Assembly (NCBI RefSeq): GCF_000236585.1
Contig: NC_017278.1
Span: 620,001-684,000 of the forward strand
Source of the DNA: Thermus sp. CCB_US3_UF1
Lineage (GTDB): Bacteria > Deinococcota > Deinococci > Deinococcales > Thermaceae
Direction: 5' to 3'
DNA: 64,000 nucleotides
Shown: piece after piece, positions 1 to 64,000 of the stretch
How positions within the stretch are numbered: position 1 is the stretch's first letter
How the letters are laid out: each line of letters starts with the position of its first letter
Notes under the pieces: generated by a model
What the model was told of the DNA's origin: nothing
Database searches by the model: none
The model's input: the letters and a program-made list of their open reading frames with translations, nothing else
Program-made: the position numbers and the translations under genes

Positions 1-579
1 TCCCTCGGTTTGGGCCTCGAGGTCCTTGGCCAACATGTAGAGGGTCAGGGTCAGGCTGGTGGAGAGGAGGGGGTTGAGGTCCTGGCCCTGGACGCTCAGG
101 TTCAAGCCCGAAAGGGAGCTGAAGCGGGAAAGCCCCTCCAGCCGCCTCAGGTAGGCGTAGGTTTCGGGGAAGGGGGCCTCGAGGGAAAGGGCCAGGTTGA
201 CGGCCCGCACCTCGGGCACCGGGGCCGAGGTGGGGGAGCGGGTAAAGGAGCGCACGCTGACCCCGCTCCGGGCGGCCTCGCCCAGGATTTCCGAGAGGAC
301 CTGGGCCAGGCGCTCCTCCCGGGGCAGGGCCCGGAGGAAGGCCTGGCGCTCGGCCTGGAGCGCTGCGATGGCGGCGCGGAGTTCGGGCAGGGCCCGCTGG
401 GCCTGGCGGCCCCGGTCCCTTTCGGGGATCAAGGTGGCGATCTCCTGCCGCACCAGCTCGGTTTCCTGCCGTAAGGGCACGATGAGGAGGAAGTACCACA
501 GGAGGGCCACCGCCAGGGTGAGGGCAATGGAGATCAGGGCCCATTCCCGCTGTCCCAGCTTAGCGAGCACCTTCCTCAC
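1..579 (-). CDS. pilO: Type IV pilus inner-membrane protein PilO (3' end beyond window)
   Basis: PilO partners PilN in the inner-membrane alignment complex of type IV pili, which in Thermus also serve DNA uptake and twitching. The frame is open from GTG 579 to the window edge (193 codons). It shows a short basic N-terminus, one membrane segment at about residues 14-34, a coiled-coil stretch rich in Arg, Glu and Gln at about 40-95, and an alpha/beta domain after about 115, the usual PilO order. The start lies inside the last codons of pilN (20 nt overlap), so translation is probably coupled; a second GTG at 570 is possible. The C-terminus is missing only because the window ends. Confidence 0.87.
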   Translation of the reverse strand, partial: MRKVLAKLGQREWALISIALTLAVALLWYFLLIVPLRQETELVRQEIATLIPERDRGRQAQRALPELRAAIAALQAERQAFLRALPREERLAQVLSEILGEAARSGVSVRSFTRSPTSAPVPEVRAVNLALSLEAPFPETYAYLRRLEGLSRFSSLSGLNLSVQGQDLNPLLSTSLTLTLYMLAKDLEAQTEG

Positions 580-1183
580 CTCCCACCGCGCCTACCCGGG
601 CGCTGAAGGTGTAAAGCCCCCGGTTCTGGTCCAGGGAGGCCCCCTGGAACTCTATGCCGAAGCGGGGGGAGGCCTCAAAGGCCTGGATGAAGCCCACCAG
701 GGCCGCTTGGTTTAGGGCCTCGCCCTGGAGGTTGAACTCCACCCGGATCTTCTTGCCGTCGAAGGCGCCGCTTTGCGCTTGCTGGTTGGCCTCTTCCTCC
801 GTAAGGGCCCGGGTGCCCACCGAGCGCAGGGCCACGGGGAACCGCCCCCCTTCCCGAGGGATCTGGCCGATGAAGGCCGCCAGGTACTCCGACCAGGGAA
901 CGAAGTTCTTGCGCAGCCCCTCCCGGATGGCCAGGAGGGCCTCGAGGGTTCGCCTTTCCTGCTGCAGGCGGTTTTGCTCCTGGATGAAGGGCCTTAGGGC
1001 CTCCACCTCGGCCCGCAGGGTGTCCCGTTCCTGCTGGGCTAAGGAGAGCTCGGTCTGGGCGGTGTAGTGGAGGAAGCCCAGGGTCAGAAGGACCACCAGG
1101 GCGAAGAGGGCGGCCACCAGCCGCCACCAGCCGGGTTCCACCCGGCGGCGCAGGTTTTTGGGCAGGAGGTTGAGCCTAATCAA
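560..1183 (-). CDS. pilN: Type IV pilus assembly protein PilN
   Basis: Inner-membrane protein whose short cytoplasmic N-terminus binds the actin-like PilM and whose periplasmic domain pairs with PilO. The N-terminus reads MIRLNLLP, the conserved PilM-binding motif (IxLNLLP). One membrane segment follows at about residues 21-42, then a coiled coil (about 45-80) and a ferredoxin-like fold region. Length is 207 residues, normal for the family. The start is TTG 1183, inside the last codons of pilM, so there is an 8 nt overlap and probable coupling. Confidence 0.92.
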   Translation of the reverse strand: MIRLNLLPKNLRRRVEPGWWRLVAALFALVVLLTLGFLHYTAQTELSLAQQERDTLRAEVEALRPFIQEQNRLQQERRTLEALLAIREGLRKNFVPWSEYLAAFIGQIPREGGRFPVALRSVGTRALTEEEANQQAQSGAFDGKKIRVEFNLQGEALNQAALVGFIQAFEASPRFGIEFQGASLDQNRGLYTFSARVGAVGGEEGAR

Positions 1184-2309
1184 GGGGACTCACCCCCCTT
1201 AGGGCCAGGCCTATGGGCACCATCAGCTCGGGGCCCAGCTCCTTTAGCTTTTCCAGGTCAAAGCGCTTGGGGTCCACCTGGATGCCCTGCCAGGGGTCTG
1301 GGGTGGTGAAGCTGACCCCCAGGGTATCGGTGAGCAGGGTGGCCAGGCCCCGCAGGCGGCTACCTCCCCCGTAGAGGTAGCCCACCTCAGGGTGGATATC
1401 CCCCAGCTGCACCCGGAAAAACTCCAGGCTTCTTCGGATCTCCTGGGTGAGGTCCACCAAGATGGGGCGGATGGCGTCGTAGATGCGGGCGGGGCTATAG
1501 CGCTCCCGTTCGGCGTCAAAGTCCAAAAGGAGCTCCTCGTCCTCGGTGGGGATGGTGGCCAGGCCATAGGTGCGCTTGACCTCCTCGGCGGTGAGGAAGT
1601 CCAGGCCGAAGGCCTTGCCGATGGCCTCGGTGAAATCCTTGCCCGAAAGGGTGAGCACCCGCACCGCCAGGGGCCGGTCCCCCCGGGTCAGGACCAGGCT
1701 GGTGCTCTCGGCCCCGATCTCCACCGCCACCGCCACCCGCTCGGGCTCGGCGCCGAGCTCGGCTTCCAAGGGGTAGAGGCCGGCGAAGGGCTTTACGTCT
1801 AGGACCACCGGCATCAGGCCGGCCCCCCGCAAGGCCTCCAGGAGCCCGGCCACCGCTTCCTGCCGCGCCACCCCAACCATCACCTCGGTCTGCTCCCCCT
1901 CGGAAACCTCGGAGAGGGGCTCGAGGGGGGCGAAGTCCAAGACCACCTCATCTATGGGGAAGGGGATGTAGCGTTCGGCTTCCCAGCGGACCGCCTCCTC
2001 CATCTCCTTGGGCGGCATCTTGGGCACCTGGATGGTACGCAGGATCACGCTGGGGTTGGGGACGGCGCTCACCACGTAGCGCTTGCGGGTGCGGGCTTCG
2101 GCCAGGAGTTCCCGAATCTCCTGGGCCAAGGCAGCGGGCTCAGCCACCACCCCTTCCGCCAGCATCCCCGGTGGGGTGGGGCGGGTGGCGAAGGCTCGCA
2201 GGGCGGGAGGATGGCCGGAAAGCTCCACCAGCTTGAGGCTCGACGCCCCGATCTCCAGCCCCAGGGCCTCCACGCGAGGCTTGAATAGCTTGCTGAAACC
2301 CGAAACCAC
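1176..2309 (-). CDS. pilM: Type IV pilus actin-like ATPase PilM
   Basis: Cytoplasmic actin-fold ATPase that forms the cytoplasmic ring of the pilus machine through PilN. The 377-residue protein starts with LGLEIGASSLKLVEL, the phosphate-1 loop of the actin/FtsA fold, has a second nucleotide loop around AVEIGAESTSLVL (about 190-205), and ends with the adenosine motif YLYGGGSRLRGL (about 310-322). The start is GTG 2309, preceded at 6 nt by GAGGAGG. First gene of the pilMNO operon; the 162-bp space up to hicdh must hold its promoter, where TATACACT (minus strand, near 2373-2380) is a possible but weak -10 box. Confidence 0.93.
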   Translation of the reverse strand: MVSGFSKLFKPRVEALGLEIGASSLKLVELSGHPPALRAFATRPTPPGMLAEGVVAEPAALAQEIRELLAEARTRKRYVVSAVPNPSVILRTIQVPKMPPKEMEEAVRWEAERYIPFPIDEVVLDFAPLEPLSEVSEGEQTEVMVGVARQEAVAGLLEALRGAGLMPVVLDVKPFAGLYPLEAELGAEPERVAVAVEIGAESTSLVLTRGDRPLAVRVLTLSGKDFTEAIGKAFGLDFLTAEEVKRTYGLATIPTEDEELLLDFDAERERYSPARIYDAIRPILVDLTQEIRRSLEFFRVQLGDIHPEVGYLYGGGSRLRGLATLLTDTLGVSFTTPDPWQGIQVDPKRFDLEKLKELGPELMVPIGLALRGVSPLD

Positions 2310-2429
2310 GGCACCTCCTCTTACCTTGGGGAGAAAACGCTTCCTAGGGTCATAGGCGAACCTGCTTGTAGTGTATACCTTTTGCCGCCAGATGGGAAAG
2401 GGGTCATCCCCAAACCGCAGCCTAAAGTG

Positions 2430-2460
2430 AGCAACCCCCCGCCCAAGCGGGGGGTCTTGG
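2430..2460 (-). terminator. Hairpin after hicdh
   Basis: A perfect 9-bp stem (2434-2442 with 2447-2455, loop of 4) lies 17 nt after the hicdh stop codon. It is pure GC apart from one A-T pair and has no clear T run, as is common for Thermus terminators. It separates hicdh from pilM transcription on the same strand. Confidence 0.55.
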
Positions 2461-2471
2461 GGGGTGCTGGG

Positions 2472-3476
2472 CTAGAGGGCCTGCAGGGCCTCCACCACCG
2501 CTTGGGTGAAGGTTTCCGTGGTGGCGGTTCCCCCCAGATCCGGGGTCCTAGGCCCCTTTTCCAAAACCAGGTCCACGGCCTTCTCCACCCTCTGGGCAGC
2601 CTCCTTTTCCCCCAGGTAGTCCAGCATCATGGCGGCGGAGAGGATGGTGGCCGTGGGGTTGGCGATCCCCTTGCCGGCGATGTCCGGGGCCGAGCCGTGT
2701 ACGGGTTCGAATACCGCGGTGGTGTCCCCGATATTGGCGGAAGGGGCCAGCCCCAGGCCGCCCACCAGCCCTGCGGTGAGGTCCGAGAGGATATCCCCCA
2801 GGAGGTTGGTGGTCACCACCACGTCAAAGCGCTCCGGGCGCATGACGAGCTGCATGGCGCAGTTGTCCACGATGATGTCCTGCACGTTGACCAGGGGATA
2901 CTCCTTGGCCACTTCCCGTACGGTATCCAGGAAAAGCCCCTGGGTTACCGGGAGGACGTTGGCCTTGTGGGCGATGTGGAGGGTTTTGCGGGGGCGGCTT
3001 TCCGCCAGCTTCAGGGCCACCCGCCCGATGCGCTCGCTGGCCTTTTTGGAGATCACCGCATCGGCGATGGCCACGTCCAGGTAGCGCCGCTCCTGCTCCA
3101 CGTACAGCCCTTCGGTGTTTTCCCGGACGATGATCAGGTCCACCCCCGGGCGGCTTCCGGGGATGGGGCGGCTTTTGGCGGGCCGGACGTTGGCGTAGAG
3201 GTCCAGGCGGCGGCGCAGGTAGCGGATGGCCCCAAAGAAGCCGGGGACCTTCCTGGTAGGGCTGGTGGCGGCGCCGAAAAGGGTGGCGTGGGAGGAGAGG
3301 ATTTTCTCTACGGTTTCCTCAGGAACGGAGGTGCCTCTTCGCTCAAAGGTTTCCCAACCGGCCTCGGCCTCCACAAACTCCAAGGGGAGTCCTGTGGCCT
3401 CGAGGACCTTGCGGGCAGCCGGTACCACCTCGTGGCCGATGCCATCCCCCTCGATCAAGCAGATGCGGTACGCCAT
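2472..3476 (-). CDS. hicdh: Homoisocitrate dehydrogenase
   Basis: NAD-dependent beta-decarboxylating dehydrogenase converting homoisocitrate to 2-oxoadipate in the alpha-aminoadipate lysine route used by Thermus. Length 334 residues equals the T. thermophilus enzyme. Seen: the N-terminal [10 protein letters not shown], the substrate-binding Arg cluster [14 protein letters not shown] (about residues 80-95), which in this family marks homoisocitrate rather than isopropylmalate, the Tyr in ENTEGLYV, the Mg-binding Asp of LGDILSDL, and the NAD loop [14 protein letters not shown]. Start ATG 3476 follows GGGAGG at good spacing. It stands alone, followed by a hairpin. Isopropylmalate dehydrogenase is the nearest alternative; the Arg-rich loop argues against it. 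Confidence 0.93.
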
Positions 3477-3489
3477 GTTGCCTCCCGGT

Positions 3490-3517
3490 TAGGGGTATGC
3501 CCCCTAGGCAGAATATA
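3490..3517 (-). promoter_or_regulatory. Putative hicdh promoter with palindrome
   Basis: A TATATT box (minus strand, 3512-3517) sits 35 nt before the hicdh ATG. Directly downstream is the inverted repeat TAGGGG-N5-CCCCTA (3490-3506), which would cover the transcript start and could be an operator or a leader hairpin. No good -35 hexamer is visible. Confidence 0.35.
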
Positions 3518-3544
3518 CACTACACGGAAGGCGGGCCGCCGCCC

Positions 3545-4174
3545 CTAGCCGCGCAGGGCTAAGAGGAGAAGGACCAGGACCAGGTAAACCAACACCCTAA
3601 GGGCGGCCTGGCGGCGGGGAAGGCGCTTGGGGCTCGCCCTCATGGCGCCCTCCGCCACCACCCCGGCGATGCCCGCCAGGATGAAGAGATCCCCCGGGCT
3701 CACCGCCTTGCGCAAGGGGGGCAAGGGGATCACGTCCCCGAGAAAGGGGAGCCGGCTGCCCTCTTCCAGCAGGGTATGCACCGCATCGGCCCGGGTTTTG
3801 AGGGCTTCCTCCCATCCCTCCACCCCGGCGCGTTCCAAGGCGGCCAGGCTCACGGGCATGTGCCCCCCGTTGGCGAAGATGGCCAGGGTGTTCAGGGAAA
3901 GCCCCAGAAGGACAAGGTAAAGGCTTCTCAGGTGGCGGTTTTGGTAGAGGCCATACCCCACCAAGAGGAGGACCAGGCCTTTGGCCAAGGGCCCGGCCCA
4001 CTCGGGGGCAAACCAGCCCCGGTAGGTGCCGTAGGCCAATCCCCCTTCGGCCAGGGCAGCCAGGAGGAAGGCCCAGGCAGCCCTAAGCTCTATCCCTCCG
4101 AGGTCCTTTGGCCGGGCTCCGAGGGCGAGGGCAAGTCCGATGCCGAAGAGTGCGGCGGCAAGGTAGAGCGTGAT
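3545..4174 (-). CDS. DUF5317-type membrane protein, apparent ATC start
   Basis: Function unknown; small integral membrane protein of the DUF5317 type found in Deinococcota and Firmicutes. The first ordinary start codon (TTG 4039) would remove the first membrane helix. The frame continues upstream through a typical membrane start (LYLAAALFGIGLALALGARP) and reaches an ATC codon at 4174 that is preceded at 7 nt by AAAGGAGGG, with no ATG, GTG or TTG available. From there the protein is 209 residues with about four or five helices and a loop carrying NGGHMPVS, a motif I associate with this family. The first 85 nt overlap the end of the HD-GYP gene. Either ATC is used, or one base was lost or misread. 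Confidence 0.68.
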   Translation of the reverse strand: MTLYLAAALFGIGLALALGARPKDLGGIELRAAWAFLLAALAEGGLAYGTYRGWFAPEWAGPLAKGLVLLLVGYGLYQNRHLRSLYLVLLGLSLNTLAIFANGGHMPVSLAALERAGVEGWEEALKTRADAVHTLLEEGSRLPFLGDVIPLPPLRKAVSPGDLFILAGIAGVVAEGAMRASPKRLPRRQAALRVLVYLVLVLLLLALRG

Positions 4175-5520
4175 ACCGATCCCTCCTTTGCGGCCAGGTA
4201 GGCTTCGCGGTCGCGCCAGATGGGGTTCTGGTGCCAGAGCTCGGTGAAGAGCTGGACCAGCTTGGGGTCGAACTGGTGGCCGGAGGCCTCCTGGACTTCC
4301 TTCAGGGCTTCTTCCGAGGTCTTGGCCTTGCGGTAAGGCCGGCCTGCGGTCATGGCCTCATACGCATCGGCCAGGCCCACGATGCGCGCTTCCTCCGGGA
4401 TATCCTGCCCGGCCAGGCGTTCCGGATAACCCCGGCCGTCCCAGCGCTCGTGGTGGTAGAGGATCACGTTGTAGACCAGGGCATCGAAGGCCACCTTTTT
4501 CGCCGGGGAGAGGAGTTTGACGCCCTTGGTGGTGTGGCTTTGGATGAGGGCGTATTCCTCGGGGGTGAGGCTTCCGGGTTTGAGGAGAAGGGCTTCGGGG
4601 ATGGCGATCTTGCCAATGTCGTGCAACCTTGCGGCCCGGTAGATTTCCTGCGCCTTGGCCTCGTTCTTGTAATGAGCCCGGGCCAGGTCGCGGGCGATAT
4701 CCGCCACCCGTTCGGAGTGGAAACGGGTTTCCTGCTCCTTGGCCTCGAGGGCGTTCATCAAGACTTCCAGGGTGGTGTCAAAGGCCTGTTCCAGGCGTAC
4801 TTTCTCGTCCCAGTAGTAGCGGCTGTAGTAGAGGGGAATGAGAAAGAAGAGCACCGTCCACCCCCCCCAGTTGCCGATGAGGGGGGTTTCGTAGGCGCGG
4901 GCTAATAAGAGGGCTAGAGGAGACAATACAAGGTAGCTAAGAGCTACCCATCCAAAGTTTTTGCGCCAAATCTCACGTAAAGGAGTTTGCGTGGAAAAAT
5001 ATATAACTGTTGTGACCAAAAATGTGTTAACTACAAAGAAAACTAAGGCAGATAAAGCTATACCAACCCCAGCGGAAAGATTTAAATGACCCAGATAAAG
5101 GGGATTTTTTTGAAAGAAAAGCCAGGTTAAAGTAGCTAGAGCTGTAGCTAAAGCATCTTGAGAACGATTAAACAGTTGCTTATACCATATATCGCCTCTA
5201 GGTTGAAAAAGAAAAGACCATAGGGGCACAAGCCAGGGAGGTGCCAAAACCATAAAGGCCAAGGCAAAGATAAAGAGTTGACTCACGCTGGCACTGAGTG
5301 GAAGGCGAACCTCCAAGCGCACACTCCAGAAGATGAGCAGGGCCCAAAAAATTAGATCCCAAAGACTTAATCTAGAGGACTGTTGAAAAGCATGAAGAAG
5401 GTATAATTCTAACCCAACAAAAAATAGAAACGTAGTCAAAATTAGGGCAAAGACTTTAAAAGGAGGCAGTTCCAGTACAAATTTCTTAGTTCCAAGAGAA
5501 AAACTGAGGGTTGCAAGCAT
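4090..5520 (-). CDS. Membrane-anchored HD-GYP cyclic-di-GMP phosphodiesterase
   Basis: Predicted to degrade cyclic-di-GMP in response to a signal sensed at the membrane. From ATG 5520 the protein has 476 residues: about seven hydrophobic segments (residues 15-240) and a C-terminal HD-GYP domain (about 250-445) with the metal motif HDIGK (300-304) and HHERWDGRGYP (356-366). A TATACT box lies 10 nt before this ATG, suggesting an almost leaderless mRNA; an upstream TTG at 5583 is in frame but has no support. Base composition changes sharply near 4900: the membrane half is AT-rich with foreign codon use, the HD-GYP half is normal Thermus. The last ~29 residues (Ser/Pro-rich) read out of frame through DUF5317 and are probably not family sequence. 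Confidence 0.85.
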   Translation of the reverse strand: MLATLSFSLGTKKFVLELPPFKVFALILTTFLFFVGLELYLLHAFQQSSRLSLWDLIFWALLIFWSVRLEVRLPLSASVSQLFIFALAFMVLAPPWLVPLWSFLFQPRGDIWYKQLFNRSQDALATALATLTWLFFQKNPLYLGHLNLSAGVGIALSALVFFVVNTFLVTTVIYFSTQTPLREIWRKNFGWVALSYLVLSPLALLLARAYETPLIGNWGGWTVLFFLIPLYYSRYYWDEKVRLEQAFDTTLEVLMNALEAKEQETRFHSERVADIARDLARAHYKNEAKAQEIYRAARLHDIGKIAIPEALLLKPGSLTPEEYALIQSHTTKGVKLLSPAKKVAFDALVYNVILYHHERWDGRGYPERLAGQDIPEEARIVGLADAYEAMTAGRPYRKAKTSEEALKEVQEASGHQFDPKLVQLFTELWHQNPIWRDREAYLAAKEGSVSRSTLPPHSSASDLPSPSEPGQRTSEG

Positions 5521-5583
5521 TTCGTGTCCAAGTATAACATGCCCTACTGAAATTCGGTTGGAGAGATAAATAGCCAGAAACAA

Positions 5584-5623
5584 TAAGCTAAAGTTGGCCA
5601 GTTAACTGGCCAACTTTAGCTTA
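5584..5623 (-). terminator. Perfect 40-bp palindrome, terminator of the peptide gene
   Basis: A 20-bp arm and its exact reverse complement meet without a spacer (centre GTTAAC, 5601-5606). On the minus strand it starts with the stop codon of the peptide gene and is followed by TTGTTT, fitting an intrinsic terminator. Being symmetric it could stop transcription both ways. It is moderately AT-rich, unlike the GC-only hairpins elsewhere in the window. Confidence 0.6.
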
Positions 5624-5710
5624 CTTCCAGTGGAAGCTGGCCCCAGCCGCAAGCCCAAGAGCCACCAGAGAACCGAGCAGAGCCAAAACCTTAGCAACGA
5701 GCTTCTTCAT
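5621..5710 (-). CDS. Short secreted-peptide-like gene (29 residues)
   Basis: Not a family I can name with certainty. From ATG 5710 the peptide is basic at the start (MKKLVAK), then hydrophobic (VLALLGSLVALGLAAGA) and ends SFHWK. That is a complete signal peptide with an A-G-A cleavage site which would release the pentapeptide SFHWK; the leader also resembles those of AgrD-like cyclic lactone autoinducers, but there is no Cys and no acidic tail. AAAAGGAGGG precedes at 7 nt (an ATG at 5716 touches the ribosome site and is less likely). It has a consensus promoter and ends inside a perfect palindrome. Its neighbour downstream is the membrane HD-GYP protein. Coding status is inferred from signals alone. 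Confidence 0.62.
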   Translation of the reverse strand: MKKLVAKVLALLGSLVALGLAAGASFHWK

Positions 5711-5766
5711 CTTCATCCCTCCTTTTCTCCAGCTTCCGGGGGTTCGGCCCCGTTTGCTTGCCTTTC

Positions 5767-5795
5767 ACTTTAGGGGGGTGTGTCAATGCTGTCAA
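5767..5795 (-). promoter_or_regulatory. Consensus promoter of the peptide gene
   Basis: TTGACA (5790-5795) and TAAAGT (5767-5772) are separated by exactly 17 bp, giving a start near 5760 and a leader of about 50 nt. Two further TTGACA hexamers lie at 5781-5786 and 5829-5834 on the same strand, so overlapping promoters or an activator site are possible. Confidence 0.7.
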
Positions 5796-6169
5796 GAGGG
5801 GAAGAATAGGCATCAACACGATTAAAAATGTCAATACTGTTACTAGTTTTTGGAAGTGGTCAGATTACCACTACCCAGCCTAGCACACTTCTGGCCAGCT
5901 GGGTAGTGCTTCCGGCCCAGGGGGGAACCTTCCGGGTTGGGGGGGAATACCCTAACCAATAAAAGGAGCCGCGGGGCGAAGACGCCCAGCGCGGCTTCCC
6001 GAACACGCCCGCTTGAAATGCACCCCGAAATTCACCGGCAATATCCTGCAGAATGTTCAGCGCCCGAATGCAATGCCCCAAATACTACCCCGGAATCCGA
6101 AGGTTTCTTTCAGGTTCCCACCCCCTTCTAGGGGTAGTTTAGCAAAAAGGGCCGTTTGGCAATAGGCAC
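5796..6169. other. Atypical stretch without a convincing gene
   Basis: This stretch has unusual composition for the window. It holds an 11-bp inverted repeat with an 18-nt loop (5869-5879 and 5898-5908) and an orphan terminator (5956-5995). A minus-strand open frame (5860-6081, TTG start, 73 residues) has non-Thermus codon use, no ribosome site, and is cut by the terminator hairpin; it may be a gene remnant. A plus-strand frame at 5937-6131 is low-complexity and not credible. Together with the AT-rich HD-GYP half this looks like acquired DNA beside the tRNA genes. Confidence 0.4.
5956..5995 (-). terminator. Orphan intrinsic terminator
   Basis: On the minus strand GCCGCG and CGCGGC pair around a second helix GGGCG/CGCCC with a four-base loop (5968-5995), followed at once by TCCTTTTATT. 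This is the most canonical intrinsic terminator of the region, yet no recognised gene ends at it: the tRNAs upstream have their own terminator. Confidence 0.6.
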
Positions 6170-6197
6170 AAAAGAAAACCGCCCCACTGGGGGGCGG
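6170..6197 (-). terminator. Terminator of the tRNA operon
   Basis: A 7-bp GC stem (6179-6185 with 6191-6197, loop of 5) followed on the minus strand by TTTTCTTTT, 13 nt beyond the tRNA-Phe CCA end. Classic intrinsic terminator. Confidence 0.8.
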
Positions 6198-6210
6198 GGG
6201 CGTTTCCCTT

Positions 6211-6286
6211 TGGTGCCGAGGGGCGGAATCGAACCGCCGACACTGCGATTTTCAGTCGCATGCTCTACCAACTGAGCTACCTCGGC
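6211..6286 (-). tRNA. tRNA-Phe (GAA)
   Basis: The 76-nt minus-strand sequence folds as a standard cloverleaf: acceptor GCCGAGG/CCTCGGC, D arm with AGCTCAGTTGGTAGAGC, anticodon loop CTGAAAA with anticodon GAA, T arm GGCGGTTCGATTCCGCC, discriminator A and an encoded CCA. It follows tRNA-Asp after a single base, so both are cut from one transcript. Confidence 0.97.
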
Positions 6287-6287
6287 G

Positions 6288-6364
6288 TGGCGGCCCCGAC
6301 GGGACTCGAACCCGCGATCTCCCACGTGACAGGCGGGTGTGTTAACCAACTACACCACGGGGCC
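6288..6364 (-). tRNA. tRNA-Asp (GTC)
   Basis: A 77-nt cloverleaf: acceptor GGCCCCG/CGGGGCC, anticodon GTC in the loop CTGTCAC, T loop TTCGAGT, discriminator G and an encoded CCA. First gene of the two-tRNA operon. Confidence 0.97.
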
Positions 6365-6407
6365 TTGGGTTGTTGCCGGGTCGGGGGCGTCCGACCGGGC
6401 ACTTAGG

Positions 6408-6436
6408 ATGATAGCCGGGGGAAGGGGAAGTGTCAA
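6408..6436 (-). promoter_or_regulatory. tRNA operon promoter
   Basis: TTGACA (6431-6436) and TATCAT (6408-6413) with an exact 17-bp spacer on the minus strand, about 37 nt upstream of tRNA-Asp. The -35 box overlaps the start codon of the divergent SRA-like gene, and that gene's own possible -10 box TAGGAT (6404-6409, plus strand) overlaps the tRNA -10 box. Confidence 0.85.
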
Positions 6437-6795
6437 GCTTGAGCTGGAGCGAGGTCTTTGCCTACCACCGCACCCGGCGGGGCATAGGGGAAAGGAGCCT
6501 CTTGGTGGACCGGGGGGAGTCAGGGTACACCAACTTTTTCCTGCCCGATGGGCGGATCCTGTACATGGGGGAGGGGAAGCGGGGCCACCAGGAGCCCCTG
6601 GGGGGCAACCTGCGCCTTCTCATGGCCTATCGGGAGGGGAGGCCCCTGCGGGTCTTCTTGCGGGAGCGGCCTGGGCTTTGGCGGGACCTGGGGCTTTACC
6701 GGGTGGGGGGGTGGCGGTATGCCCTGTGGCCAGAGGAGGGAAGGTATGTGTACTGGTTCACCCTCGAGCCCGGTGGATGCGAAGGAGTCCCTTGA
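6430..6795 (+). CDS. Small stand-alone SRA/YDG-like (PUA-fold) protein
   Basis: Not a gene with a name that I know. The 121 residues match the core of the SRA/YDG fold that reads modified bases in DNA: YMGEGK (45-50) in place of YTGxGG, then RGHQEPLGGN (51-60) for DQxLxxGN, RPLRVF (71-76) for the PVRV strand, DLGLYRV (86-92) for DGLYxV, and an aromatic C-terminal strand. The same pattern occurs fused to HNH nucleases, but no nuclease follows here. Start GTG 6430 (TTG 6439 also possible) lies after GGGGGAAGGGG. It ends inside the convergent coaX gene (38 nt overlap). The role, perhaps a modified-nucleic-acid reader, is inferred. Confidence 0.7.
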   Translation: MSSLSWSEVFAYHRTRRGIGERSLLVDRGESGYTNFFLPDGRILYMGEGKRGHQEPLGGNLRLLMAYREGRPLRVFLRERPGLWRDLGLYRVGGWRYALWPEEGRYVYWFTLEPGGCEGVP

Positions 6796-7516
6796 GGGTC
6801 AGGTCCTCGTCCACCACGTCAAAGGAGGGGCAAAGGTCCTTGAGGGTTTGGGCAAACCCTCCCGTGGCGATGACCAAAGCCTCCCCCGCTTCCTCCTTCA
6901 TGCGGCGCACCATGCCCTCCACCAGGGCGGCGTAGCCCAGGACCAGGCCCGAGCGCAGGGCCTCCAGGGTGTTCTTGCCCACCACCCCCTTGGGGGGGAC
7001 CAGGTCGATGCGGGGGAGCTTGGCGGTGCGGGCAGCCAGGGCGTCGGCGGCGGTCTGGGGGCCGATGGTGATGGCCCCGCCCAGGTAGCGGTTGGGGGCC
7101 TCCACCAGGTCAAAGGTGGTGGCGGTGCCGAAGTCCACCACGATGTAGCGGCCCGTGGGGCTGGGGTAGGCCAGGGCTCCTACAGCGTTCACCAGGCGGT
7201 CGGCCCCCGCTTCCTTGGGGTTGTCGATCAGGACCTCTAGGCCCGTGGCCTCCGCGTCCACCACCCGGGCCTGGATGCCGAAGAGCTTTTCTATGGCTTC
7301 CTTCATCTCCCGCTCCACCGGGGGCACCACGCTGGAGAGGAGGGCGGCCTTGGGGGTGGGGAGGCCATCCAGGGCGAAGAGGTTTTTTAGAAGGACCCGG
7401 TACTCGCTTTCCATCCGCATCCGGTCGGTGTGGATGCGGAAGTGGGCCACCAGTTCCTCCCCGGCGAAGACCCCGAGGGCGGTGGAAGTGTTGCCGATGT
7501 CTACCGCGAGGAGCAT
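6758..7516 (-). CDS. coaX: Type III pantothenate kinase
   Basis: Phosphorylates pantothenate with ATP, the first step of coenzyme A synthesis. The 252-residue protein has the acetate/sugar kinase fold motifs of CoaX: DIGNT (6-10, phosphate loop), the pantothenate region around GADRLVNAVGA (about 104-114), and DFGTATTFD (about 127-135). Length is typical. It abuts the OsmC-like gene (stop 7517) in one transcription direction. Type III enzymes need a monovalent cation and are not feedback-inhibited by CoA, known of the family rather than seen here. Confidence 0.94.
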   Translation of the reverse strand: MLLAVDIGNTSTALGVFAGEELVAHFRIHTDRMRMESEYRVLLKNLFALDGLPTPKAALLSSVVPPVEREMKEAIEKLFGIQARVVDAEATGLEVLIDNPKEAGADRLVNAVGALAYPSPTGRYIVVDFGTATTFDLVEAPNRYLGGAITIGPQTAADALAARTAKLPRIDLVPPKGVVGKNTLEALRSGLVLGYAALVEGMVRRMKEEAGEALVIATGGFAQTLKDLCPSFDVVDEDLTLKGLLRIHRARG

Positions 7517-7942
7517 TTAGCCCTGGGCCTCCTCCCCTTCCCACGGCTCCAGGACCACCCGGGTGGTGATCTCGGCGTTGAGGTTGGCGGAAACGGAGCA
7601 GTATTTGGTATGGGAGAGGTGGACGGCCCGCTCCAGGGCCTCGAGGGTCACCCCCGGCCCGGAGGCGATGTGGGTGATGGTGATGTGGGTGTAGCGCTTG
7701 GGGTGGGTTTCCGCCCGCACCCCCTCCACCTCCACCCGGTAGCGGGCCAGGGGTTGCTTCTTCTTGCGCATGATGTCCACCACGTCGTAAGCGGTGCAGG
7801 CCCCCAGGGCCATGAGGAGGAGTTCCATGGGCCTGGGGCCGGCGGCGGGCTGGTCCCCGTCGATCATCACCTTGTCCCCTTGCTCGTTTACGCCCAGGAA
7901 GCGGTGTCCCACCAGGTTGTAGAGGACCACCTTCTTCGTCAT
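7517..7942 (-). CDS. OsmC/Ohr-family peroxide reductase-like protein
   Basis: OsmC-fold proteins reduce organic hydroperoxides with a pair of thiols. The 141 residues contain both expected cysteines: C49 in GACTAYDV and C115 in KYCSVSAN, and PRPMELLLMALG before the first. Closest to the YhfA-like branch, whose substrate is uncertain. A TAAAAT box ends exactly 7 nt before the ATG, so the mRNA is probably leaderless. It is divergent from the amidase gene and directly upstream of coaX. Confidence 0.87.
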   Translation of the reverse strand: MTKKVVLYNLVGHRFLGVNEQGDKVMIDGDQPAAGPRPMELLLMALGACTAYDVVDIMRKKKQPLARYRVEVEGVRAETHPKRYTHITITHIASGPGVTLEALERAVHLSHTKYCSVSANLNAEITTRVVLEPWEGEEAQG

Positions 7943-7989
7943 GAGCCGGATTTTACCAAGCCCATGGCCCCTCGGCTAGAATGCGGTGG

Positions 7990-9087
7990 ATGCGGCTATG
8001 GCTTTGGCCCTTAGCCCTCCTATGGAGCCTGGCGCTGGCCTTTCCCCGGGTGGGGGTGCACGAGGGCTTTACCCGTTTGGCCTTTGACCTGCCTTCCAAG
8101 GAGGTGCGCCACACCCTGGCCCAGGAGGTGGGGGCCCTCACCCTGGTCTTGGAAGGGGTAAGCGCCCCGGCCCAGGACCAGGTGGTGAACTCCCGCGAGG
8201 TGGCCTCGGTGCAAATCCTGCCCGAGATGGGGCGGGTGCGGGTGGTGGTGCGGCTAAAGGGCCCGGTGGAGGCCACGGTGCGCCGCTTTTCCGACCCCGA
8301 GCGGCTGGTGGTGGACCTGGCCCTAAAGGCCCAAACCGCCCCTTCCCCCCCGGCGGCCCCCGCCGCCCTGCCCCACCGCGCCCCCAAGCCCCCGCGGCCC
8401 GTGGTCCTCCTGGACCCGGGGCACGGGGGCGTGGACCCGGGGATGGTGGGGTACGTGGTGGAGAAGGAGGTGGTGCTGGACGTGGCCCTGCGCCTCAAGC
8501 GTCTCCTGGAGGGGGAGGGGGTGGAGGTGCGCCTTACCCGGGAAAGGGACGCGCACCTTTCCCCCGACAAGCGGGAGGACCTCTCCCGCCGGGCCGCCCT
8601 GGCGGATAGCTCCCAGGTTAACCTCTTCATCTCCATCCACGTGAACGCCACCCCCACCCATACCGGAAGGGGGGTGGAGGTCTTCTACTTTGGCCGGGCC
8701 CAGGACCCCCGGGTCCTCAGCCAGGTGATCCGGGAAAACGGCGGGGGGGAGCTGGGCAAGCGCCTGACCCAGGAGGCCCAGAGCGTGGCCGAGCGCATCC
8801 TTTCCGACATCGTGGCCCAGGCCAACCAGCGCTACAGCCAGCGCCTGGCGGAGACCCTGGGGCGCAAGCTTTCCCAGGCCACGGGTAGCCCCTACCGGGG
8901 AAGCTTCCCGGGCGATTTCTTCGTCCTCCGCTACGCCAAGGTGCCGGCGGTCCTGGTGGAGATCGGCTTCGGCGACCACCCCGTGGAGGGACGGAGGCTG
9001 GCGGAGCCTGCCTACCGGGAGAAGGTGGCCCAGGGGCTTCTTCTGGGGGTGCTCACCTTCCTGGCCAACGGGGCCTATGCCCGTTAG
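7990..9087 (+). CDS. N-acetylmuramoyl-L-alanine amidase (AmiC type)
   Basis: Zinc hydrolase cutting the lactyl-peptide bond of peptidoglycan, active outside the membrane, probably in daughter-cell separation. ATG 7990 is preferred to 7981 because TAGAAT lies 7 nt before it and the product then begins with a clean signal peptide (MRLWLWPLALLWSLALA). Next comes an AMIN-like domain (about 20-115), a Pro/Ala linker, and an Amidase_3 domain (about 135-362) with zinc ligands in DPGHGG (142-147) and SIHVNA (215-220) and the catalytic Glu in VEIGF. The 3' end overlaps the convergent kinase gene by 4 nt. Confidence 0.92.
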   Translation: MRLWLWPLALLWSLALAFPRVGVHEGFTRLAFDLPSKEVRHTLAQEVGALTLVLEGVSAPAQDQVVNSREVASVQILPEMGRVRVVVRLKGPVEATVRRFSDPERLVVDLALKAQTAPSPPAAPAALPHRAPKPPRPVVLLDPGHGGVDPGMVGYVVEKEVVLDVALRLKRLLEGEGVEVRLTRERDAHLSPDKREDLSRRAALADSSQVNLFISIHVNATPTHTGRGVEVFYFGRAQDPRVLSQVIRENGGGELGKRLTQEAQSVAERILSDIVAQANQRYSQRLAETLGRKLSQATGSPYRGSFPGDFFVLRYAKVPAVLVEIGFGDHPVEGRRLAEPAYREKVAQGLLLGVLTFLANGAYAR

Positions 9088-9848
9088 AAGGGAAAGGCCT
9101 CGAGGGCCTCCCCCGCCGTGGGGAAACGTTCCTCCGGACGCTTGGCCAAAAGGCGCTCCAGGAAGCCTTGCGCCTCGGCCTCGAGGCCGGGGATGGAGGG
9201 GATGGGCTCCTGGAGGTGGCCCAGGAGGACCTCCTCCGGCTCCCCCACGAAGGGGTGTTCCCCGGAGAGGATCCAGTAGAGGATGACCCCCGCGGCGTAG
9301 ACGTCGGCCTCTGGGCCGGGGCTTTTCCCCAAGACCTGTTCGGGGGCCAGGTAGGGGAGGGTGCCCACCCGCAGGGGTTTTTTGAACGCCTCCAGGGCGG
9401 GTCCGGAAAGGTCAAAGTCCACCAGCCTGGCCTCGTCGGTGCCGGCCACGATGATGTTCTCCGGCTTCACGTCCCGGTGGACCAGGCCCTTTTGGTGCAT
9501 GTGGGCCAGGGCCTGGAGGAGCTGGCGGAAGACGAAAAGGGCCCGGGGCCGCTCGGGGCGGCGGAGCATCCAGCGGCCCAGCTCCTCCCCGGGGGCGTAG
9601 TCCAGGAGGAGGGAGGGGCCTTCCTCGAGGTCCAGGCGCTCCAGGACCGGGTTCAGGTTGGGGTGGGCCAGCTGCTTCCCCACCCAAAACTCCCGGTCCC
9701 GCCGGGCCTCGGCCCCGGGGGGGAAGACCTTGAGGGCGTAGGGGGTGCCGAAACGGTCAAAGGCCAGGTAGACCGTGGCCAAGGCGCCGCGCCCTAGGGC
9801 GCGCACCACCCGGTACCGGTTCAGGAGGGTCTTCCCGGCCAGGCTCAC
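9084..9848 (-). CDS. Soluble eukaryotic-type Ser/Thr protein kinase
   Basis: A protein kinase domain with almost nothing else (254 residues): glycine loop LGRGAL (18-23), ATP-anchoring Lys in YALKVF (residue 40), catalytic HRDVKPEN (124-131), and APEQ (168-171). The magnesium motif is DFD (144-146) rather than DFG, and no membrane segment or sensor domain is present, so it is cytosolic. Start GTG 9848 is chosen because TATAGT lies 7 nt upstream; an in-frame GTG at 9857 would fall inside that box. Substrates unknown. Divergent from the patatin gene. Confidence 0.9.
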   Translation of the reverse strand: MSLAGKTLLNRYRVVRALGRGALATVYLAFDRFGTPYALKVFPPGAEARRDREFWVGKQLAHPNLNPVLERLDLEEGPSLLLDYAPGEELGRWMLRRPERPRALFVFRQLLQALAHMHQKGLVHRDVKPENIIVAGTDEARLVDFDLSGPALEAFKKPLRVGTLPYLAPEQVLGKSPGPEADVYAAGVILYWILSGEHPFVGEPEEVLLGHLQEPIPSIPGLEAEAQGFLERLLAKRPEERFPTAGEALEAFPF

Positions 9849-9905
9849 CGCCCTCACTATACCCCTCCCTCACCTCTTTCACCTGGGAGCCGGTAGGATT
9901 TTGCC

Positions 9906-10661
9906 GTGCGCGGGCTGGCGCTTTCCGGGGGCGGGGCCAGGGGCTTGGCCCACATCGGGGCCCTGGAGGTGTTCCTCGAGGCGGGCCTGGACTTCCAGGT
10001 GGTGGCGGGGACCAGCATGGGCGCCATCGTGGGGGCCCTCTTCGCCGCGGGCAAGACCCCGGAGGAGATCCTGGCCATCGCCCGCAAAACCCCCTGGCTT
10101 GGCCTTCTCGGCCTTTCCCCCCGGGAGGGGATCTTCTCCCGGCGCAAGCTCCTGGACTTCCTGGCCGAGCACCTGCCCCCCACCTTCGCCGGGCTTTCCA
10201 GGCCCCTGGCGGTCACCGCCGTGGACGTGGTTTCGGGCAGGCTCCTGTTCCTTACCCAAGGGGACCTGCCCAGCGCCGTCCTGGCCTCCGCCGCCTACCC
10301 GGGGCTTCTGGCCCCGGTGGAGCGGGAGGGGAGGCTCCTTTTTGACGGCGGGGTCCTGGACAACCTGCCCGTGGACGCCGCCCGGCTTCTCGGGGCCACG
10401 GAGGTCTACGCCGTGGACGTGACCCCCGAGCGGGCCGCCGACGAAGCCCCCCGGGGGCTTTTGGCCCTGGCCCGGCGGGCCGTGGACCTGATGCAGGCCC
10501 ACCTCACCTCGGTGCGCCTTTCCCTTTACGCCCCCGAGGTCTACGTCCGGCCCAGCCTGCCCGGGGTGGGGATTGAGGACTTCCGCCGCCTGGAGGAGAT
10601 CGTGGAGGCGGGGCGCGAGGCCGCCCGGCGCCTTTGGACGGGTAGAGTAGGAGGGGTATGA
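9906..10661 (+). CDS. Patatin-like phospholipase (RssA/NTE type)
   Basis: Predicted Ser-Asp dyad lipid acyl hydrolase. The 251 residues show the oxyanion loop GGGARG (8-13), the nucleophile elbow GTSMG (Ser 37) and the catalytic DGG (Asp 147). No signal peptide or membrane helix, so cytosolic or peripheral. TAGGAT lies 6 nt before the GTG start. The stop overlaps the lepB start by 4 nt, so both are cotranscribed. Physiological substrate unknown. Confidence 0.9.
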   Translation: MRGLALSGGGARGLAHIGALEVFLEAGLDFQVVAGTSMGAIVGALFAAGKTPEEILAIARKTPWLGLLGLSPREGIFSRRKLLDFLAEHLPPTFAGLSRPLAVTAVDVVSGRLLFLTQGDLPSAVLASAAYPGLLAPVEREGRLLFDGGVLDNLPVDAARLLGATEVYAVDVTPERAADEAPRGLLALARRAVDLMQAHLTSVRLSLYAPEVYVRPSLPGVGIEDFRRLEEIVEAGREAARRLWTGRVGGV

Positions 10662-11464
10662 AGGGGTTTTGGGATTACCTTTTCAAGGAATGGTTTCGCC
10701 AGGTGGGGGAGGCCTTGCTGGTGGCCTTCCTGGTCACCACCTTTGTCTTCACCACCGTGGGGGTGGTGGGGCAGAGCATGTTCCCCACCTTGAGGAACGG
10801 GGAACGGGTCCTGGTGCCCAAGTGGGAAACCTGGCTGGTGCGCTTCGGCCTCACGGAGTGGCGGCGGGGGGAGATCGCCATCCTGAAGCCCCCGGAGGGC
10901 ACCCCTTACGCCACCGCCCGCTTCCCCGTGCTGGGCTTTTCCTTCCGCGCCTTCTTCATCAAGCGCATCGTGGCGGTGCCGGGGGATGAGGTCTACGTGG
11001 AGCGGGGGGTGGTCTACGTGAACGGGAAGGCCCTGGAGGAGCGGCACATCACCGACCACCTCTCCCCCTGGCCCGACTCCTTCCCCGGGGTGTGCTACAA
11101 GGAGGGGCGCATGACCCGGATCATCACCCAGCAGGGGGATTTCCCCGTGGACCTCCTGCCCGCCTACCTGAGGCCCCTGAAGGAGATGCTCCTTCCCCCT
11201 TCCCCGGAGGTCCTGGCCCGGAGCCAGACCGCCGAGGCTTGCGAGGTGGGGCGGATCAAGTTGAAGCCGGGCTACTACTTCGTCATGGGGGATAACCGCA
11301 CCTTAGGGGGCTCGGAGGATTCCCGCACCTTTGGCCCCGTGCCGGTGGAGGCCATCGCCGGGCGGGCCAATTTCGTCTGGTGGCCCATCCTGGTGCGGGA
11401 GGAGGGGGGGTGGCGCCTGAACCTGAGGCGGCTTGCCCCGCCCGAGGCCTACGGCCTCAGGTGA
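10658..11464 (+). CDS. lepB: Signal peptidase I
   Basis: Membrane serine protease that removes signal peptides of exported proteins. One membrane helix (about 18-38) is followed by the catalytic SMFPT motif (Ser 40), the general-base Lys 102 in FIKRIVAVPGDEV, and MGDNRTLGGSEDSR (210-223). An insert of about 60 residues (about 125-190) sits between the two halves. Translation is coupled to the patatin gene; the 3' end overlaps the convergent lutC by 8 nt. Confidence 0.95.
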   Translation: MKGFWDYLFKEWFRQVGEALLVAFLVTTFVFTTVGVVGQSMFPTLRNGERVLVPKWETWLVRFGLTEWRRGEIAILKPPEGTPYATARFPVLGFSFRAFFIKRIVAVPGDEVYVERGVVYVNGKALEERHITDHLSPWPDSFPGVCYKEGRMTRIITQQGDFPVDLLPAYLRPLKEMLLPPSPEVLARSQTAEACEVGRIKLKPGYYFVMGDNRTLGGSEDSRTFGPVPVEAIAGRANFVWWPILVREEGGWRLNLRRLAPPEAYGLR

Positions 11465-12017
11465 GGACGGCCACCACCAGCCGCCCGGGCCCGTGTACCC
11501 CTTTGACCATCACCTGGCCGATGTCCGCGCTCTTGGAGGGGCCGGAGTGGAGGCCCAGGGCCCTGGGGAGCGCCTTGAGGTCCAGGAAGGCCTCCAGAAG
11601 GCTGGGGTAGACCTTTTCCCCCTCCACCAGGACCAGGTGGGTGGGGGGCAGGAGCTGGGCCCGGCGCCCATCCTTCGAGGCCAGGGCCACGGTGCCGGTC
11701 TCGGCCACGGCGAAGAGGGCCCAGGAAACCCCTAGGGGGGCTTCTTCCGGGGGAAGCTCGGGGAGGAGGCGGAGCGCCGGCGGCACCCCCCGGCCAAAGG
11801 CCGCCCCGGGAAGCCCTTGGGAAAGCGCCTTCAGCAGTTCCTTGGCCCCCTCGAGGTCCACCAGGTGCCCTTCGGCCCCGTTTTCCCCAAGCCGCTTCAG
11901 GAAGAGGTCCAGGGCCTCGGGGGAGGAAGGGGGATGGGGGTGCCCGGGAAGGAGGGCCTTGGGCCGGCCCTGAAGGGCCCTCCTCACCCGGGCCAGGATG
12001 CGGTTCCTAGCCTCCAT
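11457..12017 (-). CDS. lutC: Lactate utilisation protein LutC
   Basis: LUD-domain subunit of the LutABC complex, which oxidises L-lactate to pyruvate through iron-sulfur proteins. 186 residues with the LUD features AVAETGTVAL and PPTHLVLVEGEKV. It overlaps lutB by 11 nt and ends the operon. LUD proteins occur in other contexts, but the three-gene set fixes the assignment. Confidence 0.88.
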   Translation of the reverse strand: MEARNRILARVRRALQGRPKALLPGHPHPPSSPEALDLFLKRLGENGAEGHLVDLEGAKELLKALSQGLPGAAFGRGVPPALRLLPELPPEEAPLGVSWALFAVAETGTVALASKDGRRAQLLPPTHLVLVEGEKVYPSLLEAFLDLKALPRALGLHSGPSKSADIGQVMVKGVHGPGRLVVAVLT

Positions 12018-13404
12018 GGCGCTCCTCCTTGAGCTCCGGCCAGATCTGGTGGAAGGGCCGGGGGCTAGGGGTGAGGGGCCCCCGGCCCTCGCTCCAGGCC
12101 CGCAAGAGGGGGAGGAGGTCCTGGGGCAGGGGGAGGCCCCTGAGGCCCCGGGAGAAGAGGCGGTAAAGGGCGGGGCTGGCCATCACCTTGGCGAAGGCCG
12201 TCATGGCCCCCCTTTCCCAGGCGGGGCTTAGCCCCTCGGCCACCGCCCGCTGCCGCCAGGTGAGGAGGAGCTTGGGGATGGGGATCCTCACCGGGCAGGC
12301 CTCCTGGCAGGCCCCGCACAGGGTGGAGGCGTAGGGGAGGGGGTAGGCTTCCTCGAGGCCCAGGAGCCCAGGGTCCAGAACCGCCCCGATGGGCCCAGAA
12401 TAGACGTAGCCGTAGGGGTGGCCCCCGGTCTGCCGGTAGACGGGGCAGGCGTTGAGGCAGGCCCCACAGCGCAGGCAGCGCAGGACCTCCCAGGCCTCGG
12501 GGTCCTGCAGGAGGGCGGTGCGGCCGTTGTCCACCAGGACCACGTGCACCTCCTCGGGGCCTTCCTCCCCGGGGGCGGCAGGCCCTTGGATGAGGGAGAC
12601 AAAGGTGGCCAGGCGTTGCCCCGTGGCCGCCCGGGCCGTGAGGGGAAGGAAAAGGGCCAGGTCCTGGAAGCGGGGGAGGAGTTTTTCCAGGCCCACCAAG
12701 GCCACGTGCACCCGGGGCAGGGAGGTGGAAAGCCGGATGTTGCCCTCGTTCTCCATCAGGGCCAGGGTGCCGGTTTCCGCCACCAGGAAGTTGGCCCCGC
12801 TGATGCCCAGTTCCGCGGTGAGGAAGGCCTCCCGCAGCACCTTGCGGGCCACCTGGGCCAGGGCCTCGGGGGGGGCATCCAGGGGGGTGCCGAAGCGGGC
12901 GTGGAAAAGCCGTTGGATCTCCGCCAGGGAGAGGTGGATGGCCGGGCCCACGATGTGGCTCGGGGGCTCACCCAGAAGCTGGATCAGGTACTCCCCCAGG
13001 TCGGTTTCCAGGACCTCCACCCCCAGGGACTCCAGCAGGGGGTTGATGCCGAGCTCCTCGGTGAGCATGCTCTTGGCCTTCACCGCCCGCCTTACCCCGT
13101 GCCGGGCCACCACCTCCCGCAGAACCCGGTGGGCCTCCTCGGGGGTCTCGGCCCAGTGCACCTTGACCCCGTTTTCCCGCAGGCGCCTTTCCGCCAGTTC
13201 CAGGTAGTGGTCCAGGTGGCTTAGGAGGTGGTCCTTGACCGCCTTGGCCCTGTCCCGCCAGGCCTCGGCGTCGATCTCCCCGTAGGCCCTCAGGCGGTTC
13301 CGCTCAAAGTGCAGGGTGGCCCCGGTAACCGCCTCCCGCACCCCGGGCCTCTCCCTCAGCAGCCTGGCCGCTTCCTTGGGGTAGAGCCTAGCCTTGGCCC
13401 GCAT
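12007..13404 (-). CDS. lutB: Lactate utilisation iron-sulfur protein LutB
   Basis: Iron-sulfur subunit of LutABC. The 465-residue protein has an N-terminal LUD region (about 60-290, with VAETGTLALMENEGN) and a ferredoxin-like double cluster: CLRCGACLNACPVYRQTGGHP (about 311-331) and CGACQEACPVRIP (about 364-376), each with CxxCxxC plus a distant CP, typical of two 4Fe-4S clusters. Usual length about 470. It overlaps lutA by 17 nt. Confidence 0.92.
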   Translation of the reverse strand: MRAKARLYPKEAARLLRERPGVREAVTGATLHFERNRLRAYGEIDAEAWRDRAKAVKDHLLSHLDHYLELAERRLRENGVKVHWAETPEEAHRVLREVVARHGVRRAVKAKSMLTEELGINPLLESLGVEVLETDLGEYLIQLLGEPPSHIVGPAIHLSLAEIQRLFHARFGTPLDAPPEALAQVARKVLREAFLTAELGISGANFLVAETGTLALMENEGNIRLSTSLPRVHVALVGLEKLLPRFQDLALFLPLTARAATGQRLATFVSLIQGPAAPGEEGPEEVHVVLVDNGRTALLQDPEAWEVLRCLRCGACLNACPVYRQTGGHPYGYVYSGPIGAVLDPGLLGLEEAYPLPYASTLCGACQEACPVRIPIPKLLLTWRQRAVAEGLSPAWERGAMTAFAKVMASPALYRLFSRGLRGLPLPQDLLPLLRAWSEGRGPLTPSPRPFHQIWPELKEERHGG

Positions 13405-14104
13405 ACGCCTCCCAGAGCAGGGTGGCCAGGGGGGCCACCCGCAGGGTCTTCCCTTGCTTCCTCAGCCTACCCGAAAGGTGGAGGAGGCAGCCGGCGTCCG
13501 TGGAGGTCAGAACCTCCGCCTGGGGCAGGGTGGCCAGCTTGCGGTCCGCCATCCCCAAGGAAACCTCGGGCAGCTTCACGGAAAAAAGCCCCCCGAAGCC
13601 GCAGCACTCCTCCGCCGCCTCCCAAGGGAGGAGCTCGGCCCCGGCGTTCTTGAGGAGGAGGAGGGGCTCCTCCTTGACCCCAAGCTCCCTTAGGGCGTGG
13701 CAGCCGTGGTGGTAGGCCACCCGGCGTCCCCGGAGGCCCTCCCCCAGGCGCTCCACCCCCAGGACCCGCACCAGGAAGGCGGAAAGCTCATAGGTCTTTT
13801 CCGCCATCCCCAGGGCCTCCCCCTTTGCGGGAAGGAGCTCGGGGTAGTGGTTTCGCACCATGCTGGCGCAGCTTCCCGAGGGCAGGACCACGTACTCCGC
13901 CTCCTGGAAAACCTCCAGGGTCCTCTTGGCCAGAAGGCGGGCCTCTTGCCAGTATCCGGCGTTGAAGGCGGGCTGGCCGCAGCAGGTCTGCCCCTCGGGG
14001 AAGTCCACCTCCACGCCCAAAGCCCTCAGGAGCCGGACCGCCGCCACCCCGGCCTCGGCGTAGAACTGGTCGGCCAGGCAGGTGATGAAGAGGGCCACGC
14101 GCAT
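13388..14104 (-). CDS. lutA: Lactate utilisation protein LutA (CCG domains)
   Basis: Third LutABC subunit, with two cysteine-rich CCG domains like those of heterodisulfide reductase B and glycolate oxidase F. From ATG 14104 (238 residues, usual for LutA) the protein starts MRVALFITCLADQF; a longer reading to 14182 adds a proline/arginine-rich tail that is not family sequence. The CCG-type motifs are EECCGFGGLFSVKLP and CGQPAFNAGYW, with isolated Cys in GSCASMV and HHGCHALRE. First gene of lutABC; a TATGCT box lies 9 nt before the start. Confidence 0.9.
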   Translation of the reverse strand: MRVALFITCLADQFYAEAGVAAVRLLRALGVEVDFPEGQTCCGQPAFNAGYWQEARLLAKRTLEVFQEAEYVVLPSGSCASMVRNHYPELLPAKGEALGMAEKTYELSAFLVRVLGVERLGEGLRGRRVAYHHGCHALRELGVKEEPLLLLKNAGAELLPWEAAEECCGFGGLFSVKLPEVSLGMADRKLATLPQAEVLTSTDAGCLLHLSGRLRKQGKTLRVAPLATLLWEAYAGQG

Positions 14105-14147
14105 TTGCCGAATAGCATACCTTGGCCCCGGAGGGGATGGGGCTGGC

Positions 14148-15407
14148 CTAGGCCTCCTCCTCCAGAAGGGGCAGGCGTACACGGAAGATGGTTCTGCCGG
14201 GGCGGCTTTCCACCGCGATCTCTCCCCCGTGGGCCCTGGCGATGGCCTGGGCGATGGCCAGTCCCAGGCCGGCCCCGCCCCCTGGCCCCCGGGCGAAGCG
14301 CTGGAAGAGGTGGGGGAGAAGGTCCTGGGGGATGCCAGGACCGGTATCGGCCACCTCCAGCAGGGCCACCTCCCCCTCCCGCCGGAGGGCCACCCATACC
14401 CCCTCCTTGCCCGCCGCCCGCACCCCGTTGGCGATGAGGTTGCGCAGCATCTGCAGGAGGCGGTCGGGGTCCCCCAGGACCTCTACCGCTTCCCCGCTGA
14501 AGGCCACCCCGTACTCCCGGGCGGCCTCCGCGGCCAGGGCCCTGAGGTCCACGATGTGGGGGTTGAGGGTGCGTTCCGCCTCCCCCCGGGCCAGGGCCAG
14601 GAGGTCTTCCACCAGGCGGCGCATGCGCTCCGCGGTGGCCTGGGCGGTCTGGAGGGCCTCGAGGTCCAAGGGGTTCCGCTTCAGGCGGTCCAGGTGGCCG
14701 AGGAGGACGGTGAGGGGGGTGCGGAGCTCGTGGCTGGCCTCGGCCAGGAAGGTCCGCTCCTTTTCCTTGGCCTCCTTCAGGGCCAAAAGGAGCCGGTTCA
14801 CCGCCTCCACCATCCCCCCAAAGGCGTCCTTGGGGAGAGTTATGGGGACGGGGTCCAGGCGCTCGGGGCTGCGGGCGGCGATCTCCCGGGCCGCCCTTTC
14901 CAAGGGCCGGGTGGCCAGGCGGGCGGTGAGGTAGACCAGGAGCATCCCCAAGGGGAAAAGGAGAAAGAAGGCCTCGAGGAGGGCCCGCCGCAGGGCAAGG
15001 AGGGAAAGGTCAATGGGGGCGGTGTCCTGGGTGAGGACAAGAAGGCCCAAGGGGGTGCGCACCAAGGCGGCGGCGAAGTCCGCCTGCCAGACCACCTGGG
15101 GACGCTCCCCCACCCCTCGCAGGGCCTCCTTGGGCAGGCGGTGCTCCCCTCGGGTGAGGACCAGGGCCTCCCCGTCCTCGGCGTAGAGGTGAAGGTAGAC
15201 CCCCCCGGTGGGCAGGAGGGTGCCCGCCTGGCCCTTGCGGTAGGCCTCCGCCGCCCGGGCGGCGTCCTCCAGGAGCGTGGCCTCCAGGTGGCCCCGCAGG
15301 GCCCGCTCCACCCCCCGCCCCGCCAGGTACAAGGCCCCCACCAGGAAAAGAAGCCAAAGGAGGCTGAAGGAGAGGAAAAGCCGGAGGCGGAAGGAAAGGG
15401 GGGGCAT
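14148..15407 (-). CDS. Sensor histidine kinase
   Basis: Membrane sensor of a two-component system. Two membrane helices (about 8-30 and 145-165) enclose an external sensor of about 110 residues; then a HAMP region, the phosphorylated His 226 in SHELRTPL, an N box (NLIANGV), and the ATP-lid motifs DTGPGIP and GGAGLGLAIAQAI. 419 residues. It follows the response regulator on the same strand by 10 nt and precedes lutABC, so control of lactate use is possible but unproven. Confidence 0.92.
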   Translation of the reverse strand: MPPLSFRLRLFLSFSLLWLLFLVGALYLAGRGVERALRGHLEATLLEDAARAAEAYRKGQAGTLLPTGGVYLHLYAEDGEALVLTRGEHRLPKEALRGVGERPQVVWQADFAAALVRTPLGLLVLTQDTAPIDLSLLALRRALLEAFFLLFPLGMLLVYLTARLATRPLERAAREIAARSPERLDPVPITLPKDAFGGMVEAVNRLLLALKEAKEKERTFLAEASHELRTPLTVLLGHLDRLKRNPLDLEALQTAQATAERMRRLVEDLLALARGEAERTLNPHIVDLRALAAEAAREYGVAFSGEAVEVLGDPDRLLQMLRNLIANGVRAAGKEGVWVALRREGEVALLEVADTGPGIPQDLLPHLFQRFARGPGGGAGLGLAIAQAIARAHGGEIAVESRPGRTIFRVRLPLLEEEA

Positions 15408-15417
15408 GGGCCCGGCC

Positions 15418-16101
15418 CTAGCCTTCCTCCTCGCCCCGGCCCGGGCGCACCGCGTACCCCAGGCCCCGCACCGTGCGCAGGTAGCCGTAGGCCCCGGCCT
15501 CCCGCAGCTTGGCCCGCAGGTTGGCCACGTGCACGTCCAGCACGTTGGACTCCCGGCCTAAGGGGCGGCCCCAGATCCGCTCCTCAATCTCCTGCCGGGG
15601 AAAGACCCGGCCCGGGCGGCTCATGAGGAGCTGGAGGAGCTCAAACTCCTTGGGGGAGAGGCGCACCTCCTCCTCGCCGAAGAAGACCTGGCGCCTTTTG
15701 GGGTAAAGCTCCAGCTTCCCCACTGCCAGGACCTCGCTTCCCCCCTTGTGGCGGAGCTGCACCTGGATGCGGGCCAAAAGCTCGGCGGGGTGGAAGGGCT
15801 TCACCAGGTAATCGTCGGCGCCCTCGGCAAGAAGGCCCACTTTCCGCTCCACCGCGTCCTGGGCGGTGAGGACCAGGATGGGGGTGTCGTCCGTGGCCCG
15901 GATGCGCCGGGCCACCTCGGCCCCGTCCAGGTCGGGCAGGCCCAGGTCCAGGACCACCAGGTCGGGCTTCCGCTCCCGGTGCCGCACCAGGCCCTCCATC
16001 CCGCTTTTGGCCCACTCCACGGCAAAGCCGGCCTCCTTAAGCTCCAGCTCCACCAGGCGGGCCACCTCGGGGTCGTCCTCAATGACCAGGATGCGCTTCA
16101 T
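15418..16101 (-). CDS. OmpR-family response regulator
   Basis: Receiver plus winged-helix DNA-binding protein, partner of the downstream kinase. From ATG 16101 (227 residues) the receiver has Asp 9/10, the phosphoacceptor Asp 52 in VLDLGLPD, and Lys 101 in YLVKPF; the C-terminal winged helix (about 128-222) has the OmpR pattern LSPKEFELLQLL and VHVANLRAKL. The start codon overlaps the stop of the upstream small exported protein in ATGA, so that gene is the first of a three-gene operon. Confidence 0.93.
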   Translation of the reverse strand: MKRILVIEDDPEVARLVELELKEAGFAVEWAKSGMEGLVRHRERKPDLVVLDLGLPDLDGAEVARRIRATDDTPILVLTAQDAVERKVGLLAEGADDYLVKPFHPAELLARIQVQLRHKGGSEVLAVGKLELYPKRRQVFFGEEEVRLSPKEFELLQLLMSRPGRVFPRQEIEERIWGRPLGRESNVLDVHVANLRAKLREAGAYGYLRTVRGLGYAVRPGRGEEEG

Positions 16102-16460
16102 GGCCAAAGCCTTTCCGGAGGGGTGAGGCCGTAAGCCTCCTTGAGGATCCGGAGGAGGCTCACCCGCTCCTTTTCCAGGAGGAGGAGCACATCCCCCCGG
16201 TCCGCCACCCCGGGGAAGGGGCGGGGCTTCTCCCCCGGGAGGACCAAAAGGAGCTGCACCTCCTGCCCCACCCGGGGCGGCACGGGGGAGGACAGGGCCA
16301 AAAGCCTCCTCCCCTCCACCCGCCAGGCCCCGTGGAGGGTCCGCAGGTCCTGGGAGAGGAGCCTGAGCTCCGTTCCCGGGGGCAGGGCCGGGCCCAGGAG
16401 GGCCGGGGGGCTGGCCAAGGCGACCCCCAGGAGAAGGAGGAGGGCCAAGGGCCGCATCAT
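16098..16460 (-). CDS. Small exported protein of unknown function
   Basis: 120 residues with a clear signal peptide (MMRPLALLLLLGVALASP) and a short beta-rich remainder without cysteines or a known motif. It overlaps the response-regulator gene by 4 nt, so it is cotranscribed with the two-component system and could be a ligand or periplasmic accessory of the kinase; that role is inferred from position only. Confidence 0.7.
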   Translation of the reverse strand: MMRPLALLLLLGVALASPPALLGPALPPGTELRLLSQDLRTLHGAWRVEGRRLLALSSPVPPRVGQEVQLLLVLPGEKPRPFPGVADRGDVLLLLEKERVSLLRILKEAYGLTPPERLWP

Positions 16461-16468
16461 GCCCTATT

Positions 16469-17116
16469 CTAGGAGGGCCCTCGGGCCTTGAGTGGGAGGG
16501 AGGTTAAGGGGCCTGAAGGTTTTTCCGGCAGGAGGAAGCCGGCGGAGACCACGTACTTCAGGGCTTCCTCCACGCTGATCTCCAGGGGGATCACCTCCTC
16601 CGAGGGGACCAGGACCACCATGCCGCTCGCGGGCACGGGGCTGGTGGGGACCAGGACCACGGTATACCCCTCGGGCAGGGGGGGGAGGCGCACCCCCACG
16701 GGCTGGACCACGAAGCAGAGGGTGTAAAGCCCCCGCCTGGGGTACTCGATGACCGCGGCCCGGCTGAACTTCACCTCCTTCTGGCCGAAGAGGGTGTGGG
16801 CGATCTGTTGTACGGCCTTGTAGATGTCCCGGACGATGGGCAGGAGAAGGAGGGATCGTTCCAGGGAGAGGAGGAGGCTACGGCCCAAGTAGTTTTCCGT
16901 TAGGGTGCCCACCAAATAGACGAGGACCGCAGCGAGAAAGAGCCCCACAAAGGGCAAAAAGGGCAGGTAGGAAGGGGGTACCTCCAGGTTCAAAAGGCGC
17001 AGAAAGCCCTCCAGGTAGCCTCCGGAGTAGGTGTAGACCCAGCCCAGAAAGTAGAGGGTGACCAGAAGGGGCAGAAGGGTCACGAGCCCGGCGAGGAAGC
17101 GCTGGCGCAGGCGCAT
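16469..17116 (-). CDS. DUF502 family membrane protein
   Basis: 215 residues with two membrane helices (about 8-28 and 50-72) and a soluble C-terminal part. DUF502 marks are PIVRDIYKAVQQ (about 93-104) and VLVPTSPVPASGMVVLVP (about 153-170). Function is unknown; family members are often placed in envelope contexts. TAGACT ends 7 nt before the ATG, suggesting a leaderless mRNA. The small exported protein follows after 8 nt. Confidence 0.88.
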   Translation of the reverse strand: MRLRQRFLAGLVTLLPLLVTLYFLGWVYTYSGGYLEGFLRLLNLEVPPSYLPFLPFVGLFLAAVLVYLVGTLTENYLGRSLLLSLERSLLLLPIVRDIYKAVQQIAHTLFGQKEVKFSRAAVIEYPRRGLYTLCFVVQPVGVRLPPLPEGYTVVLVPTSPVPASGMVVLVPSEEVIPLEISVEEALKYVVSAGFLLPEKPSGPLTSLPLKARGPS

Positions 17117-17176
17117 GCCTTTCAGTCTACGTAAAAAGGAGCCCGCTTAGGGCCCCTTTCCTCACCCAAGGGGTTT

Positions 17177-17785
17177 TTAGCGCCCGTCCCCCCGGGCTTG
17201 GGCCAGCTCCTTGAGGCCCTTCAGGTCCCGGAGGACGATCTTGCCGTAGCCCGAGCGGATGTACCCCTCGCGGGAGAGCTCCCCGATGACCTTGGTGACG
17301 GTTTCCCGCACGCTCCCCACCGCGGCGGCCAGCTCGTCGTGGGTGGCGCGGAGGACCAGCTGCCCCTCTTCCTCCCGGGCCAAAGGGGTTTCCGCCAGCT
17401 CCAGCAAGGCAGCGGCCATGCGGTTTTTCAGGCGCTGGGTGGCCAGCCGCTCAATGCGGCGGTAGGACTCGGAGAGGGCCTGGGAGAGCTGGGCCAGGAC
17501 CTCCTGGAGTTCCTCGGGGCGGGGCTCCTTGGGCAGGGCTTCCGCCACCACCTCGGTCACCGCCTCAGCGAAGTAGGTGCGCTCCAGTCCCGCCCAGGCC
17601 TCCTCGCCGAAGTAGCCCCCGGGGCGCACCAGGCGCAGGGTGAGGGCGTTCCCCTCCTCGTCCACGGCCTCGAGGCGCACCAACCCCTCCAGGACCCGGA
17701 ACACCCGGTCCCTGGGCCCGGGTACCCCCGGGTAGAGGATGACCTCGCCGGGCTTGAAGCTTACGGTTTCGCGGGCCTGGGTCAT
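17177..17785 (-). CDS. sdrP: CRP/FNR-family regulator SdrP
   Basis: Transcription activator of stationary-phase and oxidative-stress genes in T. thermophilus. The 202-residue length and the sequence, as I remember SdrP (TTHA1359), agree closely: a shortened cyclic-nucleotide-like domain (about 10-85), a long dimer helix (LSQALSESYRRIERLATQRLKNRM, split here as about 100-123), and a winged helix with recognition region DELAAAVGSVRETVTKV (about 149-165). It lacks cAMP-binding residues, consistent with effector-free activation. AAGGAGGT precedes the ATG. Confidence 0.88.
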   Translation of the reverse strand: MTQARETVSFKPGEVILYPGVPGPRDRVFRVLEGLVRLEAVDEEGNALTLRLVRPGGYFGEEAWAGLERTYFAEAVTEVVAEALPKEPRPEELQEVLAQLSQALSESYRRIERLATQRLKNRMAAALLELAETPLAREEEGQLVLRATHDELAAAVGSVRETVTKVIGELSREGYIRSGYGKIVLRDLKGLKELAQARGDGR

Positions 17786-17803
17786 GGCTACCTCCTTGCC
17801 CTT

Positions 17804-17833
17804 AAGGTAGCACGCCCCGGGGGATTTTGTAAA
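17804..17833 (-). promoter_or_regulatory. sdrP promoter
   Basis: TTTACA (17828-17833) and TACCTT (17804-17809, with an upstream TG) are 18 bp apart on the minus strand. The leader is short and carries AAGGAGGT. I saw no certain SdrP or other operator. Confidence 0.6.
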
Positions 17834-17875
17834 CCTTTGGGTTGCAAAAATGGCCAGGGGCCCTGAAGCCCGGGC

Positions 17876-18187
17876 TTACCCCACGTTCTCCCGCAGCCAG
17901 GCCAGGTAGGGCCCGTGGCCTTCGGCCACGGGCAGGGCCAGGATCTCGGGCACCTGGTAGGGGTGGAGGGCCAGCACCCGCTCCTTGAGCCTGGGAAAGG
18001 CGAAGGTGGTGGTCTTGGCCACCAGGAGCACCTCCCCTTCCTCCACCACCTCCCCCTGCCAGCGGTAGACCGAGGTGACGCCGGGAACCAGGTTCACGCA
18101 GGCCGCCAGCCCCTCCTCCACCAGGGCCCGGGCCAGGGTGCGGGCCACCTCCAGGCTAGGTGCGGTGATGAGGACCACCTCTTCCAT
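17876..18187 (-). CDS. cutA: CutA1 divalent-cation tolerance protein
   Basis: 103-residue trimeric ferredoxin-fold protein linked to copper and divalent-metal tolerance; the precise role is unsettled. Marks of the family: VLITAPSLEVARTLA at the start, ACVNLVPGVTSVYRWQGEV (about 31-49) and the C-terminal HPYQVPEILALPV. The start directly follows the gyrA stop (18188), so it is probably read from the gyrA transcript. Confidence 0.93.
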   Translation of the reverse strand: MEEVVLITAPSLEVARTLARALVEEGLAACVNLVPGVTSVYRWQGEVVEEGEVLLVAKTTTFAFPRLKERVLALHPYQVPEILALPVAEGHGPYLAWLRENVG

Positions 18188-20605
18188 CTACTTCTCCTCG
18201 TCCACGGCGAAGGCGCTGGCCACCTCGTCCTCCTCGGGAAGGTGCATCACCTTGACCCCGGCGGTGGCCCGGGAGTACTGGCGGATCTCGGAAACGGGGG
18301 TGCGGATGGCCAGGCCCCGCCTGGAGAGGACCAGGAGGTCCTCCGTGCCCCGCACCTTGAGGAGGGCGGCCAGGCGGCCTACCTTCAGGGAAACCGCGTA
18401 GGTGATGACCCCCATCCCGCCCCGCCCCTGCAAGGGGTACTCGGCAAGGGGGGTGCGTTTGCCGTAGCCCCGGGTGCTCACGGAGAGGAGGTCCACCTCC
18501 TCCCCCGGCTTGACCACCACCAAGGAGACCACGCGATCCCCGGGTTTCTTGAAGCGGATCCCCGTCACCCCCTGGCTGTCCCGGCCCGTGGCCCGCACCT
18601 CCTCCAGGGGGAAGCGGATGGCCTGCCCCTCCGCCGTGGCCAGGATGGCCTCGTCCTCGGGGTCGGATAGCCCCACCCCGATGAGCCGGTCCCCCTCCTG
18701 CAGCTTGATGGCGATGAGGCCGGCTGCGCCCAGGTTGGCGTACTCCCGCAGGGCGGTGCGCTTGACCAGGCCCCGCTCGGTGGCGAAGACCAGGTAGCCT
18801 TCCCCTTCCAGGCCCCGCACGGAGAGGAGGGCGGCCACCTCTTCCTCCTCCGTGAGGGGCAGGAGGCCCTTCACGTGCACCCCCCGGGCCTGGCGGCCCA
18901 TCTCGGGGAGGTCGTAGACCTTGATGCGGTAGACCCGGCCCCGGCTGGTGAAGAGGAGGAGGTCGTCGTGGGCCCCGGCCACGAAGACCTGGGTGGCCTC
19001 GTCCTCCTCCTTGGGCTTGCCGGCGATGAGGCCCTTGCCCCCCCGGCCCTGGGCTCGGTAGCTCTCCAGGGGCAGGCGCTTCAGGAAGCCCTGGGCGGTG
19101 AGGGTGATGACCATGGGCTCGTCCTCAATGAGGTCCTCCGGGTTGAAGTTCTCCTCAAACTCCGTGAGGAGGGTGCGCCGGGGGTCCCCGTACTTCTCCT
19201 TGACCCGGAGGAGGTCGGCCTTGACCTCGGCCCAGAGGCGGCCTTCGTCCTCGAGGATGGCCCGCAGCCGGGCGATCTCCTCCATGAGCCCCCGGTACTC
19301 CTCCAAAAGCTTTTCCCGTTCCAGGGCCACCAGGCGCTGCAGGCGCATGTCCAGGATGGCCTGGGCCTGCACCTCGCTGAGGGCGAAGCGGGCCACAAGC
19401 CTCCCCCGGGCTGCCGCCGCGTCCTCGGAGGCGCGGATGAGGGCGATGACCTCGTCGATGTGGTTCAAGGCGATGAGGAGGCCCTCCAGCACGTGGGCCC
19501 GCTCCTCGGCCTTCTTGAGGTCAAAGAGGCTCCGGCGCCGCACCACCTCCTTGCGGTGGTCCAGGTAGTGGCGCATGAGCTCGAGGAGGGGGAGGACCTT
19601 GGGCTCCCCGTCCACGATGGCCAAGAGGTTCACGGTGAAGGAGGTCTGGAGGGCGGTGTGCTTGTAGAGCTGGTTCAGGACCACCTGGGGGTTGGCCCCC
19701 CGCTTGAGCTCAATGGCGATGCGCAGGCCCTGGCGGTCCGACTCGTCCCGCAGGGCCACGATCTCCTCCAGCTTCTTGGCCTTGACCAGGGCGGCGATCT
19801 GGGCGATGAGGCTTGCCTTGTTCACCTGGTAGGGGATCTCGGTGACCACCAACACGGGCCGCTGCCCCTTTTCCTCAATGCGCACCTTGGCCCGCACCTT
19901 GAGGCTCCCGCGGCCCGTGGCGTAGGCCTCCCGGATGCCCCTGCGGGAGAGCTTCCCCCCGGTGGGGAAGTCGGGGCCGGGGAGGAGGCGCATCACCTCC
20001 TCCAGGGTGATCCCCGGGTGGTCGATCATGGCCACCAGGGCGTCCACCACCTCGGAGAGGTTGTGGGGGGGGAGGCTGGTGGCCATGCCCACGGCGATGC
20101 CGCTGGCCCCGTTCACCAGGAGGTTGGGGATGGCCGAGGGCAGGACCTCGGGCTCCTTGAGGGAGCCGTCGTAGTTGGGGCGGAAGTCCACCGTTTCCTT
20201 GTCGATGTCCAGGAGCATCTCCGCCCCTAGGGGGGAGAGCCGGGCCTCGGTGTAGCGCTGGGCCGCCGGGGGGTCCCCGTCAATGGAGCCGAAGTTCCCC
20301 TGGCCGTCCATCAGGGGGTAGCGCAGGTTCCAGGGCTGGGCCATGCGCACCAGGGCCTCGTAGATAGCCGCGTCCCCGTGGGGATGGTACTTGCCCATGA
20401 CCTCGCCCGTGATCTTGGCGCTTTTCACGTGCTTGCGGTTGGGGAGCACCCCCTCCTGGTAGGCGCCGAAGAGGATGCGCCGCTGGACCGGCTTAAGCCC
20501 ATCCCGCACGTCCGGGAGGGCCCGGTCCACGATGACGGACATGGCGTAGTTGATGAAGCTCTGCTTTAGTTCCTCGGTGATCTCTACCGGCAGTACCTGG
20601 GACAT
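18188..20605 (-). CDS. gyrA: DNA gyrase subunit A
   Basis: Breakage-reunion subunit of gyrase, which introduces negative supercoils. 805 residues; catalytic Tyr 118 in [11 protein letters not shown], tower and coiled-coil domains, and a C-terminal beta-pinwheel with repeated blades and a GyrA box-like QGRGGKG, which separates it from ParC. At the quinolone-determining site the motif is [10 protein letters not shown]: Ala 79 stands where E. coli has Ser 83 and Glu 83 where it has Asp 87, the substitutions linked to reduced quinolone binding. TTAGGAG precedes the ATG. Confidence 0.96.
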
Positions 20606-20618
20606 AGGGCTCCTAAAG

Positions 20619-20645
20619 GGCGTTTAGACGCCACCTTTCACTATA
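20619..20645 (-). promoter_or_regulatory. gyrA -10 box and leader hairpin
   Basis: TATAGT (20640-20645, minus strand) lies about 35 nt before the gyrA ATG; no clear -35 hexamer. The short leader contains a 5-bp hairpin GGCGT-TTAG-ACGCC (20619-20632) just before the ribosome site. Confidence 0.5.
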
Positions 20646-20670
20646 CCAGAAGCGAGGGGTTGGCAGGAAA

Positions 20671-20693
20671 GCAAAAATTTGCCCAAGAAGGGC
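20671..20693 (-). terminator. Weak terminator-like hairpin after aroQ
   Basis: GCCC-N5-GGGC (20681-20693) followed on the minus strand by AAATTTTTGC, 17 nt after the aroQ stop. The stem is short. Confidence 0.4.
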
Positions 20694-20709
20694 GGGGGAT
20701 GGCCCGGGG

Positions 20710-21153
20710 TTAGGCGGGGCCCACCTCCAGGGTTTCGGCCAGGTAGGTGAGGGCCAGCTTGTAGGAGAGGGGGCCGAAGCCGGAGACGATCCCCCGGCAG
20801 GCCCCTGCGGTTACGGAGTGCTGGCGGAAGGGTTCCCGGGCGTGGAGGTTGCTGAGGTGGACCTCCACCACGGGAAGGGGCTGGGCCTTGATGGCGTCCA
20901 GGAGGGCGTAGGAGTAGTGGGTGAGGGCCCCGGGGTTGAGGACGATGGCCATAAACCCCTCCCTGTGGGCCTGCTGCACCCACTCGATGAGCTGGCCCTC
21001 GTAGTTGGTCTGCCGGAAGGCCACCCCCAGGCCCAGCTCCGCCCCCCAGGCCTCGCACAGGGCCTCCAGTTCCTCCAGGGTGGTCCGGCCGTAGACCTCG
21101 GGCTCCCGCTGGCCCAAGAGGTTGAGGTTGGGACCATTCAGGATCAGCACCAT
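20710..21153 (-). CDS. aroQ: 3-Dehydroquinate dehydratase, type II
   Basis: Third step of the shikimate pathway, 3-dehydroquinate to 3-dehydroshikimate. The 147-residue protein has the flavodoxin-like fold marks of type II enzymes: LNGPNLNLLGQREPEVYG (5-22, with the catalytic Tyr 21), NPGALTHYSYAL (about 76-87) and VEVHLSN (about 98-104). AGGGAG precedes the ATG. It is divergent from the LysM peptidase with 24 bp between start codons. Confidence 0.94.
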   Translation of the reverse strand: MVLILNGPNLNLLGQREPEVYGRTTLEELEALCEAWGAELGLGVAFRQTNYEGQLIEWVQQAHREGFMAIVLNPGALTHYSYALLDAIKAQPLPVVEVHLSNLHAREPFRQHSVTAGACRGIVSGFGPLSYKLALTYLAETLEVGPA

Positions 21154-21177
21154 AGGGTCTCCCTATAGGATAAGCCC

Positions 21178-22149
21178 ATGGGCCGGCTTGGGGCGCTTTT
21201 CCTCCTTTTCCTTTCCGCCTGGGCCCAGACCCATACCGTGGCCCCCGGGGAGACCCTTTTTTCCATCGCCCGGCGTTACGGGACCACGGTGGAGGCCCTG
21301 GCCCACCTCAACGGTCTGGAGGACCCCAACCGCCTCCGGGCGGGGCAGGTCCTGCGGATCAGGGCGGGCCTCGAGCTTCCCCTCCCCCAAGGCCGCCTCC
21401 GCCTCCTCCCTCCCGTCCAGGGCCAGGCCCTGGGGCTCCGGGTGGAGGGGTACCGGGCAGGGTGGGCGGAGTTTCTGGGGGTGCGCTACCCCCTGGCCCT
21501 GGGGGAGGGGGGGCTTTGGGGCTTCCTGGCCGTGGGGGCCCTGGTGGCGCCGGGGGAGTACCCCTTGGTCTTGGTCCTCGAGGGGGAGGAGGTTTCCCTC
21601 CCCCTCCGGGTGGCCCCCGGGGGGTACGCCAAGGAGACCCTGGCCCTCACCCCTTCCCTGGAGCAGCTCCTCCGGGACCCCGGGCTCAAGGCGGAGCGAA
21701 GGAAGGTGGTGGAGGCCTGCCCCAAGGCCGGGTCCCTCCGCCTCCAGGGTCCCTTGCGCCCTCCCCTGGAGGGGGGAAGGGTGACGAGCCCCTTCGGCAC
21801 CCGGCGGCGCTACGGCACCCTCTTCACCTCCTACCACGAGGGCCTGGACTTCGCCGCTTCCCTTGGGACCCCGGTGCGGGCGGCAGCCCCGGGGGTGGTG
21901 GTCCTCTCCGAGCGGCTGAAGGCGCGGGGGGAGGCGGTGGTCCTGACCCACGGCATGGGGCTTTGCACCGGGTACTGGCACCTTTCCCAGCGGTGGGTGC
22001 GGGTGGGGGAGGAGGTAAGGGCGGGGCAGGTCCTGGGCCTCTTAGGGAATACAGGGCTTTCCACCGGGCCCCACCTGCACCTGGAGGTCCGCCTCCAGGG
22101 GGTGCCCGTGGACCCCGCCCCCTGGTTCCAAGCCCTTCCCCTACCCTAG
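21178..22149 (+). CDS. LysM-M23 peptidoglycan endopeptidase
   Basis: Exported zinc peptidase acting on peptidoglycan cross-links or regulating amidases. 323 residues: signal peptide (1-16, ending SAWA), one LysM repeat (about 18-62, [18 protein letters not shown]), a linker domain, and an M23 domain (about 205-318) with YHEGLDFAA and the closing HLHLEV that hold zinc. The first zinc His of some LytM proteins (HxxxD) is present as HEGLD; it may be active, not a degenerate EnvC type. TAGGAT lies 6 nt before the ATG. Its 3' end overlaps the convergent methyltransferase gene by 9 nt. Confidence 0.9.
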
Positions 22150-23364
22150 GCGGAGGAGGGAGAGAACCTCCACGTGGTGGGTGAAGGGGAAGAAGTCGTA
22201 AGGGCGGGCGAAGGCCAGGCGGTACCCGCCCCGCACCAGCTCCCCCACGTCCCGGGCCCAGGTGGCGGGGTTGCAGGCCATGTAGAGCACCTCCTCGGGG
22301 CGGGCCTCCAGGAGGTAGGCCCGCACCTCGGGGGAGAGGCCGGAGCGGGGTGGGTCCAGGACCACCAGGTCAAAGGCCCCAAGCCGCGCCGCCTCCCGGG
22401 CATCCCCCCGGTGGAAGCGGACGTTGGCCACCCCCAGGCGCTTCCGGTCCTCCTCCCCCCGGCGCACCGCCTCCTTGCTGATCTCCACCGCCACCACCTT
22501 CCTGAAGCGGGGGGCGAGGAGGAGGGAGAGGAGGCCGCTGCCGGCGTAGAGCTCCAGGGCCCTTCGCCCCCCCGAGACCAGGCCCTGGGCCTCCTCCAGA
22601 AGCTCCCCCGCGGCCAGGGGGTTCACCTGGCTGAAGCTTTCCACGCTCACCGTGGCCGTGAGGGGGCCGAAGCGCTCCAGGAGGGTTCTCTCCCCGTGAA
22701 GGGGCATGGTCCTCCCGCGGAAGCGCCCTTTGGGGGAAGCCTCTCCCCAGACCACCCCGGCGAAGCCTTCCTTCACCAGGGCCTTGGCGGGGCGCTTCAG
22801 GGCCTCGGGGTGGCCCCCGATGAGGCCGAGGAGCACCCTTCCCTCCAGAAGGCTTCCCCTAAGGGCCACCTCCTCCACGGGGAGGGGCCAGGTCTGGAGG
22901 AGGGCGAAGGCCCAGGCCAGGGGCTCGGCCAGGAGGGGGTCTTCCTCCAGCCGGAGGAGGGACCAGCCCTCCGGCTGGCGGTAGGCCAGCCCCCCTAGGG
23001 GATGGCGGGCGTACTGGGCGGCGGTGCGGTAGCCCAGGGCCCTGGGGGAAGGGCGGATGGGGGCAAGGGGAAAGGAGAGCTTGGCGATGCGCTCCAGGGC
23101 GTCCCGCACCAGCCCTTCCTTGAGGGGAAGCTGGCTTTCGTAGCGGAGGGGCAGGTCGGCGGAGGGGGGCAGGGGGTGGGGGTAGCGGTCGGGCCGCCCC
23201 TCCAGCACCTCCACCTCCTCCAGGAAAAGGGCCCCCTTGCGGCGCACGGGCCTGCCCCGCACCACCTCTCCCGGCAGGGCTCCCCGGACCAGGACCGCCC
23301 CTTCCTCCGTCCGGGCCAGGCCGTAGCCCCCGGGGACCAGCTTCTCCACGGTGAGAACCTTCAT
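22141..23364 (-). CDS. RNA uracil-5-methyltransferase family protein (TrmA/RumA type)
   Basis: SAM-dependent m5U methyltransferase of RNA. 407 residues: N-terminal TRAM domain (about 1-55), central domain, SAM motif [14 protein letters not shown] (about 291-304), LDPPRSGL (about 337-344) and the catalytic Cys in [11 protein letters not shown] (about 362-372). The 4Fe-4S cysteines of RumA are absent: the matching loop reads [12 protein letters not shown]. The target (23S rRNA positions or tRNA) cannot be read from sequence. TATGGT lies 6 nt and GGAGGG directly before the ATG. Confidence 0.88.
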
Positions 23365-23406
23365 CCCTCCACCATACCCGAGACCCCTGGGCGGTAAGAT
23401 GGAAGG

Positions 23407-24060
23407 GTGATTCGCGTAGTCTTAGCGGACGACCACGCCCTCTTCCGCCAGGGCTTGAAAAGCCTTTTGGAGGCGGAGGGGGATTTTCGGGTGGTGGGGG
23501 AGGCCAAGGACGGCTGGGAGGCCCTGCGGCATGCCCTCGAGGCCAAGCCCGACGTGATCCTCATGGACATCCAGATGCCGGGCCTGGACGGGGTACAGGC
23601 CACCCAGGCCATCCTCAAGGAATGGCCCCAGGCCAAGGTCATCATCCTCACCATGTACCGCCAGGACGCCTACGTCTTTGAGGCCGTGAAGGCTGGGGCC
23701 CGGGGCTACCTCTTGAAGGATACGGACGCCAGCGACCTCATCGGGGCCATCCGCCGGGTGCATGCGGGGGAGGTGCTTTTGGACGCGGAGCTTGCCGGGC
23801 GCATCATCCAGGACTTCCGGGCCAAGAAGGAGGCCAGCACCCCCCTGCACGCCGAGCTTTCCGAGCGGGAGATCCAGATCCTCAAGCTGGTGGCCCAGGG
23901 CTACACCAACCTGGAGATCGCCGCGGAGCTCCAGCTTTCCGAGAAGACGGTGCGCAACCGCCTATCGGAGATATTCCAGAAACTTCACCTAAACAACCGC
24001 ACCCAGGCCGCCCTATACGCCATTCGCGAGGGGTTGGCCCAACCTGAGCCGGAAGAGTAG
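23407..24060 (+). CDS. NarL/LuxR-type response regulator
   Basis: 217 residues: receiver with Asp 54 in LMDIQMPG and the conserved Lys in YLLKDTDA (about 103), and a LuxR helix-turn-helix ([20 protein letters not shown] and [16 protein letters not shown], about 150-205). No histidine kinase is adjacent, so it is an orphan here. TAAGAT ends 6 nt before the GTG start, pointing to a leaderless mRNA. The stop TAG shares its last base with the GTG start of the next gene. Confidence 0.92.
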
Positions 24061-25049
24061 TGGACCCGGTCCGCTTCCTCCTGGAACTGGCTCCCCTTGC
24101 GGGGGAGGAGGCCCGGGGGGCCTACGTGGCCGCCCATCTCCCGGGGGCCCGGCGGGATGGGCTCGGCAACGTGTGGGCCGGGGAGGGGAAGGTGCTCCTC
24201 CTGGCCCATCTGGACACCGTCCTCCCCCCCGAGCCCCCCAGGCGGGCGGGGGAGCGGCTTTACGCCCCCGGGGTGGGGGATAACTCCTCGGGGGTGGCCG
24301 TGCTCCTCTCCCTGCCCGAAAGGCCCGGGGTGGTGCGGGGCTTCACCGTGGGGGAGGAGGGCCTAGGGAACCTCAAGGGGGCCCGGGCCCTGGTGGAGGC
24401 CCTTGCCCCCCAGGTGGTGGTGGCGGTGGACGGCTACCTCCCCGGGGTCGTGGACCGGGCCTTGGGCTCGGTGCGCTTCCGCGTGCGCTTCCTGGGCCGC
24501 GGCGGGCACGCCTGGGGGGACAGGGGGACCCCCAACCCCGTCTTTGCCCTGGCCGAGGGCCTTTGGGGGCTTTGGGCCCTTTTCCGGGAGGAGGGGGAGG
24601 CGAGCCTGAACGCCTCGGGCCTCGAGGGCGGGGAGGCGGTGAACGCCATCCCCCGGGAGGCCAGTGCCCTTTTGGAGCTGAGGGCCCTCCTTCCCGAGGA
24701 CCTGGCCCGCCTCTACCGCGCCGCCCAGGAGGTGCTTGAGGGTGCGGCCCGGAGGCACGGGGTGGAGCTGGAGGTAGAGCTTCTGGGGGAGCGCCCTGCG
24801 GGCGCCACCGCCACCCCCAGGCTTCGCCAGGCGGCGGAAAGGGCCCTGGCCGCCATCGGGGAGAGGCCCCAGTTCCAGCCGGGCTCCACCGACGCCAGCG
24901 CCGCCATTGAGCGGGGTATCCCTGCCCTGGGCCTCGGGGTCTACCGGGGAGGCGGGGCCCATACCCCCGAGGAGTGGGTGCTCCCGCAAAGCCTTTGGCA
25001 AGGGCGGCAGGCCCTTCTGGCCTTATTGGAGGCCCTTGGCGTAGGATAG
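24060..25049 (+). CDS. M20-family metallohydrolase
   Basis: Co-catalytic zinc peptidase or deacylase of the ArgE/DapE/CPG2 clan. 329 residues with the metal set: His 50 and Asp 52 in AHLDT, Asp 74 in GDNSSG, Glu 99-Glu 100 in GEEG, and a His in GGGAHTPEEW near the end; a lid domain lies between about 140 and 245. Substrate unknown; LysW-dependent LysK is a related enzyme, but this gene is far from lysine genes other than hicdh. The start GTG overlaps the stop of the regulator gene by one base. Confidence 0.86.
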   Translation: MDPVRFLLELAPLAGEEARGAYVAAHLPGARRDGLGNVWAGEGKVLLLAHLDTVLPPEPPRRAGERLYAPGVGDNSSGVAVLLSLPERPGVVRGFTVGEEGLGNLKGARALVEALAPQVVVAVDGYLPGVVDRALGSVRFRVRFLGRGGHAWGDRGTPNPVFALAEGLWGLWALFREEGEASLNASGLEGGEAVNAIPREASALLELRALLPEDLARLYRAAQEVLEGAARRHGVELEVELLGERPAGATATPRLRQAAERALAAIGERPQFQPGSTDASAAIERGIPALGLGVYRGGGAHTPEEWVLPQSLWQGRQALLALLEALGVG

Positions 25050-25054
25050 GGCGT

Positions 25055-25891
25055 ATGCGCGTGGGTGTCCTGAAGGGCTTTCTTTCCCGCCGGTACCTGG
25101 GCTTCTGGGAGGCCTACCTGGGGGCCTTGGGGGTGGAGGTGGTGCGGGCCGAGGTGCCCCCCGACCGGCGCCAGCCCTACTGCCTGCCCGTACAGGGGCT
25201 TTTAGCCCAGGTGGAGGCCCTGAAGGCCCAGGGGGTGGACTACCTCCTCCTCCCCGACCTGCAAGGGGGGGTGGAGTCCGAGCGGGGCGGGGGGGCTTGC
25301 CCTTGGCTGTTGGACCTCGAGGCCGCCCTCCTCCGCTACTACCCGGGCCTCCCCCCGGTCCTCAAGGTGCCCGCCGAGCTTTCGGAAAGGACCCTGGGCC
25401 GGGCAGGGGAGGTGGGCCAGATCCTCACGCAAAACCCCATGCTGGTGGGCCGGGCCCTGGACCGGGCCAAGGGGCTCCTCAAGCCCCCTCCCCCCCCCAA
25501 GACCCCTTTGGGGAGCGTGGGCGTGGTGGCCCAGCCCTACCTCCTGGAGGACGAGGCCTTCCGCCAGGAGGTGGGGGAGGCCTTGGCCCGGGTGGACCTC
25601 CTCCCCTACTTCCCCGACCTACCCCCTGAGCGCCTCAGGGAGGAGGGGCAGAAGCTCTTGCCCATGGACCTGCCCACGGACCGGGAGCTTCTCGGCATGC
25701 TCCACTACCTGGGGCGCCTGGGCCGGGTGAAGGGGCTTCTCCTGGTGGTCTCCTACGCCTGCCCCCCCATCCCCAGCCTGCTGCGCAGGGCCGCGCGGCG
25801 GCTATCCAAGCCCTACCGCCTCCTCACCCTGGGGGAGGACTGGCAGGAGCCCTTGCGGTCCTTGAAGGGGGAGATGACGGGGGAGGCCTAG
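25055..25891 (+). CDS. Three-cysteine protein related to DUF2229 / 2-hydroxyacyl-CoA dehydratase
   Basis: Not a named gene. 278 residues. The start MRVGVLKGFLSRRYLGFWEAYLGALGVEVV and QPYCLPVQGLLAQ followed by DYLLLPDL resemble the DUF2229 / HgdD-type fold, in which Cys residues bind one 4Fe-4S cluster. Three Cys stand at matching places: C43 (PYCLPV), C82 (ACPWLL) and C236 (SYACPP). No ATPase activator or dehydratase partner is nearby. ATG 25055 is chosen because TAGGAT ends 7 nt upstream; a longer frame from 24974 reads out of the M20 gene. Function open. Confidence 0.7.
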   Translation: MRVGVLKGFLSRRYLGFWEAYLGALGVEVVRAEVPPDRRQPYCLPVQGLLAQVEALKAQGVDYLLLPDLQGGVESERGGGACPWLLDLEAALLRYYPGLPPVLKVPAELSERTLGRAGEVGQILTQNPMLVGRALDRAKGLLKPPPPPKTPLGSVGVVAQPYLLEDEAFRQEVGEALARVDLLPYFPDLPPERLREEGQKLLPMDLPTDRELLGMLHYLGRLGRVKGLLLVVSYACPPIPSLLRRAARRLSKPYRLLTLGEDWQEPLRSLKGEMTGEA

Positions 25892-25930
25892 GGGTGTGCC
25901 CCGGCTTCCACAGGCCCAGGGGGGTGGCGG

Positions 25931-25958
25931 TAGACTGGAGGATATGACCGGTCAGTCA
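25931..25958 (+). promoter_or_regulatory. tmrB promoter with palindromic operator-like site
   Basis: TAGACT (25931-25936) ends 7 nt before the tmrB ATG (25944), so transcription should start at the start codon. From the second base of that codon runs TGACCGGTCAGTCA (25945-25958), containing the perfect palindrome TGACCGGTCA. The identical 14 bp recur at the MFS exporter promoter (58672-58685). A TetR-type repressor site is inferred. Confidence 0.6.
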
Positions 25959-27680
25959 CCTTCCCCCCTCCGCCGCCTCCTGCCCTACCTGGCCCCCTAC
26001 GGGTGGCGCTACGCCCTGGGGGTGGCCCTGGGCCTCCTTTCCATCCTCTTCTTCGTCCTCACCCCCTATTTCCTGCGCCTGGCGGTGGACGCCGTGGGCC
26101 ACGGGGGGCCTTATGGCCGCTACGCCCTTCTCCTCCTCCTCTCCGCGGGGGTAAGCGCCCTCCTTTCCTACTTCATGCGCCGCCTGGCGGTGGTGGCCAG
26201 CCGCCAGGTGGAGTATGACCTGAGGCGGGACCTCTTCCACCACCTCCTCCGCCTGGACCGGGGCTTTTACCACGCCACCCGGGTGGGGGACCTGATGAAC
26301 CGCCTGAATACCGACCTCTCCGCTGTCCGGGAAATGGTGGGCCCGGGGATCATGATGGGAAGCCGCCTCTCCTTCCTGGTCCTTCTGGCCTTCCTTTCCA
26401 TGTACGCGGTGGACGCCCGGCTGGCCTTCTACCTCACCCTGATCCTGCCCGCCATCGCCCTGGCCATCTTCTACCTCCTGCGGCTCATTGACCGCCGCTA
26501 CCGGGAGGCCCAGGAGGCCTTCGACGCCATCAGCACCCTGGCCCAGGAGGCCTTCAGCGGGATAAGGGTGGTCAAGGGGTACGCCCTGGAGGGGCGGATG
26601 CTCTCCCGCTTTCAGGAGCTGAACCGGGCCTACATGGCCAAGAGCCTGGCCCTGGCCAAGGTGGAGGGGCCCATGCAGGCCCTTCTGGGCTTTCTCATGG
26701 GCTTTGCCTTCCTCACCGTCCTCTGGGTTGGCGGGGGGATGGTGGTCCAGGGGGCGATGAGCGTGGGGGAGCTGGTCCAGTTCAACGCCTACCTGGCCCA
26801 GCTCACCTGGCCCATCCTGGGCCTGGGCTGGGTGATGGCCATGTACCAGCGGGGCCTCACCAGCCTCAGGCGCCTCCTGGAGCTTTTGGACCAGAAGCCC
26901 GCCATCCAGGACCAAGACCCCTTGCCCTTAAGGCCTAAGGACCTGAGCGGGGAGGTGCGCTTCCAGGGGGTGGGGCTGAGGCTTGGGGGGCGCTGGCTCC
27001 TCAAGGACATCACCCTCACCCTCCCCGAGGGCATGACCCTAGGGATCACCGGGCGCACGGGTGCGGGGAAAAGCCTTCTCGCGGCCCTTATCCCCCGCCT
27101 TCTGGACCCCACCGAGGGCACGGTCTACGTGGGGGGGTACGAGGCCCGGCGCATCCCCTTGGCCGTCCTGCGCCGGGTGGTGGGGGTGGCGCCCCAGGAG
27201 CCCTTCCTCTTTAGCGAAACCCTTTGGGCCAACATCGCCTTCGGCCTGGAAACCCCTGACCGGACGCGGGTGGAATGGGCGGCCAAGCTGGCCGGGATCC
27301 ACGAGGAGATCCTGGCCTTCCCCAAAGGGTACGAGACCGTGCTGGGGGAGCGGGGGGTAACCCTTTCGGGAGGGCAGAGGCAGCGGGTGGCCCTGGCCCG
27401 GGCCCTGGCCAAGACCCCCAGGATCCTTATCCTGGACGATGCCCTAAGCGCCGTGGACACGGAGACCGAGGCCCGGATCCTCCAGGGGCTCAAGACCGTT
27501 TTGGGCCGTCAGACCACCCTCCTCATCTCCCACCGCACCGCCACCTTGCGCCATGCTGACTGGATCATCGTCCTGGACGGGGGCAGGATCGTGGAAGAGG
27601 GCACCCATGAGAGCCTTCTGGAGGCGGGGGGGCTTTATGCGGAACTGGACCGCATCCAGCGCATGGAGGTGGAGGAATGA
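25944..27680 (+). CDS. tmrB: Heterodimeric ABC exporter subunit TmrB (degenerate site)
   Basis: Half-transporter of the TmrAB exporter, a multidrug and peptide pump that resembles the antigen transporter TAP. From ATG 25944 it has 578 residues, the T. thermophilus TmrB length. Six membrane helices (about 20-310) precede a nucleotide-binding domain with Walker A GRTGAGKS, signature LSGGQRQR, and Walker B ILILDDALSAVD, where Asp replaces the catalytic Glu. That marks the degenerate partner. A frame extension to 25896 is not supported. Stop and tmrA start overlap as ATGA. Confidence 0.92.
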   Translation: MTGQSPSPLRRLLPYLAPYGWRYALGVALGLLSILFFVLTPYFLRLAVDAVGHGGPYGRYALLLLLSAGVSALLSYFMRRLAVVASRQVEYDLRRDLFHHLLRLDRGFYHATRVGDLMNRLNTDLSAVREMVGPGIMMGSRLSFLVLLAFLSMYAVDARLAFYLTLILPAIALAIFYLLRLIDRRYREAQEAFDAISTLAQEAFSGIRVVKGYALEGRMLSRFQELNRAYMAKSLALAKVEGPMQALLGFLMGFAFLTVLWVGGGMVVQGAMSVGELVQFNAYLAQLTWPILGLGWVMAMYQRGLTSLRRLLELLDQKPAIQDQDPLPLRPKDLSGEVRFQGVGLRLGGRWLLKDITLTLPEGMTLGITGRTGAGKSLLAALIPRLLDPTEGTVYVGGYEARRIPLAVLRRVVGVAPQEPFLFSETLWANIAFGLETPDRTRVEWAAKLAGIHEEILAFPKGYETVLGERGVTLSGGQRQRVALARALAKTPRILILDDALSAVDTETEARILQGLKTVLGRQTTLLISHRTATLRHADWIIVLDGGRIVEEGTHESLLEAGGLYAELDRIQRMEVEE

Positions 27681-29482
27681 CCCAGGAGGACGCCTACAGC
27701 AAGGCCTTTGACCGGGTGCTCTTTGCCCGCATCCTCCAGTACGTCAAGCCCTACCGCTTCCAGGTGGGCCTGGCCCTTTTCTTCCTCCTCCTCACCACCT
27801 TGGCCGCCGCGGCCACGCCGCTTTTTTTCAAATGGGCCATCGACGGGGTCTTGGTTCCTAAGGAGCCCAAGCCCTTGGCCGAGCGCTACGCCCTTCTCCT
27901 TTGGATCAGCCTGGGCTTCCTCCTGGTGCGCGGGGTGCATTTCGCCGCCACCTACGGCCAGACCTACCTCATCGGGTGGGTGGGCCAGCGGGTGCTCTTT
28001 GACCTAAGGAGCGGCCTCTTCGCCAAGCTCATGCTCCTCCACCCGGGGTTCTACGACAAAAACCCCGTGGGCCGCCTCATGACCCGGGTCACCTCCGATG
28101 TGGACGCCATCAACCAGTTCATCACCGGGGGCTTGGTGGGGGTGATCGCCGATTTCTTCACCCTCTTTGGCCTTCTCGCCTTCATGTTGGCCCTAAGCCC
28201 CAAGCTCACCCTGGTGGTCCTCCTGGTGGTGCCTGTTCTCCTTTGGGTAACCGCCTGGGTGCGCAACGGCATGCGCGCCGCCTACCGTGAGATGCGCCTC
28301 AGGTTGGCCCGGGTGAACGCCGCCTTGCAGGAGAACCTTTCCGGGGTGGAGACCATCCAGCTTTTTGTGCGGGAAAGGGAGCGCGGGGAGGGGTTTGACC
28401 GTCTGGCCCAAGACCTCCTGCGTGCCTGGGTGGAGATCGTGCGCTGGTTCGCCCTCTTTTTCCCCGTGGTGGGCTTTCTGGGGGACCTGGCGGTGGCGGG
28501 CCTCCTCTACTACGGCGGGGGGGAGGTGGTGCGGGGGGTGGTTTCCTTGGGGCTTCTGGTGGCCTTTGTGGACTACACCCGCCAGCTCTTCCAGCCCCTG
28601 CAGGACCTGTCGGATAAGTTCAACCTCTTCCAGGGGGCCATGGCCAGCGCCGAGCGCATCTTCGGGGTCTTGGATGCCGAGGAGGAGCTGAAAGACCCGG
28701 AGGACCCCAAGCCCATCGCCCGCTTCCGCGGGGAGGTGGAGTTTAGGGATGTCTGGCTGGCCTACACCCCCAAAGGGGTGGAGCCCACGGAGAAGGACTG
28801 GGTGCTCAAGGGGGTTTCCTTCCGCATCCGCCCGGGGGAGAAGGTGGCCCTGGTGGGGGCCACGGGGGCGGGGAAGACCAGCGTGGTGAGCCTCATCGCC
28901 CGCTTCTACGACCCGAAGCGGGGCCAGGTGTGCCTTGACGGGGAGGACGTGCGCCGCTACCGCCAGGAGGAGCTGAGGCGGCACGTGGGCATCGTGCTTC
29001 AGGACCCCTTCCTCTTTTCTGGGACCATACTGGATAACCTGCGCATCTTTGACGAGGGCATCCCGGAGGAAAGGGTGGAGGAGGTGGCCCGGTTCTTGGG
29101 GGTGCACGAGGCCATCCTGCGCCTGCCCCAGGGCTACCATACCCGGGTGGGGGAACGGGGAGCGGGGCTTTCCACGGGGGAGAAGCAGCTTTTGGCCCTG
29201 GTGCGGGCCCTCATCTATAGCCCCGACATCCTCCTCATCCTGGACGAGGCCACGGCCAACGTGGATTCGGAAACGGAACGGCGCCTGCAGGAGGCCCTTT
29301 ACAAGGCCATGGAAGGGCGGACCTCCATCGTCATCGCCCACCGCCTCTCCACCATCCGCCGGGTGGACCGCATCCTGGTCTTCCGCAAGGGGCGGCTGGT
29401 GGAGGAGGGCACCCACGAGGAGCTTTTGCAGCGGGGCGGGTACTACGCCACCCTTTACCGCCTCCAGTACGCTGAGGGGTAG
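27677..29482 (+). CDS. tmrA: Heterodimeric ABC exporter subunit TmrA (catalytic)
   Basis: Catalytic half of TmrAB. 601 residues: elbow helix, six membrane helices (about 28-325), then a nucleotide-binding domain with Walker A GATGAGKT, signature LSTGEKQ (non-canonical), and Walker B LLILDEATANVD with the catalytic Glu present. The canonical Glu here and the missing one in TmrB, with the canonical signature in TmrB, fit one working and one degenerate ATP site. Translation is coupled to tmrB by a 4 nt overlap. Confidence 0.93.
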   Translation: MTQEDAYSKAFDRVLFARILQYVKPYRFQVGLALFFLLLTTLAAAATPLFFKWAIDGVLVPKEPKPLAERYALLLWISLGFLLVRGVHFAATYGQTYLIGWVGQRVLFDLRSGLFAKLMLLHPGFYDKNPVGRLMTRVTSDVDAINQFITGGLVGVIADFFTLFGLLAFMLALSPKLTLVVLLVVPVLLWVTAWVRNGMRAAYREMRLRLARVNAALQENLSGVETIQLFVRERERGEGFDRLAQDLLRAWVEIVRWFALFFPVVGFLGDLAVAGLLYYGGGEVVRGVVSLGLLVAFVDYTRQLFQPLQDLSDKFNLFQGAMASAERIFGVLDAEEELKDPEDPKPIARFRGEVEFRDVWLAYTPKGVEPTEKDWVLKGVSFRIRPGEKVALVGATGAGKTSVVSLIARFYDPKRGQVCLDGEDVRRYRQEELRRHVGIVLQDPFLFSGTILDNLRIFDEGIPEERVEEVARFLGVHEAILRLPQGYHTRVGERGAGLSTGEKQLLALVRALIYSPDILLILDEATANVDSETERRLQEALYKAMEGRTSIVIAHRLSTIRRVDRILVFRKGRLVEEGTHEELLQRGGYYATLYRLQYAEG

Positions 29483-29484
29483 GG

Positions 29485-30684
29485 GTGGGCATGACCTACC
29501 GCGAGGCCTTGGAATGGCTCTTCGCCCGCCGCCGCCAGGGGGAGCGGGGCACCGGGCGGGTGCGGGAGGTTCTCCGCCGCTTGGGCCACCCTGAGGACGC
29601 TTTCCCGGCGGTGCACGTCCTGGGGACCAACGGCAAGGGCAGCGTGGTGGCCTACCTCGAGGCCGCCTTCCGCGCCGCCGGCCTCCCCTTTGGGGCCTAC
29701 ACCAGCCCCCACCTCCTGGACTTCCGCGAAAGGATCCGCACCCACCTGGGCCTGATTCCCGAGGAAAGGGTGGTGGCCTTTGCGGCCTGGGCCATGGGGG
29801 AAGCCTGGCCGGAGCCCCCCGGCTTCTTCGACCTGGCCACGGCCTTGGCCTTCCTGCACTTCCGGGAGCGGGGGGTGGCCCTGGCGGCGGTGGAGGCGGG
29901 GGTGGGGGGGGAGAAGGACGCCACCAACGCCCTTTCCCGGGTAGCCCTCACCGTCCTCACCCACGTGGGAGAGGACCACCTGGAGGCCCTGGGGGGGAGC
30001 CTCGAGGCCGTAGCCCGGGACAAGGCGGGGGCCTTCCGCCCCGGGGTTCCCGTGGTCACGGGGGCCAGGGGGGTGGGGCTGGAGGTGGCGGCCAGGCTGG
30101 CCCGGGAGCGGGGCGCGCCCCTCTACCTCCTGGACCCGGAGGACCCCCTTTTCGCCCTCCCCGCTCCCCCCGGCCTGCGCGGGGCCTTCCAAGAGGAAAA
30201 CGCCCGCCTGGCCGCCGCGGCCTTGCGGCTTTTGGGCTTCCCCGAAGGGGTGATCGCCCAGGGCCTACGGGAGGCCAGAAACCCGGGAAGGCTGGAGCGC
30301 TTCCTCCTGGGGAGGGTAGAGGTGTACCTGGACGGGGCCCATAACCCCCCTGCGGCCCAGGCCCTGGCCCGGGAGTTTGCCGGCTACCACCTCGTCTTTG
30401 GCGCCTTCCCCCGGAAGGACGTGGCCGGCATGTTGGCCCACCTCCTGCCCAAGGCGGCCAGCGTCCGCTTTGCCCAGGCAGGGCAAGGGGCCCTGGGACG
30501 GGAACTGGGGGAGCCCTTTTTCCCCGACCCCTGGGAAGCCCTCCTGGACGCGGCGGGGAAGGCCCTAGAGGACGGCTTGCCCGTTTTGGCCACGGGTTCC
30601 CTTTACCTGGTGGGGGCCTTGCGGGGGCGCTTGGCTCCCTTCACTCCCGGGCTTCCGCCAGGGTCCTCCCCCCAGGATCGGTGA
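29485..30684 (+). CDS. folC: Folylpolyglutamate / dihydrofolate synthase
   Basis: Mur-ligase-type enzyme adding glutamate to folates. 399 residues from GTG 29485, or 397 from ATG 29491, which has better spacing from the GGGGTAGGGG stretch. Marks: P loop VLGTNGKGSV (about 46-55), TSPHLLDFRERI (about 74-85), the Mg/lysine region VEAGVGGEKDATN (about 135-147), and LDGAHNPPA (about 281-289). Two codons after tmrA, so probably cotranscribed. The last 44 nt overlap the convergent lipoprotein gene. Confidence 0.93.
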   Translation: MGMTYREALEWLFARRRQGERGTGRVREVLRRLGHPEDAFPAVHVLGTNGKGSVVAYLEAAFRAAGLPFGAYTSPHLLDFRERIRTHLGLIPEERVVAFAAWAMGEAWPEPPGFFDLATALAFLHFRERGVALAAVEAGVGGEKDATNALSRVALTVLTHVGEDHLEALGGSLEAVARDKAGAFRPGVPVVTGARGVGLEVAARLARERGAPLYLLDPEDPLFALPAPPGLRGAFQEENARLAAAALRLLGFPEGVIAQGLREARNPGRLERFLLGRVEVYLDGAHNPPAAQALAREFAGYHLVFGAFPRKDVAGMLAHLLPKAASVRFAQAGQGALGRELGEPFFPDPWEALLDAAGKALEDGLPVLATGSLYLVGALRGRLAPFTPGLPPGSSPQDR

Positions 30685-31690
30685 AGACCACCCGGCTCAC
30701 CCGCTCCAGCTCCAGGAGCACATAGGGGCTGGTGAGGGCCTGGGTGACGATGGCCCCGGGCTGGGGGGAGGCGAGGCTGAGGACCACCCGGGCGGTGCCG
30801 GCGCTATAGGTTACGCCGGCCACCTCCAGCCTGTACCCCCCCGTGGGCTTTAGGCCCCAGAAGAAGGCGGCCACGCTGCGGGTGCGGAAGTCCACGCTGG
30901 GGGCAGGGGGCCGGGGAAGGCGGTTGCCCACCGCCAGGTTCCAGACCTCGGCGAAGCGGGTGGGGTTGTTGGCCAGGTAGGCCCGGGCCTCGGTTTCGGC
31001 GTAGGCGGCGTTGGCACCCTGGTCCAACACCCGGTAGAGGGGGGCGGGAGGGCTCACCAACTCCACTCTAAGCCCGTACTGCACCAAAAGCCCTCCCACC
31101 CGGTAGGCGTCGGGGGCCGGGTCCAGGGCCAGGGGTCGGAGGACGGGCTCGTAAAGCTCAAAAAGGACCACCTGCCGCCCTCCTCGCCGGGCCAGGATCT
31201 CCCGCAGGAGCACGCCCGTTTCCCCCGCGGTAAAGGCGTAAAGGTCGGGGCTTTGGTAAGCGGTGGGTTGGACCAGGGTGCGCCTTTCCCCCTCCCTTAG
31301 GCTTCCTGTAAGCCGCACCCAGCCCACCCCGTCGTAGAGCCAGGTGGTCCGCAAGGGGGCCTGGGCCCGGACCTCCACCAGGCTTCCAGAAACCCCCCGC
31401 ACCGCCTCCGCCAGAGGTTTTAGGGCCGGACCCACCTCCCGCAGCACCGGGTTCCCCTCCACCCAAAGGGCCCCGGGAACCGCCCATAGGCTTTCCCCCA
31501 AGGCCTTTTCCAGGCGCAGGGGCTTCCCGGCCAGCCTCACCTCCCGGGGCTCCCCGTAGAAGTAGGTCCAGCGCTCCGTGGCCTCGGGAAAAAGGAGCTG
31601 GGCCTCGGCCACCCGGTAGCCCGAGCCCTCCAGCACCTGGCAGGCGGCCAGGAGGGGCAGGAGGAGGGGGAAGAGCAGGCCTTTTCTCAT
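30641..31690 (-). CDS. Lipoprotein with PrcB-like C-terminal domain
   Basis: 349 residues. The signal peptide ends in a lipobox LLAAC (Cys 17), so the mature protein is lipid-anchored outside the membrane. The C-terminal part (about 268-335), SVDFRTRSVAAFFWGLKPTGG and VTQALTSPYVLLEL, fits the PrcB C-terminal domain known from a treponemal protease complex; no protease partner is adjacent. The middle has no known motif. TATCAT lies 6 nt before the ATG. Function unknown. Confidence 0.8.
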   Translation of the reverse strand: MRKGLLFPLLLPLLAACQVLEGSGYRVAEAQLLFPEATERWTYFYGEPREVRLAGKPLRLEKALGESLWAVPGALWVEGNPVLREVGPALKPLAEAVRGVSGSLVEVRAQAPLRTTWLYDGVGWVRLTGSLREGERRTLVQPTAYQSPDLYAFTAGETGVLLREILARRGGRQVVLFELYEPVLRPLALDPAPDAYRVGGLLVQYGLRVELVSPPAPLYRVLDQGANAAYAETEARAYLANNPTRFAEVWNLAVGNRLPRPPAPSVDFRTRSVAAFFWGLKPTGGYRLEVAGVTYSAGTARVVLSLASPQPGAIVTQALTSPYVLLELERVSRVVFTDPGGRTLAEARE

Positions 31691-31736
31691 GGTTCCATGA
31701 TACCCCTGCCGGCGGGGAGGGGCTTTGAGCCTTCCT

Positions 31737-32756
31737 TTAGTGGCTTCGAGGGTCTAGGGCGTCGCGGAGGGCATCCCCTAGAAGGTTGAAGGCCAGGACC
31801 AGGCCCACGATGGCCAACCCCGGAAAGGTGGCCACATGGGGGGCCACGGCCAGGTACTCCCGCCCCCGGGCCAGCATCAGCCCCCACTCGGGCTCCGGGG
31901 GCCTGGCCCCCAGGCCCAGGAAACCCAGGCCCGCGGCGAAGAGGATGGCGATGGCCATCTGCAGGCTGGTCTGGATCAGGATGGGGCCCAGGGCGTTGGG
32001 CAGGAGGTGGCGCAGGAGGATGCGGCCGTGGGAAGCCCCCAGGGCCCGGGCGGCCTCCACGTAGTCCAGGGCCTTCAGGGAGAGGACCCCCCCCCGGACC
32101 AGGCGGGCGTAGATGGGGATGGCGGCGATGCCCACCGCGATCATGGCGTTGCCCAGGCCCGTGCCCAGGATGGCCACCAGGACGATGGCCAAAAGGATCC
32201 CGGGAAAGGCCAGCATCACGTCCACCAGGCGCTGCACCAGGAGGTCCATCCTGCCCCCGAAGTAGGCGGAGAGGGCCCCCAGGGGCGCCCCCAGGAAGAG
32301 GCCGATGCTGACCGCCACCAGGCCGATGCTCAGGGAAACGGGGATGCCGTAGAGGATGCGGGAGAAAAGGTCCCGCCCCTGCTCGTCGGTGCCCAGGAGG
32401 TAGAGGCGGACCGGACCCTCCACGCCGAAGAGGTGGAGGTTACCCCGAAGCCCAAGCCACTGCCACTCGTCTCCCCGGACCAGGAGCCGTACGGGGTATT
32501 TTTGGCTCCAGTCCACCTGGACGCCTTCCAGGGGGTGCCGGTAGGCGGGGCTCACGTAAAGGCCCACCTCTCCTTGGGGGCCCCTTAGGCTGACCCCTGC
32601 CAGGGGGGGGACGTAGGCGCTGCGCAGGTCCTGGGCGTAGGGGGAGTAGGGGGCCAGGAAGGGGGCGAAAAGGGCGCCCAGGAGGTAAAGGAGGAGGAGG
32701 AGGCTTCCCGCCTGGGCCAGGCGGTTGCGGCGGAAGCGGCGCCAGGGTCTAGTCAT
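31737..32756 (-). CDS. Peptide ABC transporter permease (DppC type)
   Basis: Inner-membrane permease of a peptide/opine-type importer. From ATG 32756 the protein has 339 residues. Helix 1 (about 13-35) is followed by an unusually long external stretch (about 36-120) before the core of five helices, which contains the ATPase-coupling EAA motif EAARALGASHGRILLRHLLP (about 230-249). The start overlaps the stop of the DppB gene (ATGACTAG). No ATPase gene follows inside this cluster, so a shared ATPase encoded elsewhere is needed. Confidence 0.9.
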   Translation of the reverse strand: MTRPWRRFRRNRLAQAGSLLLLLYLLGALFAPFLAPYSPYAQDLRSAYVPPLAGVSLRGPQGEVGLYVSPAYRHPLEGVQVDWSQKYPVRLLVRGDEWQWLGLRGNLHLFGVEGPVRLYLLGTDEQGRDLFSRILYGIPVSLSIGLVAVSIGLFLGAPLGALSAYFGGRMDLLVQRLVDVMLAFPGILLAIVLVAILGTGLGNAMIAVGIAAIPIYARLVRGGVLSLKALDYVEAARALGASHGRILLRHLLPNALGPILIQTSLQMAIAILFAAGLGFLGLGARPPEPEWGLMLARGREYLAVAPHVATFPGLAIVGLVLAFNLLGDALRDALDPRSH

Positions 32757-33669
32757 AGCGTACCCTCGGGTCAATCCAGGCGTAGAGGAGGTCCACGAGG
32801 AGGTTCACCAGGATGAAGCTAAAGGCCACCAGGAGCACGGCCCCTTGCACCACCGGGTAGTCCCGGGCCAGGATGGAGCCCACCAGGAGCTGCCCCAGAC
32901 CCGGCCAGGCGAAGATGGTCTCGGTGATCACCGCCCCCGCCAGGAGGGAGCCAAACTCCAGCCCGGCCACGGTGACCACGGGGATGAGGGCGTTGCGCAG
33001 GGCGTGCTTGAGGATCACCACCCGCTCGGAAACCCCCTTGGCCCGGGCGGTGCGGATGTAGTCCTGGGAGAGGACCTCCAGGAGGGTTCCCCGGGTCATG
33101 CGGGCCAGGAGGGCGGTGGCGTTCACCCCTAGGGTGATGGCGGGGAGGACCAGGTGGGCCAGGGTGCCCTTGCCGGCCACGGGAAACCAACCCAGCTCCA
33201 CGGAGAAGATGAGGATGGCCAGAAGCCCGAACCAGAAGACGGGCATGGAAACCCCCACGAGGGCCAGGACCATGACCGCAAGGTCCAGGCCGCTTCCCGG
33301 GCGGAGGGCGGCCAGGATGCCCAGGGGGATGCCCGTGAGGAGGGCCACCAGGATGGCGGCGCTGGCCAGCTGCACCGTGTTGGGGAAGTAGGTCTTGAGC
33401 TCCTCCAGGACGGGCCGACGGCTTTTGGCCGACTCCCCCAGGTCCCCTTGGGCCAAAGCCTTCAGGTAGAGGAGGAACTGCTCCGGCAAGGGGCGGTCCA
33501 GGCCGTAGCGGGCGCGGATGGCCTCGAGGGTCTCCGGGGTGGCGAACTCCCCCGCCAGGAGCACCGCCGGGTCCCCTGGGGCCAGGCGCACCATGAGGAA
33601 GACCAGGAGCACCACCCCAAAGAGGGTGGGGAGGGCGATGAGAAGACGCCTAAGGGCGTAGGTCAGCAT
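32749..33669 (-). CDS. Peptide ABC transporter permease (DppB type)
   Basis: 306 residues with six helices and the family's N-terminal MLTYALRRLLIALPTLFGV. The motif PGDPAVLL follows helix 1 and the coupling region RTARAKGVSERVVILKHAL lies at about 213-231. It sits between the binding-protein gene and the DppC gene; a strong hairpin in the 58-bp gap before it probably reduces its expression relative to the binding protein. Confidence 0.93.
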   Translation of the reverse strand: MLTYALRRLLIALPTLFGVVLLVFLMVRLAPGDPAVLLAGEFATPETLEAIRARYGLDRPLPEQFLLYLKALAQGDLGESAKSRRPVLEELKTYFPNTVQLASAAILVALLTGIPLGILAALRPGSGLDLAVMVLALVGVSMPVFWFGLLAILIFSVELGWFPVAGKGTLAHLVLPAITLGVNATALLARMTRGTLLEVLSQDYIRTARAKGVSERVVILKHALRNALIPVVTVAGLEFGSLLAGAVITETIFAWPGLGQLLVGSILARDYPVVQGAVLLVAFSFILVNLLVDLLYAWIDPRVRYD

Positions 33670-33684
33670 TCTGCCTCAGGAAGG

Positions 33685-33708
33685 CCCCGTGGGGCGGGCC
33701 CCACGGGG
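33685..33708 (-). terminator. Hairpin between binding protein and permeases
   Basis: A 10-bp perfect GC stem (33685-33694 with 33699-33708, loop of 4) lies 20 nt after the binding-protein stop. No T run follows, so it is better read as an RNA-protecting or partly terminating hairpin that lets the binding protein be made in excess. Confidence 0.55.
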
Positions 33709-33727
33709 GCGGTAGGGGGCTTGGGGT

Positions 33728-35236
33728 TTAGCGGAAGCGGGCCTTGTAGGCCAGGTAGCGCTCCGTGGGGTGAACGATGAAGCCCTGGACCTCCTGGCGG
33801 ACGGCGGTCACCTGCACCTCGGAGTGCAGGAAGAGCCAGGGGGCGTTCTGCCAGATCCGGGTCATGGCCTCCCGGTAGAGCTGCTGACGGCCCTGGGGCA
33901 GGGTGGAGATGCGGGCCTGGGCCAGGAGCTTGTCCACCTCGGCGTTCTTGAAGAAGGAACGGTTGAAGCCAGGAGCCCACTGGCTGGAGTGGAAGAGGGG
34001 GTAAAGCCCGTAGTCCGCATCCCCCGTCACCGTACCCCAGCCCAGCATGGCCATCTGGATCCGGTTGTCCTTGAGGGGACGCTGGGTTTCCTGCAGGTAG
34101 GCCCCCCACTCCAGGGTCTGGATGGTGGCCTCCACCCCTACCCGGCGGAGCTGGCCCTGGATGGCCTCGCACACCTGGATGTCCTGGAAGTAGCGGCCCG
34201 TGGGGCAGTGGAGGGTGACCCTAAAGGGGGTGCTCACCCCCGCCTGGCGCAGGAGCTCCTGGGCCCGCTGGGGGTTGTACTCGTACTTGCCCACGGGGGT
34301 GTAGCCGAAGATCCCCGGGGCGATGGGGGCATCGGAAACCCGGCCAATGCCGCCCAGGACAAACTGCAGGATCTCTTCCTTGTTCACCGCGTGGTTCAGG
34401 GCCTGGCGCACCCGCACGTCGTTGAAGGGGGGGCGTTGGGTGTTGAAGTAGATGTAGATGGTGCGCAGGCTGGGGGTGCGCACCACCTCAATGGCTCGGT
34501 TGGCCTGGAGGCGGGCGATGTCCTGGGGCGGGATCCGTACCGCCACGTGGGCCTGGCCCGTCTCCACCAGGGCCACCCGGGTGGTGCCTTCGGGCACGGG
34601 GATGAAGCGCACCTGGGGGATGGGCGGCTTCTCGCCCCAGTAGTTTTCGTTGCGCACCAGGTCCACGAACTGGCCCTTTTGCCAGGCCTGGAAGCGGTAG
34701 GGGCCGGTGCCCACGGGGTTGTCCCGGTACTGGGCCCCGAAGCGCTGGATGGCCGCCGGGCTTTGCATGGCCGTGGAGCTATGGGTCAGGTGGGCCAGCA
34801 CGGGGGCGAAGGGGTTTTTGAGGCGCAGGCGCACGGTGTAGGGGTCCACCACCTCCACCCGCTCCAGCTCGGAGAGGAGGAAGGCGAATGGGCTCGCCAG
34901 CTCGCGGGAAACGAAGCGCTCCAGGTTGAACTTCACCGCCTCGGCGTTGAAGGGGGTCCCGTCGTGGAAGGTGATCCCCCGCTTGAGGCGGATGGTAAGG
35001 GTTTTGCCTCCGTCGCTGAAGCTATGCCCCTCGGCCAGGAGGGGGACGATCCGCCCCTCAGGGGTAAGCTCAAAGAGGGTTTCGCTGATGTGGGTGACCA
35101 CCGTGGCCGAGGGGGAGTCTTGGGCCAAGGGGGCGTCCAGGGTGATGGGGTCCGTGCCTTGGGCCACCACCAGGCGCTGCTGGGCCCAGGCCAGGCCCAA
35201 AAGGGCTATACCAAAGGCCAGGAGAACGTTTCTCAT
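33728..35236 (-). CDS. Peptide ABC transporter substrate-binding protein
   Basis: Extracellular receptor of family 5 (DppA/OppA type). From ATG 35236 (AAAGGAG at 5 nt) it has 502 residues with a signal peptide (MRNVLLAFGIALLGLAWAQ) and typical motifs: DPITLDAPLAQD near the start, FHDGTPFNAEAVKFNLER (about 90-107), and NHAVNKEEILQFVLGG (about 286-301). No lipobox. Ligand not predictable. First gene of the importer operon, with the two permeases downstream. Confidence 0.92.
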   Translation of the reverse strand: MRNVLLAFGIALLGLAWAQQRLVVAQGTDPITLDAPLAQDSPSATVVTHISETLFELTPEGRIVPLLAEGHSFSDGGKTLTIRLKRGITFHDGTPFNAEAVKFNLERFVSRELASPFAFLLSELERVEVVDPYTVRLRLKNPFAPVLAHLTHSSTAMQSPAAIQRFGAQYRDNPVGTGPYRFQAWQKGQFVDLVRNENYWGEKPPIPQVRFIPVPEGTTRVALVETGQAHVAVRIPPQDIARLQANRAIEVVRTPSLRTIYIYFNTQRPPFNDVRVRQALNHAVNKEEILQFVLGGIGRVSDAPIAPGIFGYTPVGKYEYNPQRAQELLRQAGVSTPFRVTLHCPTGRYFQDIQVCEAIQGQLRRVGVEATIQTLEWGAYLQETQRPLKDNRIQMAMLGWGTVTGDADYGLYPLFHSSQWAPGFNRSFFKNAEVDKLLAQARISTLPQGRQQLYREAMTRIWQNAPWLFLHSEVQVTAVRQEVQGFIVHPTERYLAYKARFR

Positions 35237-35277
35237 AGGCACTCCTTTCCAGGGACAAGCCCTAAAGGTTCAGGGAA

Positions 35278-35307
35278 AGTATATGCGCCCCCGCCAGGAG
35301 GGCGCAA
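35278..35307 (-). promoter_or_regulatory. Promoter of the peptide importer, overlapping a hairpin
   Basis: TTGCGC (35302-35307) and TATACT (35278-35283) are 18 bp apart on the minus strand. The spacer lies within an inverted repeat GCGCCC/GGGCGC (35285-35290 and 35300-35305), which may also end the liv operon transcript just upstream. Confidence 0.5.
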
Positions 35308-35323
35308 GCCCAGGTATGGCCCC

Positions 35324-36037
35324 TTAGCCTTCCCCCAGGTAGGCCTTCTGCACCTCGGGGTTTTCCGCCAGCTCCCGGGCCGCTCCGGAAAGGGTGATCT
35401 GCCCCGTGGCCAGCACGTACCCGCGGTGGGCGATCTGCAGGGCCAGGCGGGCGTTTTGCTCCACCAGGAGGATGGTCTTGCCCTCTTGGTTCAGCCTCTG
35501 GATGGTTTCAAAGATGAAGTCCACCAGCACCGGGGCCAGGCCCATGGAAGGCTCGTCCATGAGGAGGATGCGGGGGTTTTGCATCAGGGCCCGGCCGATG
35601 GCCAACATCTGCTGCTCCCCACCCGAGAGCGTCCCCCCCTTCTGGCCCCGGCGCTCGTAGAGGCGGGGGAAGAGGGCGAAGACCTGCTCCTTCCTCTCCT
35701 GGACCACCTTGCGGTCCCTTTCCAAAAAGGCCCCGATCTCCAGGTTCTCCTCCACGCTGAGCCGGGGGAAGATCTTCCGCCCCTCAGGCACGTGCCCCAC
35801 GCCCAGGGCCACGATCTGGTGGGCGGGGAGGCGGTGGATGGGCCTTCCCTGGAAGAGGACCTCCCCCTGGCGGGGCCTCACCAGGCCGCTGATGGTGCGC
35901 AGGGTGGTGCTCTTTCCCGCCCCGTTGGAGCCGATGAGGGTCACGATCTCCCCCTCTTCCACGCGCAGGGAAACCCCCTTGAGGGCGTGGATGTGGCCAT
36001 AGTAGGTGTGGACCTCCTTCAGCTCTAGGAGGCTCAT
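35324..36037 (-). CDS. livF: Branched-chain amino acid ABC ATPase LivF
   Basis: Second ATPase of the Liv importer. 237 residues: Walker A GSNGAGKST (about 36-44), signature LSGGEQQ (about 136-142), Walker B ILLMDEPSMGLAP (about 156-168). Last gene of livJHMGF. The start ATG overlaps the livG stop by 4 nt. HAAT-family importers also take other amino acids or urea, so the exact ligand is uncertain. Confidence 0.94.
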   Translation of the reverse strand: MSLLELKEVHTYYGHIHALKGVSLRVEEGEIVTLIGSNGAGKSTTLRTISGLVRPRQGEVLFQGRPIHRLPAHQIVALGVGHVPEGRKIFPRLSVEENLEIGAFLERDRKVVQERKEQVFALFPRLYERRGQKGGTLSGGEQQMLAIGRALMQNPRILLMDEPSMGLAPVLVDFIFETIQRLNQEGKTILLVEQNARLALQIAHRGYVLATGQITLSGAARELAENPEVQKAYLGEG

Positions 36038-36813
36038 GCCGCACCTCCTGCGGCCCCCTTGCCCAGGTAGGCCTCGATGACCCGGGGGTTCTGCCGGACC
36101 TCCTCGGGGGTCCCCTCGGCGATCTTGGAGCCGTACTCCAGCACGGCGATGCGGTCGGAGATGCGCATCACGAGGCGCATGTCGTGCTCAATGAGGACGA
36201 TGGTGATGCCGAGCTCGTCCCGGAGCTTCTGGATGAAGGCCTGAAGCTCCTCGGTCTCCTTGGGGTTCATGCCGGCGGCGGGCTCGTCCAGGAGGAGGAG
36301 CCGGGGCCTTAGGGCCAGGGCCCGGGCGATCTCCAGTTTCCGCTGCTCCCCATAAGGGAGGTTCTTGGCCAGCTCGTCCTTGCGGTGCAGCAGGCCCACG
36401 TACTCCAGGAGCCGTTTGGCCTCCTCCTCGGCCCGGCGCTCCTCCCGCCGGGCCAGGGGCGTGCGGAAGACCGCGTGGAAGTAGGGCACCCGGATGTGGA
36501 TGTGCATGCCCACCAGGAGGTTTTCCAGCACGGTCATGGCCCCGAAGAGGCGGATGTTCTGGAAGGTGCGCCCCACCCCCTCCTGGGCGATGCGGTCCGG
36601 GGAGAGGCCGGTCACGTCCTTGCCGAAGAGGAGGATCTTCCCCTCATCGGGGGTGTAGATCCCGGTGAGGAGGTTGAAGAAGGTGGTCTTGCCCGCGCCG
36701 TTGGGGCCGATGACGGAGAAGATCTCCCCCTGTTCCACGCTGAGGCTCACGTCGTTCACCGCCACCAGGCCGCCAAAGCGCTTGGTGGCGTGGGTGACCT
36801 CGAGGGCCTTCAT
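36034..36813 (-). CDS. livG: Branched-chain amino acid ABC ATPase LivG
   Basis: First ATPase of the Liv importer, 259 residues. Walker A GPNGAGKTT (about 37-45), the LivG-typical segment GVGRTFQNIRLF (about 79-90), a signature region NLPYGEQRKLEIARAL (about 145-160, with YGEQ in place of SGGQ), and Walker B LLLLDEPAAGMN. Overlaps livM and livF by 4 nt each. Confidence 0.94.
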   Translation of the reverse strand: MKALEVTHATKRFGGLVAVNDVSLSVEQGEIFSVIGPNGAGKTTFFNLLTGIYTPDEGKILLFGKDVTGLSPDRIAQEGVGRTFQNIRLFGAMTVLENLLVGMHIHIRVPYFHAVFRTPLARREERRAEEEAKRLLEYVGLLHRKDELAKNLPYGEQRKLEIARALALRPRLLLLDEPAAGMNPKETEELQAFIQKLRDELGITIVLIEHDMRLVMRISDRIAVLEYGSKIAEGTPEEVRQNPRVIEAYLGKGAAGGAA

Positions 36814-38138
36814 GCTTCCTCCATCTCCGCCTTGTGGCGCTTTTCCGGGATGAGGCCTTCCGGGCGGAAGATCATCATCAGCACTAGGATGAGGCCGAAG
36901 ACCAGGCGCTCGTACTTGGCAGGGTCCACCTGGCTCGGGATCTGGGGCAGGCTGGTGCGCACGAACTCGCTGAAGCTCTTGAGGATGTCCAGGTTGAGGA
37001 TGGTGAGGGCCGCGGCCCCCAGGATGGCCCCAGGGATGGAGCCCATGCCCCCCAGGATCACCATGCCCAGGATGGTGATGGAGGCCAACAGGGTAAAGGA
37101 CTCTGGGGAGACGAAGGTGCGCTGGGCAGCGAAGATCACCCCCATGACCCCGGAGAAGGCCGCCCCGGTCATGAAGGCCAGGAGCTTGGTGGGCAGGAGG
37201 GGGATGCCCATGGAGCGGGCGGCGATCTCGTCCTCGCGGATGGCCACCCAGGCCCGGCCGAAGCGGGAGTTGGCCAGGTTCACGTTCACCAGGACCACCA
37301 GCCCGATCATGAGGAGGACGAGGAGGTAGAAGAAAAGCTGGTAGTCGGTGGTCTGGTCCAGGCGCACCCCCAGGGCCGCCATGGCCTCCCGGAACCAGTC
37401 TATGGGCGGGCGGGCGATGGGGGTGATCCCCTGGGGCCCGTTGGTGAAGTTGATGGGGTGGTCCAGGTTGTTGGCCAGGATCCGCACCACCTCCCCCAGG
37501 CCCAGGGTGACGATGGCCAAATAGTCCCCCCTGAGGCGCAGGGCCGGAAGGCCGATGAGGAGGCCGGTGAGGGCGGTGGTGAGGATGGCGATGAGCATGA
37601 AGAGGTACACGTACTCCCCGGGGAGGGGGAACTCCCCCTGGAGGAAGTTCTTGGCCTGCTCCGAGCCGAAGATGGCCCAGGTGTAGGCCCCTACGGCGAA
37701 GAAGGCCGCGTAGCCCAGGTCCAAAAGCCCCGCCATCCCCACCACCACGTTGAGGCCCAGGGCCATGGCCGCGTAGATGCCGATCTGGATCCCCAGCTCA
37801 AAGATGAAGGTGTTGGCGAAGCCGGCCAGGGGAACGGAGAGGAGGAGGATGGCCAGGCCCAAAAGGGCCCGGATCCAGGTGGGGATCCGGGGCAGGGTGG
37901 TGAGGGCCACCAGGATGCCTACCAGGCCGATGAGGCCCAGGGTGTTTCCCGAGCCCATGAGGCCCACGGTGAAGGCCAGGGTGAGGAGGGCCAGGTTGAG
38001 GGTACGGGCCCCCGGGGAGAGGCGGGCGAAGGCCGAAACCCCTAGGGCCAGGAGGCCCAGGAGGTGGCTCAGGGCCCCCGGGGCCAGGAAGGCCAGGCCC
38101 AGGTAGGCCAGGCTGAGGAGGAAGGATAGGGCGCTCAT
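36810..38138 (-). CDS. livM: Branched-chain amino acid ABC permease LivM
   Basis: Permease with about ten helices and a long N-terminal membrane extension (442 residues). The HAAT signature GLNVVVGMAGLLDLGYAAFFAVGAYTWA begins near residue 128, and the ATPase-coupling region SRFGRAWVAIREDEIAARSMGI (split over about 285-306) is intact. Overlaps both neighbours by 4 nt. Confidence 0.94.
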   Translation of the reverse strand: MSALSFLLSLAYLGLAFLAPGALSHLLGLLALGVSAFARLSPGARTLNLALLTLAFTVGLMGSGNTLGLIGLVGILVALTTLPRIPTWIRALLGLAILLLSVPLAGFANTFIFELGIQIGIYAAMALGLNVVVGMAGLLDLGYAAFFAVGAYTWAIFGSEQAKNFLQGEFPLPGEYVYLFMLIAILTTALTGLLIGLPALRLRGDYLAIVTLGLGEVVRILANNLDHPINFTNGPQGITPIARPPIDWFREAMAALGVRLDQTTDYQLFFYLLVLLMIGLVVLVNVNLANSRFGRAWVAIREDEIAARSMGIPLLPTKLLAFMTGAAFSGVMGVIFAAQRTFVSPESFTLLASITILGMVILGGMGSIPGAILGAAALTILNLDILKSFSEFVRTSLPQIPSQVDPAKYERLVFGLILVLMMIFRPEGLIPEKRHKAEMEEA

Positions 38139-39103
38139 ACCTTCTCCTTGACCACCTGTCCGAGGAGGCCTTGGGGCCTTAGGAGCAGGATGAGGATGAG
38201 GATGAGGAAGGCCACCACGTCCTTGTACTCCGTGCCGAAGTTCCCGTTCGTCAGGATGGGCAGGTAGGTGCCGAAGAAGTTTTCCAGCTGGCCCAGCACC
38301 AGCCCGCCCAGCATGGCCCCGGGGATGTTGCCGATGCCGCCCAGCACCGCGGCGGTGAAGGCCTTGAGGCCGGGGAGGAAGCCCACGTAGGGGGTGATGG
38401 TGGTGTACTGCAGGGCGAAGAGCACCCCCGCCACCCCGCCCAGGGACCCGCCGATGAGGAAGGTGCGGGAGATGATGCGGTCGGGGTCAATGCCCATGAG
38501 GCTGGCGGTGGAGAGGTCCTGGGCCACGGCGCGGATGGCCACCCCCAGCTTGGTGCGGTTCACCAGGTAGGTGAGGCCCAGGAGCATGAGGATGGAGACC
38601 CCCATGAGGATGAAGGATTTGTTCTGGGCGAAGATGGCCCCGCCGAAGAGCTCCACCGAACCCTCGAGGTCCTCCACCGTGCGCATGCGCAGGAAGAACT
38701 CGTTGTGCCAGAGGCCTTCGATGAGGCGCACCAGGTCCTGGAGGATGAAGGACACCCCGATGGCGGTGATGAGGGGGACCAGGCGGTTGGTGGTGCCCCG
38801 CTTGCGCAAGGGGCGGTAGGCGAAGCGCTCCACCAGGATGGCGGTGAGGCCGGAGATGGCCCCGCCCAGGACCAAGGCCAAGAGGAGGAGCAGGAAGCCG
38901 TTTTCCACGTGGGGGGCGAGGTAGCGGAAGACCTCCACCCCCACCACCGCCCCGATCATGAAGATCTCCGAGTGGGCGAAGTTGATGAGCTCCAAGACGC
39001 CGTAGACCATGGTGTACCCCAGGGCCACCATGGCGTAGACAAAGCCCAGGATAAAGCCGTCAAAGATGACCTGGGGCAAAAGGACTAGGATTTGCTCCAG
39101 CAA
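38135..39103 (-). CDS. livH: Branched-chain amino acid ABC permease LivH
   Basis: 322-residue permease, about eight helices. Seen: GLVYAMVALGYTM-like YAMVALGYTMVYGVLELINFAHSE (from about 23) and the coupling loop NRTKLGVAIRAVAQDLSTASLMGI (about 187-210), both family marks. The start is TTG 39103 with AAAGGAGG 4 nt upstream. A hairpin lies in the 65-bp gap before it, after livJ. Confidence 0.93.
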   Translation of the reverse strand: MLEQILVLLPQVIFDGFILGFVYAMVALGYTMVYGVLELINFAHSEIFMIGAVVGVEVFRYLAPHVENGFLLLLLALVLGGAISGLTAILVERFAYRPLRKRGTTNRLVPLITAIGVSFILQDLVRLIEGLWHNEFFLRMRTVEDLEGSVELFGGAIFAQNKSFILMGVSILMLLGLTYLVNRTKLGVAIRAVAQDLSTASLMGIDPDRIISRTFLIGGSLGGVAGVLFALQYTTITPYVGFLPGLKAFTAAVLGGIGNIPGAMLGGLVLGQLENFFGTYLPILTNGNFGTEYKDVVAFLILILILLLRPQGLLGQVVKEKV

Positions 39104-39125
39104 GACGCCTCCTTTCTCCGGGCCA

Positions 39126-39151
39126 AGGGGGTGGCCGCGAGGCCACCCCCT
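39126..39151 (-). terminator. Hairpin between livJ and livH
   Basis: An 11-bp stem (39126-39136 with 39141-39151, loop of 4) 18 nt after the livJ stop, without T run. It has the same place as the hairpin at 33685 in the peptide importer, after the receptor gene and before the permeases, and probably tunes receptor excess. Confidence 0.55.
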
Positions 39152-39168
39152 CGAGGCGTTACCTCAGT

Positions 39169-40341
39169 TTACCTGGCGCCTGGGGCCGCGAGCTCGATGG
39201 TGCGGATCAGCTTGTTGTCGGCCCAGTTGCCGCTGGCGGCCACCTGCATGACGAAGTACTTGGCCCTCTTGTTGTCGCCCTTGTCGTCAAACTCAATGGA
39301 GCCGGTGAGGCCCTCCAGCTTGACCTTGCGCACCTCCTGGGCCACCTGCTCCCGGGTGGGCTTCTTGCCGCCCGCGGCCTTGATGGCGGCCTCCAGGGCG
39401 GCCAGGATCACGTTGGCGGAGTCGTAGGCGTAGATGCCGAAGCCCTCGATCTCCTTGCCGTACTTCTGCTTGAAGCGCTGGGCCAGCTCCTTGGCCTTGG
39501 GGAAGGCGGAAACCGGGCCGGCCACCGTGGTGTAGTAGGTGCCGGCGGCGTTCTCCTTGCCCGCCAGGCGGACGAACTCGCTGGAGTCCAGGCCGTCGCC
39601 GCCCATAACCCGGGTCTTGAGGCCCCGCTCGCGCAGCTGCTTCACGAAGGGCCCGATCTGGCTGTAGATGCCGCCGAAGTAGATGAGTTCAGGGGTGGGC
39701 CGGGCGCCCCGGATCTGGTTGATGATGGGCACGAAGTTGGCCGTCTCCTCGGTGCCCACGAAGGCCACGGCCTTGCCCCCCAGGGCCTCGAGGCGCTTTC
39801 TAAACTCCTCGGCCAGGCCCTGACCGTAGGCGGTCTTGTCGTGGATGACGAAGACGTTCTTCACCTTCAGGTTGTTGAAGGCGTACTCCGCCCCCACGGG
39901 GCCCTGGACGTCATCCCGCCCGCAGATGCGGTTCACGTTGGGCAGGCGGCGGTCGGTGACCCGGGGGTTGGTGTTGGCCGGGGAGACCATGACGAGCCCC
40001 ACCCGGGCGTAGACCTCGCTGGAGGGGATGGCCACGCCGGAGTTCAGGTGGCCCACCACCCCCAGGATGTCGGGGTCGTTGATGATGCGGTTGGCGTTGG
40101 CCACGCCCACGTCGGGGTTGGCCTGGTCATCGTAGGGCACCAGGACCAGGTCAAAGCCCAGCTGGCGGAACTTGGCCTTGGCCTCCTCCACCGCCAGCTC
40201 CGCCCCCAGCTTGATCTGCTCCCCCAAGGCGGCCTGGGGGCCGGAAAGGGGGGACTGGGTGGCGATCTTGATCACGTTGGCCTGGCCCAGGGCCATGCCC
40301 AGGGCGGCTACACCTGCTACCAGAAGCCCGATTTTCCTCAT
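39169..40341 (-). CDS. livJ: Branched-chain amino acid receptor (LivJ/LivK type)
   Basis: Extracellular amino-acid receptor of the Liv importer. From ATG 40341 (GAGGAGG at 5 nt) the protein has 390 residues: signal peptide (MRKIGLLVAGVAALGMALGQ), then the Leu/Ile/Val-binding fold with IATQSPLSGPQAALGEQIKLG (split at about 25-45), GVVGHLNSGVAIPSSEVY and VMVSPANTNP. A frame extension to 40380 is not supported. Possible ligands beyond branched-chain amino acids cannot be excluded. Confidence 0.93.
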   Translation of the reverse strand: MRKIGLLVAGVAALGMALGQANVIKIATQSPLSGPQAALGEQIKLGAELAVEEAKAKFRQLGFDLVLVPYDDQANPDVGVANANRIINDPDILGVVGHLNSGVAIPSSEVYARVGLVMVSPANTNPRVTDRRLPNVNRICGRDDVQGPVGAEYAFNNLKVKNVFVIHDKTAYGQGLAEEFRKRLEALGGKAVAFVGTEETANFVPIINQIRGARPTPELIYFGGIYSQIGPFVKQLRERGLKTRVMGGDGLDSSEFVRLAGKENAAGTYYTTVAGPVSAFPKAKELAQRFKQKYGKEIEGFGIYAYDSANVILAALEAAIKAAGGKKPTREQVAQEVRKVKLEGLTGSIEFDDKGDNKRAKYFVMQVAASGNWADNKLIRTIELAAPGAR

Positions 40342-40378
40342 AGGCACCTCCTCAGGCACGCGTTCGCGTTGCGGCCCC

Positions 40379-40409
40379 ATTCTACGGGGGGGGTACCGGG
40401 CCTTGTCAA
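40379..40409 (-). promoter_or_regulatory. liv operon promoter
   Basis: TTGACA (40404-40409) and TAGAAT (40379-40384) with a 19-bp spacer that is C-rich on the minus strand. It would give a leader of about 30 nt carrying GAGGAGG. Confidence 0.6.
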
Positions 40410-40433
40410 TGCCTTCCGGTGAATGTTTATGCC

Positions 40434-40470
40434 TGACCCATGGGTCAGCCCCCCTCCCCCAAGGAGGGAG
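40434..40470 (-). terminator. Region ending glnA: palindrome and GC hairpin
   Basis: Past the glnA stop the minus strand holds a CCCTCC/GGAGGG-type hairpin (about 40447-40470) and then the perfect 16-bp palindrome CTGACCCATGGGTCAG (40434-40449). Either may stop the glnA transcript before the liv promoter; no T run is seen. Confidence 0.4.
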
Positions 40471-40488
40471 GGAAGGCCATACCCCTCT

Positions 40489-41829
40489 TTAGTAGGTGGC
40501 CAGGTACTGGTCCAGCTCCCACTGGTGGACCGTCACCCGGTAGTCGTCCCACTCCATCTGCTTGGCCTGGAGGAAGTGGGTGTAGACGTGCTCCCCCAGG
40601 GCCTCGCGGATCACGGGGTCCTTCTTCAAGGCCTCGAGGGCCTCCCGGAGGGTGCCGGGAAGCTCGCGGATCTTGTGCTTGCGCCGCTCGCGCACGCTCA
40701 TCTGGTAGATGTTGCGCTGGATGGGCGGAGGCGGGAGGAGCTTGCGTTCGATGCCATCCATGGCGGCGGCGGCCATGACCGCCAGGGCCAGGTAGGGGTT
40801 GGACGAAGGGTCGGGCATGCGCAGCTCGGCCCGGGTGCCCACCCCCCGGCGGGCGGGGATGCGGATCATGGCCGAGCGGTTGGAGGCCGACCAGGCGATG
40901 TTGGTGGGGGCCTCGTACCCGGGGGTCAGGCGCTTGTAGGAGTTCACCAGGGGGTTGGTGATGGCCACCATCCCCTCGGCGTGCTCCAGAAGGCCGGCGA
41001 TGAAGTGGAGGGCGGTCTGGGAAAGCTGGTACTCGGCGTTCGGGTCAAAGAAGGCGTTCTGGCCTTCCTTGAAGAGGGAGAGGTGGGTGTGCATGCCGCT
41101 GCCGTTGATGCCCCGGATGGGCTTGGGCAGGAAGGTGGCGTGCAGGCCGTGGTTCAGGGCGATGCGCTTCACCACCCACTTGAAGGTGGCGATGTTGTCC
41201 GCGGTGGTGAGGGCGTCGGCGTACTTGAAATCGATTTCGTGCTGGCCCGGGGCCACCTCGTGGTGGGAGGCCTCGATCTCAAAGCCCATGGCCACCAGGG
41301 CGTTCACCATGTCCCGCCGGGCCTCCTCCCCCTTGTCGATGGGGGCCAGGTCAAAGTAGCCCGCCTTATCGTGGGTCTCCACGGTGGGCAGGCCCTCGGG
41401 GGTGCGGAGGAAGAGGAAAAACTCGGGCTCGGGGCCAGCGTACATGTTGTCAAAGCCTAGCTTCTGCAGCCGCTCCACCTGGCGCTTGAGCACGTAGCGG
41501 GGGTCTCCCTCAAAGGGGCGGCCGTCCGGGTAGGTGACGTCGCAGATCAGCCGGGCCACCCGGCCCCGGGCAGGGTCTTCCACCAGGTCGGGCAGGATCA
41601 CAAAGGTGTTGTAGTCGGGCTTGAGGAGCATGTCCGACTCCTCAATCCGGGTGAACCCCTCGATGGAGGAGCCATCAAACATGATCTCCCCGTCCAGGGC
41701 CTTTTCAAACTGGGAGGCCGGCACCTCCACGTTCTTCACCAAGCCCAGGATGTCGGTGATCTGCAGGCGCAGGAACTGGACCTTCTCCTCCTTGAGGGCC
41801 TTCAGGATTTCTGCCTTGGTGTACCCCAT
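40489..41829 (-). CDS. glnA: Glutamine synthetase, type I
   Basis: Ammonia assimilation: glutamate plus NH3 plus ATP to glutamine. From ATG 41829 (GGAGG upstream) the subunit has 446 residues, the GSI-alpha length. Marks: [10 protein letters not shown] (about 50-59, catalytic Asp), [11 protein letters not shown] (about 123-133), [12 protein letters not shown], and the C-terminal [27 protein letters not shown]. The adenylylation Tyr segment of GSI-beta is absent, so control is not by adenylylation. A longer frame to 41922 is spurious: it runs through the promoter. Confidence 0.96.
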
Positions 41830-41892
41830 ATTTTGCCTCCTCTGCCCGCCGAAGCCGGTTTTTACCCCTGTAATCCCCGGCGGATTGCGCAA

Positions 41893-41922
41893 AGTGTACG
41901 GCATAAATGTGCAAGATGTCAA
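41893..41922 (-). promoter_or_regulatory. glnA promoter
   Basis: TTGACA (41917-41922) and TACACT (41893-41898) on the minus strand, spacer 18 bp, leader about 57 nt. I did not find a clear GlnR- or TnrA-like operator in it. Confidence 0.75.
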
Positions 41923-42016
41923 GCCTTTATGTGTCAGGTGTTCTCAGAGCCCCTTGCGGAAACCCCCTGACCCCCTTCTGACCTTCCCTTGGGTAGACTG
42001 GGGGCTGGAGGCGTGT

Positions 42017-43684
42017 ATGACGAAAGCGTTCCGACGTCGCGATCTGCTCAAAGCCGGTGGGGCCTTGGGCCTGGCGGGCCTGGGCCTGGGGCGGGCCCAG
42101 GGGGCCTTTACCCTCACCTTGGTGCACACCAACGACACCCACGCCCGTCTGGAGCCTACGGAGCTCACCCTATCTGGACAGAGGGTGAAGGTGGGAGGCG
42201 TGGCCCAGCGCATCGCCTTCTTTGACCGCCTGCGGGGGCAGCGGCGGAACCTGCTCTTCCTGGACGCGGGGGACGTCTTCCAGGGCACCCTGTACTTCAA
42301 CCAGTACCGGGGCCTGGCGGACCGCTACTTCATGCACCGGGCCCTTTACCGGGTCATGGCCCTGGGGAACCACGAGTTTGACCTGGGGCCCGGGCCGCTG
42401 GCGGAGTTCCTCAAGGGGGCCAAGTTCAAGGTGGTGTCCGCCAACCTGGGCCTGGAGCGGGAACCCCGGCTCCAGGGCCTCGTCGCCCCCTATGCCGTGC
42501 TCAGCGTGGGCGGGGAGAGGGTGGGGGTGATCGGCCTCACCACCCCGGATACCCGGGAGATCGCCAACCCCGGGCCCACCGTGGACTTCCTGGACCCCTA
42601 CGAGAGCGCCCAGAAGGCGGTGTTTGCCCTCCTGAAGCAGGGGGTGAACAAAATCGTGGTCCTCTCCCACCTGGGCTACGGGGAGGACCTGAAGCTGGCC
42701 AGGCGGCTGGTGGGGGCCCAGGTGATCGTGGGCGGGCACTCCCACACCCTCTTGGGGAGCTTCCCCCACCGGGAACTCTCCCCGGCCGGCCCCTACCCCA
42801 CGGTGGTGAAGAACCCCGAGGGGAAGGACGTGCTGGTGGTCCAGGCCTGGGAGTGGGGCAAGGTGGTGGGCCTCCTCGAGGTCACCTTTGACGCCAAGGG
42901 GGAGGTGGTGGCCTACAAGGGCCAGCCCTTCCTCATGACCCCCGAGGTGGCCCCCGAGGACTTCTTCGCCAAGGAGGCCCTCATGGCCTACGCCCAGCCG
43001 GTGATGGCCCTCATGGCCCAGGTGATCGCCGAGGCCCGGGTGGACCTGGTGGGGGAGCGGGCCATCGTAAGGCGGCGGGAGAGCAACCTGGGCAACCTCA
43101 TCGCCGATGGCATGCTCTGGAAGACCCGAAACGCCGGGACGCAAATCGCCCTGCAAAACGGCGGGGGGATCCGGGCCTCCATCCCCAAGGGGCCCATCAC
43201 CGTGGGCAAGGTCTACGAGGTCTTACCCTTCGGCAACACCCTGGTGGTCATGGACCTGAAGGGCCGGGAGATCAAGGCCGCCCTGGAAAACGGGGTGTCC
43301 CAATGGGAGGCCCAGGCCGGGCGCTTCCTCCAGGTGGCCGGCCTGCGCTACGCCTTTGACCTCTCCCGGCCCGCCGGGGACCGGGTGGTGCGGGTGGAGG
43401 TGAGGACCCCGGGAGGCTTTGTGCCCCTGAACCTCGAGGCCACCTACCGGGTGGTGGTGAACAACTTCATCGCCGCTGGGGGGGATGGGTTTACCGTGCT
43501 CAAGGAGGCCCAGGGCTACCGGGTGGACACGGGCTTCTCCGACGCGGAGAGCTTCATGGACTACCTGCGCGAGCTCAAGGCGGTGGAGCCCAGGCTGGAG
43601 GGCCGGATTGAGGTCCTGAACGAGCCCAAGGGGGAAAAACCGGCCTACTGGGCCTTCCAGATGCCAGAAGGGGTGGGGGTTTAG
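42017..43684 (+). CDS. Tat-exported 5'-nucleotidase/UshA-type phosphoesterase
   Basis: Two-domain nucleotidase releasing phosphate from nucleotides or related diesters outside the membrane. From ATG 42017 (CTGGAGG at 5 nt; TAGACT upstream) it has 555 residues. The N-terminus has a twin-arginine signal (FRRRDLLKAGG). The metallophosphatase domain shows HTNDTHARLEP (about 34-44), DAGDVFQGT, LGNHEFD and GGHSHTLLG; the C-terminal domain has NGGGIRASIPKG and NNFIAAGGDGFTVLK. Ends before a strong two-way terminator. Confidence 0.92.
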   Translation: MTKAFRRRDLLKAGGALGLAGLGLGRAQGAFTLTLVHTNDTHARLEPTELTLSGQRVKVGGVAQRIAFFDRLRGQRRNLLFLDAGDVFQGTLYFNQYRGLADRYFMHRALYRVMALGNHEFDLGPGPLAEFLKGAKFKVVSANLGLEREPRLQGLVAPYAVLSVGGERVGVIGLTTPDTREIANPGPTVDFLDPYESAQKAVFALLKQGVNKIVVLSHLGYGEDLKLARRLVGAQVIVGGHSHTLLGSFPHRELSPAGPYPTVVKNPEGKDVLVVQAWEWGKVVGLLEVTFDAKGEVVAYKGQPFLMTPEVAPEDFFAKEALMAYAQPVMALMAQVIAEARVDLVGERAIVRRRESNLGNLIADGMLWKTRNAGTQIALQNGGGIRASIPKGPITVGKVYEVLPFGNTLVVMDLKGREIKAALENGVSQWEAQAGRFLQVAGLRYAFDLSRPAGDRVVRVEVRTPGGFVPLNLEATYRVVVNNFIAAGGDGFTVLKEAQGYRVDTGFSDAESFMDYLRELKAVEPRLEGRIEVLNEPKGEKPAYWAFQMPEGVGV

Positions 43685-43694
43685 ACCCCAATGG

Positions 43695-43718
43695 GGCCCC
43701 GGGGGGTCCCCCGGGGCC
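43695..43718. terminator. Bidirectional GC terminator between convergent genes
   Basis: An 11-bp perfect stem (43695-43705 with 43708-43718, loop of 2; a few inner pairs would open) lies between the nucleotidase stop and the MOSC gene, whose stop codon touches it. It can serve both strands. Confidence 0.65.
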
Positions 43719-44161
43719 TACTCCGCCAGGGTCAGAACCTTTACCCCATCTCCCACCCGTACCCACCCCCCTTGGAGGACCCGGGCGTAAACCCCCCGGC
43801 CCCCATAGAGGAGCTTGGGCAGGCGCAGGTCAAACTGGGAAAGGCTTCGGCAGACGGTGCAGAGGGAGGTGAGCTCCAAAACCGCCTCCCCCACCTGGAG
43901 CCTGGCCCCGGGGGGGAGGGTGTGGGGGTCCAGGTCCAGGAGGAGGTTTTCCCCCAGGGCCCCGTAGGGGAGGTTTATCCCCGCCTCCTGGGCCTTCCCG
44001 TAGGCGGGAAGCCCTGCCACCAGGACCGCCCGGTCGGGGTCCTTCCCCGCGTGCCGGTCCCCCTTGGCCCCAAGGCCGGCCACCAGCTCCAAGGCCGCCA
44101 CGGGGTCCTTGGGTAGGCCAGGCCCCACCCCCAGGTGCAGGGAAACCACCCGCCCCCTCAT
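43718..44161 (-). CDS. MOSC-domain protein
   Basis: 147 residues of the MOSC fold (the C-terminal domain of molybdenum cofactor sulfurase, also YiiM-like). The conserved Cys lies in LTSLCTVCRSL (about 100), and the N-terminal KGDRHAGKDPDRAV is typical. Alone such proteins carry or bind sulfur or the molybdenum cofactor. It follows the cytochrome gene with a 4 nt overlap and the Mo enzyme two genes upstream, so a role in cofactor supply to that enzyme is likely but inferred. Confidence 0.86.
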   Translation of the reverse strand: MRGRVVSLHLGVGPGLPKDPVAALELVAGLGAKGDRHAGKDPDRAVLVAGLPAYGKAQEAGINLPYGALGENLLLDLDPHTLPPGARLQVGEAVLELTSLCTVCRSLSQFDLRLPKLLYGGRGVYARVLQGGWVRVGDGVKVLTLAE

Positions 44162-44847
44162 GGCAGCTTCAGCCCTTGCCGGGCCTTGAGCACCTCCTCC
44201 GGGCCCAGGGGCTTTTCCCGGGCGGCCTTCACCTCGGCTGGGGTGTAGGGCCTAACCCCCTGAGGGGCCCCCCAGGTGAGGAGGTGGTTCAGGACCAAGG
44301 CCAGCTCCTCGTCGGAAAGCCAGGTGAAGCCGGGCATGATGCCGCTATACTCCTGCCCCTCCACCTTGATGGGGCCCTGCACCCCGTAAAGCACCGCCAG
44401 GAGGAGGTAGTTCCGCCCTCCCTCCACCCGGAGGAGCTTTTCCACGTGCCCCTTGAGGGGAGGGAAGGTGGGCGGGTTCCCCTCCCCCTGGGGCCCGTGG
44501 CAGCCCGCGCAGCTGGCGTAGACCTGGGCCCCGGTCTTGGCCTGGGCCTGGACCGGGGGCGGGGCGGGCGGGGGCTGCAGGCCCAAGTAAAGGGCCAGGT
44601 AGTCCAGGATGGCGGCCCGCTCCTCGGGGGTGATCTGCAGGCCCCGGCTCACCATCTCGGTGAGGATGGCGTCCCAACGCTCTCGGGAAAGGCGTTCCCG
44701 GGCTACGAAGCCGATGTCGTGGCAGGCCTGGCACTTGGCCAGGACCAGGTCCTTTCCTGGCCCCTCGGGCAGGGTGTACTGGCCGAGGGCCAGGTACCCG
44801 GCAAGGCCGAGGGCCAGAAGGCCCATGGGCGCAAGGAATCTCTTCAT
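44158..44847 (-). CDS. Exported dihaem cytochrome c
   Basis: 229 residues: N-terminal membrane anchor or signal (about 5-22) and two cytochrome c domains, each with CxxCH: CQACH (about 39-43) and CAGCH (about 114-118), split by a Pro-rich linker (PPPAPPPV). Axial Met candidates are MVSRG in domain 1 and GIMPGF in domain 2. By position it should accept electrons from the sulfite oxidase-type enzyme encoded upstream and pass them to the respiratory chain. Confidence 0.92.
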   Translation of the reverse strand: MKRFLAPMGLLALGLAGYLALGQYTLPEGPGKDLVLAKCQACHDIGFVARERLSRERWDAILTEMVSRGLQITPEERAAILDYLALYLGLQPPPAPPPVQAQAKTGAQVYASCAGCHGPQGEGNPPTFPPLKGHVEKLLRVEGGRNYLLLAVLYGVQGPIKVEGQEYSGIMPGFTWLSDEELALVLNHLLTWGAPQGVRPYTPAEVKAAREKPLGPEEVLKARQGLKLP

Positions 44848-44906
44848 GGTTCAAGTCTAAGGCCAAGCCCCGGAGGGCTTGGTGGGGCCCGCTACGCCCC
44901 TGGGGT

Positions 44907-46130
44907 TTAGGACACGGTGAACCTCACCCGCATCACGCCGCTGTACTCGTAGCCCCGCTCGTTCCAGGCCACGTTGCCGTCCAGGGGCTGGCTGCGCCCG
45001 GCGGCGTCCCAGGCCCGGGCCATGACCTCGTGCTCCCCGGGTCGGAGGTAGACCGTCCCCCGCCAGCGCACCCAGCCGAAGGTCTTTTCCGTGCGCTCCA
45101 GCTCTGCCCTGTGCCAGCTCCGTCCGCCGTTGGTGGAAAGCTCCACGCTCACGATGGGCGCGATGCCGTCGTTGAAGGCCACCCCCTCCACCCGCACGTA
45201 GGGGCCCCGGACGGTCTGCCCCTCCAGGGGGGCGAAGATGAAGCTGTTGAGGGTGACCAGCCAGTTGGGGCGGGAGTTTTGGAAGCTATACGGGTAAGTT
45301 TTGCCCGGCTCTTGCGGAAGGAAAGGCAGTTGGGTGTTGGGGATGGCGGGCACCCGGTAGCGGGGCATCTGCTCGGTGGTGGTGTTTTCGCCCTCTGTGA
45401 ACTCTATCTTTTCCACCCATTTCACATGGTTTACCCCGAAGTAGCCCGGGAAGACCAGGCGCACGGGCCCCCCGTGGACCGCGGGCAAGGGCTCACCGTT
45501 CATGGAGAGGGCCAGGAGGGCGTTTTCCAGGGCGTGGATGGGCACGGAGCGCACGAACTCGGGGGCGTTCCCCTGGCGGCTGGCGTGGGCGGTGATGTGG
45601 AAGGCCTTGTCCAGGAGCTTGGCCCCCTTGGCGGCCAGGAGGTCCCTAAGGCGCACCCCGCGGAAGGTCACGTTCCCCACCCCGCCCCGCTTCCAGGGGT
45701 TGCCGGAGGGGCGGGGTTGGTAGAGGGTGCGTCCGTTCCCCGAGCACTGGAGGACCATGGTCACCTCCTGCTGGGGCAGGGAGAGGAGTTCCTTGGCCTC
45801 AAAGGTAAAGGGCTTGTCCACCAGGCCCCCCACCTGGACCTTCCAGCCCTCGAGGTTCGCCCCCTCCACGGTGTTGTAGCCGGGGAGGTCCACGTTGTTG
45901 CGGATGTAGAGGATCTCCTTGGGGGTGCGCTCGGCGTTGGCCGCCAGGAGCTCGTAAGGGGTTTCCAGGACGATGGGCCTTTGGGAGAGGACAAGGAGCC
46001 TCCGGTCCTTTCCCCTCACCAGCTGGTCTGCGGTGGGGGCCTGCTGGGCCAGGCCCCGGCCCCCTACGGCCAGAAAGGCCGCCCCCAGACCCATGAGCTT
46101 CAACGTGGTGCGGCGGTTCACCTTTCCCAT
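44907..46130 (-). CDS. sorA: Sulfite oxidase-family molybdoenzyme (sulfite dehydrogenase)
   Basis: Oxidises sulfite to sulfate outside the membrane, passing electrons to a cytochrome c. From ATG 46130 (GGAGG upstream) it has 407 residues. A Tat signal (NRRTTLKLMG) exports the folded Mo enzyme. The molybdenum ligand Cys lies in VLQCSGNGR (about 150-158), FRGVRLRDLL and HGGPVRLVFPGYFG follow, and the C-terminal Mo-co dimerisation domain (about 285-405) has VEGVAFNDGIAPIVSVELSTNGG. No haem domain is fused, so the downstream cytochrome is the partner. SoxC is the alternative, but no sox genes are nearby. Confidence 0.88.
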   Translation of the reverse strand: MGKVNRRTTLKLMGLGAAFLAVGGRGLAQQAPTADQLVRGKDRRLLVLSQRPIVLETPYELLAANAERTPKEILYIRNNVDLPGYNTVEGANLEGWKVQVGGLVDKPFTFEAKELLSLPQQEVTMVLQCSGNGRTLYQPRPSGNPWKRGGVGNVTFRGVRLRDLLAAKGAKLLDKAFHITAHASRQGNAPEFVRSVPIHALENALLALSMNGEPLPAVHGGPVRLVFPGYFGVNHVKWVEKIEFTEGENTTTEQMPRYRVPAIPNTQLPFLPQEPGKTYPYSFQNSRPNWLVTLNSFIFAPLEGQTVRGPYVRVEGVAFNDGIAPIVSVELSTNGGRSWHRAELERTEKTFGWVRWRGTVYLRPGEHEVMARAWDAAGRSQPLDGNVAWNERGYEYSGVMRVRFTVS

Positions 46131-46149
46131 AAAGCCTCCACGAAGCCGG

Positions 46150-46212
46150 GGGGACATTTGTCCCCGCTTTCCGGTTGCCCCCAATCTAGAGAGCACACCC
46201 TACCCCTGTCAA
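46150..46212 (-). promoter_or_regulatory. Sulfite dehydrogenase promoter and leader palindrome
   Basis: TTGACA (46207-46212) and TAGATT (46183-46188), 18-bp spacer, on the minus strand. Between the expected transcript start and the ribosome site lies the perfect 16-bp inverted repeat GGGGACATTTGTCCCC (46150-46165), a possible operator or leader hairpin. Confidence 0.6.
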
Positions 46213-46310
46213 GTGAGGGTTTGCAAGGATGAAGCCCATTTGTAAGGGGTATTGGCCTCGCCTTGCTAGGGGGGTATAAGGGGGCCTGCCGCGGGGTTAA
46301 GATAAGGGGC

Positions 46311-48737
46311 ATGCTGAAGGGCGAAGGCCCTGGTCCCTTACCCCCCCTTTTGCAGCAGTACGTGGAGCTGCGGGACCGCTACCCGGACTACCTCCTCCTT
46401 TTCCAGGTGGGGGATTTCTACGAGTGCTTCGGCGAGGATGCCGAGCGCCTGGCCCGCGCCCTGGGCCTGGCCCTCACCCACAAGTCCAGCAAGGACTTCA
46501 CCACCCCCATGGCGGGGATACCCATCCGGGCCTTTGACGCCTACGCCGAGCGCCTCCTCAAGCTGGGCTTCCGCCTGGCGGTGGCCGACCAGGTGGAGCC
46601 GGCGGAGGAGGCCGAAGGCCTGGTGCGCCGCGAGGTCACCCAGCTCCTCACCCCCGGGACCCTGGTCCAGGAGAGCCTCCTGCCCAAGGAGGCCAACTAC
46701 CTGGCGGCCCTGGCCACGGGGGACGGCTGGGGGGTGGCCTTTTTGGACGTGTCCACCGGGGAGTTCAAGGGGACGGTGTTGCACGGCAAAAGCGCCCTTT
46801 ACGACGAGCTTTTCCGCCACCGGCCCGCGGAGGTCCTCCTGGCCCCCGAGCTCCGGGAAAACCCAGAGTTTGTGGAGGAGTTTCAGAAGCGCTTCCCGGT
46901 CATGCTTTCCGAGGCCCCCTTTGACCCCGTGGGGGAAGGCCCCCTAGCCCTGCGGCGGGCCCAGGGGGCCCTTTTGGCCTATGCCCGGGCCACCCAGGGG
47001 GGCACCCTAAGCGTCCGGCCCTTCCGTTTCTATGACCCCGGGGCCTTCATGCGCCTGCCCGAGGCCACCCTTAGGGCCCTGGAGGTTTTTGAGCCCCTAC
47101 GGGGCCAGGACACCCTGTTTGGGGTTCTGGACGAGACCCGGACCGCCCCCGGGCGCAGGCTCCTCCAGGGCTGGCTCCGCCATCCCCTCCTGGACCCGGG
47201 CCCCCTGGAGGCCCGGCTTTCCCGGGTGGAGCGGTTCGTGAGGGAGGGGGCCTTGCGGGAGGGGGTCCGGCGCCTCCTCTTTCGCTTGGCCGATCTGGAG
47301 CGGCTCGCCACCCGCCTGGAGCTGGGCCGGGCGGGGCCCCGGGACCTTGCGGCCCTGCGGCGGAGCCTGGCCCTCCTTCCCGAGCTGAAGGCCCTCCTGG
47401 GGGAAGAGGTGGGCCTTCCCGACCTTTCCGCCCTTTTGGGGGAACTGCAGGCGGCCTTGGTGGAGGACCCTCCCCTGAAGCTTTCCGAGGGGGGGCTGAT
47501 CCGCGAGGGGTACGACCCCCACCTGGACCTTCTGCGGCGGGCCCACCGGGAGGGGGTGGCCTATTTCCTGGAACTGGAGGAGGGGGAGAAGGCCCGGACC
47601 GGCATCCCCACCCTGAAGGTGGGCTACAACGCCGTCTTCGGGTACTACCTGGAGGTGACCCGGCCCTACTATGACCGCGTGCCCCCGGAGTACAAGCCCA
47701 TCCAGACCCTCAAGGACCGCCAGCGCTACACCCTGCCGGAGCTGAAGGAAAGGGAGCGGGAGCTTTACCGCCTCGAGGCCCAGATCCGCCGCCGGGAGGA
47801 GGAGGTTTTCCTGGAGGTGCGGGAAAGGGCCAAGGGGGAGGTGGAGGCCTTAAGGGAGGCGGCCCGGGTCCTGGCCGAGCTGGATGTCTACGCCGCCTTG
47901 GCCGAGGTGGCGGTGCGCTATGGCTACACCCGGCCCCGCTTCGGCGGGCGGCTGCGCATCGTGGCCGGGCGGCACCCGGTGGTGGAGCGGCGCACGGCCT
48001 TCGTGCCCAACGACCTGGAGATGGCGGGGGAGCTGGTCCTGGTCACGGGGCCCAACATGGCGGGGAAGAGCACCTTCCTGCGCCAGACCGCCCTCATCGC
48101 CCTCCTGGCCCAAGTGGGGAGCTTCGTCCCCGCGGAGGAGGCCGAGCTTCCCCTTTTTGACCGCATCCTCACCCGCATCGGGGCCTCCGACGACCTGGCG
48201 GGAGGGCGGAGCACCTTCATGGTGGAGATGGAGGAGGTGGCCCTGATCCTCAAGGAGGCCACGGAAAGGAGCCTGGTCCTTCTGGACGAGGTGGGCCGGG
48301 GCACCAGCAGCCTGGACGGGGTGGCCATCGCCACCGCCGTGGCCGAGGCCCTGCACGAGCGGCGGTGCTACGCTCTCTTCGCCACCCACTACTTTGAGCT
48401 CACCGCCTTGCCCTTGCCCCGGCTGAAAAACCTGCACGTGGCCGCCAAGGAGGAGGAGGGGGGGCTTACCTTCTACCACCAGGTCCTGCCCGGGCCGGCC
48501 TCCAAGAGCTACGGGGTGGAGGTGGCCCGCCTGGCGGGCCTGCCCCCGGCGGTGGTGGAGCGGGCCCAGGCCCTCCTCCAGGCCATGGCCGCCCGGCGGG
48601 AGGGCCTGGCGGCGGAGGTTTTGGAGCGGCTCCTCGCCCTGGACCCCGACCGCCTCACCCCCCTGGAGGCCCTCCGCCTCCTCCACGAGCTCAGGGCCTT
48701 GGCCCTGGGAACCCCCTTGGGTACCATGAAGGGGTGA
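46311..48737 (+). CDS. mutS: DNA mismatch repair protein MutS
   Basis: Recognises mismatches and starts repair. From ATG 46311 (808 residues; TAAGAT 7 nt upstream) it matches Thermus MutS closely. Domain I has the wedge motif VGDFYECFGEDA (Phe and Glu that insert at the mismatch); the ATPase has Walker A GPNMAGKST (about 581-589), the signature around DDLAGGRSTFMVEM, Walker B LVLLDEVGRGTSS and the dimer His motif ATHYFEL. A longer start at 46263 is possible in the track of the frame but has no signal. mutL starts before it ends (4 nt overlap). Confidence 0.95.
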   Translation: MLKGEGPGPLPPLLQQYVELRDRYPDYLLLFQVGDFYECFGEDAERLARALGLALTHKSSKDFTTPMAGIPIRAFDAYAERLLKLGFRLAVADQVEPAEEAEGLVRREVTQLLTPGTLVQESLLPKEANYLAALATGDGWGVAFLDVSTGEFKGTVLHGKSALYDELFRHRPAEVLLAPELRENPEFVEEFQKRFPVMLSEAPFDPVGEGPLALRRAQGALLAYARATQGGTLSVRPFRFYDPGAFMRLPEATLRALEVFEPLRGQDTLFGVLDETRTAPGRRLLQGWLRHPLLDPGPLEARLSRVERFVREGALREGVRRLLFRLADLERLATRLELGRAGPRDLAALRRSLALLPELKALLGEEVGLPDLSALLGELQAALVEDPPLKLSEGGLIREGYDPHLDLLRRAHREGVAYFLELEEGEKARTGIPTLKVGYNAVFGYYLEVTRPYYDRVPPEYKPIQTLKDRQRYTLPELKERERELYRLEAQIRRREEEVFLEVRERAKGEVEALREAARVLAELDVYAALAEVAVRYGYTRPRFGGRLRIVAGRHPVVERRTAFVPNDLEMAGELVLVTGPNMAGKSTFLRQTALIALLAQVGSFVPAEEAELPLFDRILTRIGASDDLAGGRSTFMVEMEEVALILKEATERSLVLLDEVGRGTSSLDGVAIATAVAEALHERRCYALFATHYFELTALPLPRLKNLHVAAKEEEGGLTFYHQVLPGPASKSYGVEVARLAGLPPAVVERAQALLQAMAARREGLAAEVLERLLALDPDRLTPLEALRLLHELRALALGTPLGTMKG

Positions 48738-50353
48738 TCCGCCCCCTGCCCGAGGCGCTCCGGGGCCTCCTGGCCCGGGGCGAGGTCCTCCTTTCTGTGA
48801 GGGATGCGGTGCGGGAGCTTTTGGAAAACGCCCTGGACGCGGGGGCCAGGCGGGTGGTGGTGGAGCTCCATGGGGGAGGGCTGGAGCGGCTCGTGGTGGA
48901 GGATGACGGGGCGGGGATCCCCTTGGAGGAGCTTCCCTTGGCCGTGGAGCCCTTCGCCACCAGCAAGCTGGAGGATCCTTCCCGCATCGCCACCTTGGGC
49001 TTCCGGGGCCAGGCCCTCTACGCCCTGCGCCAGGCGGCTTCCTTGCGCATCCGCTCCCGGCCCCGGGGGCAGCTGGGTGGGGGGCTCCTTGTGGTGCAGG
49101 GGGAGCGGGTGGAGCTCAAGGAGGTGCCCGCCCCGCCCGGCACCCGGGTGGAGGTGGTGGGCCTCTTCCGAGGGGAAGGGCGGGAGGCGGGGCGGGAGCT
49201 CAAGGGGGTTTTGGACCTCCTCCGCCGCTACCTCCTCCACCACCCTAGCCTTTCCCTGGCCCTTTTCGCCGAGGGGGAGGCCCGGCTTCTCTTCCCCGGG
49301 GCTGGGCTTCTGCAGGCGGCCCAGCTGGCCTTTGGCCGGGTGTTGGCCGACCGGCTCCTTCCCCTCGAGGCAAGGGAAGGCGGCCTCCACCTCGGGGGCC
49401 TCCTCTCCGGCCCCCAGGCCTCCCGCACCCGGCCTGACCTCCTCTTCCTTGCGGTGAACGGCCGGCCCGTGGCCTGGCCCGAGGGCCTCCTCAAGGCCCT
49501 GCGGCGGGCCTACCAGGGACTCCTCCCCGAGGGGCACTTTCCCGTGGGGGTGGTGAACCTTTACCTGCCCCCTGACCTCTACCGCCTGCGCCTGGATGCC
49601 CGCAAGGAGGAGGTGGCCCTGGCCAAGGAGGTGGAGGACTTCCTGGAAGGGGCCCTAAGGGGTCTTTTCCGCCGCCTGGACCTGGCCCGGGCCCTGCCCG
49701 AGCCCAAGCCCCTTTTTCCCCTTGCCCCCCCCACCCCTTCGGGCCTGCCCCGCCTGCGCTACCTGGGCCAGTTCCGGGATAGCTACCTCTTGGCCGAGGG
49801 GGGGGATACCCTCTACGTGGTGGACCAGCACGCCGCCCACGAGCGCCTCCTCTATGAGGCCTTTTGGGCCCAGCTCCAGGCCGAGGGGCCCAAGCCCCTG
49901 GCCTACCCGGTGCTGGTGGACCTCGCCCCTGAGGAGGAAGGCCTGCTGGGGGGGGAGGCCCTGGATGCCCTGTTCGCCTACGAGCCCTTTGGCCCGGGCA
50001 GGGTGCGCCTCCTGGCCGCCCCGGCCTTCCTGCACCCTTACCCTTTGCTCCTGCCCGAGGTCTTCCGGGAGGCCCTGAAGGGGGAGGAGAGAAGCCTGAA
50101 AGACCTCCTGGCCCGCCTGGCCTGCCTGCCCGCGGTGAAGGCCGGCCACCCCCTGGGCCAGGCCGAGGGGCAGGCCCTGCTGGATGCCCTGGTGGCCTGC
50201 CAGACCCCGTGGGTCTGCCCCCATGGGCGGCCTGTCCTCCTGGCCCTCAAGGAGGAGGAGCTCATCCGCCGCTTTGGCCGCCGCTCGGGGGCGCGGGCAG
50301 GAGGAGAAGCCCGTCCTCGTCCGCTACCAGAAAGCTTCCCGGGAGGATCCTGA
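48734..50353 (+). CDS. mutL: DNA mismatch repair endonuclease MutL
   Basis: Nicks the strand to be repaired after MutS signals. 539 residues: GHKL ATPase (VRELLENALDAGA, DDGAGI, TLGFRGQAL), a linker, and a C-terminal domain with the metal-dependent nuclease motif DQHAAHERLLYE (about 362-373) and the ACQTPWVCPHGRP segment. These show a latent endonuclease, expected in bacteria without MutH. The last ~23 residues (Arg/Gly/Pro) run antisense through the convergent rraA gene, a 92 nt overlap. Confidence 0.94.
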   Translation: MIRPLPEALRGLLARGEVLLSVRDAVRELLENALDAGARRVVVELHGGGLERLVVEDDGAGIPLEELPLAVEPFATSKLEDPSRIATLGFRGQALYALRQAASLRIRSRPRGQLGGGLLVVQGERVELKEVPAPPGTRVEVVGLFRGEGREAGRELKGVLDLLRRYLLHHPSLSLALFAEGEARLLFPGAGLLQAAQLAFGRVLADRLLPLEAREGGLHLGGLLSGPQASRTRPDLLFLAVNGRPVAWPEGLLKALRRAYQGLLPEGHFPVGVVNLYLPPDLYRLRLDARKEEVALAKEVEDFLEGALRGLFRRLDLARALPEPKPLFPLAPPTPSGLPRLRYLGQFRDSYLLAEGGDTLYVVDQHAAHERLLYEAFWAQLQAEGPKPLAYPVLVDLAPEEEGLLGGEALDALFAYEPFGPGRVRLLAAPAFLHPYPLLLPEVFREALKGEERSLKDLLARLACLPAVKAGHPLGQAEGQALLDALVACQTPWVCPHGRPVLLALKEEELIRRFGRRSGARAGGEARPRPLPESFPGGS

Positions 50354-50756
50354 CCCCCCAAAGCTCCAGGGGCACGTCCACCTCCCCTTGCCCCTCCTTG
50401 GCGCTCTTTTTGGGGGTGGCGGCCAGGGCCAGGATGCCCAGGGAAAGGGATTGGAGCTCCGCGGTGTCCCGCACCGCCCCATGGACCACCACCCCGGTCC
50501 AGCCCCGTTCCCAGGCCAGCCGGGCCAGGTTGCCGCCCAGGAGGGCGGTGCGCAGGGAACCCCCGCAGTCGACCACCAGCACCTGGCCCTTCCCCTCCTC
50601 CTCCAGCACCTGGCGCACCAGGGCGTTGTCCTCCCGCACCCTAAGGGTGCGTACCCTCCCGGCAAAGCGCTTCCTGCCGCCAAAGCTCTTGTACACCATG
50701 GGCAGGGTGTCCGCCTCGGGGTGGGCATCGGAAAGGTCCGTGGTGATGAGCTCCAT
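50262..50756 (-). CDS. rraA: RraA-family protein
   Basis: 164-residue RraA fold: in E. coli it binds RNase E, while related proteins are class II aldolases; older annotation as menaquinone methyltransferase is wrong. Marks: DLSDAHPE at the start, VLVVDCGGSLRTALLGGNLARLAWERGWTG (from about 77) and VVVHGAVRDTAELQ. Thermus has no close RNase E that I can see here, so the role is open. Start ATG 50756: TACTAT lies 6 nt upstream. A 524-residue open frame that includes this gene is an artefact of antisense reading through purU. Confidence 0.9.
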   Translation of the reverse strand: MELITTDLSDAHPEADTLPMVYKSFGGRKRFAGRVRTLRVREDNALVRQVLEEEGKGQVLVVDCGGSLRTALLGGNLARLAWERGWTGVVVHGAVRDTAELQSLSLGILALAATPKKSAKEGQGEVDVPLELWGVRILPGSFLVADEDGLLLLPAPPSGGQSGG

Positions 50757-50761
50757 GGGGA

Positions 50762-50768
50762 TATAGTA
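50762..50768. promoter_or_regulatory. Shared bidirectional -10 box of rraA and purU
   Basis: TATAGTA reads TATAGT on the plus strand (7 nt before purU ATG 50775) and TACTAT on the minus strand (6 nt before rraA ATG 50756). Only 18 bp separate the two start codons, so both mRNAs should be leaderless and polymerase can bind one direction at a time. Confidence 0.65.
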
Positions 50769-50774
50769 GCGGGC

Positions 50775-51632
50775 ATGGAGGAGGCGCGGCTCCTCATCAC
50801 CTGCCCCGACCGGCCCGGCATCGTGGCCGCGGTTTCCGGCTTTCTCTACGCCCACGGGGCCAACATCACCGACCTGCAGCAGCATTCCACCGACCCCGAG
50901 GGGGGTACCTTCTTCATGCGCCTGGCCTTCACCACCCCCCACCTGGACCTCTCCCGCCCGGCCTTGGAGCGGGCCTTTCAGGAGGTGGTGGCGGCGCGCT
51001 TCGCCATGGAGTGGCGCCTGGCCTACGCCGCCGAGAAAAAGCGGGCCGCCATCCTGGTCTCCAAGCCCGCCCACGCCCTTTTGGAGCTCCTTTGGCGCTA
51101 CCGGGTGGGGGAGCTTCCCATGGACCTCCGCCTGGTGGTGTCCAACCACCCCGACCATCGGGAGGAGGTGGAGCGCTTCGGCATCCCCTACCACCACGTG
51201 CCGGTGGAGAAGGGGCGCAAGGAGGAGGCGGAGGAGGCCATCCTCGCCCGGCTGGAAGCGGAAGGGGTGGAGCTGGTGATCCTGGCCCGCTACATGCAGG
51301 TCCTCTCCCCGGCCTTCGTGGCCCGCTACCCCATGCGCATCATCAACATCCACCACTCCTTCCTGCCCGCCTTCGCCGGGGCCAACCCCTACCGCCAGGC
51401 CTACGAGCGGGGGGTGAAGCTCATCGGGGCCACGGCCCACTACGTGACCGCGGAGCTGGACGCGGGGCCCATCATTGAGCAGGACGTGGTGCGGGTCTCC
51501 CACCGCCACTCGGTGGCGGAGATGCGGCGGCTTGGGCAGGAGCTGGAGCGCACGGTCCTGGCCCGGGCGGTGAGGTGGCACCTGGAGGACCGGATCATCG
51601 TCCACGGCAACAAAACCGTGGTTTTCGTCTAA
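50775..51632 (+). CDS. purU: Formyltetrahydrofolate deformylase
   Basis: Hydrolyses 10-formyl-tetrahydrofolate to formate and tetrahydrofolate, balancing one-carbon pools. 285 residues: N-terminal ACT domain (about 4-85, LLITCPDRPGIVAAVSGFLY) and a formyltransferase-fold domain with NIHHSFLPAF (catalytic Asn and His, about 224-233), GATAHYVTAELDAGPII (Asp, about 250-266). Length typical. ATG 50775 is set by the TATAGT box 7 nt upstream. Confidence 0.94.
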   Translation: MEEARLLITCPDRPGIVAAVSGFLYAHGANITDLQQHSTDPEGGTFFMRLAFTTPHLDLSRPALERAFQEVVAARFAMEWRLAYAAEKKRAAILVSKPAHALLELLWRYRVGELPMDLRLVVSNHPDHREEVERFGIPYHHVPVEKGRKEEAEEAILARLEAEGVELVILARYMQVLSPAFVARYPMRIINIHHSFLPAFAGANPYRQAYERGVKLIGATAHYVTAELDAGPIIEQDVVRVSHRHSVAEMRRLGQELERTVLARAVRWHLEDRIIVHGNKTVVFV

Positions 51633-51678
51633 TCCCCCCCTAACCAGGGGGGCGTAGGGTGGGGTGGGGAGGTGGCGC

Positions 51679-52902
51679 ATGAACCTAGGCCGTTCCTTCG
51701 TGGGGTTTTTGGTGCTTTCCCTCATGGCGGGGGCTGTGCTCTGGTGGGGGCTTTCCAACGGCCAGACCGGCCGGCCCCAGACCCCCCAGGCCGCGCCCAC
51801 GGCCGAGGCCGGGCTTTTGGAGTACGAGCGCAACACCGTGGAGATCGTGGAGAAGTATGGGGACGGGGTGGTCTACGTGGGGGTGGTGACCCGTCCCCAG
51901 AGCGTGCAGCTCCCCCCCGGCTTTGAGTTCTTTGCCCCCTTCCTGCAGACCCCGCCCCAGGAGGGCACGGGCTCGGGCTTCGTCATTGACAAGGAGGGCT
52001 ACATCCTCACCAACTACCACGTGGTGGAGGGGGCGAGCCGCATCACGGTGAAGTTCCACAACGATCCCCAGGAGTACCAGGCCCGCCTGGTGGGGGCGGC
52101 CCCACCCCTGGACCTGGCCCTCCTCAAGGTGAACGCCCCCAAAGAGAGACTATCCCCCTTGGTCCTGGGGGACTCGGACCGGATCCGGGTGGGGCAGAAG
52201 GCCATCGCCATGGGCAACCCCTTTGGCCTCGAGTTCACCGTGACCCAGGGCATCGTTTCCGCCATCCGGGAGAACCCGGGGGCCATCGGGGACGATTCCG
52301 GCCTGGTACCCCAGGTGATCCAGACCGATGCCGCCATCAACCCCGGTAACTCCGGCGGCCCCCTCCTGAACTCCCGGGGGGAGGTGATCGGCATCAACAC
52401 CGCCATCTTCACCCCCACGGGCCAGTTCGGGGCCGCCCAGTTCGCCGGGGTGGGGTTTGCCCTGCCCATCAACCTGGTGAAGCAGTACCTGCCCGACCTC
52501 AGGGCGGGGAAGACCCTCACCGCGGAGGAGATCGTCCGTAGCCGCCCCCGGCTTGGGGTTTCCCTCATCCCCCTTTCCCTTTACCCCGAGCGGCTGCGGC
52601 AGCAGTATGGGCTTCCGGCGGTGGGCCTCATGGTGCAGGAGGTGGAGCGGAATAGCCCCGCCGCCCGGGCCGGGCTGCGGCCCCCAAGCCGCTTGGCCTA
52701 CATCCAGCTGCCCAGTGGGGAGGCCCTGCAGGTGGGGGTGGACGGGGATGTCCTCCTCAAGGCGGACGGCGTACCCCTCACCGCCATCGCCCAGCTGCGC
52801 CAGGTGCTCTACGCCAAGAAGCCCGGGGAGGCGGTGAGCCTCGAGGTCTGGCGCCAAGGCCGCACCCTCACCCTCAAGGTGGTGCCCCAGGTCCTCCGCT
52901 AG
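51679..52902 (+). CDS. HtrA/DegP-type serine protease
   Basis: Envelope quality-control protease. From ATG 51679 (GGGGAGGT at 5 nt) it has 407 residues: N-terminal membrane anchor (about 8-28), trypsin-like domain with the triad His in TNYHVVEG, Asp in LDLALLK and Ser in NPGNSGGPLL, and one C-terminal PDZ domain (about 300-400). Membrane-anchored with a single PDZ, so DegS/HtrA-like. Its stop overlaps the convergent DUF1850 gene by 4 nt. Confidence 0.93.
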   Translation: MNLGRSFVGFLVLSLMAGAVLWWGLSNGQTGRPQTPQAAPTAEAGLLEYERNTVEIVEKYGDGVVYVGVVTRPQSVQLPPGFEFFAPFLQTPPQEGTGSGFVIDKEGYILTNYHVVEGASRITVKFHNDPQEYQARLVGAAPPLDLALLKVNAPKERLSPLVLGDSDRIRVGQKAIAMGNPFGLEFTVTQGIVSAIRENPGAIGDDSGLVPQVIQTDAAINPGNSGGPLLNSRGEVIGINTAIFTPTGQFGAAQFAGVGFALPINLVKQYLPDLRAGKTLTAEEIVRSRPRLGVSLIPLSLYPERLRQQYGLPAVGLMVQEVERNSPAARAGLRPPSRLAYIQLPSGEALQVGVDGDVLLKADGVPLTAIAQLRQVLYAKKPGEAVSLEVWRQGRTLTLKVVPQVLR

Positions 52903-53291
52903 GGGGGCCAGAGGAGGCGGAGCCGGAGGCATGCCCCCTCGGCCCGGAACCAGGTCCCCCCAAGCCGCACCGCCAGGCCCACCTCGGAGCAGAACCTAAG
53001 TTCCCGGCGCCGCTCCTGGGCCAGGGCCTGGTTCCAGGGGTACTCCCCCCCGGTGTAGTAGGCCTCCGTCTCCGGGTCGGTGAAGGCCCTGAAGCCCCGG
53101 AAGTCCCAGGCCAGGCCAAACTCCAGGAGGACGGGCCTCCCCGTTACCGAGTTCACGAACTCCACCCGCCCCTCCTCCCAAGGGAGAAGGAGGAGGTAGC
53201 GGCGCCCTTCCCCCTCCACCTCCACCACCCGCACCAGGGCCAAAAGGGCCAGGAAAACCCAGAAGGCCCAGCTCCTGAGGAGCCGGGCCAT
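52899..53291 (-). CDS. DUF1850 protein of the TAXI transporter cluster
   Basis: 130 residues with an N-terminal membrane helix (about 6-24) and a small beta-rich external part (FVNSVTGRPV, FRAFTDPETEAYYTGG). DUF1850 genes regularly accompany TRAP-TAXI transporters; the function is unknown. A reading up to 53474 overlaps the receptor gene antisense to nothing useful and is rejected in favour of ATG 53291 (MARLLRSWAFWVFL). Last gene of the cluster. Confidence 0.8.
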   Translation of the reverse strand: MARLLRSWAFWVFLALLALVRVVEVEGEGRRYLLLLPWEEGRVEFVNSVTGRPVLLEFGLAWDFRGFRAFTDPETEAYYTGGEYPWNQALAQERRRELRFCSEVGLAVRLGGTWFRAEGACLRLRLLWPP

Positions 53292-53331
53292 GGGGGCTTT
53301 TAGGGAACGGGTCCCGATCACGCCCGAAGGC

Positions 53332-54309
53332 TTACCGGAGAGCCCCGGCCTCGCGGAAGTAGCGCAGGGCCCCCTCGTGGTAGGGGATGGTTCCCCCCAC
53401 GAAGCGCACCGCGTTCTCCAGGGTGGTGTCCCGGGCGGCGGCCACCGCCTGGCGCAGGGTGGCCAGGTTTTCAAAGGTGGCCTTGGTGAGGGCGTAGGCG
53501 GCCTCGGCGGGAAGGCTTTCTGGGCAGACGAAGAGGTTCCAGAAGGCCAGGCTAGGGGTATCCGTCCGGGCCCCGTAGGTGGCCTTGGGGATCACCCCGG
53601 GCCCAGCCAGGCCGGGAAAGCGGCGCTGGAAGGTCTGGGCCACGGTGCTCTTGGGGTCAATGGGCACCAGGTAGATCCGTTGCCCCTTGCGGGCCAAGGC
53701 GGCGGAAAGCTCGGTGATGGCCCCGGTGGGCAGGCCTCCCGACCAGAAGAAGGCATCGATGTTCCCCTCGGCCAGGGCGTTGGCGCTCTCCTGGGCCCCG
53801 AGGCGCTCCTGCTTGGCGAAATCCTTGGGGGAAAGCCCCGCCGCCTGCAGGACCAAGAGGGCCTCCACCTCTGTGCCCGAGCCGGGAGCCCCGGTGGAGA
53901 CCCGCTTGCCCTTCAGGTCCTGCACCACCCGGATGCCCGCCCCTTCCCGGGTGACGATGTGGAGGAAGTTGGGGTACATGGCGAAAAGGATGCGGGCGCT
54001 TTTAGCGGGCCTTTCCTTGAAGCGGTCGTGCTGGCCGGTGTAGGCCAGGTAGGCGGAGTCGGGCAGGACGGTGCCGCAGTAATAGGTGCCGCCCCCAGTG
54101 CGGTTTTCCAGGAGGAGGAGGTTGTCGATGGAGGCCGCGGTTTGGATGGCCTGGGCCTCGGCCACCCCGGCCTTGTTCCAGATCTCCGCCAGGGTGGTGC
54201 CGTAGTAGAAGTACACCCCCCCCACCCCTCCGGTGGCGATGACGACCCTGGGCTTTTGCGCCACGGCTAGACCCCAAAGGGCCAGAAGGGCCAACAGGAC
54301 TTTTTTCAT
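53332..54309 (-). CDS. TAXI-type TRAP solute receptor (second copy)
   Basis: Extracellular receptor of a TRAP importer, 325 residues with a signal peptide (MKKVLLALLALWGLAVAQ). Family marks: VVIATGGVGGVYFYYGTTLAEIWNK (split from about 22), DLKGKRVSTGAPGSGTE (about 128-144) and the C-terminal FVCPESLPAEAAYALTKATFEN. The known Thermus TAXI receptor structure bound glutamate, so an amino or organic acid is likely. AAAGGAGG precedes the ATG. Clearly paralogous to the receptor at 56516. Confidence 0.93.
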   Translation of the reverse strand: MKKVLLALLALWGLAVAQKPRVVIATGGVGGVYFYYGTTLAEIWNKAGVAEAQAIQTAASIDNLLLLENRTGGGTYYCGTVLPDSAYLAYTGQHDRFKERPAKSARILFAMYPNFLHIVTREGAGIRVVQDLKGKRVSTGAPGSGTEVEALLVLQAAGLSPKDFAKQERLGAQESANALAEGNIDAFFWSGGLPTGAITELSAALARKGQRIYLVPIDPKSTVAQTFQRRFPGLAGPGVIPKATYGARTDTPSLAFWNLFVCPESLPAEAAYALTKATFENLATLRQAVAAARDTTLENAVRFVGGTIPYHEGALRYFREAGALR

Positions 54310-54333
54310 GGCCTGCCTCCTTTCCGCCTTACC

Positions 54334-56454
54334 CTAAGCCCCCCTTCCTGCCCTCGTCAAGCCCTTGCCCCTGGAGAAAAAGGGAAGCCCCAGGAGGAAG
54401 GCCGCCAGGTTCAGGGGCCCATGGGGGACGAAGAGCAAAACGGCCAGGGTTCCCAGGGCCCAGGCCTCCCAGCGCTTTAGGGGCCTGCGGGTGTACCCGG
54501 CCCCCGAGGCGGAGAGGTAGATGATGCCCGCGGCCACGGAGAAAAAGCGCTCCAGGATCATGGGCCAAGCCTCCCCTGGGGGGGAGTTCTCCAGCACGGG
54601 CACGATGAGGAGGGCCGTGCCCGAGTAGGAGAGGAGGAAGAAGAAGCCCACCAGGTACTTGGAGAGGGCCACCCGGGCGGCGTAGACCCCGGTTTGCAGG
54701 GGGTTGGTGCCGAAGACGCTGCTGGCGGCGTAGGCGGAGAGGGCCACGGGCGGGGTCACGTCGGCCAGGACCGCGTAGTAGAAGAGGAACATGTGGGTGG
54801 CGAGGAGGGCGGCGGAGTCGGGGATGCCGTTCTGCTTGGCCAGGGCGATGATGGCCGGGGCGGTGAGGGCGGAGGTGAGGACGTAGGTGGCCGTGGGGGG
54901 GACGCCCATGCCCAGGACCAGGCTGAAGACCGCGGTGATGAGGGTGGCGAGGAAGAGGCTTTCCCCCGAGACCTGCTGCAAGAGCTGGCTGAACTTGGAA
55001 GGAAGCCCGGAGATGACCATCATGGCGAAGATGAGGTTGGCGGCGGTGACGGCGGTGCCGATGGGCAGCAGGGTGCGGAAGCCCTCGGCCAGGCCCTGGA
55101 GGATGGGGGCTACCCCCTTGGGCCTTAGGGTGGGGTCCAGGTAGGCGATGAGGACGAAGAGGACCAGGGCCAGGCTGGCGGCGGTGCGTACCTCGTAGCC
55201 CAGGTAGAGCATGACGATGATGAGGAGGATGGGGAGGAAGAGGGTGGAGTAGCGCAGGGCGTAGGCCCTGCGGCCCATGCCCAGCTCCGCCCCCACGGGG
55301 GGCAGGCCGGCCTTGCGGGAGTAAAACTCGTTGAAGGCCAAGACGGCGGTGAGGTAGAGGAGGGCGGGCCCCAGGGCCATGATGATCACCTTCAGATAGG
55401 GGATCTGCAGGATCTCCACCATGATGAAGGCGATGGAGCCCATCACCGGCGGGGTGATGAGGGCGATGGTACCGGCGGTGGCCACCAGGCCGGCGGCGGT
55501 GAGCTGGTGGTAGCGGGCCTTCTCAAAGAGGGGCTTGGTCAGGGCGGCCACGAACTGGGTGTCTGCGGCCCCGGAGCCGGAGAACATGCCCATGAAGACG
55601 CTGGCCAGCCCCGTGACCCGCCCGGGGGTGGCGGGGTGCTTGCCCACCAGGGCCAGGGCCAGGTTGGCCACCACCTTGCCCAAGCCCAGGGCCCCGATCA
55701 TGCCGGAAAGGAGGGTGAAGTAGACCAGGTACTTGGCGGACACCCCGGTGATGAGGCCGTAGATGCCGGCCTCGGTCTCGTTGAAGGTCTTGCCCAGGAG
55801 GAGGTCGATCCCCTGGCGGCTGCCGCGGAAGGCCCCGGGGAAGAGGTCGGCGTAGAGGTTATAGCTGAAGAAGAAGAGGACCAGCACCGGCATCACCGGG
55901 CCCAAGAGGCGGTAGACCAGGCCCAGGACCAGCATGATGAGGCCGAAGGACATGGCCATGTCCCAGGGCTGGGGGAGGACGGCCCGGTAGACCAGTTCCT
56001 CAAAGTAGCGGAGCTGGTAGAGGGTGGGGAAGAGGGCCAGAAGGACGGCCAGGAGGTCCGCGGGGCGCTTCAGGCCGGGGAGGAGGGCGGGCAGGGCGGC
56101 CACCGCCCAGTAGAGGAGGCCCACGGCCTTGGCCTCCCAGGGCAGGCTTACCCCGGGGACGCCGGGGAAGAGGAAGTTGTAGAGGGGGACGAGGGTGAAG
56201 AGGAAGTAGACCCAGGCCCCCAGGGTGCGCTTCCTGGGGAGGTAGAAGGAGACCAGGTATCCCCCGAGGAGGAGGAAGAGGACGTGGGTGCTCCGCTGGA
56301 GCTGGACGATGTCCAGGATGGGGATCTCCGCCCTGGCCAGGGGGGTGAAGGGGTGGAGGACCAAGTAGAGGCTGTAAAGGGCCCCCAGGATCAGGATCCC
56401 CTGGGCCAGGCGGGCCAGGGGGGTCTGCGGGGTGGAAGGGTGTTCTAGCTCCAT
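54334..56454 (-). CDS. Fused TRAP permease (4TM/12TM)
   Basis: Single-chain sodium-coupled TRAP permease that joins the small DctQ-like and large DctM-like parts. From ATG 56454 (GGAGG at 6 nt) it has 706 residues with about 18 helices. TRAP-M motifs: GAADTQFVAALTKPLFEKARY, TPPVMGSIAFIMVE, and LGMGVPPTATYVLTSALTAPAI. Both receptors of the cluster should feed it. Confidence 0.93.
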   Translation of the reverse strand: MELEHPSTPQTPLARLAQGILILGALYSLYLVLHPFTPLARAEIPILDIVQLQRSTHVLFLLLGGYLVSFYLPRKRTLGAWVYFLFTLVPLYNFLFPGVPGVSLPWEAKAVGLLYWAVAALPALLPGLKRPADLLAVLLALFPTLYQLRYFEELVYRAVLPQPWDMAMSFGLIMLVLGLVYRLLGPVMPVLVLFFFSYNLYADLFPGAFRGSRQGIDLLLGKTFNETEAGIYGLITGVSAKYLVYFTLLSGMIGALGLGKVVANLALALVGKHPATPGRVTGLASVFMGMFSGSGAADTQFVAALTKPLFEKARYHQLTAAGLVATAGTIALITPPVMGSIAFIMVEILQIPYLKVIIMALGPALLYLTAVLAFNEFYSRKAGLPPVGAELGMGRRAYALRYSTLFLPILLIIVMLYLGYEVRTAASLALVLFVLIAYLDPTLRPKGVAPILQGLAEGFRTLLPIGTAVTAANLIFAMMVISGLPSKFSQLLQQVSGESLFLATLITAVFSLVLGMGVPPTATYVLTSALTAPAIIALAKQNGIPDSAALLATHMFLFYYAVLADVTPPVALSAYAASSVFGTNPLQTGVYAARVALSKYLVGFFFLLSYSGTALLIVPVLENSPPGEAWPMILERFFSVAAGIIYLSASGAGYTRRPLKRWEAWALGTLAVLLFVPHGPLNLAAFLLGLPFFSRGKGLTRAGRGA

Positions 56455-56515
56455 CCGTTGCCTCCAAAAGGGCCCGGGGCCTGGGGGAGCCCAGGACACC
56501 CGGGCACGGGTGGGC

Positions 56516-57499
56516 TTACTTGATGAGGCCCTTCTCCTTCAGGTAGCGTTCGGCCCCAGGGTGGAAGGGGATGGGGAGCTTGCCGTAGAGCTTGGCGGTG
56601 GCCTCGAGGCTGGTGTCCTTAGCCGCCGCCACCGCGGTGCGCAGGGTGTCCAGGTTCTCAAAGACCGCCTTGATGACGCCGTAGGCGGCCTCCGCGGGCA
56701 GGGACTCGGGGCAGACCACGATGTTGCCCGTGGCCAGGCCGGGCACGTCGGTGCGGGTGTTGTAGACGCTCTTGGGCACGGTGTAGGAGTCCACCAGGCC
56801 GGGGAAGCGCTTGGTGACCACCTGGGCGGTGGTGCTCTTGGGGTCCACGGGGATGAGGTAGACCCGGTCCCCCTTGCGGGCCAGGGTCTGGGAGAGCTCC
56901 ACGATGGAGCTGGTGGGCACGCCCCCCACCCAGAAGAAGGCGTCCAGGGTGCCCTCGGCCAGGGCCTTGGCCCCCTCGGCCACGGGCAGCCGCTCCCGCT
57001 TGGCGAAGCTCTCCGGCTTCACCCCCGCCCCCTGGAGGACCAAAAGGGCCAGGTTCTCCGTGCTGGAGCCGGGCTGGCCGGTGGAGACCCGCTTGCCCTT
57101 GAGGTCTTGCACCACCTTGATCCCCGATTTCTCCGTGGTCACGATGTGAATGAACGAGGGGTACATGTAAAAGAGGATCCGTTGCCCCTTGGCCGGCCGG
57201 TCCTTGAAGCGGGGCTCCTCCCCGGTGTAGGCCACGTAGGCGGAGTCCGTGGTGGAAAGGGCGCAGTAGTAGGTCCCGCCCCCGGTGCGGTCCCGGAGGA
57301 GCTGGAGGTTGTCGTAAGACCCCCCCGTCTGCACCGGCTGGGCCTCGGCCACCCCGGCCTTGTTGAGGATATCTGCCAAGGCGGTGCCGTAGTAGAAGAA
57401 GACGCCCCCGGTGCTTCCGGTGCCGATCACTACCTTGGGCTTCTGGGCCAGGGCTAGGCCCAGGGCCACCAGACTGATCAGCAAAAGCGCTCTTTTCAT
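56516..57499 (-). CDS. TAXI-type TRAP solute receptor (first copy)
   Basis: 327 residues from ATG 57499 (GGGAGG upstream; a GTG at 57505 overlaps that site). Signal peptide MKRALLLISLVALGLALAQ. It shares long blocks with the second copy: NKAGVAEAQ, RTGGGTYYC, DLKGKRVSTG, VPxDPKST and CPESLPAEAAY. First gene of the cluster, so it is likely the most expressed receptor. Confidence 0.93.
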   Translation of the reverse strand: MKRALLLISLVALGLALAQKPKVVIGTGSTGGVFFYYGTALADILNKAGVAEAQPVQTGGSYDNLQLLRDRTGGGTYYCALSTTDSAYVAYTGEEPRFKDRPAKGQRILFYMYPSFIHIVTTEKSGIKVVQDLKGKRVSTGQPGSSTENLALLVLQGAGVKPESFAKRERLPVAEGAKALAEGTLDAFFWVGGVPTSSIVELSQTLARKGDRVYLIPVDPKSTTAQVVTKRFPGLVDSYTVPKSVYNTRTDVPGLATGNIVVCPESLPAEAAYGVIKAVFENLDTLRTAVAAAKDTSLEATAKLYGKLPIPFHPGAERYLKEKGLIK

Positions 57500-57531
57500 G
57501 GCCACCTCCCGTATACTTTTGCGCCCCTAAC

Positions 57532-58635
57532 CTACCCCACCCCCGTAGGTCTGTCAAGGCCGAGAAGCCGCACCTGGAAGGCCCTGAGGAGGTCGGTCTT
57601 GCTGAGGATCCCCACCAGCCGCCCCCCCTTTAGCACCAGGCCCCGGGCGTAGCCCCGCTCGGCCATGCGCTCCAGGGCGCTTAGGGCCTCGTCCTCCGGG
57701 GAGAGGATGAGGGGCACCTGCAGGTAGCGGGCCACGGGGGCTTGGAGGTCGGCCCCCTCCAGCCCCTCCAGCCCCACCACCCCCAGCACCTGGCCCCCCT
57801 CCACCACGGGGAAGCCCGATACCCGGTAGGCCAGGGCCAGGGACAGGGCTTCGGCCACGGGGAGGTGGGGGGGGATGGCGATGGGGTCTTGGGTCATGAG
57901 GTCCCGCACCTTTAGCCCCTCCAGGGCCTGGGCCAGGAGGGTGGCCTCGGCCTCGGCCCTCGAGGCCATGTAGACAAAGAAGGCCACCAGGATCAGGAAG
58001 GGGTTCAGGACCAGAAGCCCCAAAAGCCCCAGGGCCACCGCCACCCCCTGGCTCAGGGCCACCGCCTGCCGGGTGGCCCGGAGGTAGGGCCTGCGCAGGG
58101 CCAGGAGGGCCCGGTACACCCGGCCCCCGTCCAAGGGCAGGGCGGGGAGGAGGTTGAAAAGCCCCAGCATCAGGTTGACCCAGGCCAGGTAGTGGCTCAA
58201 AAACCCCCAGGCCCCCCCCTCCCCCCAGACCAGGCGGAAGAGGAGGGCCAGGGCGAAGCTCACCCCCGGGCCCGCCAGGGCGATCTTGAGCTCCTTTGGG
58301 GGTTCCCGGGGGATGCGCTCCATCTGGGCCACCCCGCCCAGGAGCCACAAGGTGATGCGGCGGGTGGCCACGCCCAGGCTCCGGGCGGCCAGGGCGTGGC
58401 CCAGCTCGTGGAGGAGGACGGAAAGGAATAGGCCCAAGGCGGCCAAAAGCCCGAGGAGGAAGGGCCAGGGGCCCTGGAGGAGGCTGGGGTCAGTTCCAAG
58501 GCCAAAAAGCTGCAGGTAAAGGGGCAGGTTGCTCCCGATGAGGAAGGCCCATAGGGGCAGGACCACCAGGAAGGAGAGGTCCAGGTAGATGGGGATGCCC
58601 AGGACGGGGAAGAGGAGAAGGCCGCGCTGGAGCAT
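57532..58635 (-). CDS. Site-2 protease family protein with CBS pair
   Basis: Intramembrane zinc protease (M50B). From ATG 58635 it has 367 residues: about six helices with HELGH (about 76-80) and LLPALPLDGGR (about 164-174), which supply the zinc ligands, then two CBS modules (about 235-355) that usually bind adenine nucleotides. Substrate unknown. TATACT ends 5 nt before the ATG. A longer frame to 59016 is antisense to the MFS gene and spurious. Confidence 0.91.
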   Translation of the reverse strand: MLQRGLLLFPVLGIPIYLDLSFLVVLPLWAFLIGSNLPLYLQLFGLGTDPSLLQGPWPFLLGLLAALGLFLSVLLHELGHALAARSLGVATRRITLWLLGGVAQMERIPREPPKELKIALAGPGVSFALALLFRLVWGEGGAWGFLSHYLAWVNLMLGLFNLLPALPLDGGRVYRALLALRRPYLRATRQAVALSQGVAVALGLLGLLVLNPFLILVAFFVYMASRAEAEATLLAQALEGLKVRDLMTQDPIAIPPHLPVAEALSLALAYRVSGFPVVEGGQVLGVVGLEGLEGADLQAPVARYLQVPLILSPEDEALSALERMAERGYARGLVLKGGRLVGILSKTDLLRAFQVRLLGLDRPTGVG

Positions 58636-58671
58636 GCCCCAGTATACCCCCCGGGGAGGAGGGATTGATAA

Positions 58672-58695
58672 TGACCGGTCAGTCAGTCGTAGGAT
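58672..58695 (+). promoter_or_regulatory. MFS exporter promoter with operator-like site
   Basis: TAGGAT (58690-58695) ends 6 nt before the GTG start. Immediately upstream, in the -35/spacer region, is TGACCGGTCAGTCA (58672-58685), identical over 14 bp to the site at tmrB and followed by one more GTC repeat. Its position suits a repressor. Confidence 0.6.
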
Positions 58696-58701
58696 AGGGA
58701 G

Positions 58702-59895
58702 GTGCTGGCCCTGGCCCTCCTCAAGGATCCCCTCTACCGCCCCTACTGGCTGGCCCTCTTCACCTCCCAGATGGGCACCTGGATGCAGTCCGCCGCCCAG
58801 GGGTGGCTGGTCCTCCTCCTCACGGGGAGCGCCGAGCGGTTGGGGCTGGTGGTGGCCCTGCAGTTCCTGCCCTCCCTGCTCTTCTCCCTGCCCGCCGGGG
58901 TCCTGGCCGACCGCTACCCCAAGCGCAACCTCCTCCTCTTGACCCAGGGGGGGATGATGCTCCTGGCCCTCCTCATGGGCCTCCTTATCCTCACGGGCTG
59001 GGTGCGCTACGGCCACGTCCTCCTCTTCGCCTTCCTCTACGGGGCCCTGAACGCCATGGACCTGCCCGTGCGCCAGAGCTTCACCGTGGAGCTGGCGGGG
59101 CGGGAGCGCTACCCCGGGGCCATCGCCCTCAACTCCTTCGGCTTCAACACCAGCCGCCTCCTGGGCCCGGCCCTATCCGGCTTTCTCATCGCCCTTTTTG
59201 GGGTAGGGGTGGCCTATCTGGCCAACGCCCTTTCCTTCCTCCCCCTGCTCCTGGTCCTCCGCCGCGTCCCCCCAGGGCCTCGAGGGGAAGGGGATGGCCG
59301 CTGGTGGCGGGAGGCCCAGGAGGGGGTGCGCTTCGTCCTGGAACACCCCCTGGTGCGGCGGGTGGTGGGGCTGGTCCTTTTCGCCAGCCTTCTCGGCATG
59401 AACTTCCAGACCCTGGTCCCCGCCTACGCCCGGCTGGTCCTGGGGCTTTCCGCCACCGGGTACGGTTTCCTGGTCTCCTCCGTGGGCCTGGGCGCCCTGG
59501 GGGCGGCCCTGGTCATGGCCTTCACCGGGCGGCCCAAGCCCGTGCGGCTCCTTCTGGGGGTGTTTCTCCTGGCCTTGGCCCACCTGGGCCTCTTCCTGCC
59601 CAAGCCCGCCCTGGCTCCCCTCTTCCTCGCCCTGGGGGGGTTTGGCATGATCTCCGTCCTCATCAACGCCAACACCCTGGTGCAGCTCTCCGTGCCCGAC
59701 CGGCTACGGGGCCGGGTCATGGCCGTCTACAGCCTGGTCATGCTGGGCACGGGGCCCCTGGGGGCCTACCTCACCGGCCTTCTCTTTGAGGCCCTAGGGG
59801 GGCGGTGGGCGGCCCTGGCCCTGGGGGGGGTGGTCCTCCTGGTGGGGCTTTACCAGCTCCGCCCCTGGCCTAAGGGTCCCAGTCCGCCGGCCTAG
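58702..59895 (+). CDS. MFS exporter (EntS/MefA-like)
   Basis: Proton-driven drug or siderophore exporter of the DUF894/EntS branch. 397 residues, twelve helices; motifs [19 protein letters not shown] near the start, [15 protein letters not shown] (motif A, about 71-85), [19 protein letters not shown] (about 135-153) and the second A-like motif [15 protein letters not shown] (about 331-345). Substrate unknown. The GTG start is set by the TAGGAT box. Its 3' end overlaps wecB by 26 nt. Confidence 0.9.
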
Positions 59896-60988
59896 GCCCG
59901 AGGCCAAGCCGCCAGGCCACCCCCCGGGCCACCCGCTCCCCGGCCTTACCGTCCCCGTAGGGGTTTTTGGCCTGGCGCATGCGGGAAAGCTCCTCCGGGC
60001 TTTCCAAAAGCCCCTTCACCGTCCGGTAGACCCCCTCGGGGTCGGTGCCGGCCAGCTTCAGGATGCCGGCCTCGAGGCCTTCCGGCCGCTCGGTCACGTT
60101 GCGCAGCACCACCACCGGCACCCCCAAAGCCGCCCCCTCCTCCTGAAGCCCCCCGGAGTCCGTAACCAAAAGCAGGCTCTCCCGGATCAGGGCCGCCATG
60201 GGGCCGTACTCCAAGGGGTCCAGCAGGACGAAGTTCCTCACCCCCTTGAGCACCGGGTAGACCGCCTCCCGCACCACGGGGTTCAGGTGCACCGGGTAGA
60301 CGAAGGTAAGGTGAGGGAAGGCCTCGGCCACCCGCCTTAGGGCCCGGGCCAGCTCCCCCAGGATGGGCCAGTTCTCCCGCCGGTGCATGGTCACGGTGAC
60401 GTAGGGCCCGGGGGGCAGGCCCTCGGGAAGCCTCCCCAGCCTCGCGGCCAGGAGGACGGCGTCCACCCCGGTCTGCCCCGTCACCAGGATCCCCGCCTCC
60501 CCCTTCCCCTCCCGCAGGAGGTTGGCCTTGGCCAGGGGGGTGGGGGCGAAGTCCAGGTCGGTGAGGACGTCGGTGAGGCGGCGGTTGGCCTCCTCGGGGA
60601 AAGGCTCTTTCAGGTTCCCGCTCCTGAGCCCGGCCTCCACATGCCCCATGGGGATCCCTTCCAGGAAGGCCGCCCAAGCCACGGCGAAGGTGGTGAGGGT
60701 GTCCCCGTGCACCAGGACGTAGTCCGCCCGCATCTCCCGCAAGGCCCGGGCCGCCTGGGGAAGGATCCGGGCCGCCAGGTCGGGGAGGGTCTGGCGCTCC
60801 TGCATCACGTCCAGGTTCCGGTCCTCCCGCAGGCCAAAAAGGCTTAGGGCCTGGCGGAGCTGTTCCCGGTGCTGGCCGGTGAGGAGGATGAGGGGCTCCA
60901 GGTGGGGCAGGCCCCGGAGGGCCAGGTAGACCGGGGCCATCTTGGTGGCCTCGGGCCGGGTGCCGAAGGCCAGGACCACCCGCTTCAT
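59870..60988 (-). CDS. wecB: UDP-N-acetylglucosamine 2-epimerase
   Basis: Makes UDP-ManNAc for surface polysaccharide. From ATG 60988 it has 372 residues: [16 protein letters not shown] (about 8-23), [10 protein letters not shown] (about 92-101), [11 protein letters not shown] (about 114-124), and [29 protein letters not shown] (from about 278), all conserved in the non-hydrolysing epimerases. It overlaps the tagO-type gene by 4 nt. Confidence 0.95.
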
Positions 60989-62079
60989 CCCCCCACCTCC
61001 CCCCGCCAAAGGGCCTTGAGCCGGCGGTAGGTGACCCAGGCCAGGCCCAGCACGCTGGCCAGGAGGCTGGCCCCCACCGCCTCCAGGGGCATGCCCAGGT
61101 AGGCCATGGCCAGAAGGTTGAAGGCCAGGGCCACCCCCCAGAGGGCGAAGGCCACCCGTCTTTGCGAGAGCCCCCGGGCCAGGAGGCGGTGGTGGATGTG
61201 GTCCTTGCCCGGGGTGGAGAGGGGGTTCTGCCCCTTAAGGAGCCTGCGCACCACCACCTGGGTGGTGTCCAGGATGGGCAGGAGAAGGAAGAGGATGGGG
61301 GGGAGGAGGCCCAGGAAGGTGGTGAGCTTGAGGTTGCCCAGCAGGGCCGTGGCCGCCAGGGTGTAGCCCAGGAAGTAGGCCCCGGCATCCCCCAGGATGA
61401 TGCGGCTCGGGTGGAGGTTGTGCCTTAGGAAGCCCAAGGCCGCCCCGGCCAGGGCGGCCAGGACCAGGGTGCCCGCGGCCCAGAAGGGGAACTGGGCGGA
61501 AACGAAAAGGAGGCTTACGGCGCTGATGTAGGCGATCCCCCCTGCCAGGCCGTCCAGGCCGTCCATGAGGTTCAGGGCGTTGGTGATGCCCACCACCCAA
61601 AGCCAGGTGAGGAGCAGGCCCAAGGCGGGGTCCAACGGGGTGCCGAAGGCCGCCTCAAAGCGGATCCCTACGGCCATGAGGAGGAGGGCGGCCAGGGTCT
61701 GCACGAAGAGGCGGAAAAGGGGGGGGAGGCCGAACTGGTCGTCCATGAAGCCCACCAGGACCAGCCAGGCCCCCCCGAGGAGGATGGCCAGGACCTGGAT
61801 GAGGACCTGTTCCACCAGGATGGGCCGGAGGAAGGCCGCCACCACCAGGGCCAGCACCACCCCCGCGTAGACCGCAAGGCCCCCGGCGTTGGGGAGGGGC
61901 TCCCGGTTCAGCCGCCGCTCGTTGGGCTGGTCGGCCCAGCCCACCTTGAGGGCGAAGCGGCGCACGTGGGGAAGGAAGCGCCAGGTGAAGAAAAGGGCCA
62001 GGAGGAAGGCGAAGGCCACGGTGACCCACCCCGTGCCCGTGGGCTCGGCGACGCCGATGCGCTTGAGGAGCTCGCTCAT
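60985..62079 (-). CDS. tagO: Undecaprenyl-phosphate N-acetylglucosaminyl-1-phosphate transferase (TagO/WecA type)
   Basis: Primes surface polysaccharide or teichoic-like polymer on undecaprenyl phosphate. 364 residues, about eleven helices; catalytic motifs DQPNERRLN (about 50-58), [10 protein letters not shown] (about 110-119), [15 protein letters not shown] (about 166-180), and [14 protein letters not shown] and the His motif DHIHHRLL near 296-303. With wecB next to it, a GlcNAc/ManNAc polymer is plausible. Overlaps upp by 4 nt. Confidence 0.93.
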
Positions 62080-62702
62080 TTGGTGCCGTAGATCCGGTCC
62101 CCGGCATCCCCTAGGCCGGGGACGATGTAGCCGTGCTCGTTGAGGCGCTCGTCAATGGCGGCCACCACCACCTCGGTGTCGGGGTGGTCCTGCCGGATGC
62201 GCTCCAGGCCCTCAGGGGCGGCGATGAGGCACATGAGCTTGACGCCCTTGGCTCCCCGCGCCTTGAGAAGGCCTAGGGCGTGGCTGGCGCTTCCCCCCGT
62301 GGCCAGCATGGGGTCCAGGAGGAAGACCCGGCGCTCGGCGATGTCCGGGGGGAGCTTGGCGTAGTACTGCACCGGCTTCAAGGACTCGGGGTCCCGGTAG
62401 AGGCCGATGTGCCCCACCCGGGCGTGGGGCACCAGCTTCAAGATGCCCTCCACCATGACCAGGCCCGCCCGGAGGATGGCCACCAGGGCCAGCTTCTTCC
62501 CCGAGAGCACCTTGACCCGGGCTGGGGCCACGGGGGTTTCCACCAGGGTTTCCCTGAGCTCCAGGTCCCGCATGGCCTCGTAGGCCATGAGGAGGGAGAG
62601 CTCCTCGGCCAACTCCCGGAAGTCCTTGGCGCCCGTGCGTTTGTCCCGCAGGTGGGCCAGCTTGTGCTGGACCAGGGGGTGGTCCACCAGGGTGATCCTC
62701 AT
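62076..62702 (-). CDS. upp: Uracil phosphoribosyltransferase
   Basis: Salvages uracil with PRPP to UMP. From ATG 62702 the length is 208 residues, as in E. coli. Motifs: [17 protein letters not shown] (about 76-92), the PRPP loop [18 protein letters not shown] (about 126-143) and [16 protein letters not shown] at the end. TAGGCT ends 7 nt before this ATG; its first three bases are the stop codon of the upstream kinase-like gene. TTG 62708 is less likely. Confidence 0.95.
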
Positions 62703-62712
62703 CCCCAAGAGC

Positions 62713-63555
62713 CTAACACGCCCCGCCCCTGCGGGGAAGGCAGTCCCGGAGGAAGCTTGCCGCCCGGGGAAGCTTCTCCTTTAGGGCCTCGGCGAACCCC
62801 TCAGGGTGCTTGGTGCGGAACCAGTGCAGGTCGTGGAGGTAGGTGAGGGGCACGTAGAAGGCCAGGCGCTCCCGCACCTCCTTAGGGTACAGGCGGGCCA
62901 GGCGGAAAAGGGCCTCCCGGGCGGCCCCTTCCCCCAAGAGGTCCAGGCTTCCCGTCTTGAGGAGGGCCAGGTCCCGCGCCGGATCGTCCCCCCCCGCGCG
63001 CACCCAGTCCACCAGCATCACCTCGGGGCCTTCCTGGCCAGCTTCCTTCAACAGGAGGTTGCCGGCCCAGGCGTCCCGGTGGCAGAAGCGGTGCTCGGCT
63101 CCCGCGGCCAGGTCCACCTCCCGCTCCAGGGCCTCGAGGAGGGCCAGGGCCTCGGGGAAGGGGTGGAGGCTTTCCCGGAAGCGTTCTAGGCGTTCCAAAA
63201 GGGCCTCCCGCCTTACCCCCCCGGGCTCGGGGAGGCGGTGCAGGGAGAGGAAAAGGTGGGAGAGGGCGGCCAGGGTCTTCTGGGTGAAGGCTTCGGGGGA
63301 GAAGGGTTTTCCGGGGAAGCGGCGGGTGATGAGCACCCCCTGGCCCTCCACCACCTCCACCCCCAGGACAAAGCTCCCCAGGCCGGCCCGGGCCATCCTC
63401 CGGGCCTCGAGGGCCGCCAGGTGGGCCTCCTCGGGCCTGTACACCTTGTACACCCTTTCCCCGTCGGTGTAGACCCGGGCCTCAAACCCCCCCAAGGGGG
63501 TGAGGTGGGCCAGGACCTGGGGGGAGAGGAGGCCTTGCAGGGCCGAAAGCGCCAC
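62713..63555 (-). CDS. Aminoglycoside phosphotransferase-like kinase
   Basis: Small-molecule kinase of the APH/choline kinase fold, 280 residues. The nucleotide part has [17 protein letters not shown] (about 23-39), then ITRRFPGK; the catalytic loop is [11 protein letters not shown] (about 158-168) and the magnesium Asp is in [19 protein letters not shown] (about 178-196). True substrate unknown; such genes are often metabolic kinases rather than resistance genes. GTG 63555 is chosen since TAGAAT ends 7 nt before it. Sits 10 bp upstream of upp. Confidence 0.85.
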
Positions 63556-63561
63556 GGGCCT

Positions 63562-63568
63562 TATTCTA
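63562..63568. promoter_or_regulatory. Shared bidirectional -10 box of the kinase-like and radical SAM genes
   Basis: TATTCTA gives TATTCT on the plus strand (6 nt before GTG 63574) and TAGAAT on the minus strand (7 nt before GTG 63555). The 18 bp between start codons equal the rraA/purU arrangement. Confidence 0.65.
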
Positions 63569-63573
63569 AGGCC

Positions 63574-64000
63574 GTGGAGCTCCTGCGGCCCGAGGCCACC
63601 CTCCTCTCCCTGGGGGAGAGGGTCCTTTCCTTTGACCGGGAGGGAAGGCCCTACCACTACTTCCGCCAGGGGCGCACCTACAAGCGGTCCCTGGACGGGA
63701 GCCTCCACCTCCGCCACCGGGAAGGGGAGAGGCGGAGGCGGCGCCTGGGGGAGGAGGAGGCCCTCCAGGTCTACCAGGAGATCCTGGCCCTGGCCGAGGC
63801 CCACCTGCAAGACCCCACCCGGCGGGCCGAGGTCCTCCGCTGGACCCCGGAGGCCCTCCTGGACCCCACCCCTTACCGCCGGGCCTACCCCTGGCCCGTG
63901 AGCATCCTCCCCCCTGAGGCCTACCTTTCCGTGGTCCTCCAGGCCACCACGGGCTGCACCTGGAACCGCTGCGCCTTCTGCGCCTTCTACCAGGACCGCC
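63574..64000 (+). CDS. Radical SAM protein (3' end beyond window)
   Basis: Open from GTG 63574 to the window end (142 codons), continuing beyond. An N-terminal region of about 115 residues (VELLRPEATLLSLGERVL, then FRQGRTYKRSLDG and a basic EGERRRRRLGEEEA) leads to the cluster motif TTGCTWNRCAFCAFY (from about 126), the CxxxxCxxC-like spacing C-x4-C-x2-C with an aromatic residue. That is close to but not exactly the classical CxxxCxxC, as in some B12/radical SAM subgroups. Reaction not predictable from this part. Confidence 0.85.
   Translation, partial: MELLRPEATLLSLGERVLSFDREGRPYHYFRQGRTYKRSLDGSLHLRHREGERRRRRLGEEEALQVYQEILALAEAHLQDPTRRAEVLRWTPEALLDPTPYRRAYPWPVSILPPEAYLSVVLQATTGCTWNRCAFCAFYQDR

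Follow-up and report, generated by a model that had tools for sequence, protein, structure and literature searches.

A short gene in Thermus very likely encodes the own signal, or a partner, of a membrane enzyme encoded next to it, in which a MASE9 sensor domain is joined to an HD-GYP phosphodiesterase domain (MASE9-HD-GYP). This reading follows from the charge of the last residue of the encoded peptide, which shifts in step with that of 2 loops of the MASE9 domain, L1 and L3. The locus was found in a window of 64,000 nucleotides (the whole stretch of DNA that was analysed), which lies within the Thermus genome that was searched (2.26 Mb, two contigs). A gene for a DUF5317 membrane protein, as judged from gene order and co-occurrence, is the regular third partner of this pair.

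Organization of the locus

The features of the locus, in window coordinates and in the direction of transcription, are the following:

5767..5795, minus strand: promoter of the peptide gene, TTGACA-17-TAAAGT; the TTGACA and the -10 are kept, with unchanged spacing, in nearly all of the 26 Thermus loci
5737..5752, minus strand: GC hairpin CGGGGCCGAACCCCCG in the 5' untranslated region, within the conserved stretch CAAGCAAACGGGGCC; near-identical in 26 of 26 Thermus loci
5717..5726, minus strand: Shine-Dalgarno site AAAAGGAGGG, kept in almost all Thermus loci
5621..5716, minus strand: peptide precursor gene, 31 codons plus stop, with a second Met at 5710; conserved through the Thermales
5639..5716, minus strand: constant, signal-peptide-like leader MKMKKLVAKVLALLGSLVALGLAAGA, ending in A-G-A (pN/pS 0.26)
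5624..5638, minus strand: hypervariable tail SFHWK, the candidate mature signal, with an invariant Trp and a last residue that coevolves with the receptor
5584..5623, minus strand: 40-bp palindrome at the position of an intrinsic terminator, overlapping the peptide stop codon; the T-run is weak here
5531..5536, minus strand: probable extended -10 (TG-n-TATACT), which would give a near-leaderless HD-GYP transcript; similar at this spacing in Thermus
4090..5520, minus strand: MASE9-HD-GYP putative receptor, 476 aa, read from ATG 5520
4813..5439, minus strand: MASE9 membrane sensor domain (PF20972), with a predicted fold like that of ECF S components and NikM
4258..4767, minus strand: HD-GYP phosphodiesterase domain, with HDIGK, HHERWDGRGYP, and ADAYEAM motifs intact
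3545..4237, minus strand: DUF5317 membrane protein (PF17248), third partner in the locus, its exact start being uncertain

The peptide frame encodes MKMKKLVAKVLALLGSLVALGLAAGASFHWK, and has 31 codons when read from the first ATG and 29 when read from the second. A first-pass annotation of this DNA, made from the sequence alone, had proposed the promoter, the Shine-Dalgarno site, the 29-codon frame, and the 40-bp palindrome, and all 4 were found where it had placed them. The promoter is the sole sigma-70-like match between positions 5300 and 6300. At the same place, the window, like most Thermus loci, contains 2 TTGACA-like hexamers three bases apart (TTGACAGTATTGACA), which, together with the almost invariant untranslated stretch, suggests a site for a regulator or a function of the RNA. 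A search of the whole window against Rfam returned nothing but two tRNA genes, which lie on the minus strand upstream of the peptide gene (6214-6364) and whose anticodon loops were read by eye as those of Phe and Asp. Apart from itself in reverse, the palindrome had no further match in the genome. Relatives carry an intrinsic terminator with a T-run and a different stem sequence at the same place, and among the Thermus terminators, structure and fixed position are kept while the sequence changes.

The first-pass annotation had also put an HD-GYP gene beside the peptide gene, starting 60-70 bp on, and the presence of this gene was borne out. Its start is probably ATG 5520, approximately 100 bp past the peptide stop, and not TTG 5583, since in relatives a TG-n-TATnCT-like -10 is conserved a short way ahead of the gene, with an ATG following it by no more than a dozen bases or so. 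We infer that peptide and receptor are made as separate transcripts.

The receptor is predicted to be a c-di-GMP phosphodiesterase. Its catalytic half was matched by HD_5 / HD-GYP (E 1.8e-44) and by the structure 4mcw (Z 23.3), and H300, D301, H329, H356, H357, and D385, along with the GYP motif, are invariant in 21 sequences. The sensor half scored 87 bits against PF20972, for which the curated cut-off is 24.3. In an AlphaFold2 model of the receptor (mean pLDDT 83.9), HD-GYP structures were matched over residues 240-442, while residues 19-222 matched members of the S-component superfamily (NikM2, Z 14.5, over 19-215; FolT, Z 12.8, over 50-210; RibU, Z 11.7; ThiT; and PanT), at Z values near the level where helical bundles match by arrangement alone; Foldseek returned S components at probability 0.95-0.99. 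The repeated matches to a single superfamily, the strand pair of L1, and the helix pattern make it likely that MASE9 has the ECF S-component fold. In the model, the membrane part is an S-component-like bundle flanked on both sides by an additional hydrophobic helix, giving 7 or 8 crossings, so that the seven helices originally counted are one of 2 options. In S components, the loops L1, L3, and L5 close the ligand pocket; in the receptor, these are residues 66-81, 104-113, and 176-190, respectively. In most species, the last part of the receptor is a low-complexity tail rich in Ser and Pro (4090-4190), which overlaps the start of DUF5317.

The DUF5317 gene directly follows the receptor gene in nearly all loci, overlapping its end. 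DUF5317 was detected in 63 of 111 Deinococcota genomes, which is almost the set that contains MASE9. The 4 additional genomes with DUF5317 are drafts, and at least 3 of these have a contig that starts inside or beside the receptor gene; in one genome (G035), DUF5317 is present and unlinked to the receptor. Among 14 named control genomes, MASE9 and DUF5317 were matched only in Thermus composti and Thermotoga maritima. DUF5317 is uncharacterised and carries the invariant motifs GG-x-MPV, D-x-x-H, and S-x-GD. A structural model of it, of moderate confidence, had no meaningful match in the PDB.

Distribution and design of the peptide precursor

Sequence conservation confirmed that the peptide gene is real. 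By tblastn, the peptide was found in 26 of 27 Thermus genomes (E <= 1.6e-9), each time just upstream of an HD-GYP gene. A profile built from 15 peptides detected it in 60 of the 111 Deinococcota genomes at E <= 3.8e-8, followed by a gap up to the next match at 0.009; such a distribution sets the frame apart from a chance one. Reading of the loci, which covered the Thermales in a genome-contig scan, placed the peptide upstream of MASE9-HD-GYP in other Thermaceae and in family f4 as well; it occurs throughout the order, nearly always in one copy. No relatives of the peptide were found in plasmids and phages, and no Pfam or NCBIfam family matched it at E <= 10 (HMMER filters applied).

MASE9, too, was found in 60 of the 111 genomes, and the 2 sets of genomes differ in 4 members. 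One of these (G018) has lost both the peptide and some 140 residues (~140) from the start of the receptor, and another (G082) has a weak MASE9 match in a different architecture. The remaining 2 (G069 and G043) contain the peptide and gave no MASE9 match; as the peptide lies near a contig end in both, and another contig of G069 begins inside the receptor gene, these look like assembly breaks. Loss of the peptide frame from strains that keep the HD-GYP gene, the pattern that the first-pass annotation had named as refuting its proposal, is not what these genomes contain: the peptide is conserved alongside HD-GYP, an outcome in favor of that proposal.

Within the precursor, conservation is divided sharply. 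Counted from the second Met, the first 24 residues are constant, with residues 17-24 invariant in the 26 Thermus genomes and nearly so across the order, while the last 5 residues are hypervariable around a near-invariant Trp. For the two residues before this Trp, pN/pS is 1.05 against the 0.26 of the leader, and the Trp itself is invariant (26 Thermus genomes). The 26 Thermus loci encode 21 different tails and 11 leaders, and 51 distinct tails were counted in 58 loci; order-wide, the Trp position is occupied by W, or by F/Y followed by x-Pro. AGA or VGA closes the leader in all 58 loci, under a search pattern that itself required A at -1 and A/V/S at -3, and by the sequence rule this would be a signal-peptidase-like (-3,-1) site. 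The pheromone-like design proposed at the outset is supported, with a constant leader and a hypervariable carboxyl-terminal tail, which is a mark of signal precursors. Secreted pheromones derived from signal peptides are characterized by these same features: a conserved leader before a variable carboxyl-terminal tail, and, again by sequence rule, a cleavage site with small residues at -3 and -1.

Three Thermus genomes encode a second MASE9-HD-GYP, 41-46% identical, in divergent peptide/MASE9-HD-GYP/DUF5317 loci:

L124, 471-563
L031, 1267-1350
L125, 2330-2440, minus strand

Each of these paralogous receptors has its own upstream short frame, namely MRTLVNSLVWALALVGLAVAAGGGFVW, one ending in LVWALGLVAMAVAAGGGWVW, and MKRLTLISQSLIWALALVGLAVAAGGGWVW, the last of which is separated from its receptor by a TnpB-type insertion. 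The tails of these peptides read GGGFVW or GGGWVW. As the paralogues have kept their own peptides through divergence, the pairing is more than a shared position. At least 2 of the 3 paralogous receptors look frame-broken. The main receptor is also damaged in several Thermus genomes (L157, L158, L123, L028, and L029), where we observed a transposase gene (G026), an assembly gap (G005), a deletion (G018), and broken frames (G003 and G020). Such repeated breakage is as would be expected if the system were dispensable or repeatedly lost.

Coevolution of the peptide tail and the MASE9 loops

The pairing of peptide and receptor extends to their residues. In partial Mantel tests, the distance between tails tracked the distance between MASE9 domains given that between HD-GYP domains (r 0.35, n=43; 0.41 in Thermus), and none of 2000 permutations reached the observed r; in the reverse test, of tail against HD-GYP given MASE9, the value was 0.05. 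The signal is centered on the charge of the last peptide residue and on 2 receptor codons:

5311..5313, minus strand: codon 70 of the receptor (E), within L1; its charge complements that of the last residue of the peptide
5191..5193, minus strand: codon 110 of the receptor (D), within L3; its charge likewise complements that of the last residue of the peptide

Among the Thermus species, all 8 with an acidic tail end have Lys at position 110, whereas none of the 14 with a basic or Gln end does. By phylogenetic regression (PGLS), for which the tree was based solely on HD-GYP and DUF5317, last-residue charge was negatively related to the net charge of L3 (t=-7.9, p=1e-9), and columns 70 (L1), 68, and 110 (L3) were the top three of 123, all passing Bonferroni correction. 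Column 110 was first chosen by scanning Thermus, so that the independent test is the non-Thermus set, in which the relation was recovered for both L3 (p=3e-4) and L1 (p=0.002); for Thermus alone, the value for L3 was p=4e-6. When traits were simulated with an equal number of changes on the tree, 0 of 400 matched the L3 result in either Thermus or non-Thermus. No signal was found between last-residue charge and the HD domain or the opposite-face loops (138-148 and 211-219), and tail residues 25 and 27 had no complementary signal with loop charge.

Individual switches could be read by eye. TAHWE occurs with K110 and R70 within a clade of HWK and HWQ tails, HAAWE occurs with K70 beside HTAWR and HATWR with E70, and the pair DTQWK/GTQWE is accompanied by E70A. 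An independent-pairs sign test for column 110 gave 3 of 3 pairs in the right direction, which is too few pairs for significance. The exceptions at column 70 are L028 and L029, from 2 genomes in which the receptor frames are broken, and column 68 correlates in the like-charge sense, which leaves the contact model incomplete. The sensing of the peptide by the membrane half of the HD-GYP protein, as the first-pass annotation had proposed, is supported in part, by strict pairing of the 2 genes and by coevolution of last-residue charge with the MASE9 pocket loops.

Proposed mechanism and relation to known systems

The explanation that we favor, with reasonable though by no means full confidence, is that the locus is a self-contained one-component signalling pair that leads from a peptide to c-di-GMP without agr parts. 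From its own strong promoter, and bounded by its own terminator, the gene would be transcribed into a message for a precursor of 29-31 residues. The leader would carry this precursor to the membrane, where signal peptidase or another protease would probably free the last 5 residues (SFHWK). The tail would then bind in the MASE9 pocket formed by L1, L3, and L5, with its last residue making the charge contact with L1/L3 that coevolution supports, and the invariant Trp probably anchored in a conserved part of the pocket. Binding may be signalled down the long helix 220-261, changing HD-GYP activity in either direction, while DUF5317 probably aids processing, export, or coupling. PilF of T. thermophilus takes up c-di-GMP at its GSPII-B domain, and twitching and adhesion are lowered when this binding is impaired (PMC11731258). 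It is plausible that pilus function is the output of the locus, in which case the concentration of the peptide would set c-di-GMP and, through the PilF pilus motor, twitching and adhesion.

In its most specific form, in which MASE9 directly binds a linear Trp pentapeptide that acts as a species-specific pheromone and sets c-di-GMP in one step, we offer this explanation tentatively, the case for it falling slightly short of the case against. One question is where the tail would be sensed. In the receptor, Lys and Arg cluster at the N-terminus, in L1, L3, and L5, and past the last hydrophobic helix, while the turn 92-97 and the stretches 138-149 and 211-220 have almost none; mean K+R counts are 1.9 for L1, 3.2 for L3, and 2.5 for L5, against 0 to 0.3 in the three intervening loops of the other face. 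By the positive-inside rule, the pocket of a receptor with eight crossings would face the cytoplasm, opposite to its orientation in the transporters, whereas it would lie outside should that last helix fail to span the membrane. With a cytoplasmic pocket, and a peptide inserted N-in with its tail outside, the tail would have to be re-imported or act before export. Peptides of RRNPP systems are re-imported and read in the cytoplasm. A released pentapeptide that is taken up again by an oligopeptide permease, and sensed from the cytoplasm by the membrane phosphodiesterase, is a sub-case of the explanation above, differing in the place of sensing. It would account for the K/R-rich loops being precisely L1, L3, and L5, on the HD-GYP side if the last helix crosses; canonical S components have these loops outside, although here only the fold was matched. 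We regard this route as doubtful, yet deserving of serious attention.

It is unlikely, somewhat more so than re-import, that the peptide is never released and acts as a single-pass membrane microprotein beside MASE9, its tail a tethered ligand for intracellular tuning only. Counter to release, the leader shows stronger conservation than would be required of a plain signal peptide, with its invariant stretch in Thermus going beyond the needs of secretion; there is one locus copy per receptor, and the contact-type coevolution seen for the tail would be expected of a stable complex just as much. Pointing to release instead are the A/V-x-A leader end in every locus, the fast turnover of the tail, typical of released signals that need specificity, and the separate promoter and terminator, which suggest that more peptide than receptor is produced. 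It is highly improbable that the frame is a leader peptide attenuating the HD-GYP gene, as its position upstream with a terminator in between might suggest, since a separate extended -10 seems to serve HD-GYP past that terminator, the stem sequence is not conserved, no codon run was seen, and the amino-acid coevolution of tail and receptor would be left unexplained. A type I toxin-like or antimicrobial peptide that is merely adjacent to HD-GYP, which size and hydrophobicity would allow, is just as improbable in view of the order-wide pairing, the single copy, the paralogue pairs, and the coevolution with the receptor.

If the one-component signalling pair is real, Thermus and its relatives have peptide signalling without agr parts, coupled straight to c-di-GMP breakdown with no kinase or transcription factor between pheromone and c-di-GMP, in a phylum of Gram-negative type. 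The orphan sensor domain MASE9 would gain a ligand and DUF5317 a context, and the joint occurrence of the 2 would flag this system in further phyla, Thermotogota among them. With coevolving residue pairs at hand, the proposal can be tested at once in T. thermophilus, which is genetically tractable and naturally competent. Our literature search returned no description of this kind of signalling, no peptide pheromone with an HD-GYP receptor, and no report of a peptide that binds a MASE domain; we know of no such ligand either. MASE9 and DUF5317 were not mentioned in the papers searched, which is weak evidence, since most subscription papers lay outside the search.

According to a passage in PMC4187201 that cites Johnson 2005, a peptide-based density response occurs in the thermophile Thermotoga maritima. 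This species resembles Thermus in that both MASE9 and DUF5317 were matched in its genome. We take its density peptide to be TM0504, linked to c-di-GMP and exopolysaccharide, and a MASE9-HD-GYP gene connected with TM0504 is not known to us. With other MASE-domain proteins, the receptor shares the combination of a membrane sensor and a c-di-GMP enzyme. Its predicted MASE9 fold is that of ECF S components (FolT, RibU, and ThiT) and NikM/CbiM. Unlike these, MASE9 is fused to HD-GYP and has no transporter partner, and, to judge from the charges of its loops, it sits in the membrane the other way round; the HD-GYP fusion in particular disfavors a role as an ECF transporter component.

The likeness to AgrD that had been noted initially holds for the general design: as in AgrD/AgrC, a short precursor has a basic start, a hydrophobic leader, and a variable carboxyl-terminal signal, the membrane receptor is encoded within the locus, and signal and receptor coevolve. 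It does not extend further, as Cys is absent, an AgrD-type model was not matched, and the ring residue is not kept. In contrast to AgrD/AgrC, the Thermus peptide has no recognition tail after the signal, and the receptor is a predicted phosphodiesterase rather than a histidine kinase. The absence of an AgrB-like processing enzyme from the window, reported earlier, was extended to the 111 Deinococcota genomes, none of which encodes AgrB. Membership of the AgrD family was rejected on these grounds (no AgrB, no match to the curated NCBIfam model, and no conserved ring residue), and a lactone ring was dropped as well, with no Cys present and the position at which a lactone would require Ser or Thr being Gly in one Thermus and G/D/N/H/E/A/M in many species elsewhere.

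Enterococcal sex pheromones, SHP/ComS, and Phr are carboxyl-terminal peptides of 5-8 residues that are cut from a secretion leader. The Thermus peptide is like these linear pheromones in its short carboxyl-terminal signal, for which cleavage is presumed here. Unlike the pheromones read by RRNPP proteins, it is presumed to be sensed by an HD-GYP protein integral to the membrane rather than by a cytoplasmic regulator, and membership of the RRNPP group was rejected, as the neighbor of the peptide gene is MASE9-HD-GYP, followed by DUF5317, and not a cytoplasmic TPR receptor. As judged from its sequence features, the locus appears to work in the manner of pheromone systems, while being neither an agr nor an RRNPP system.
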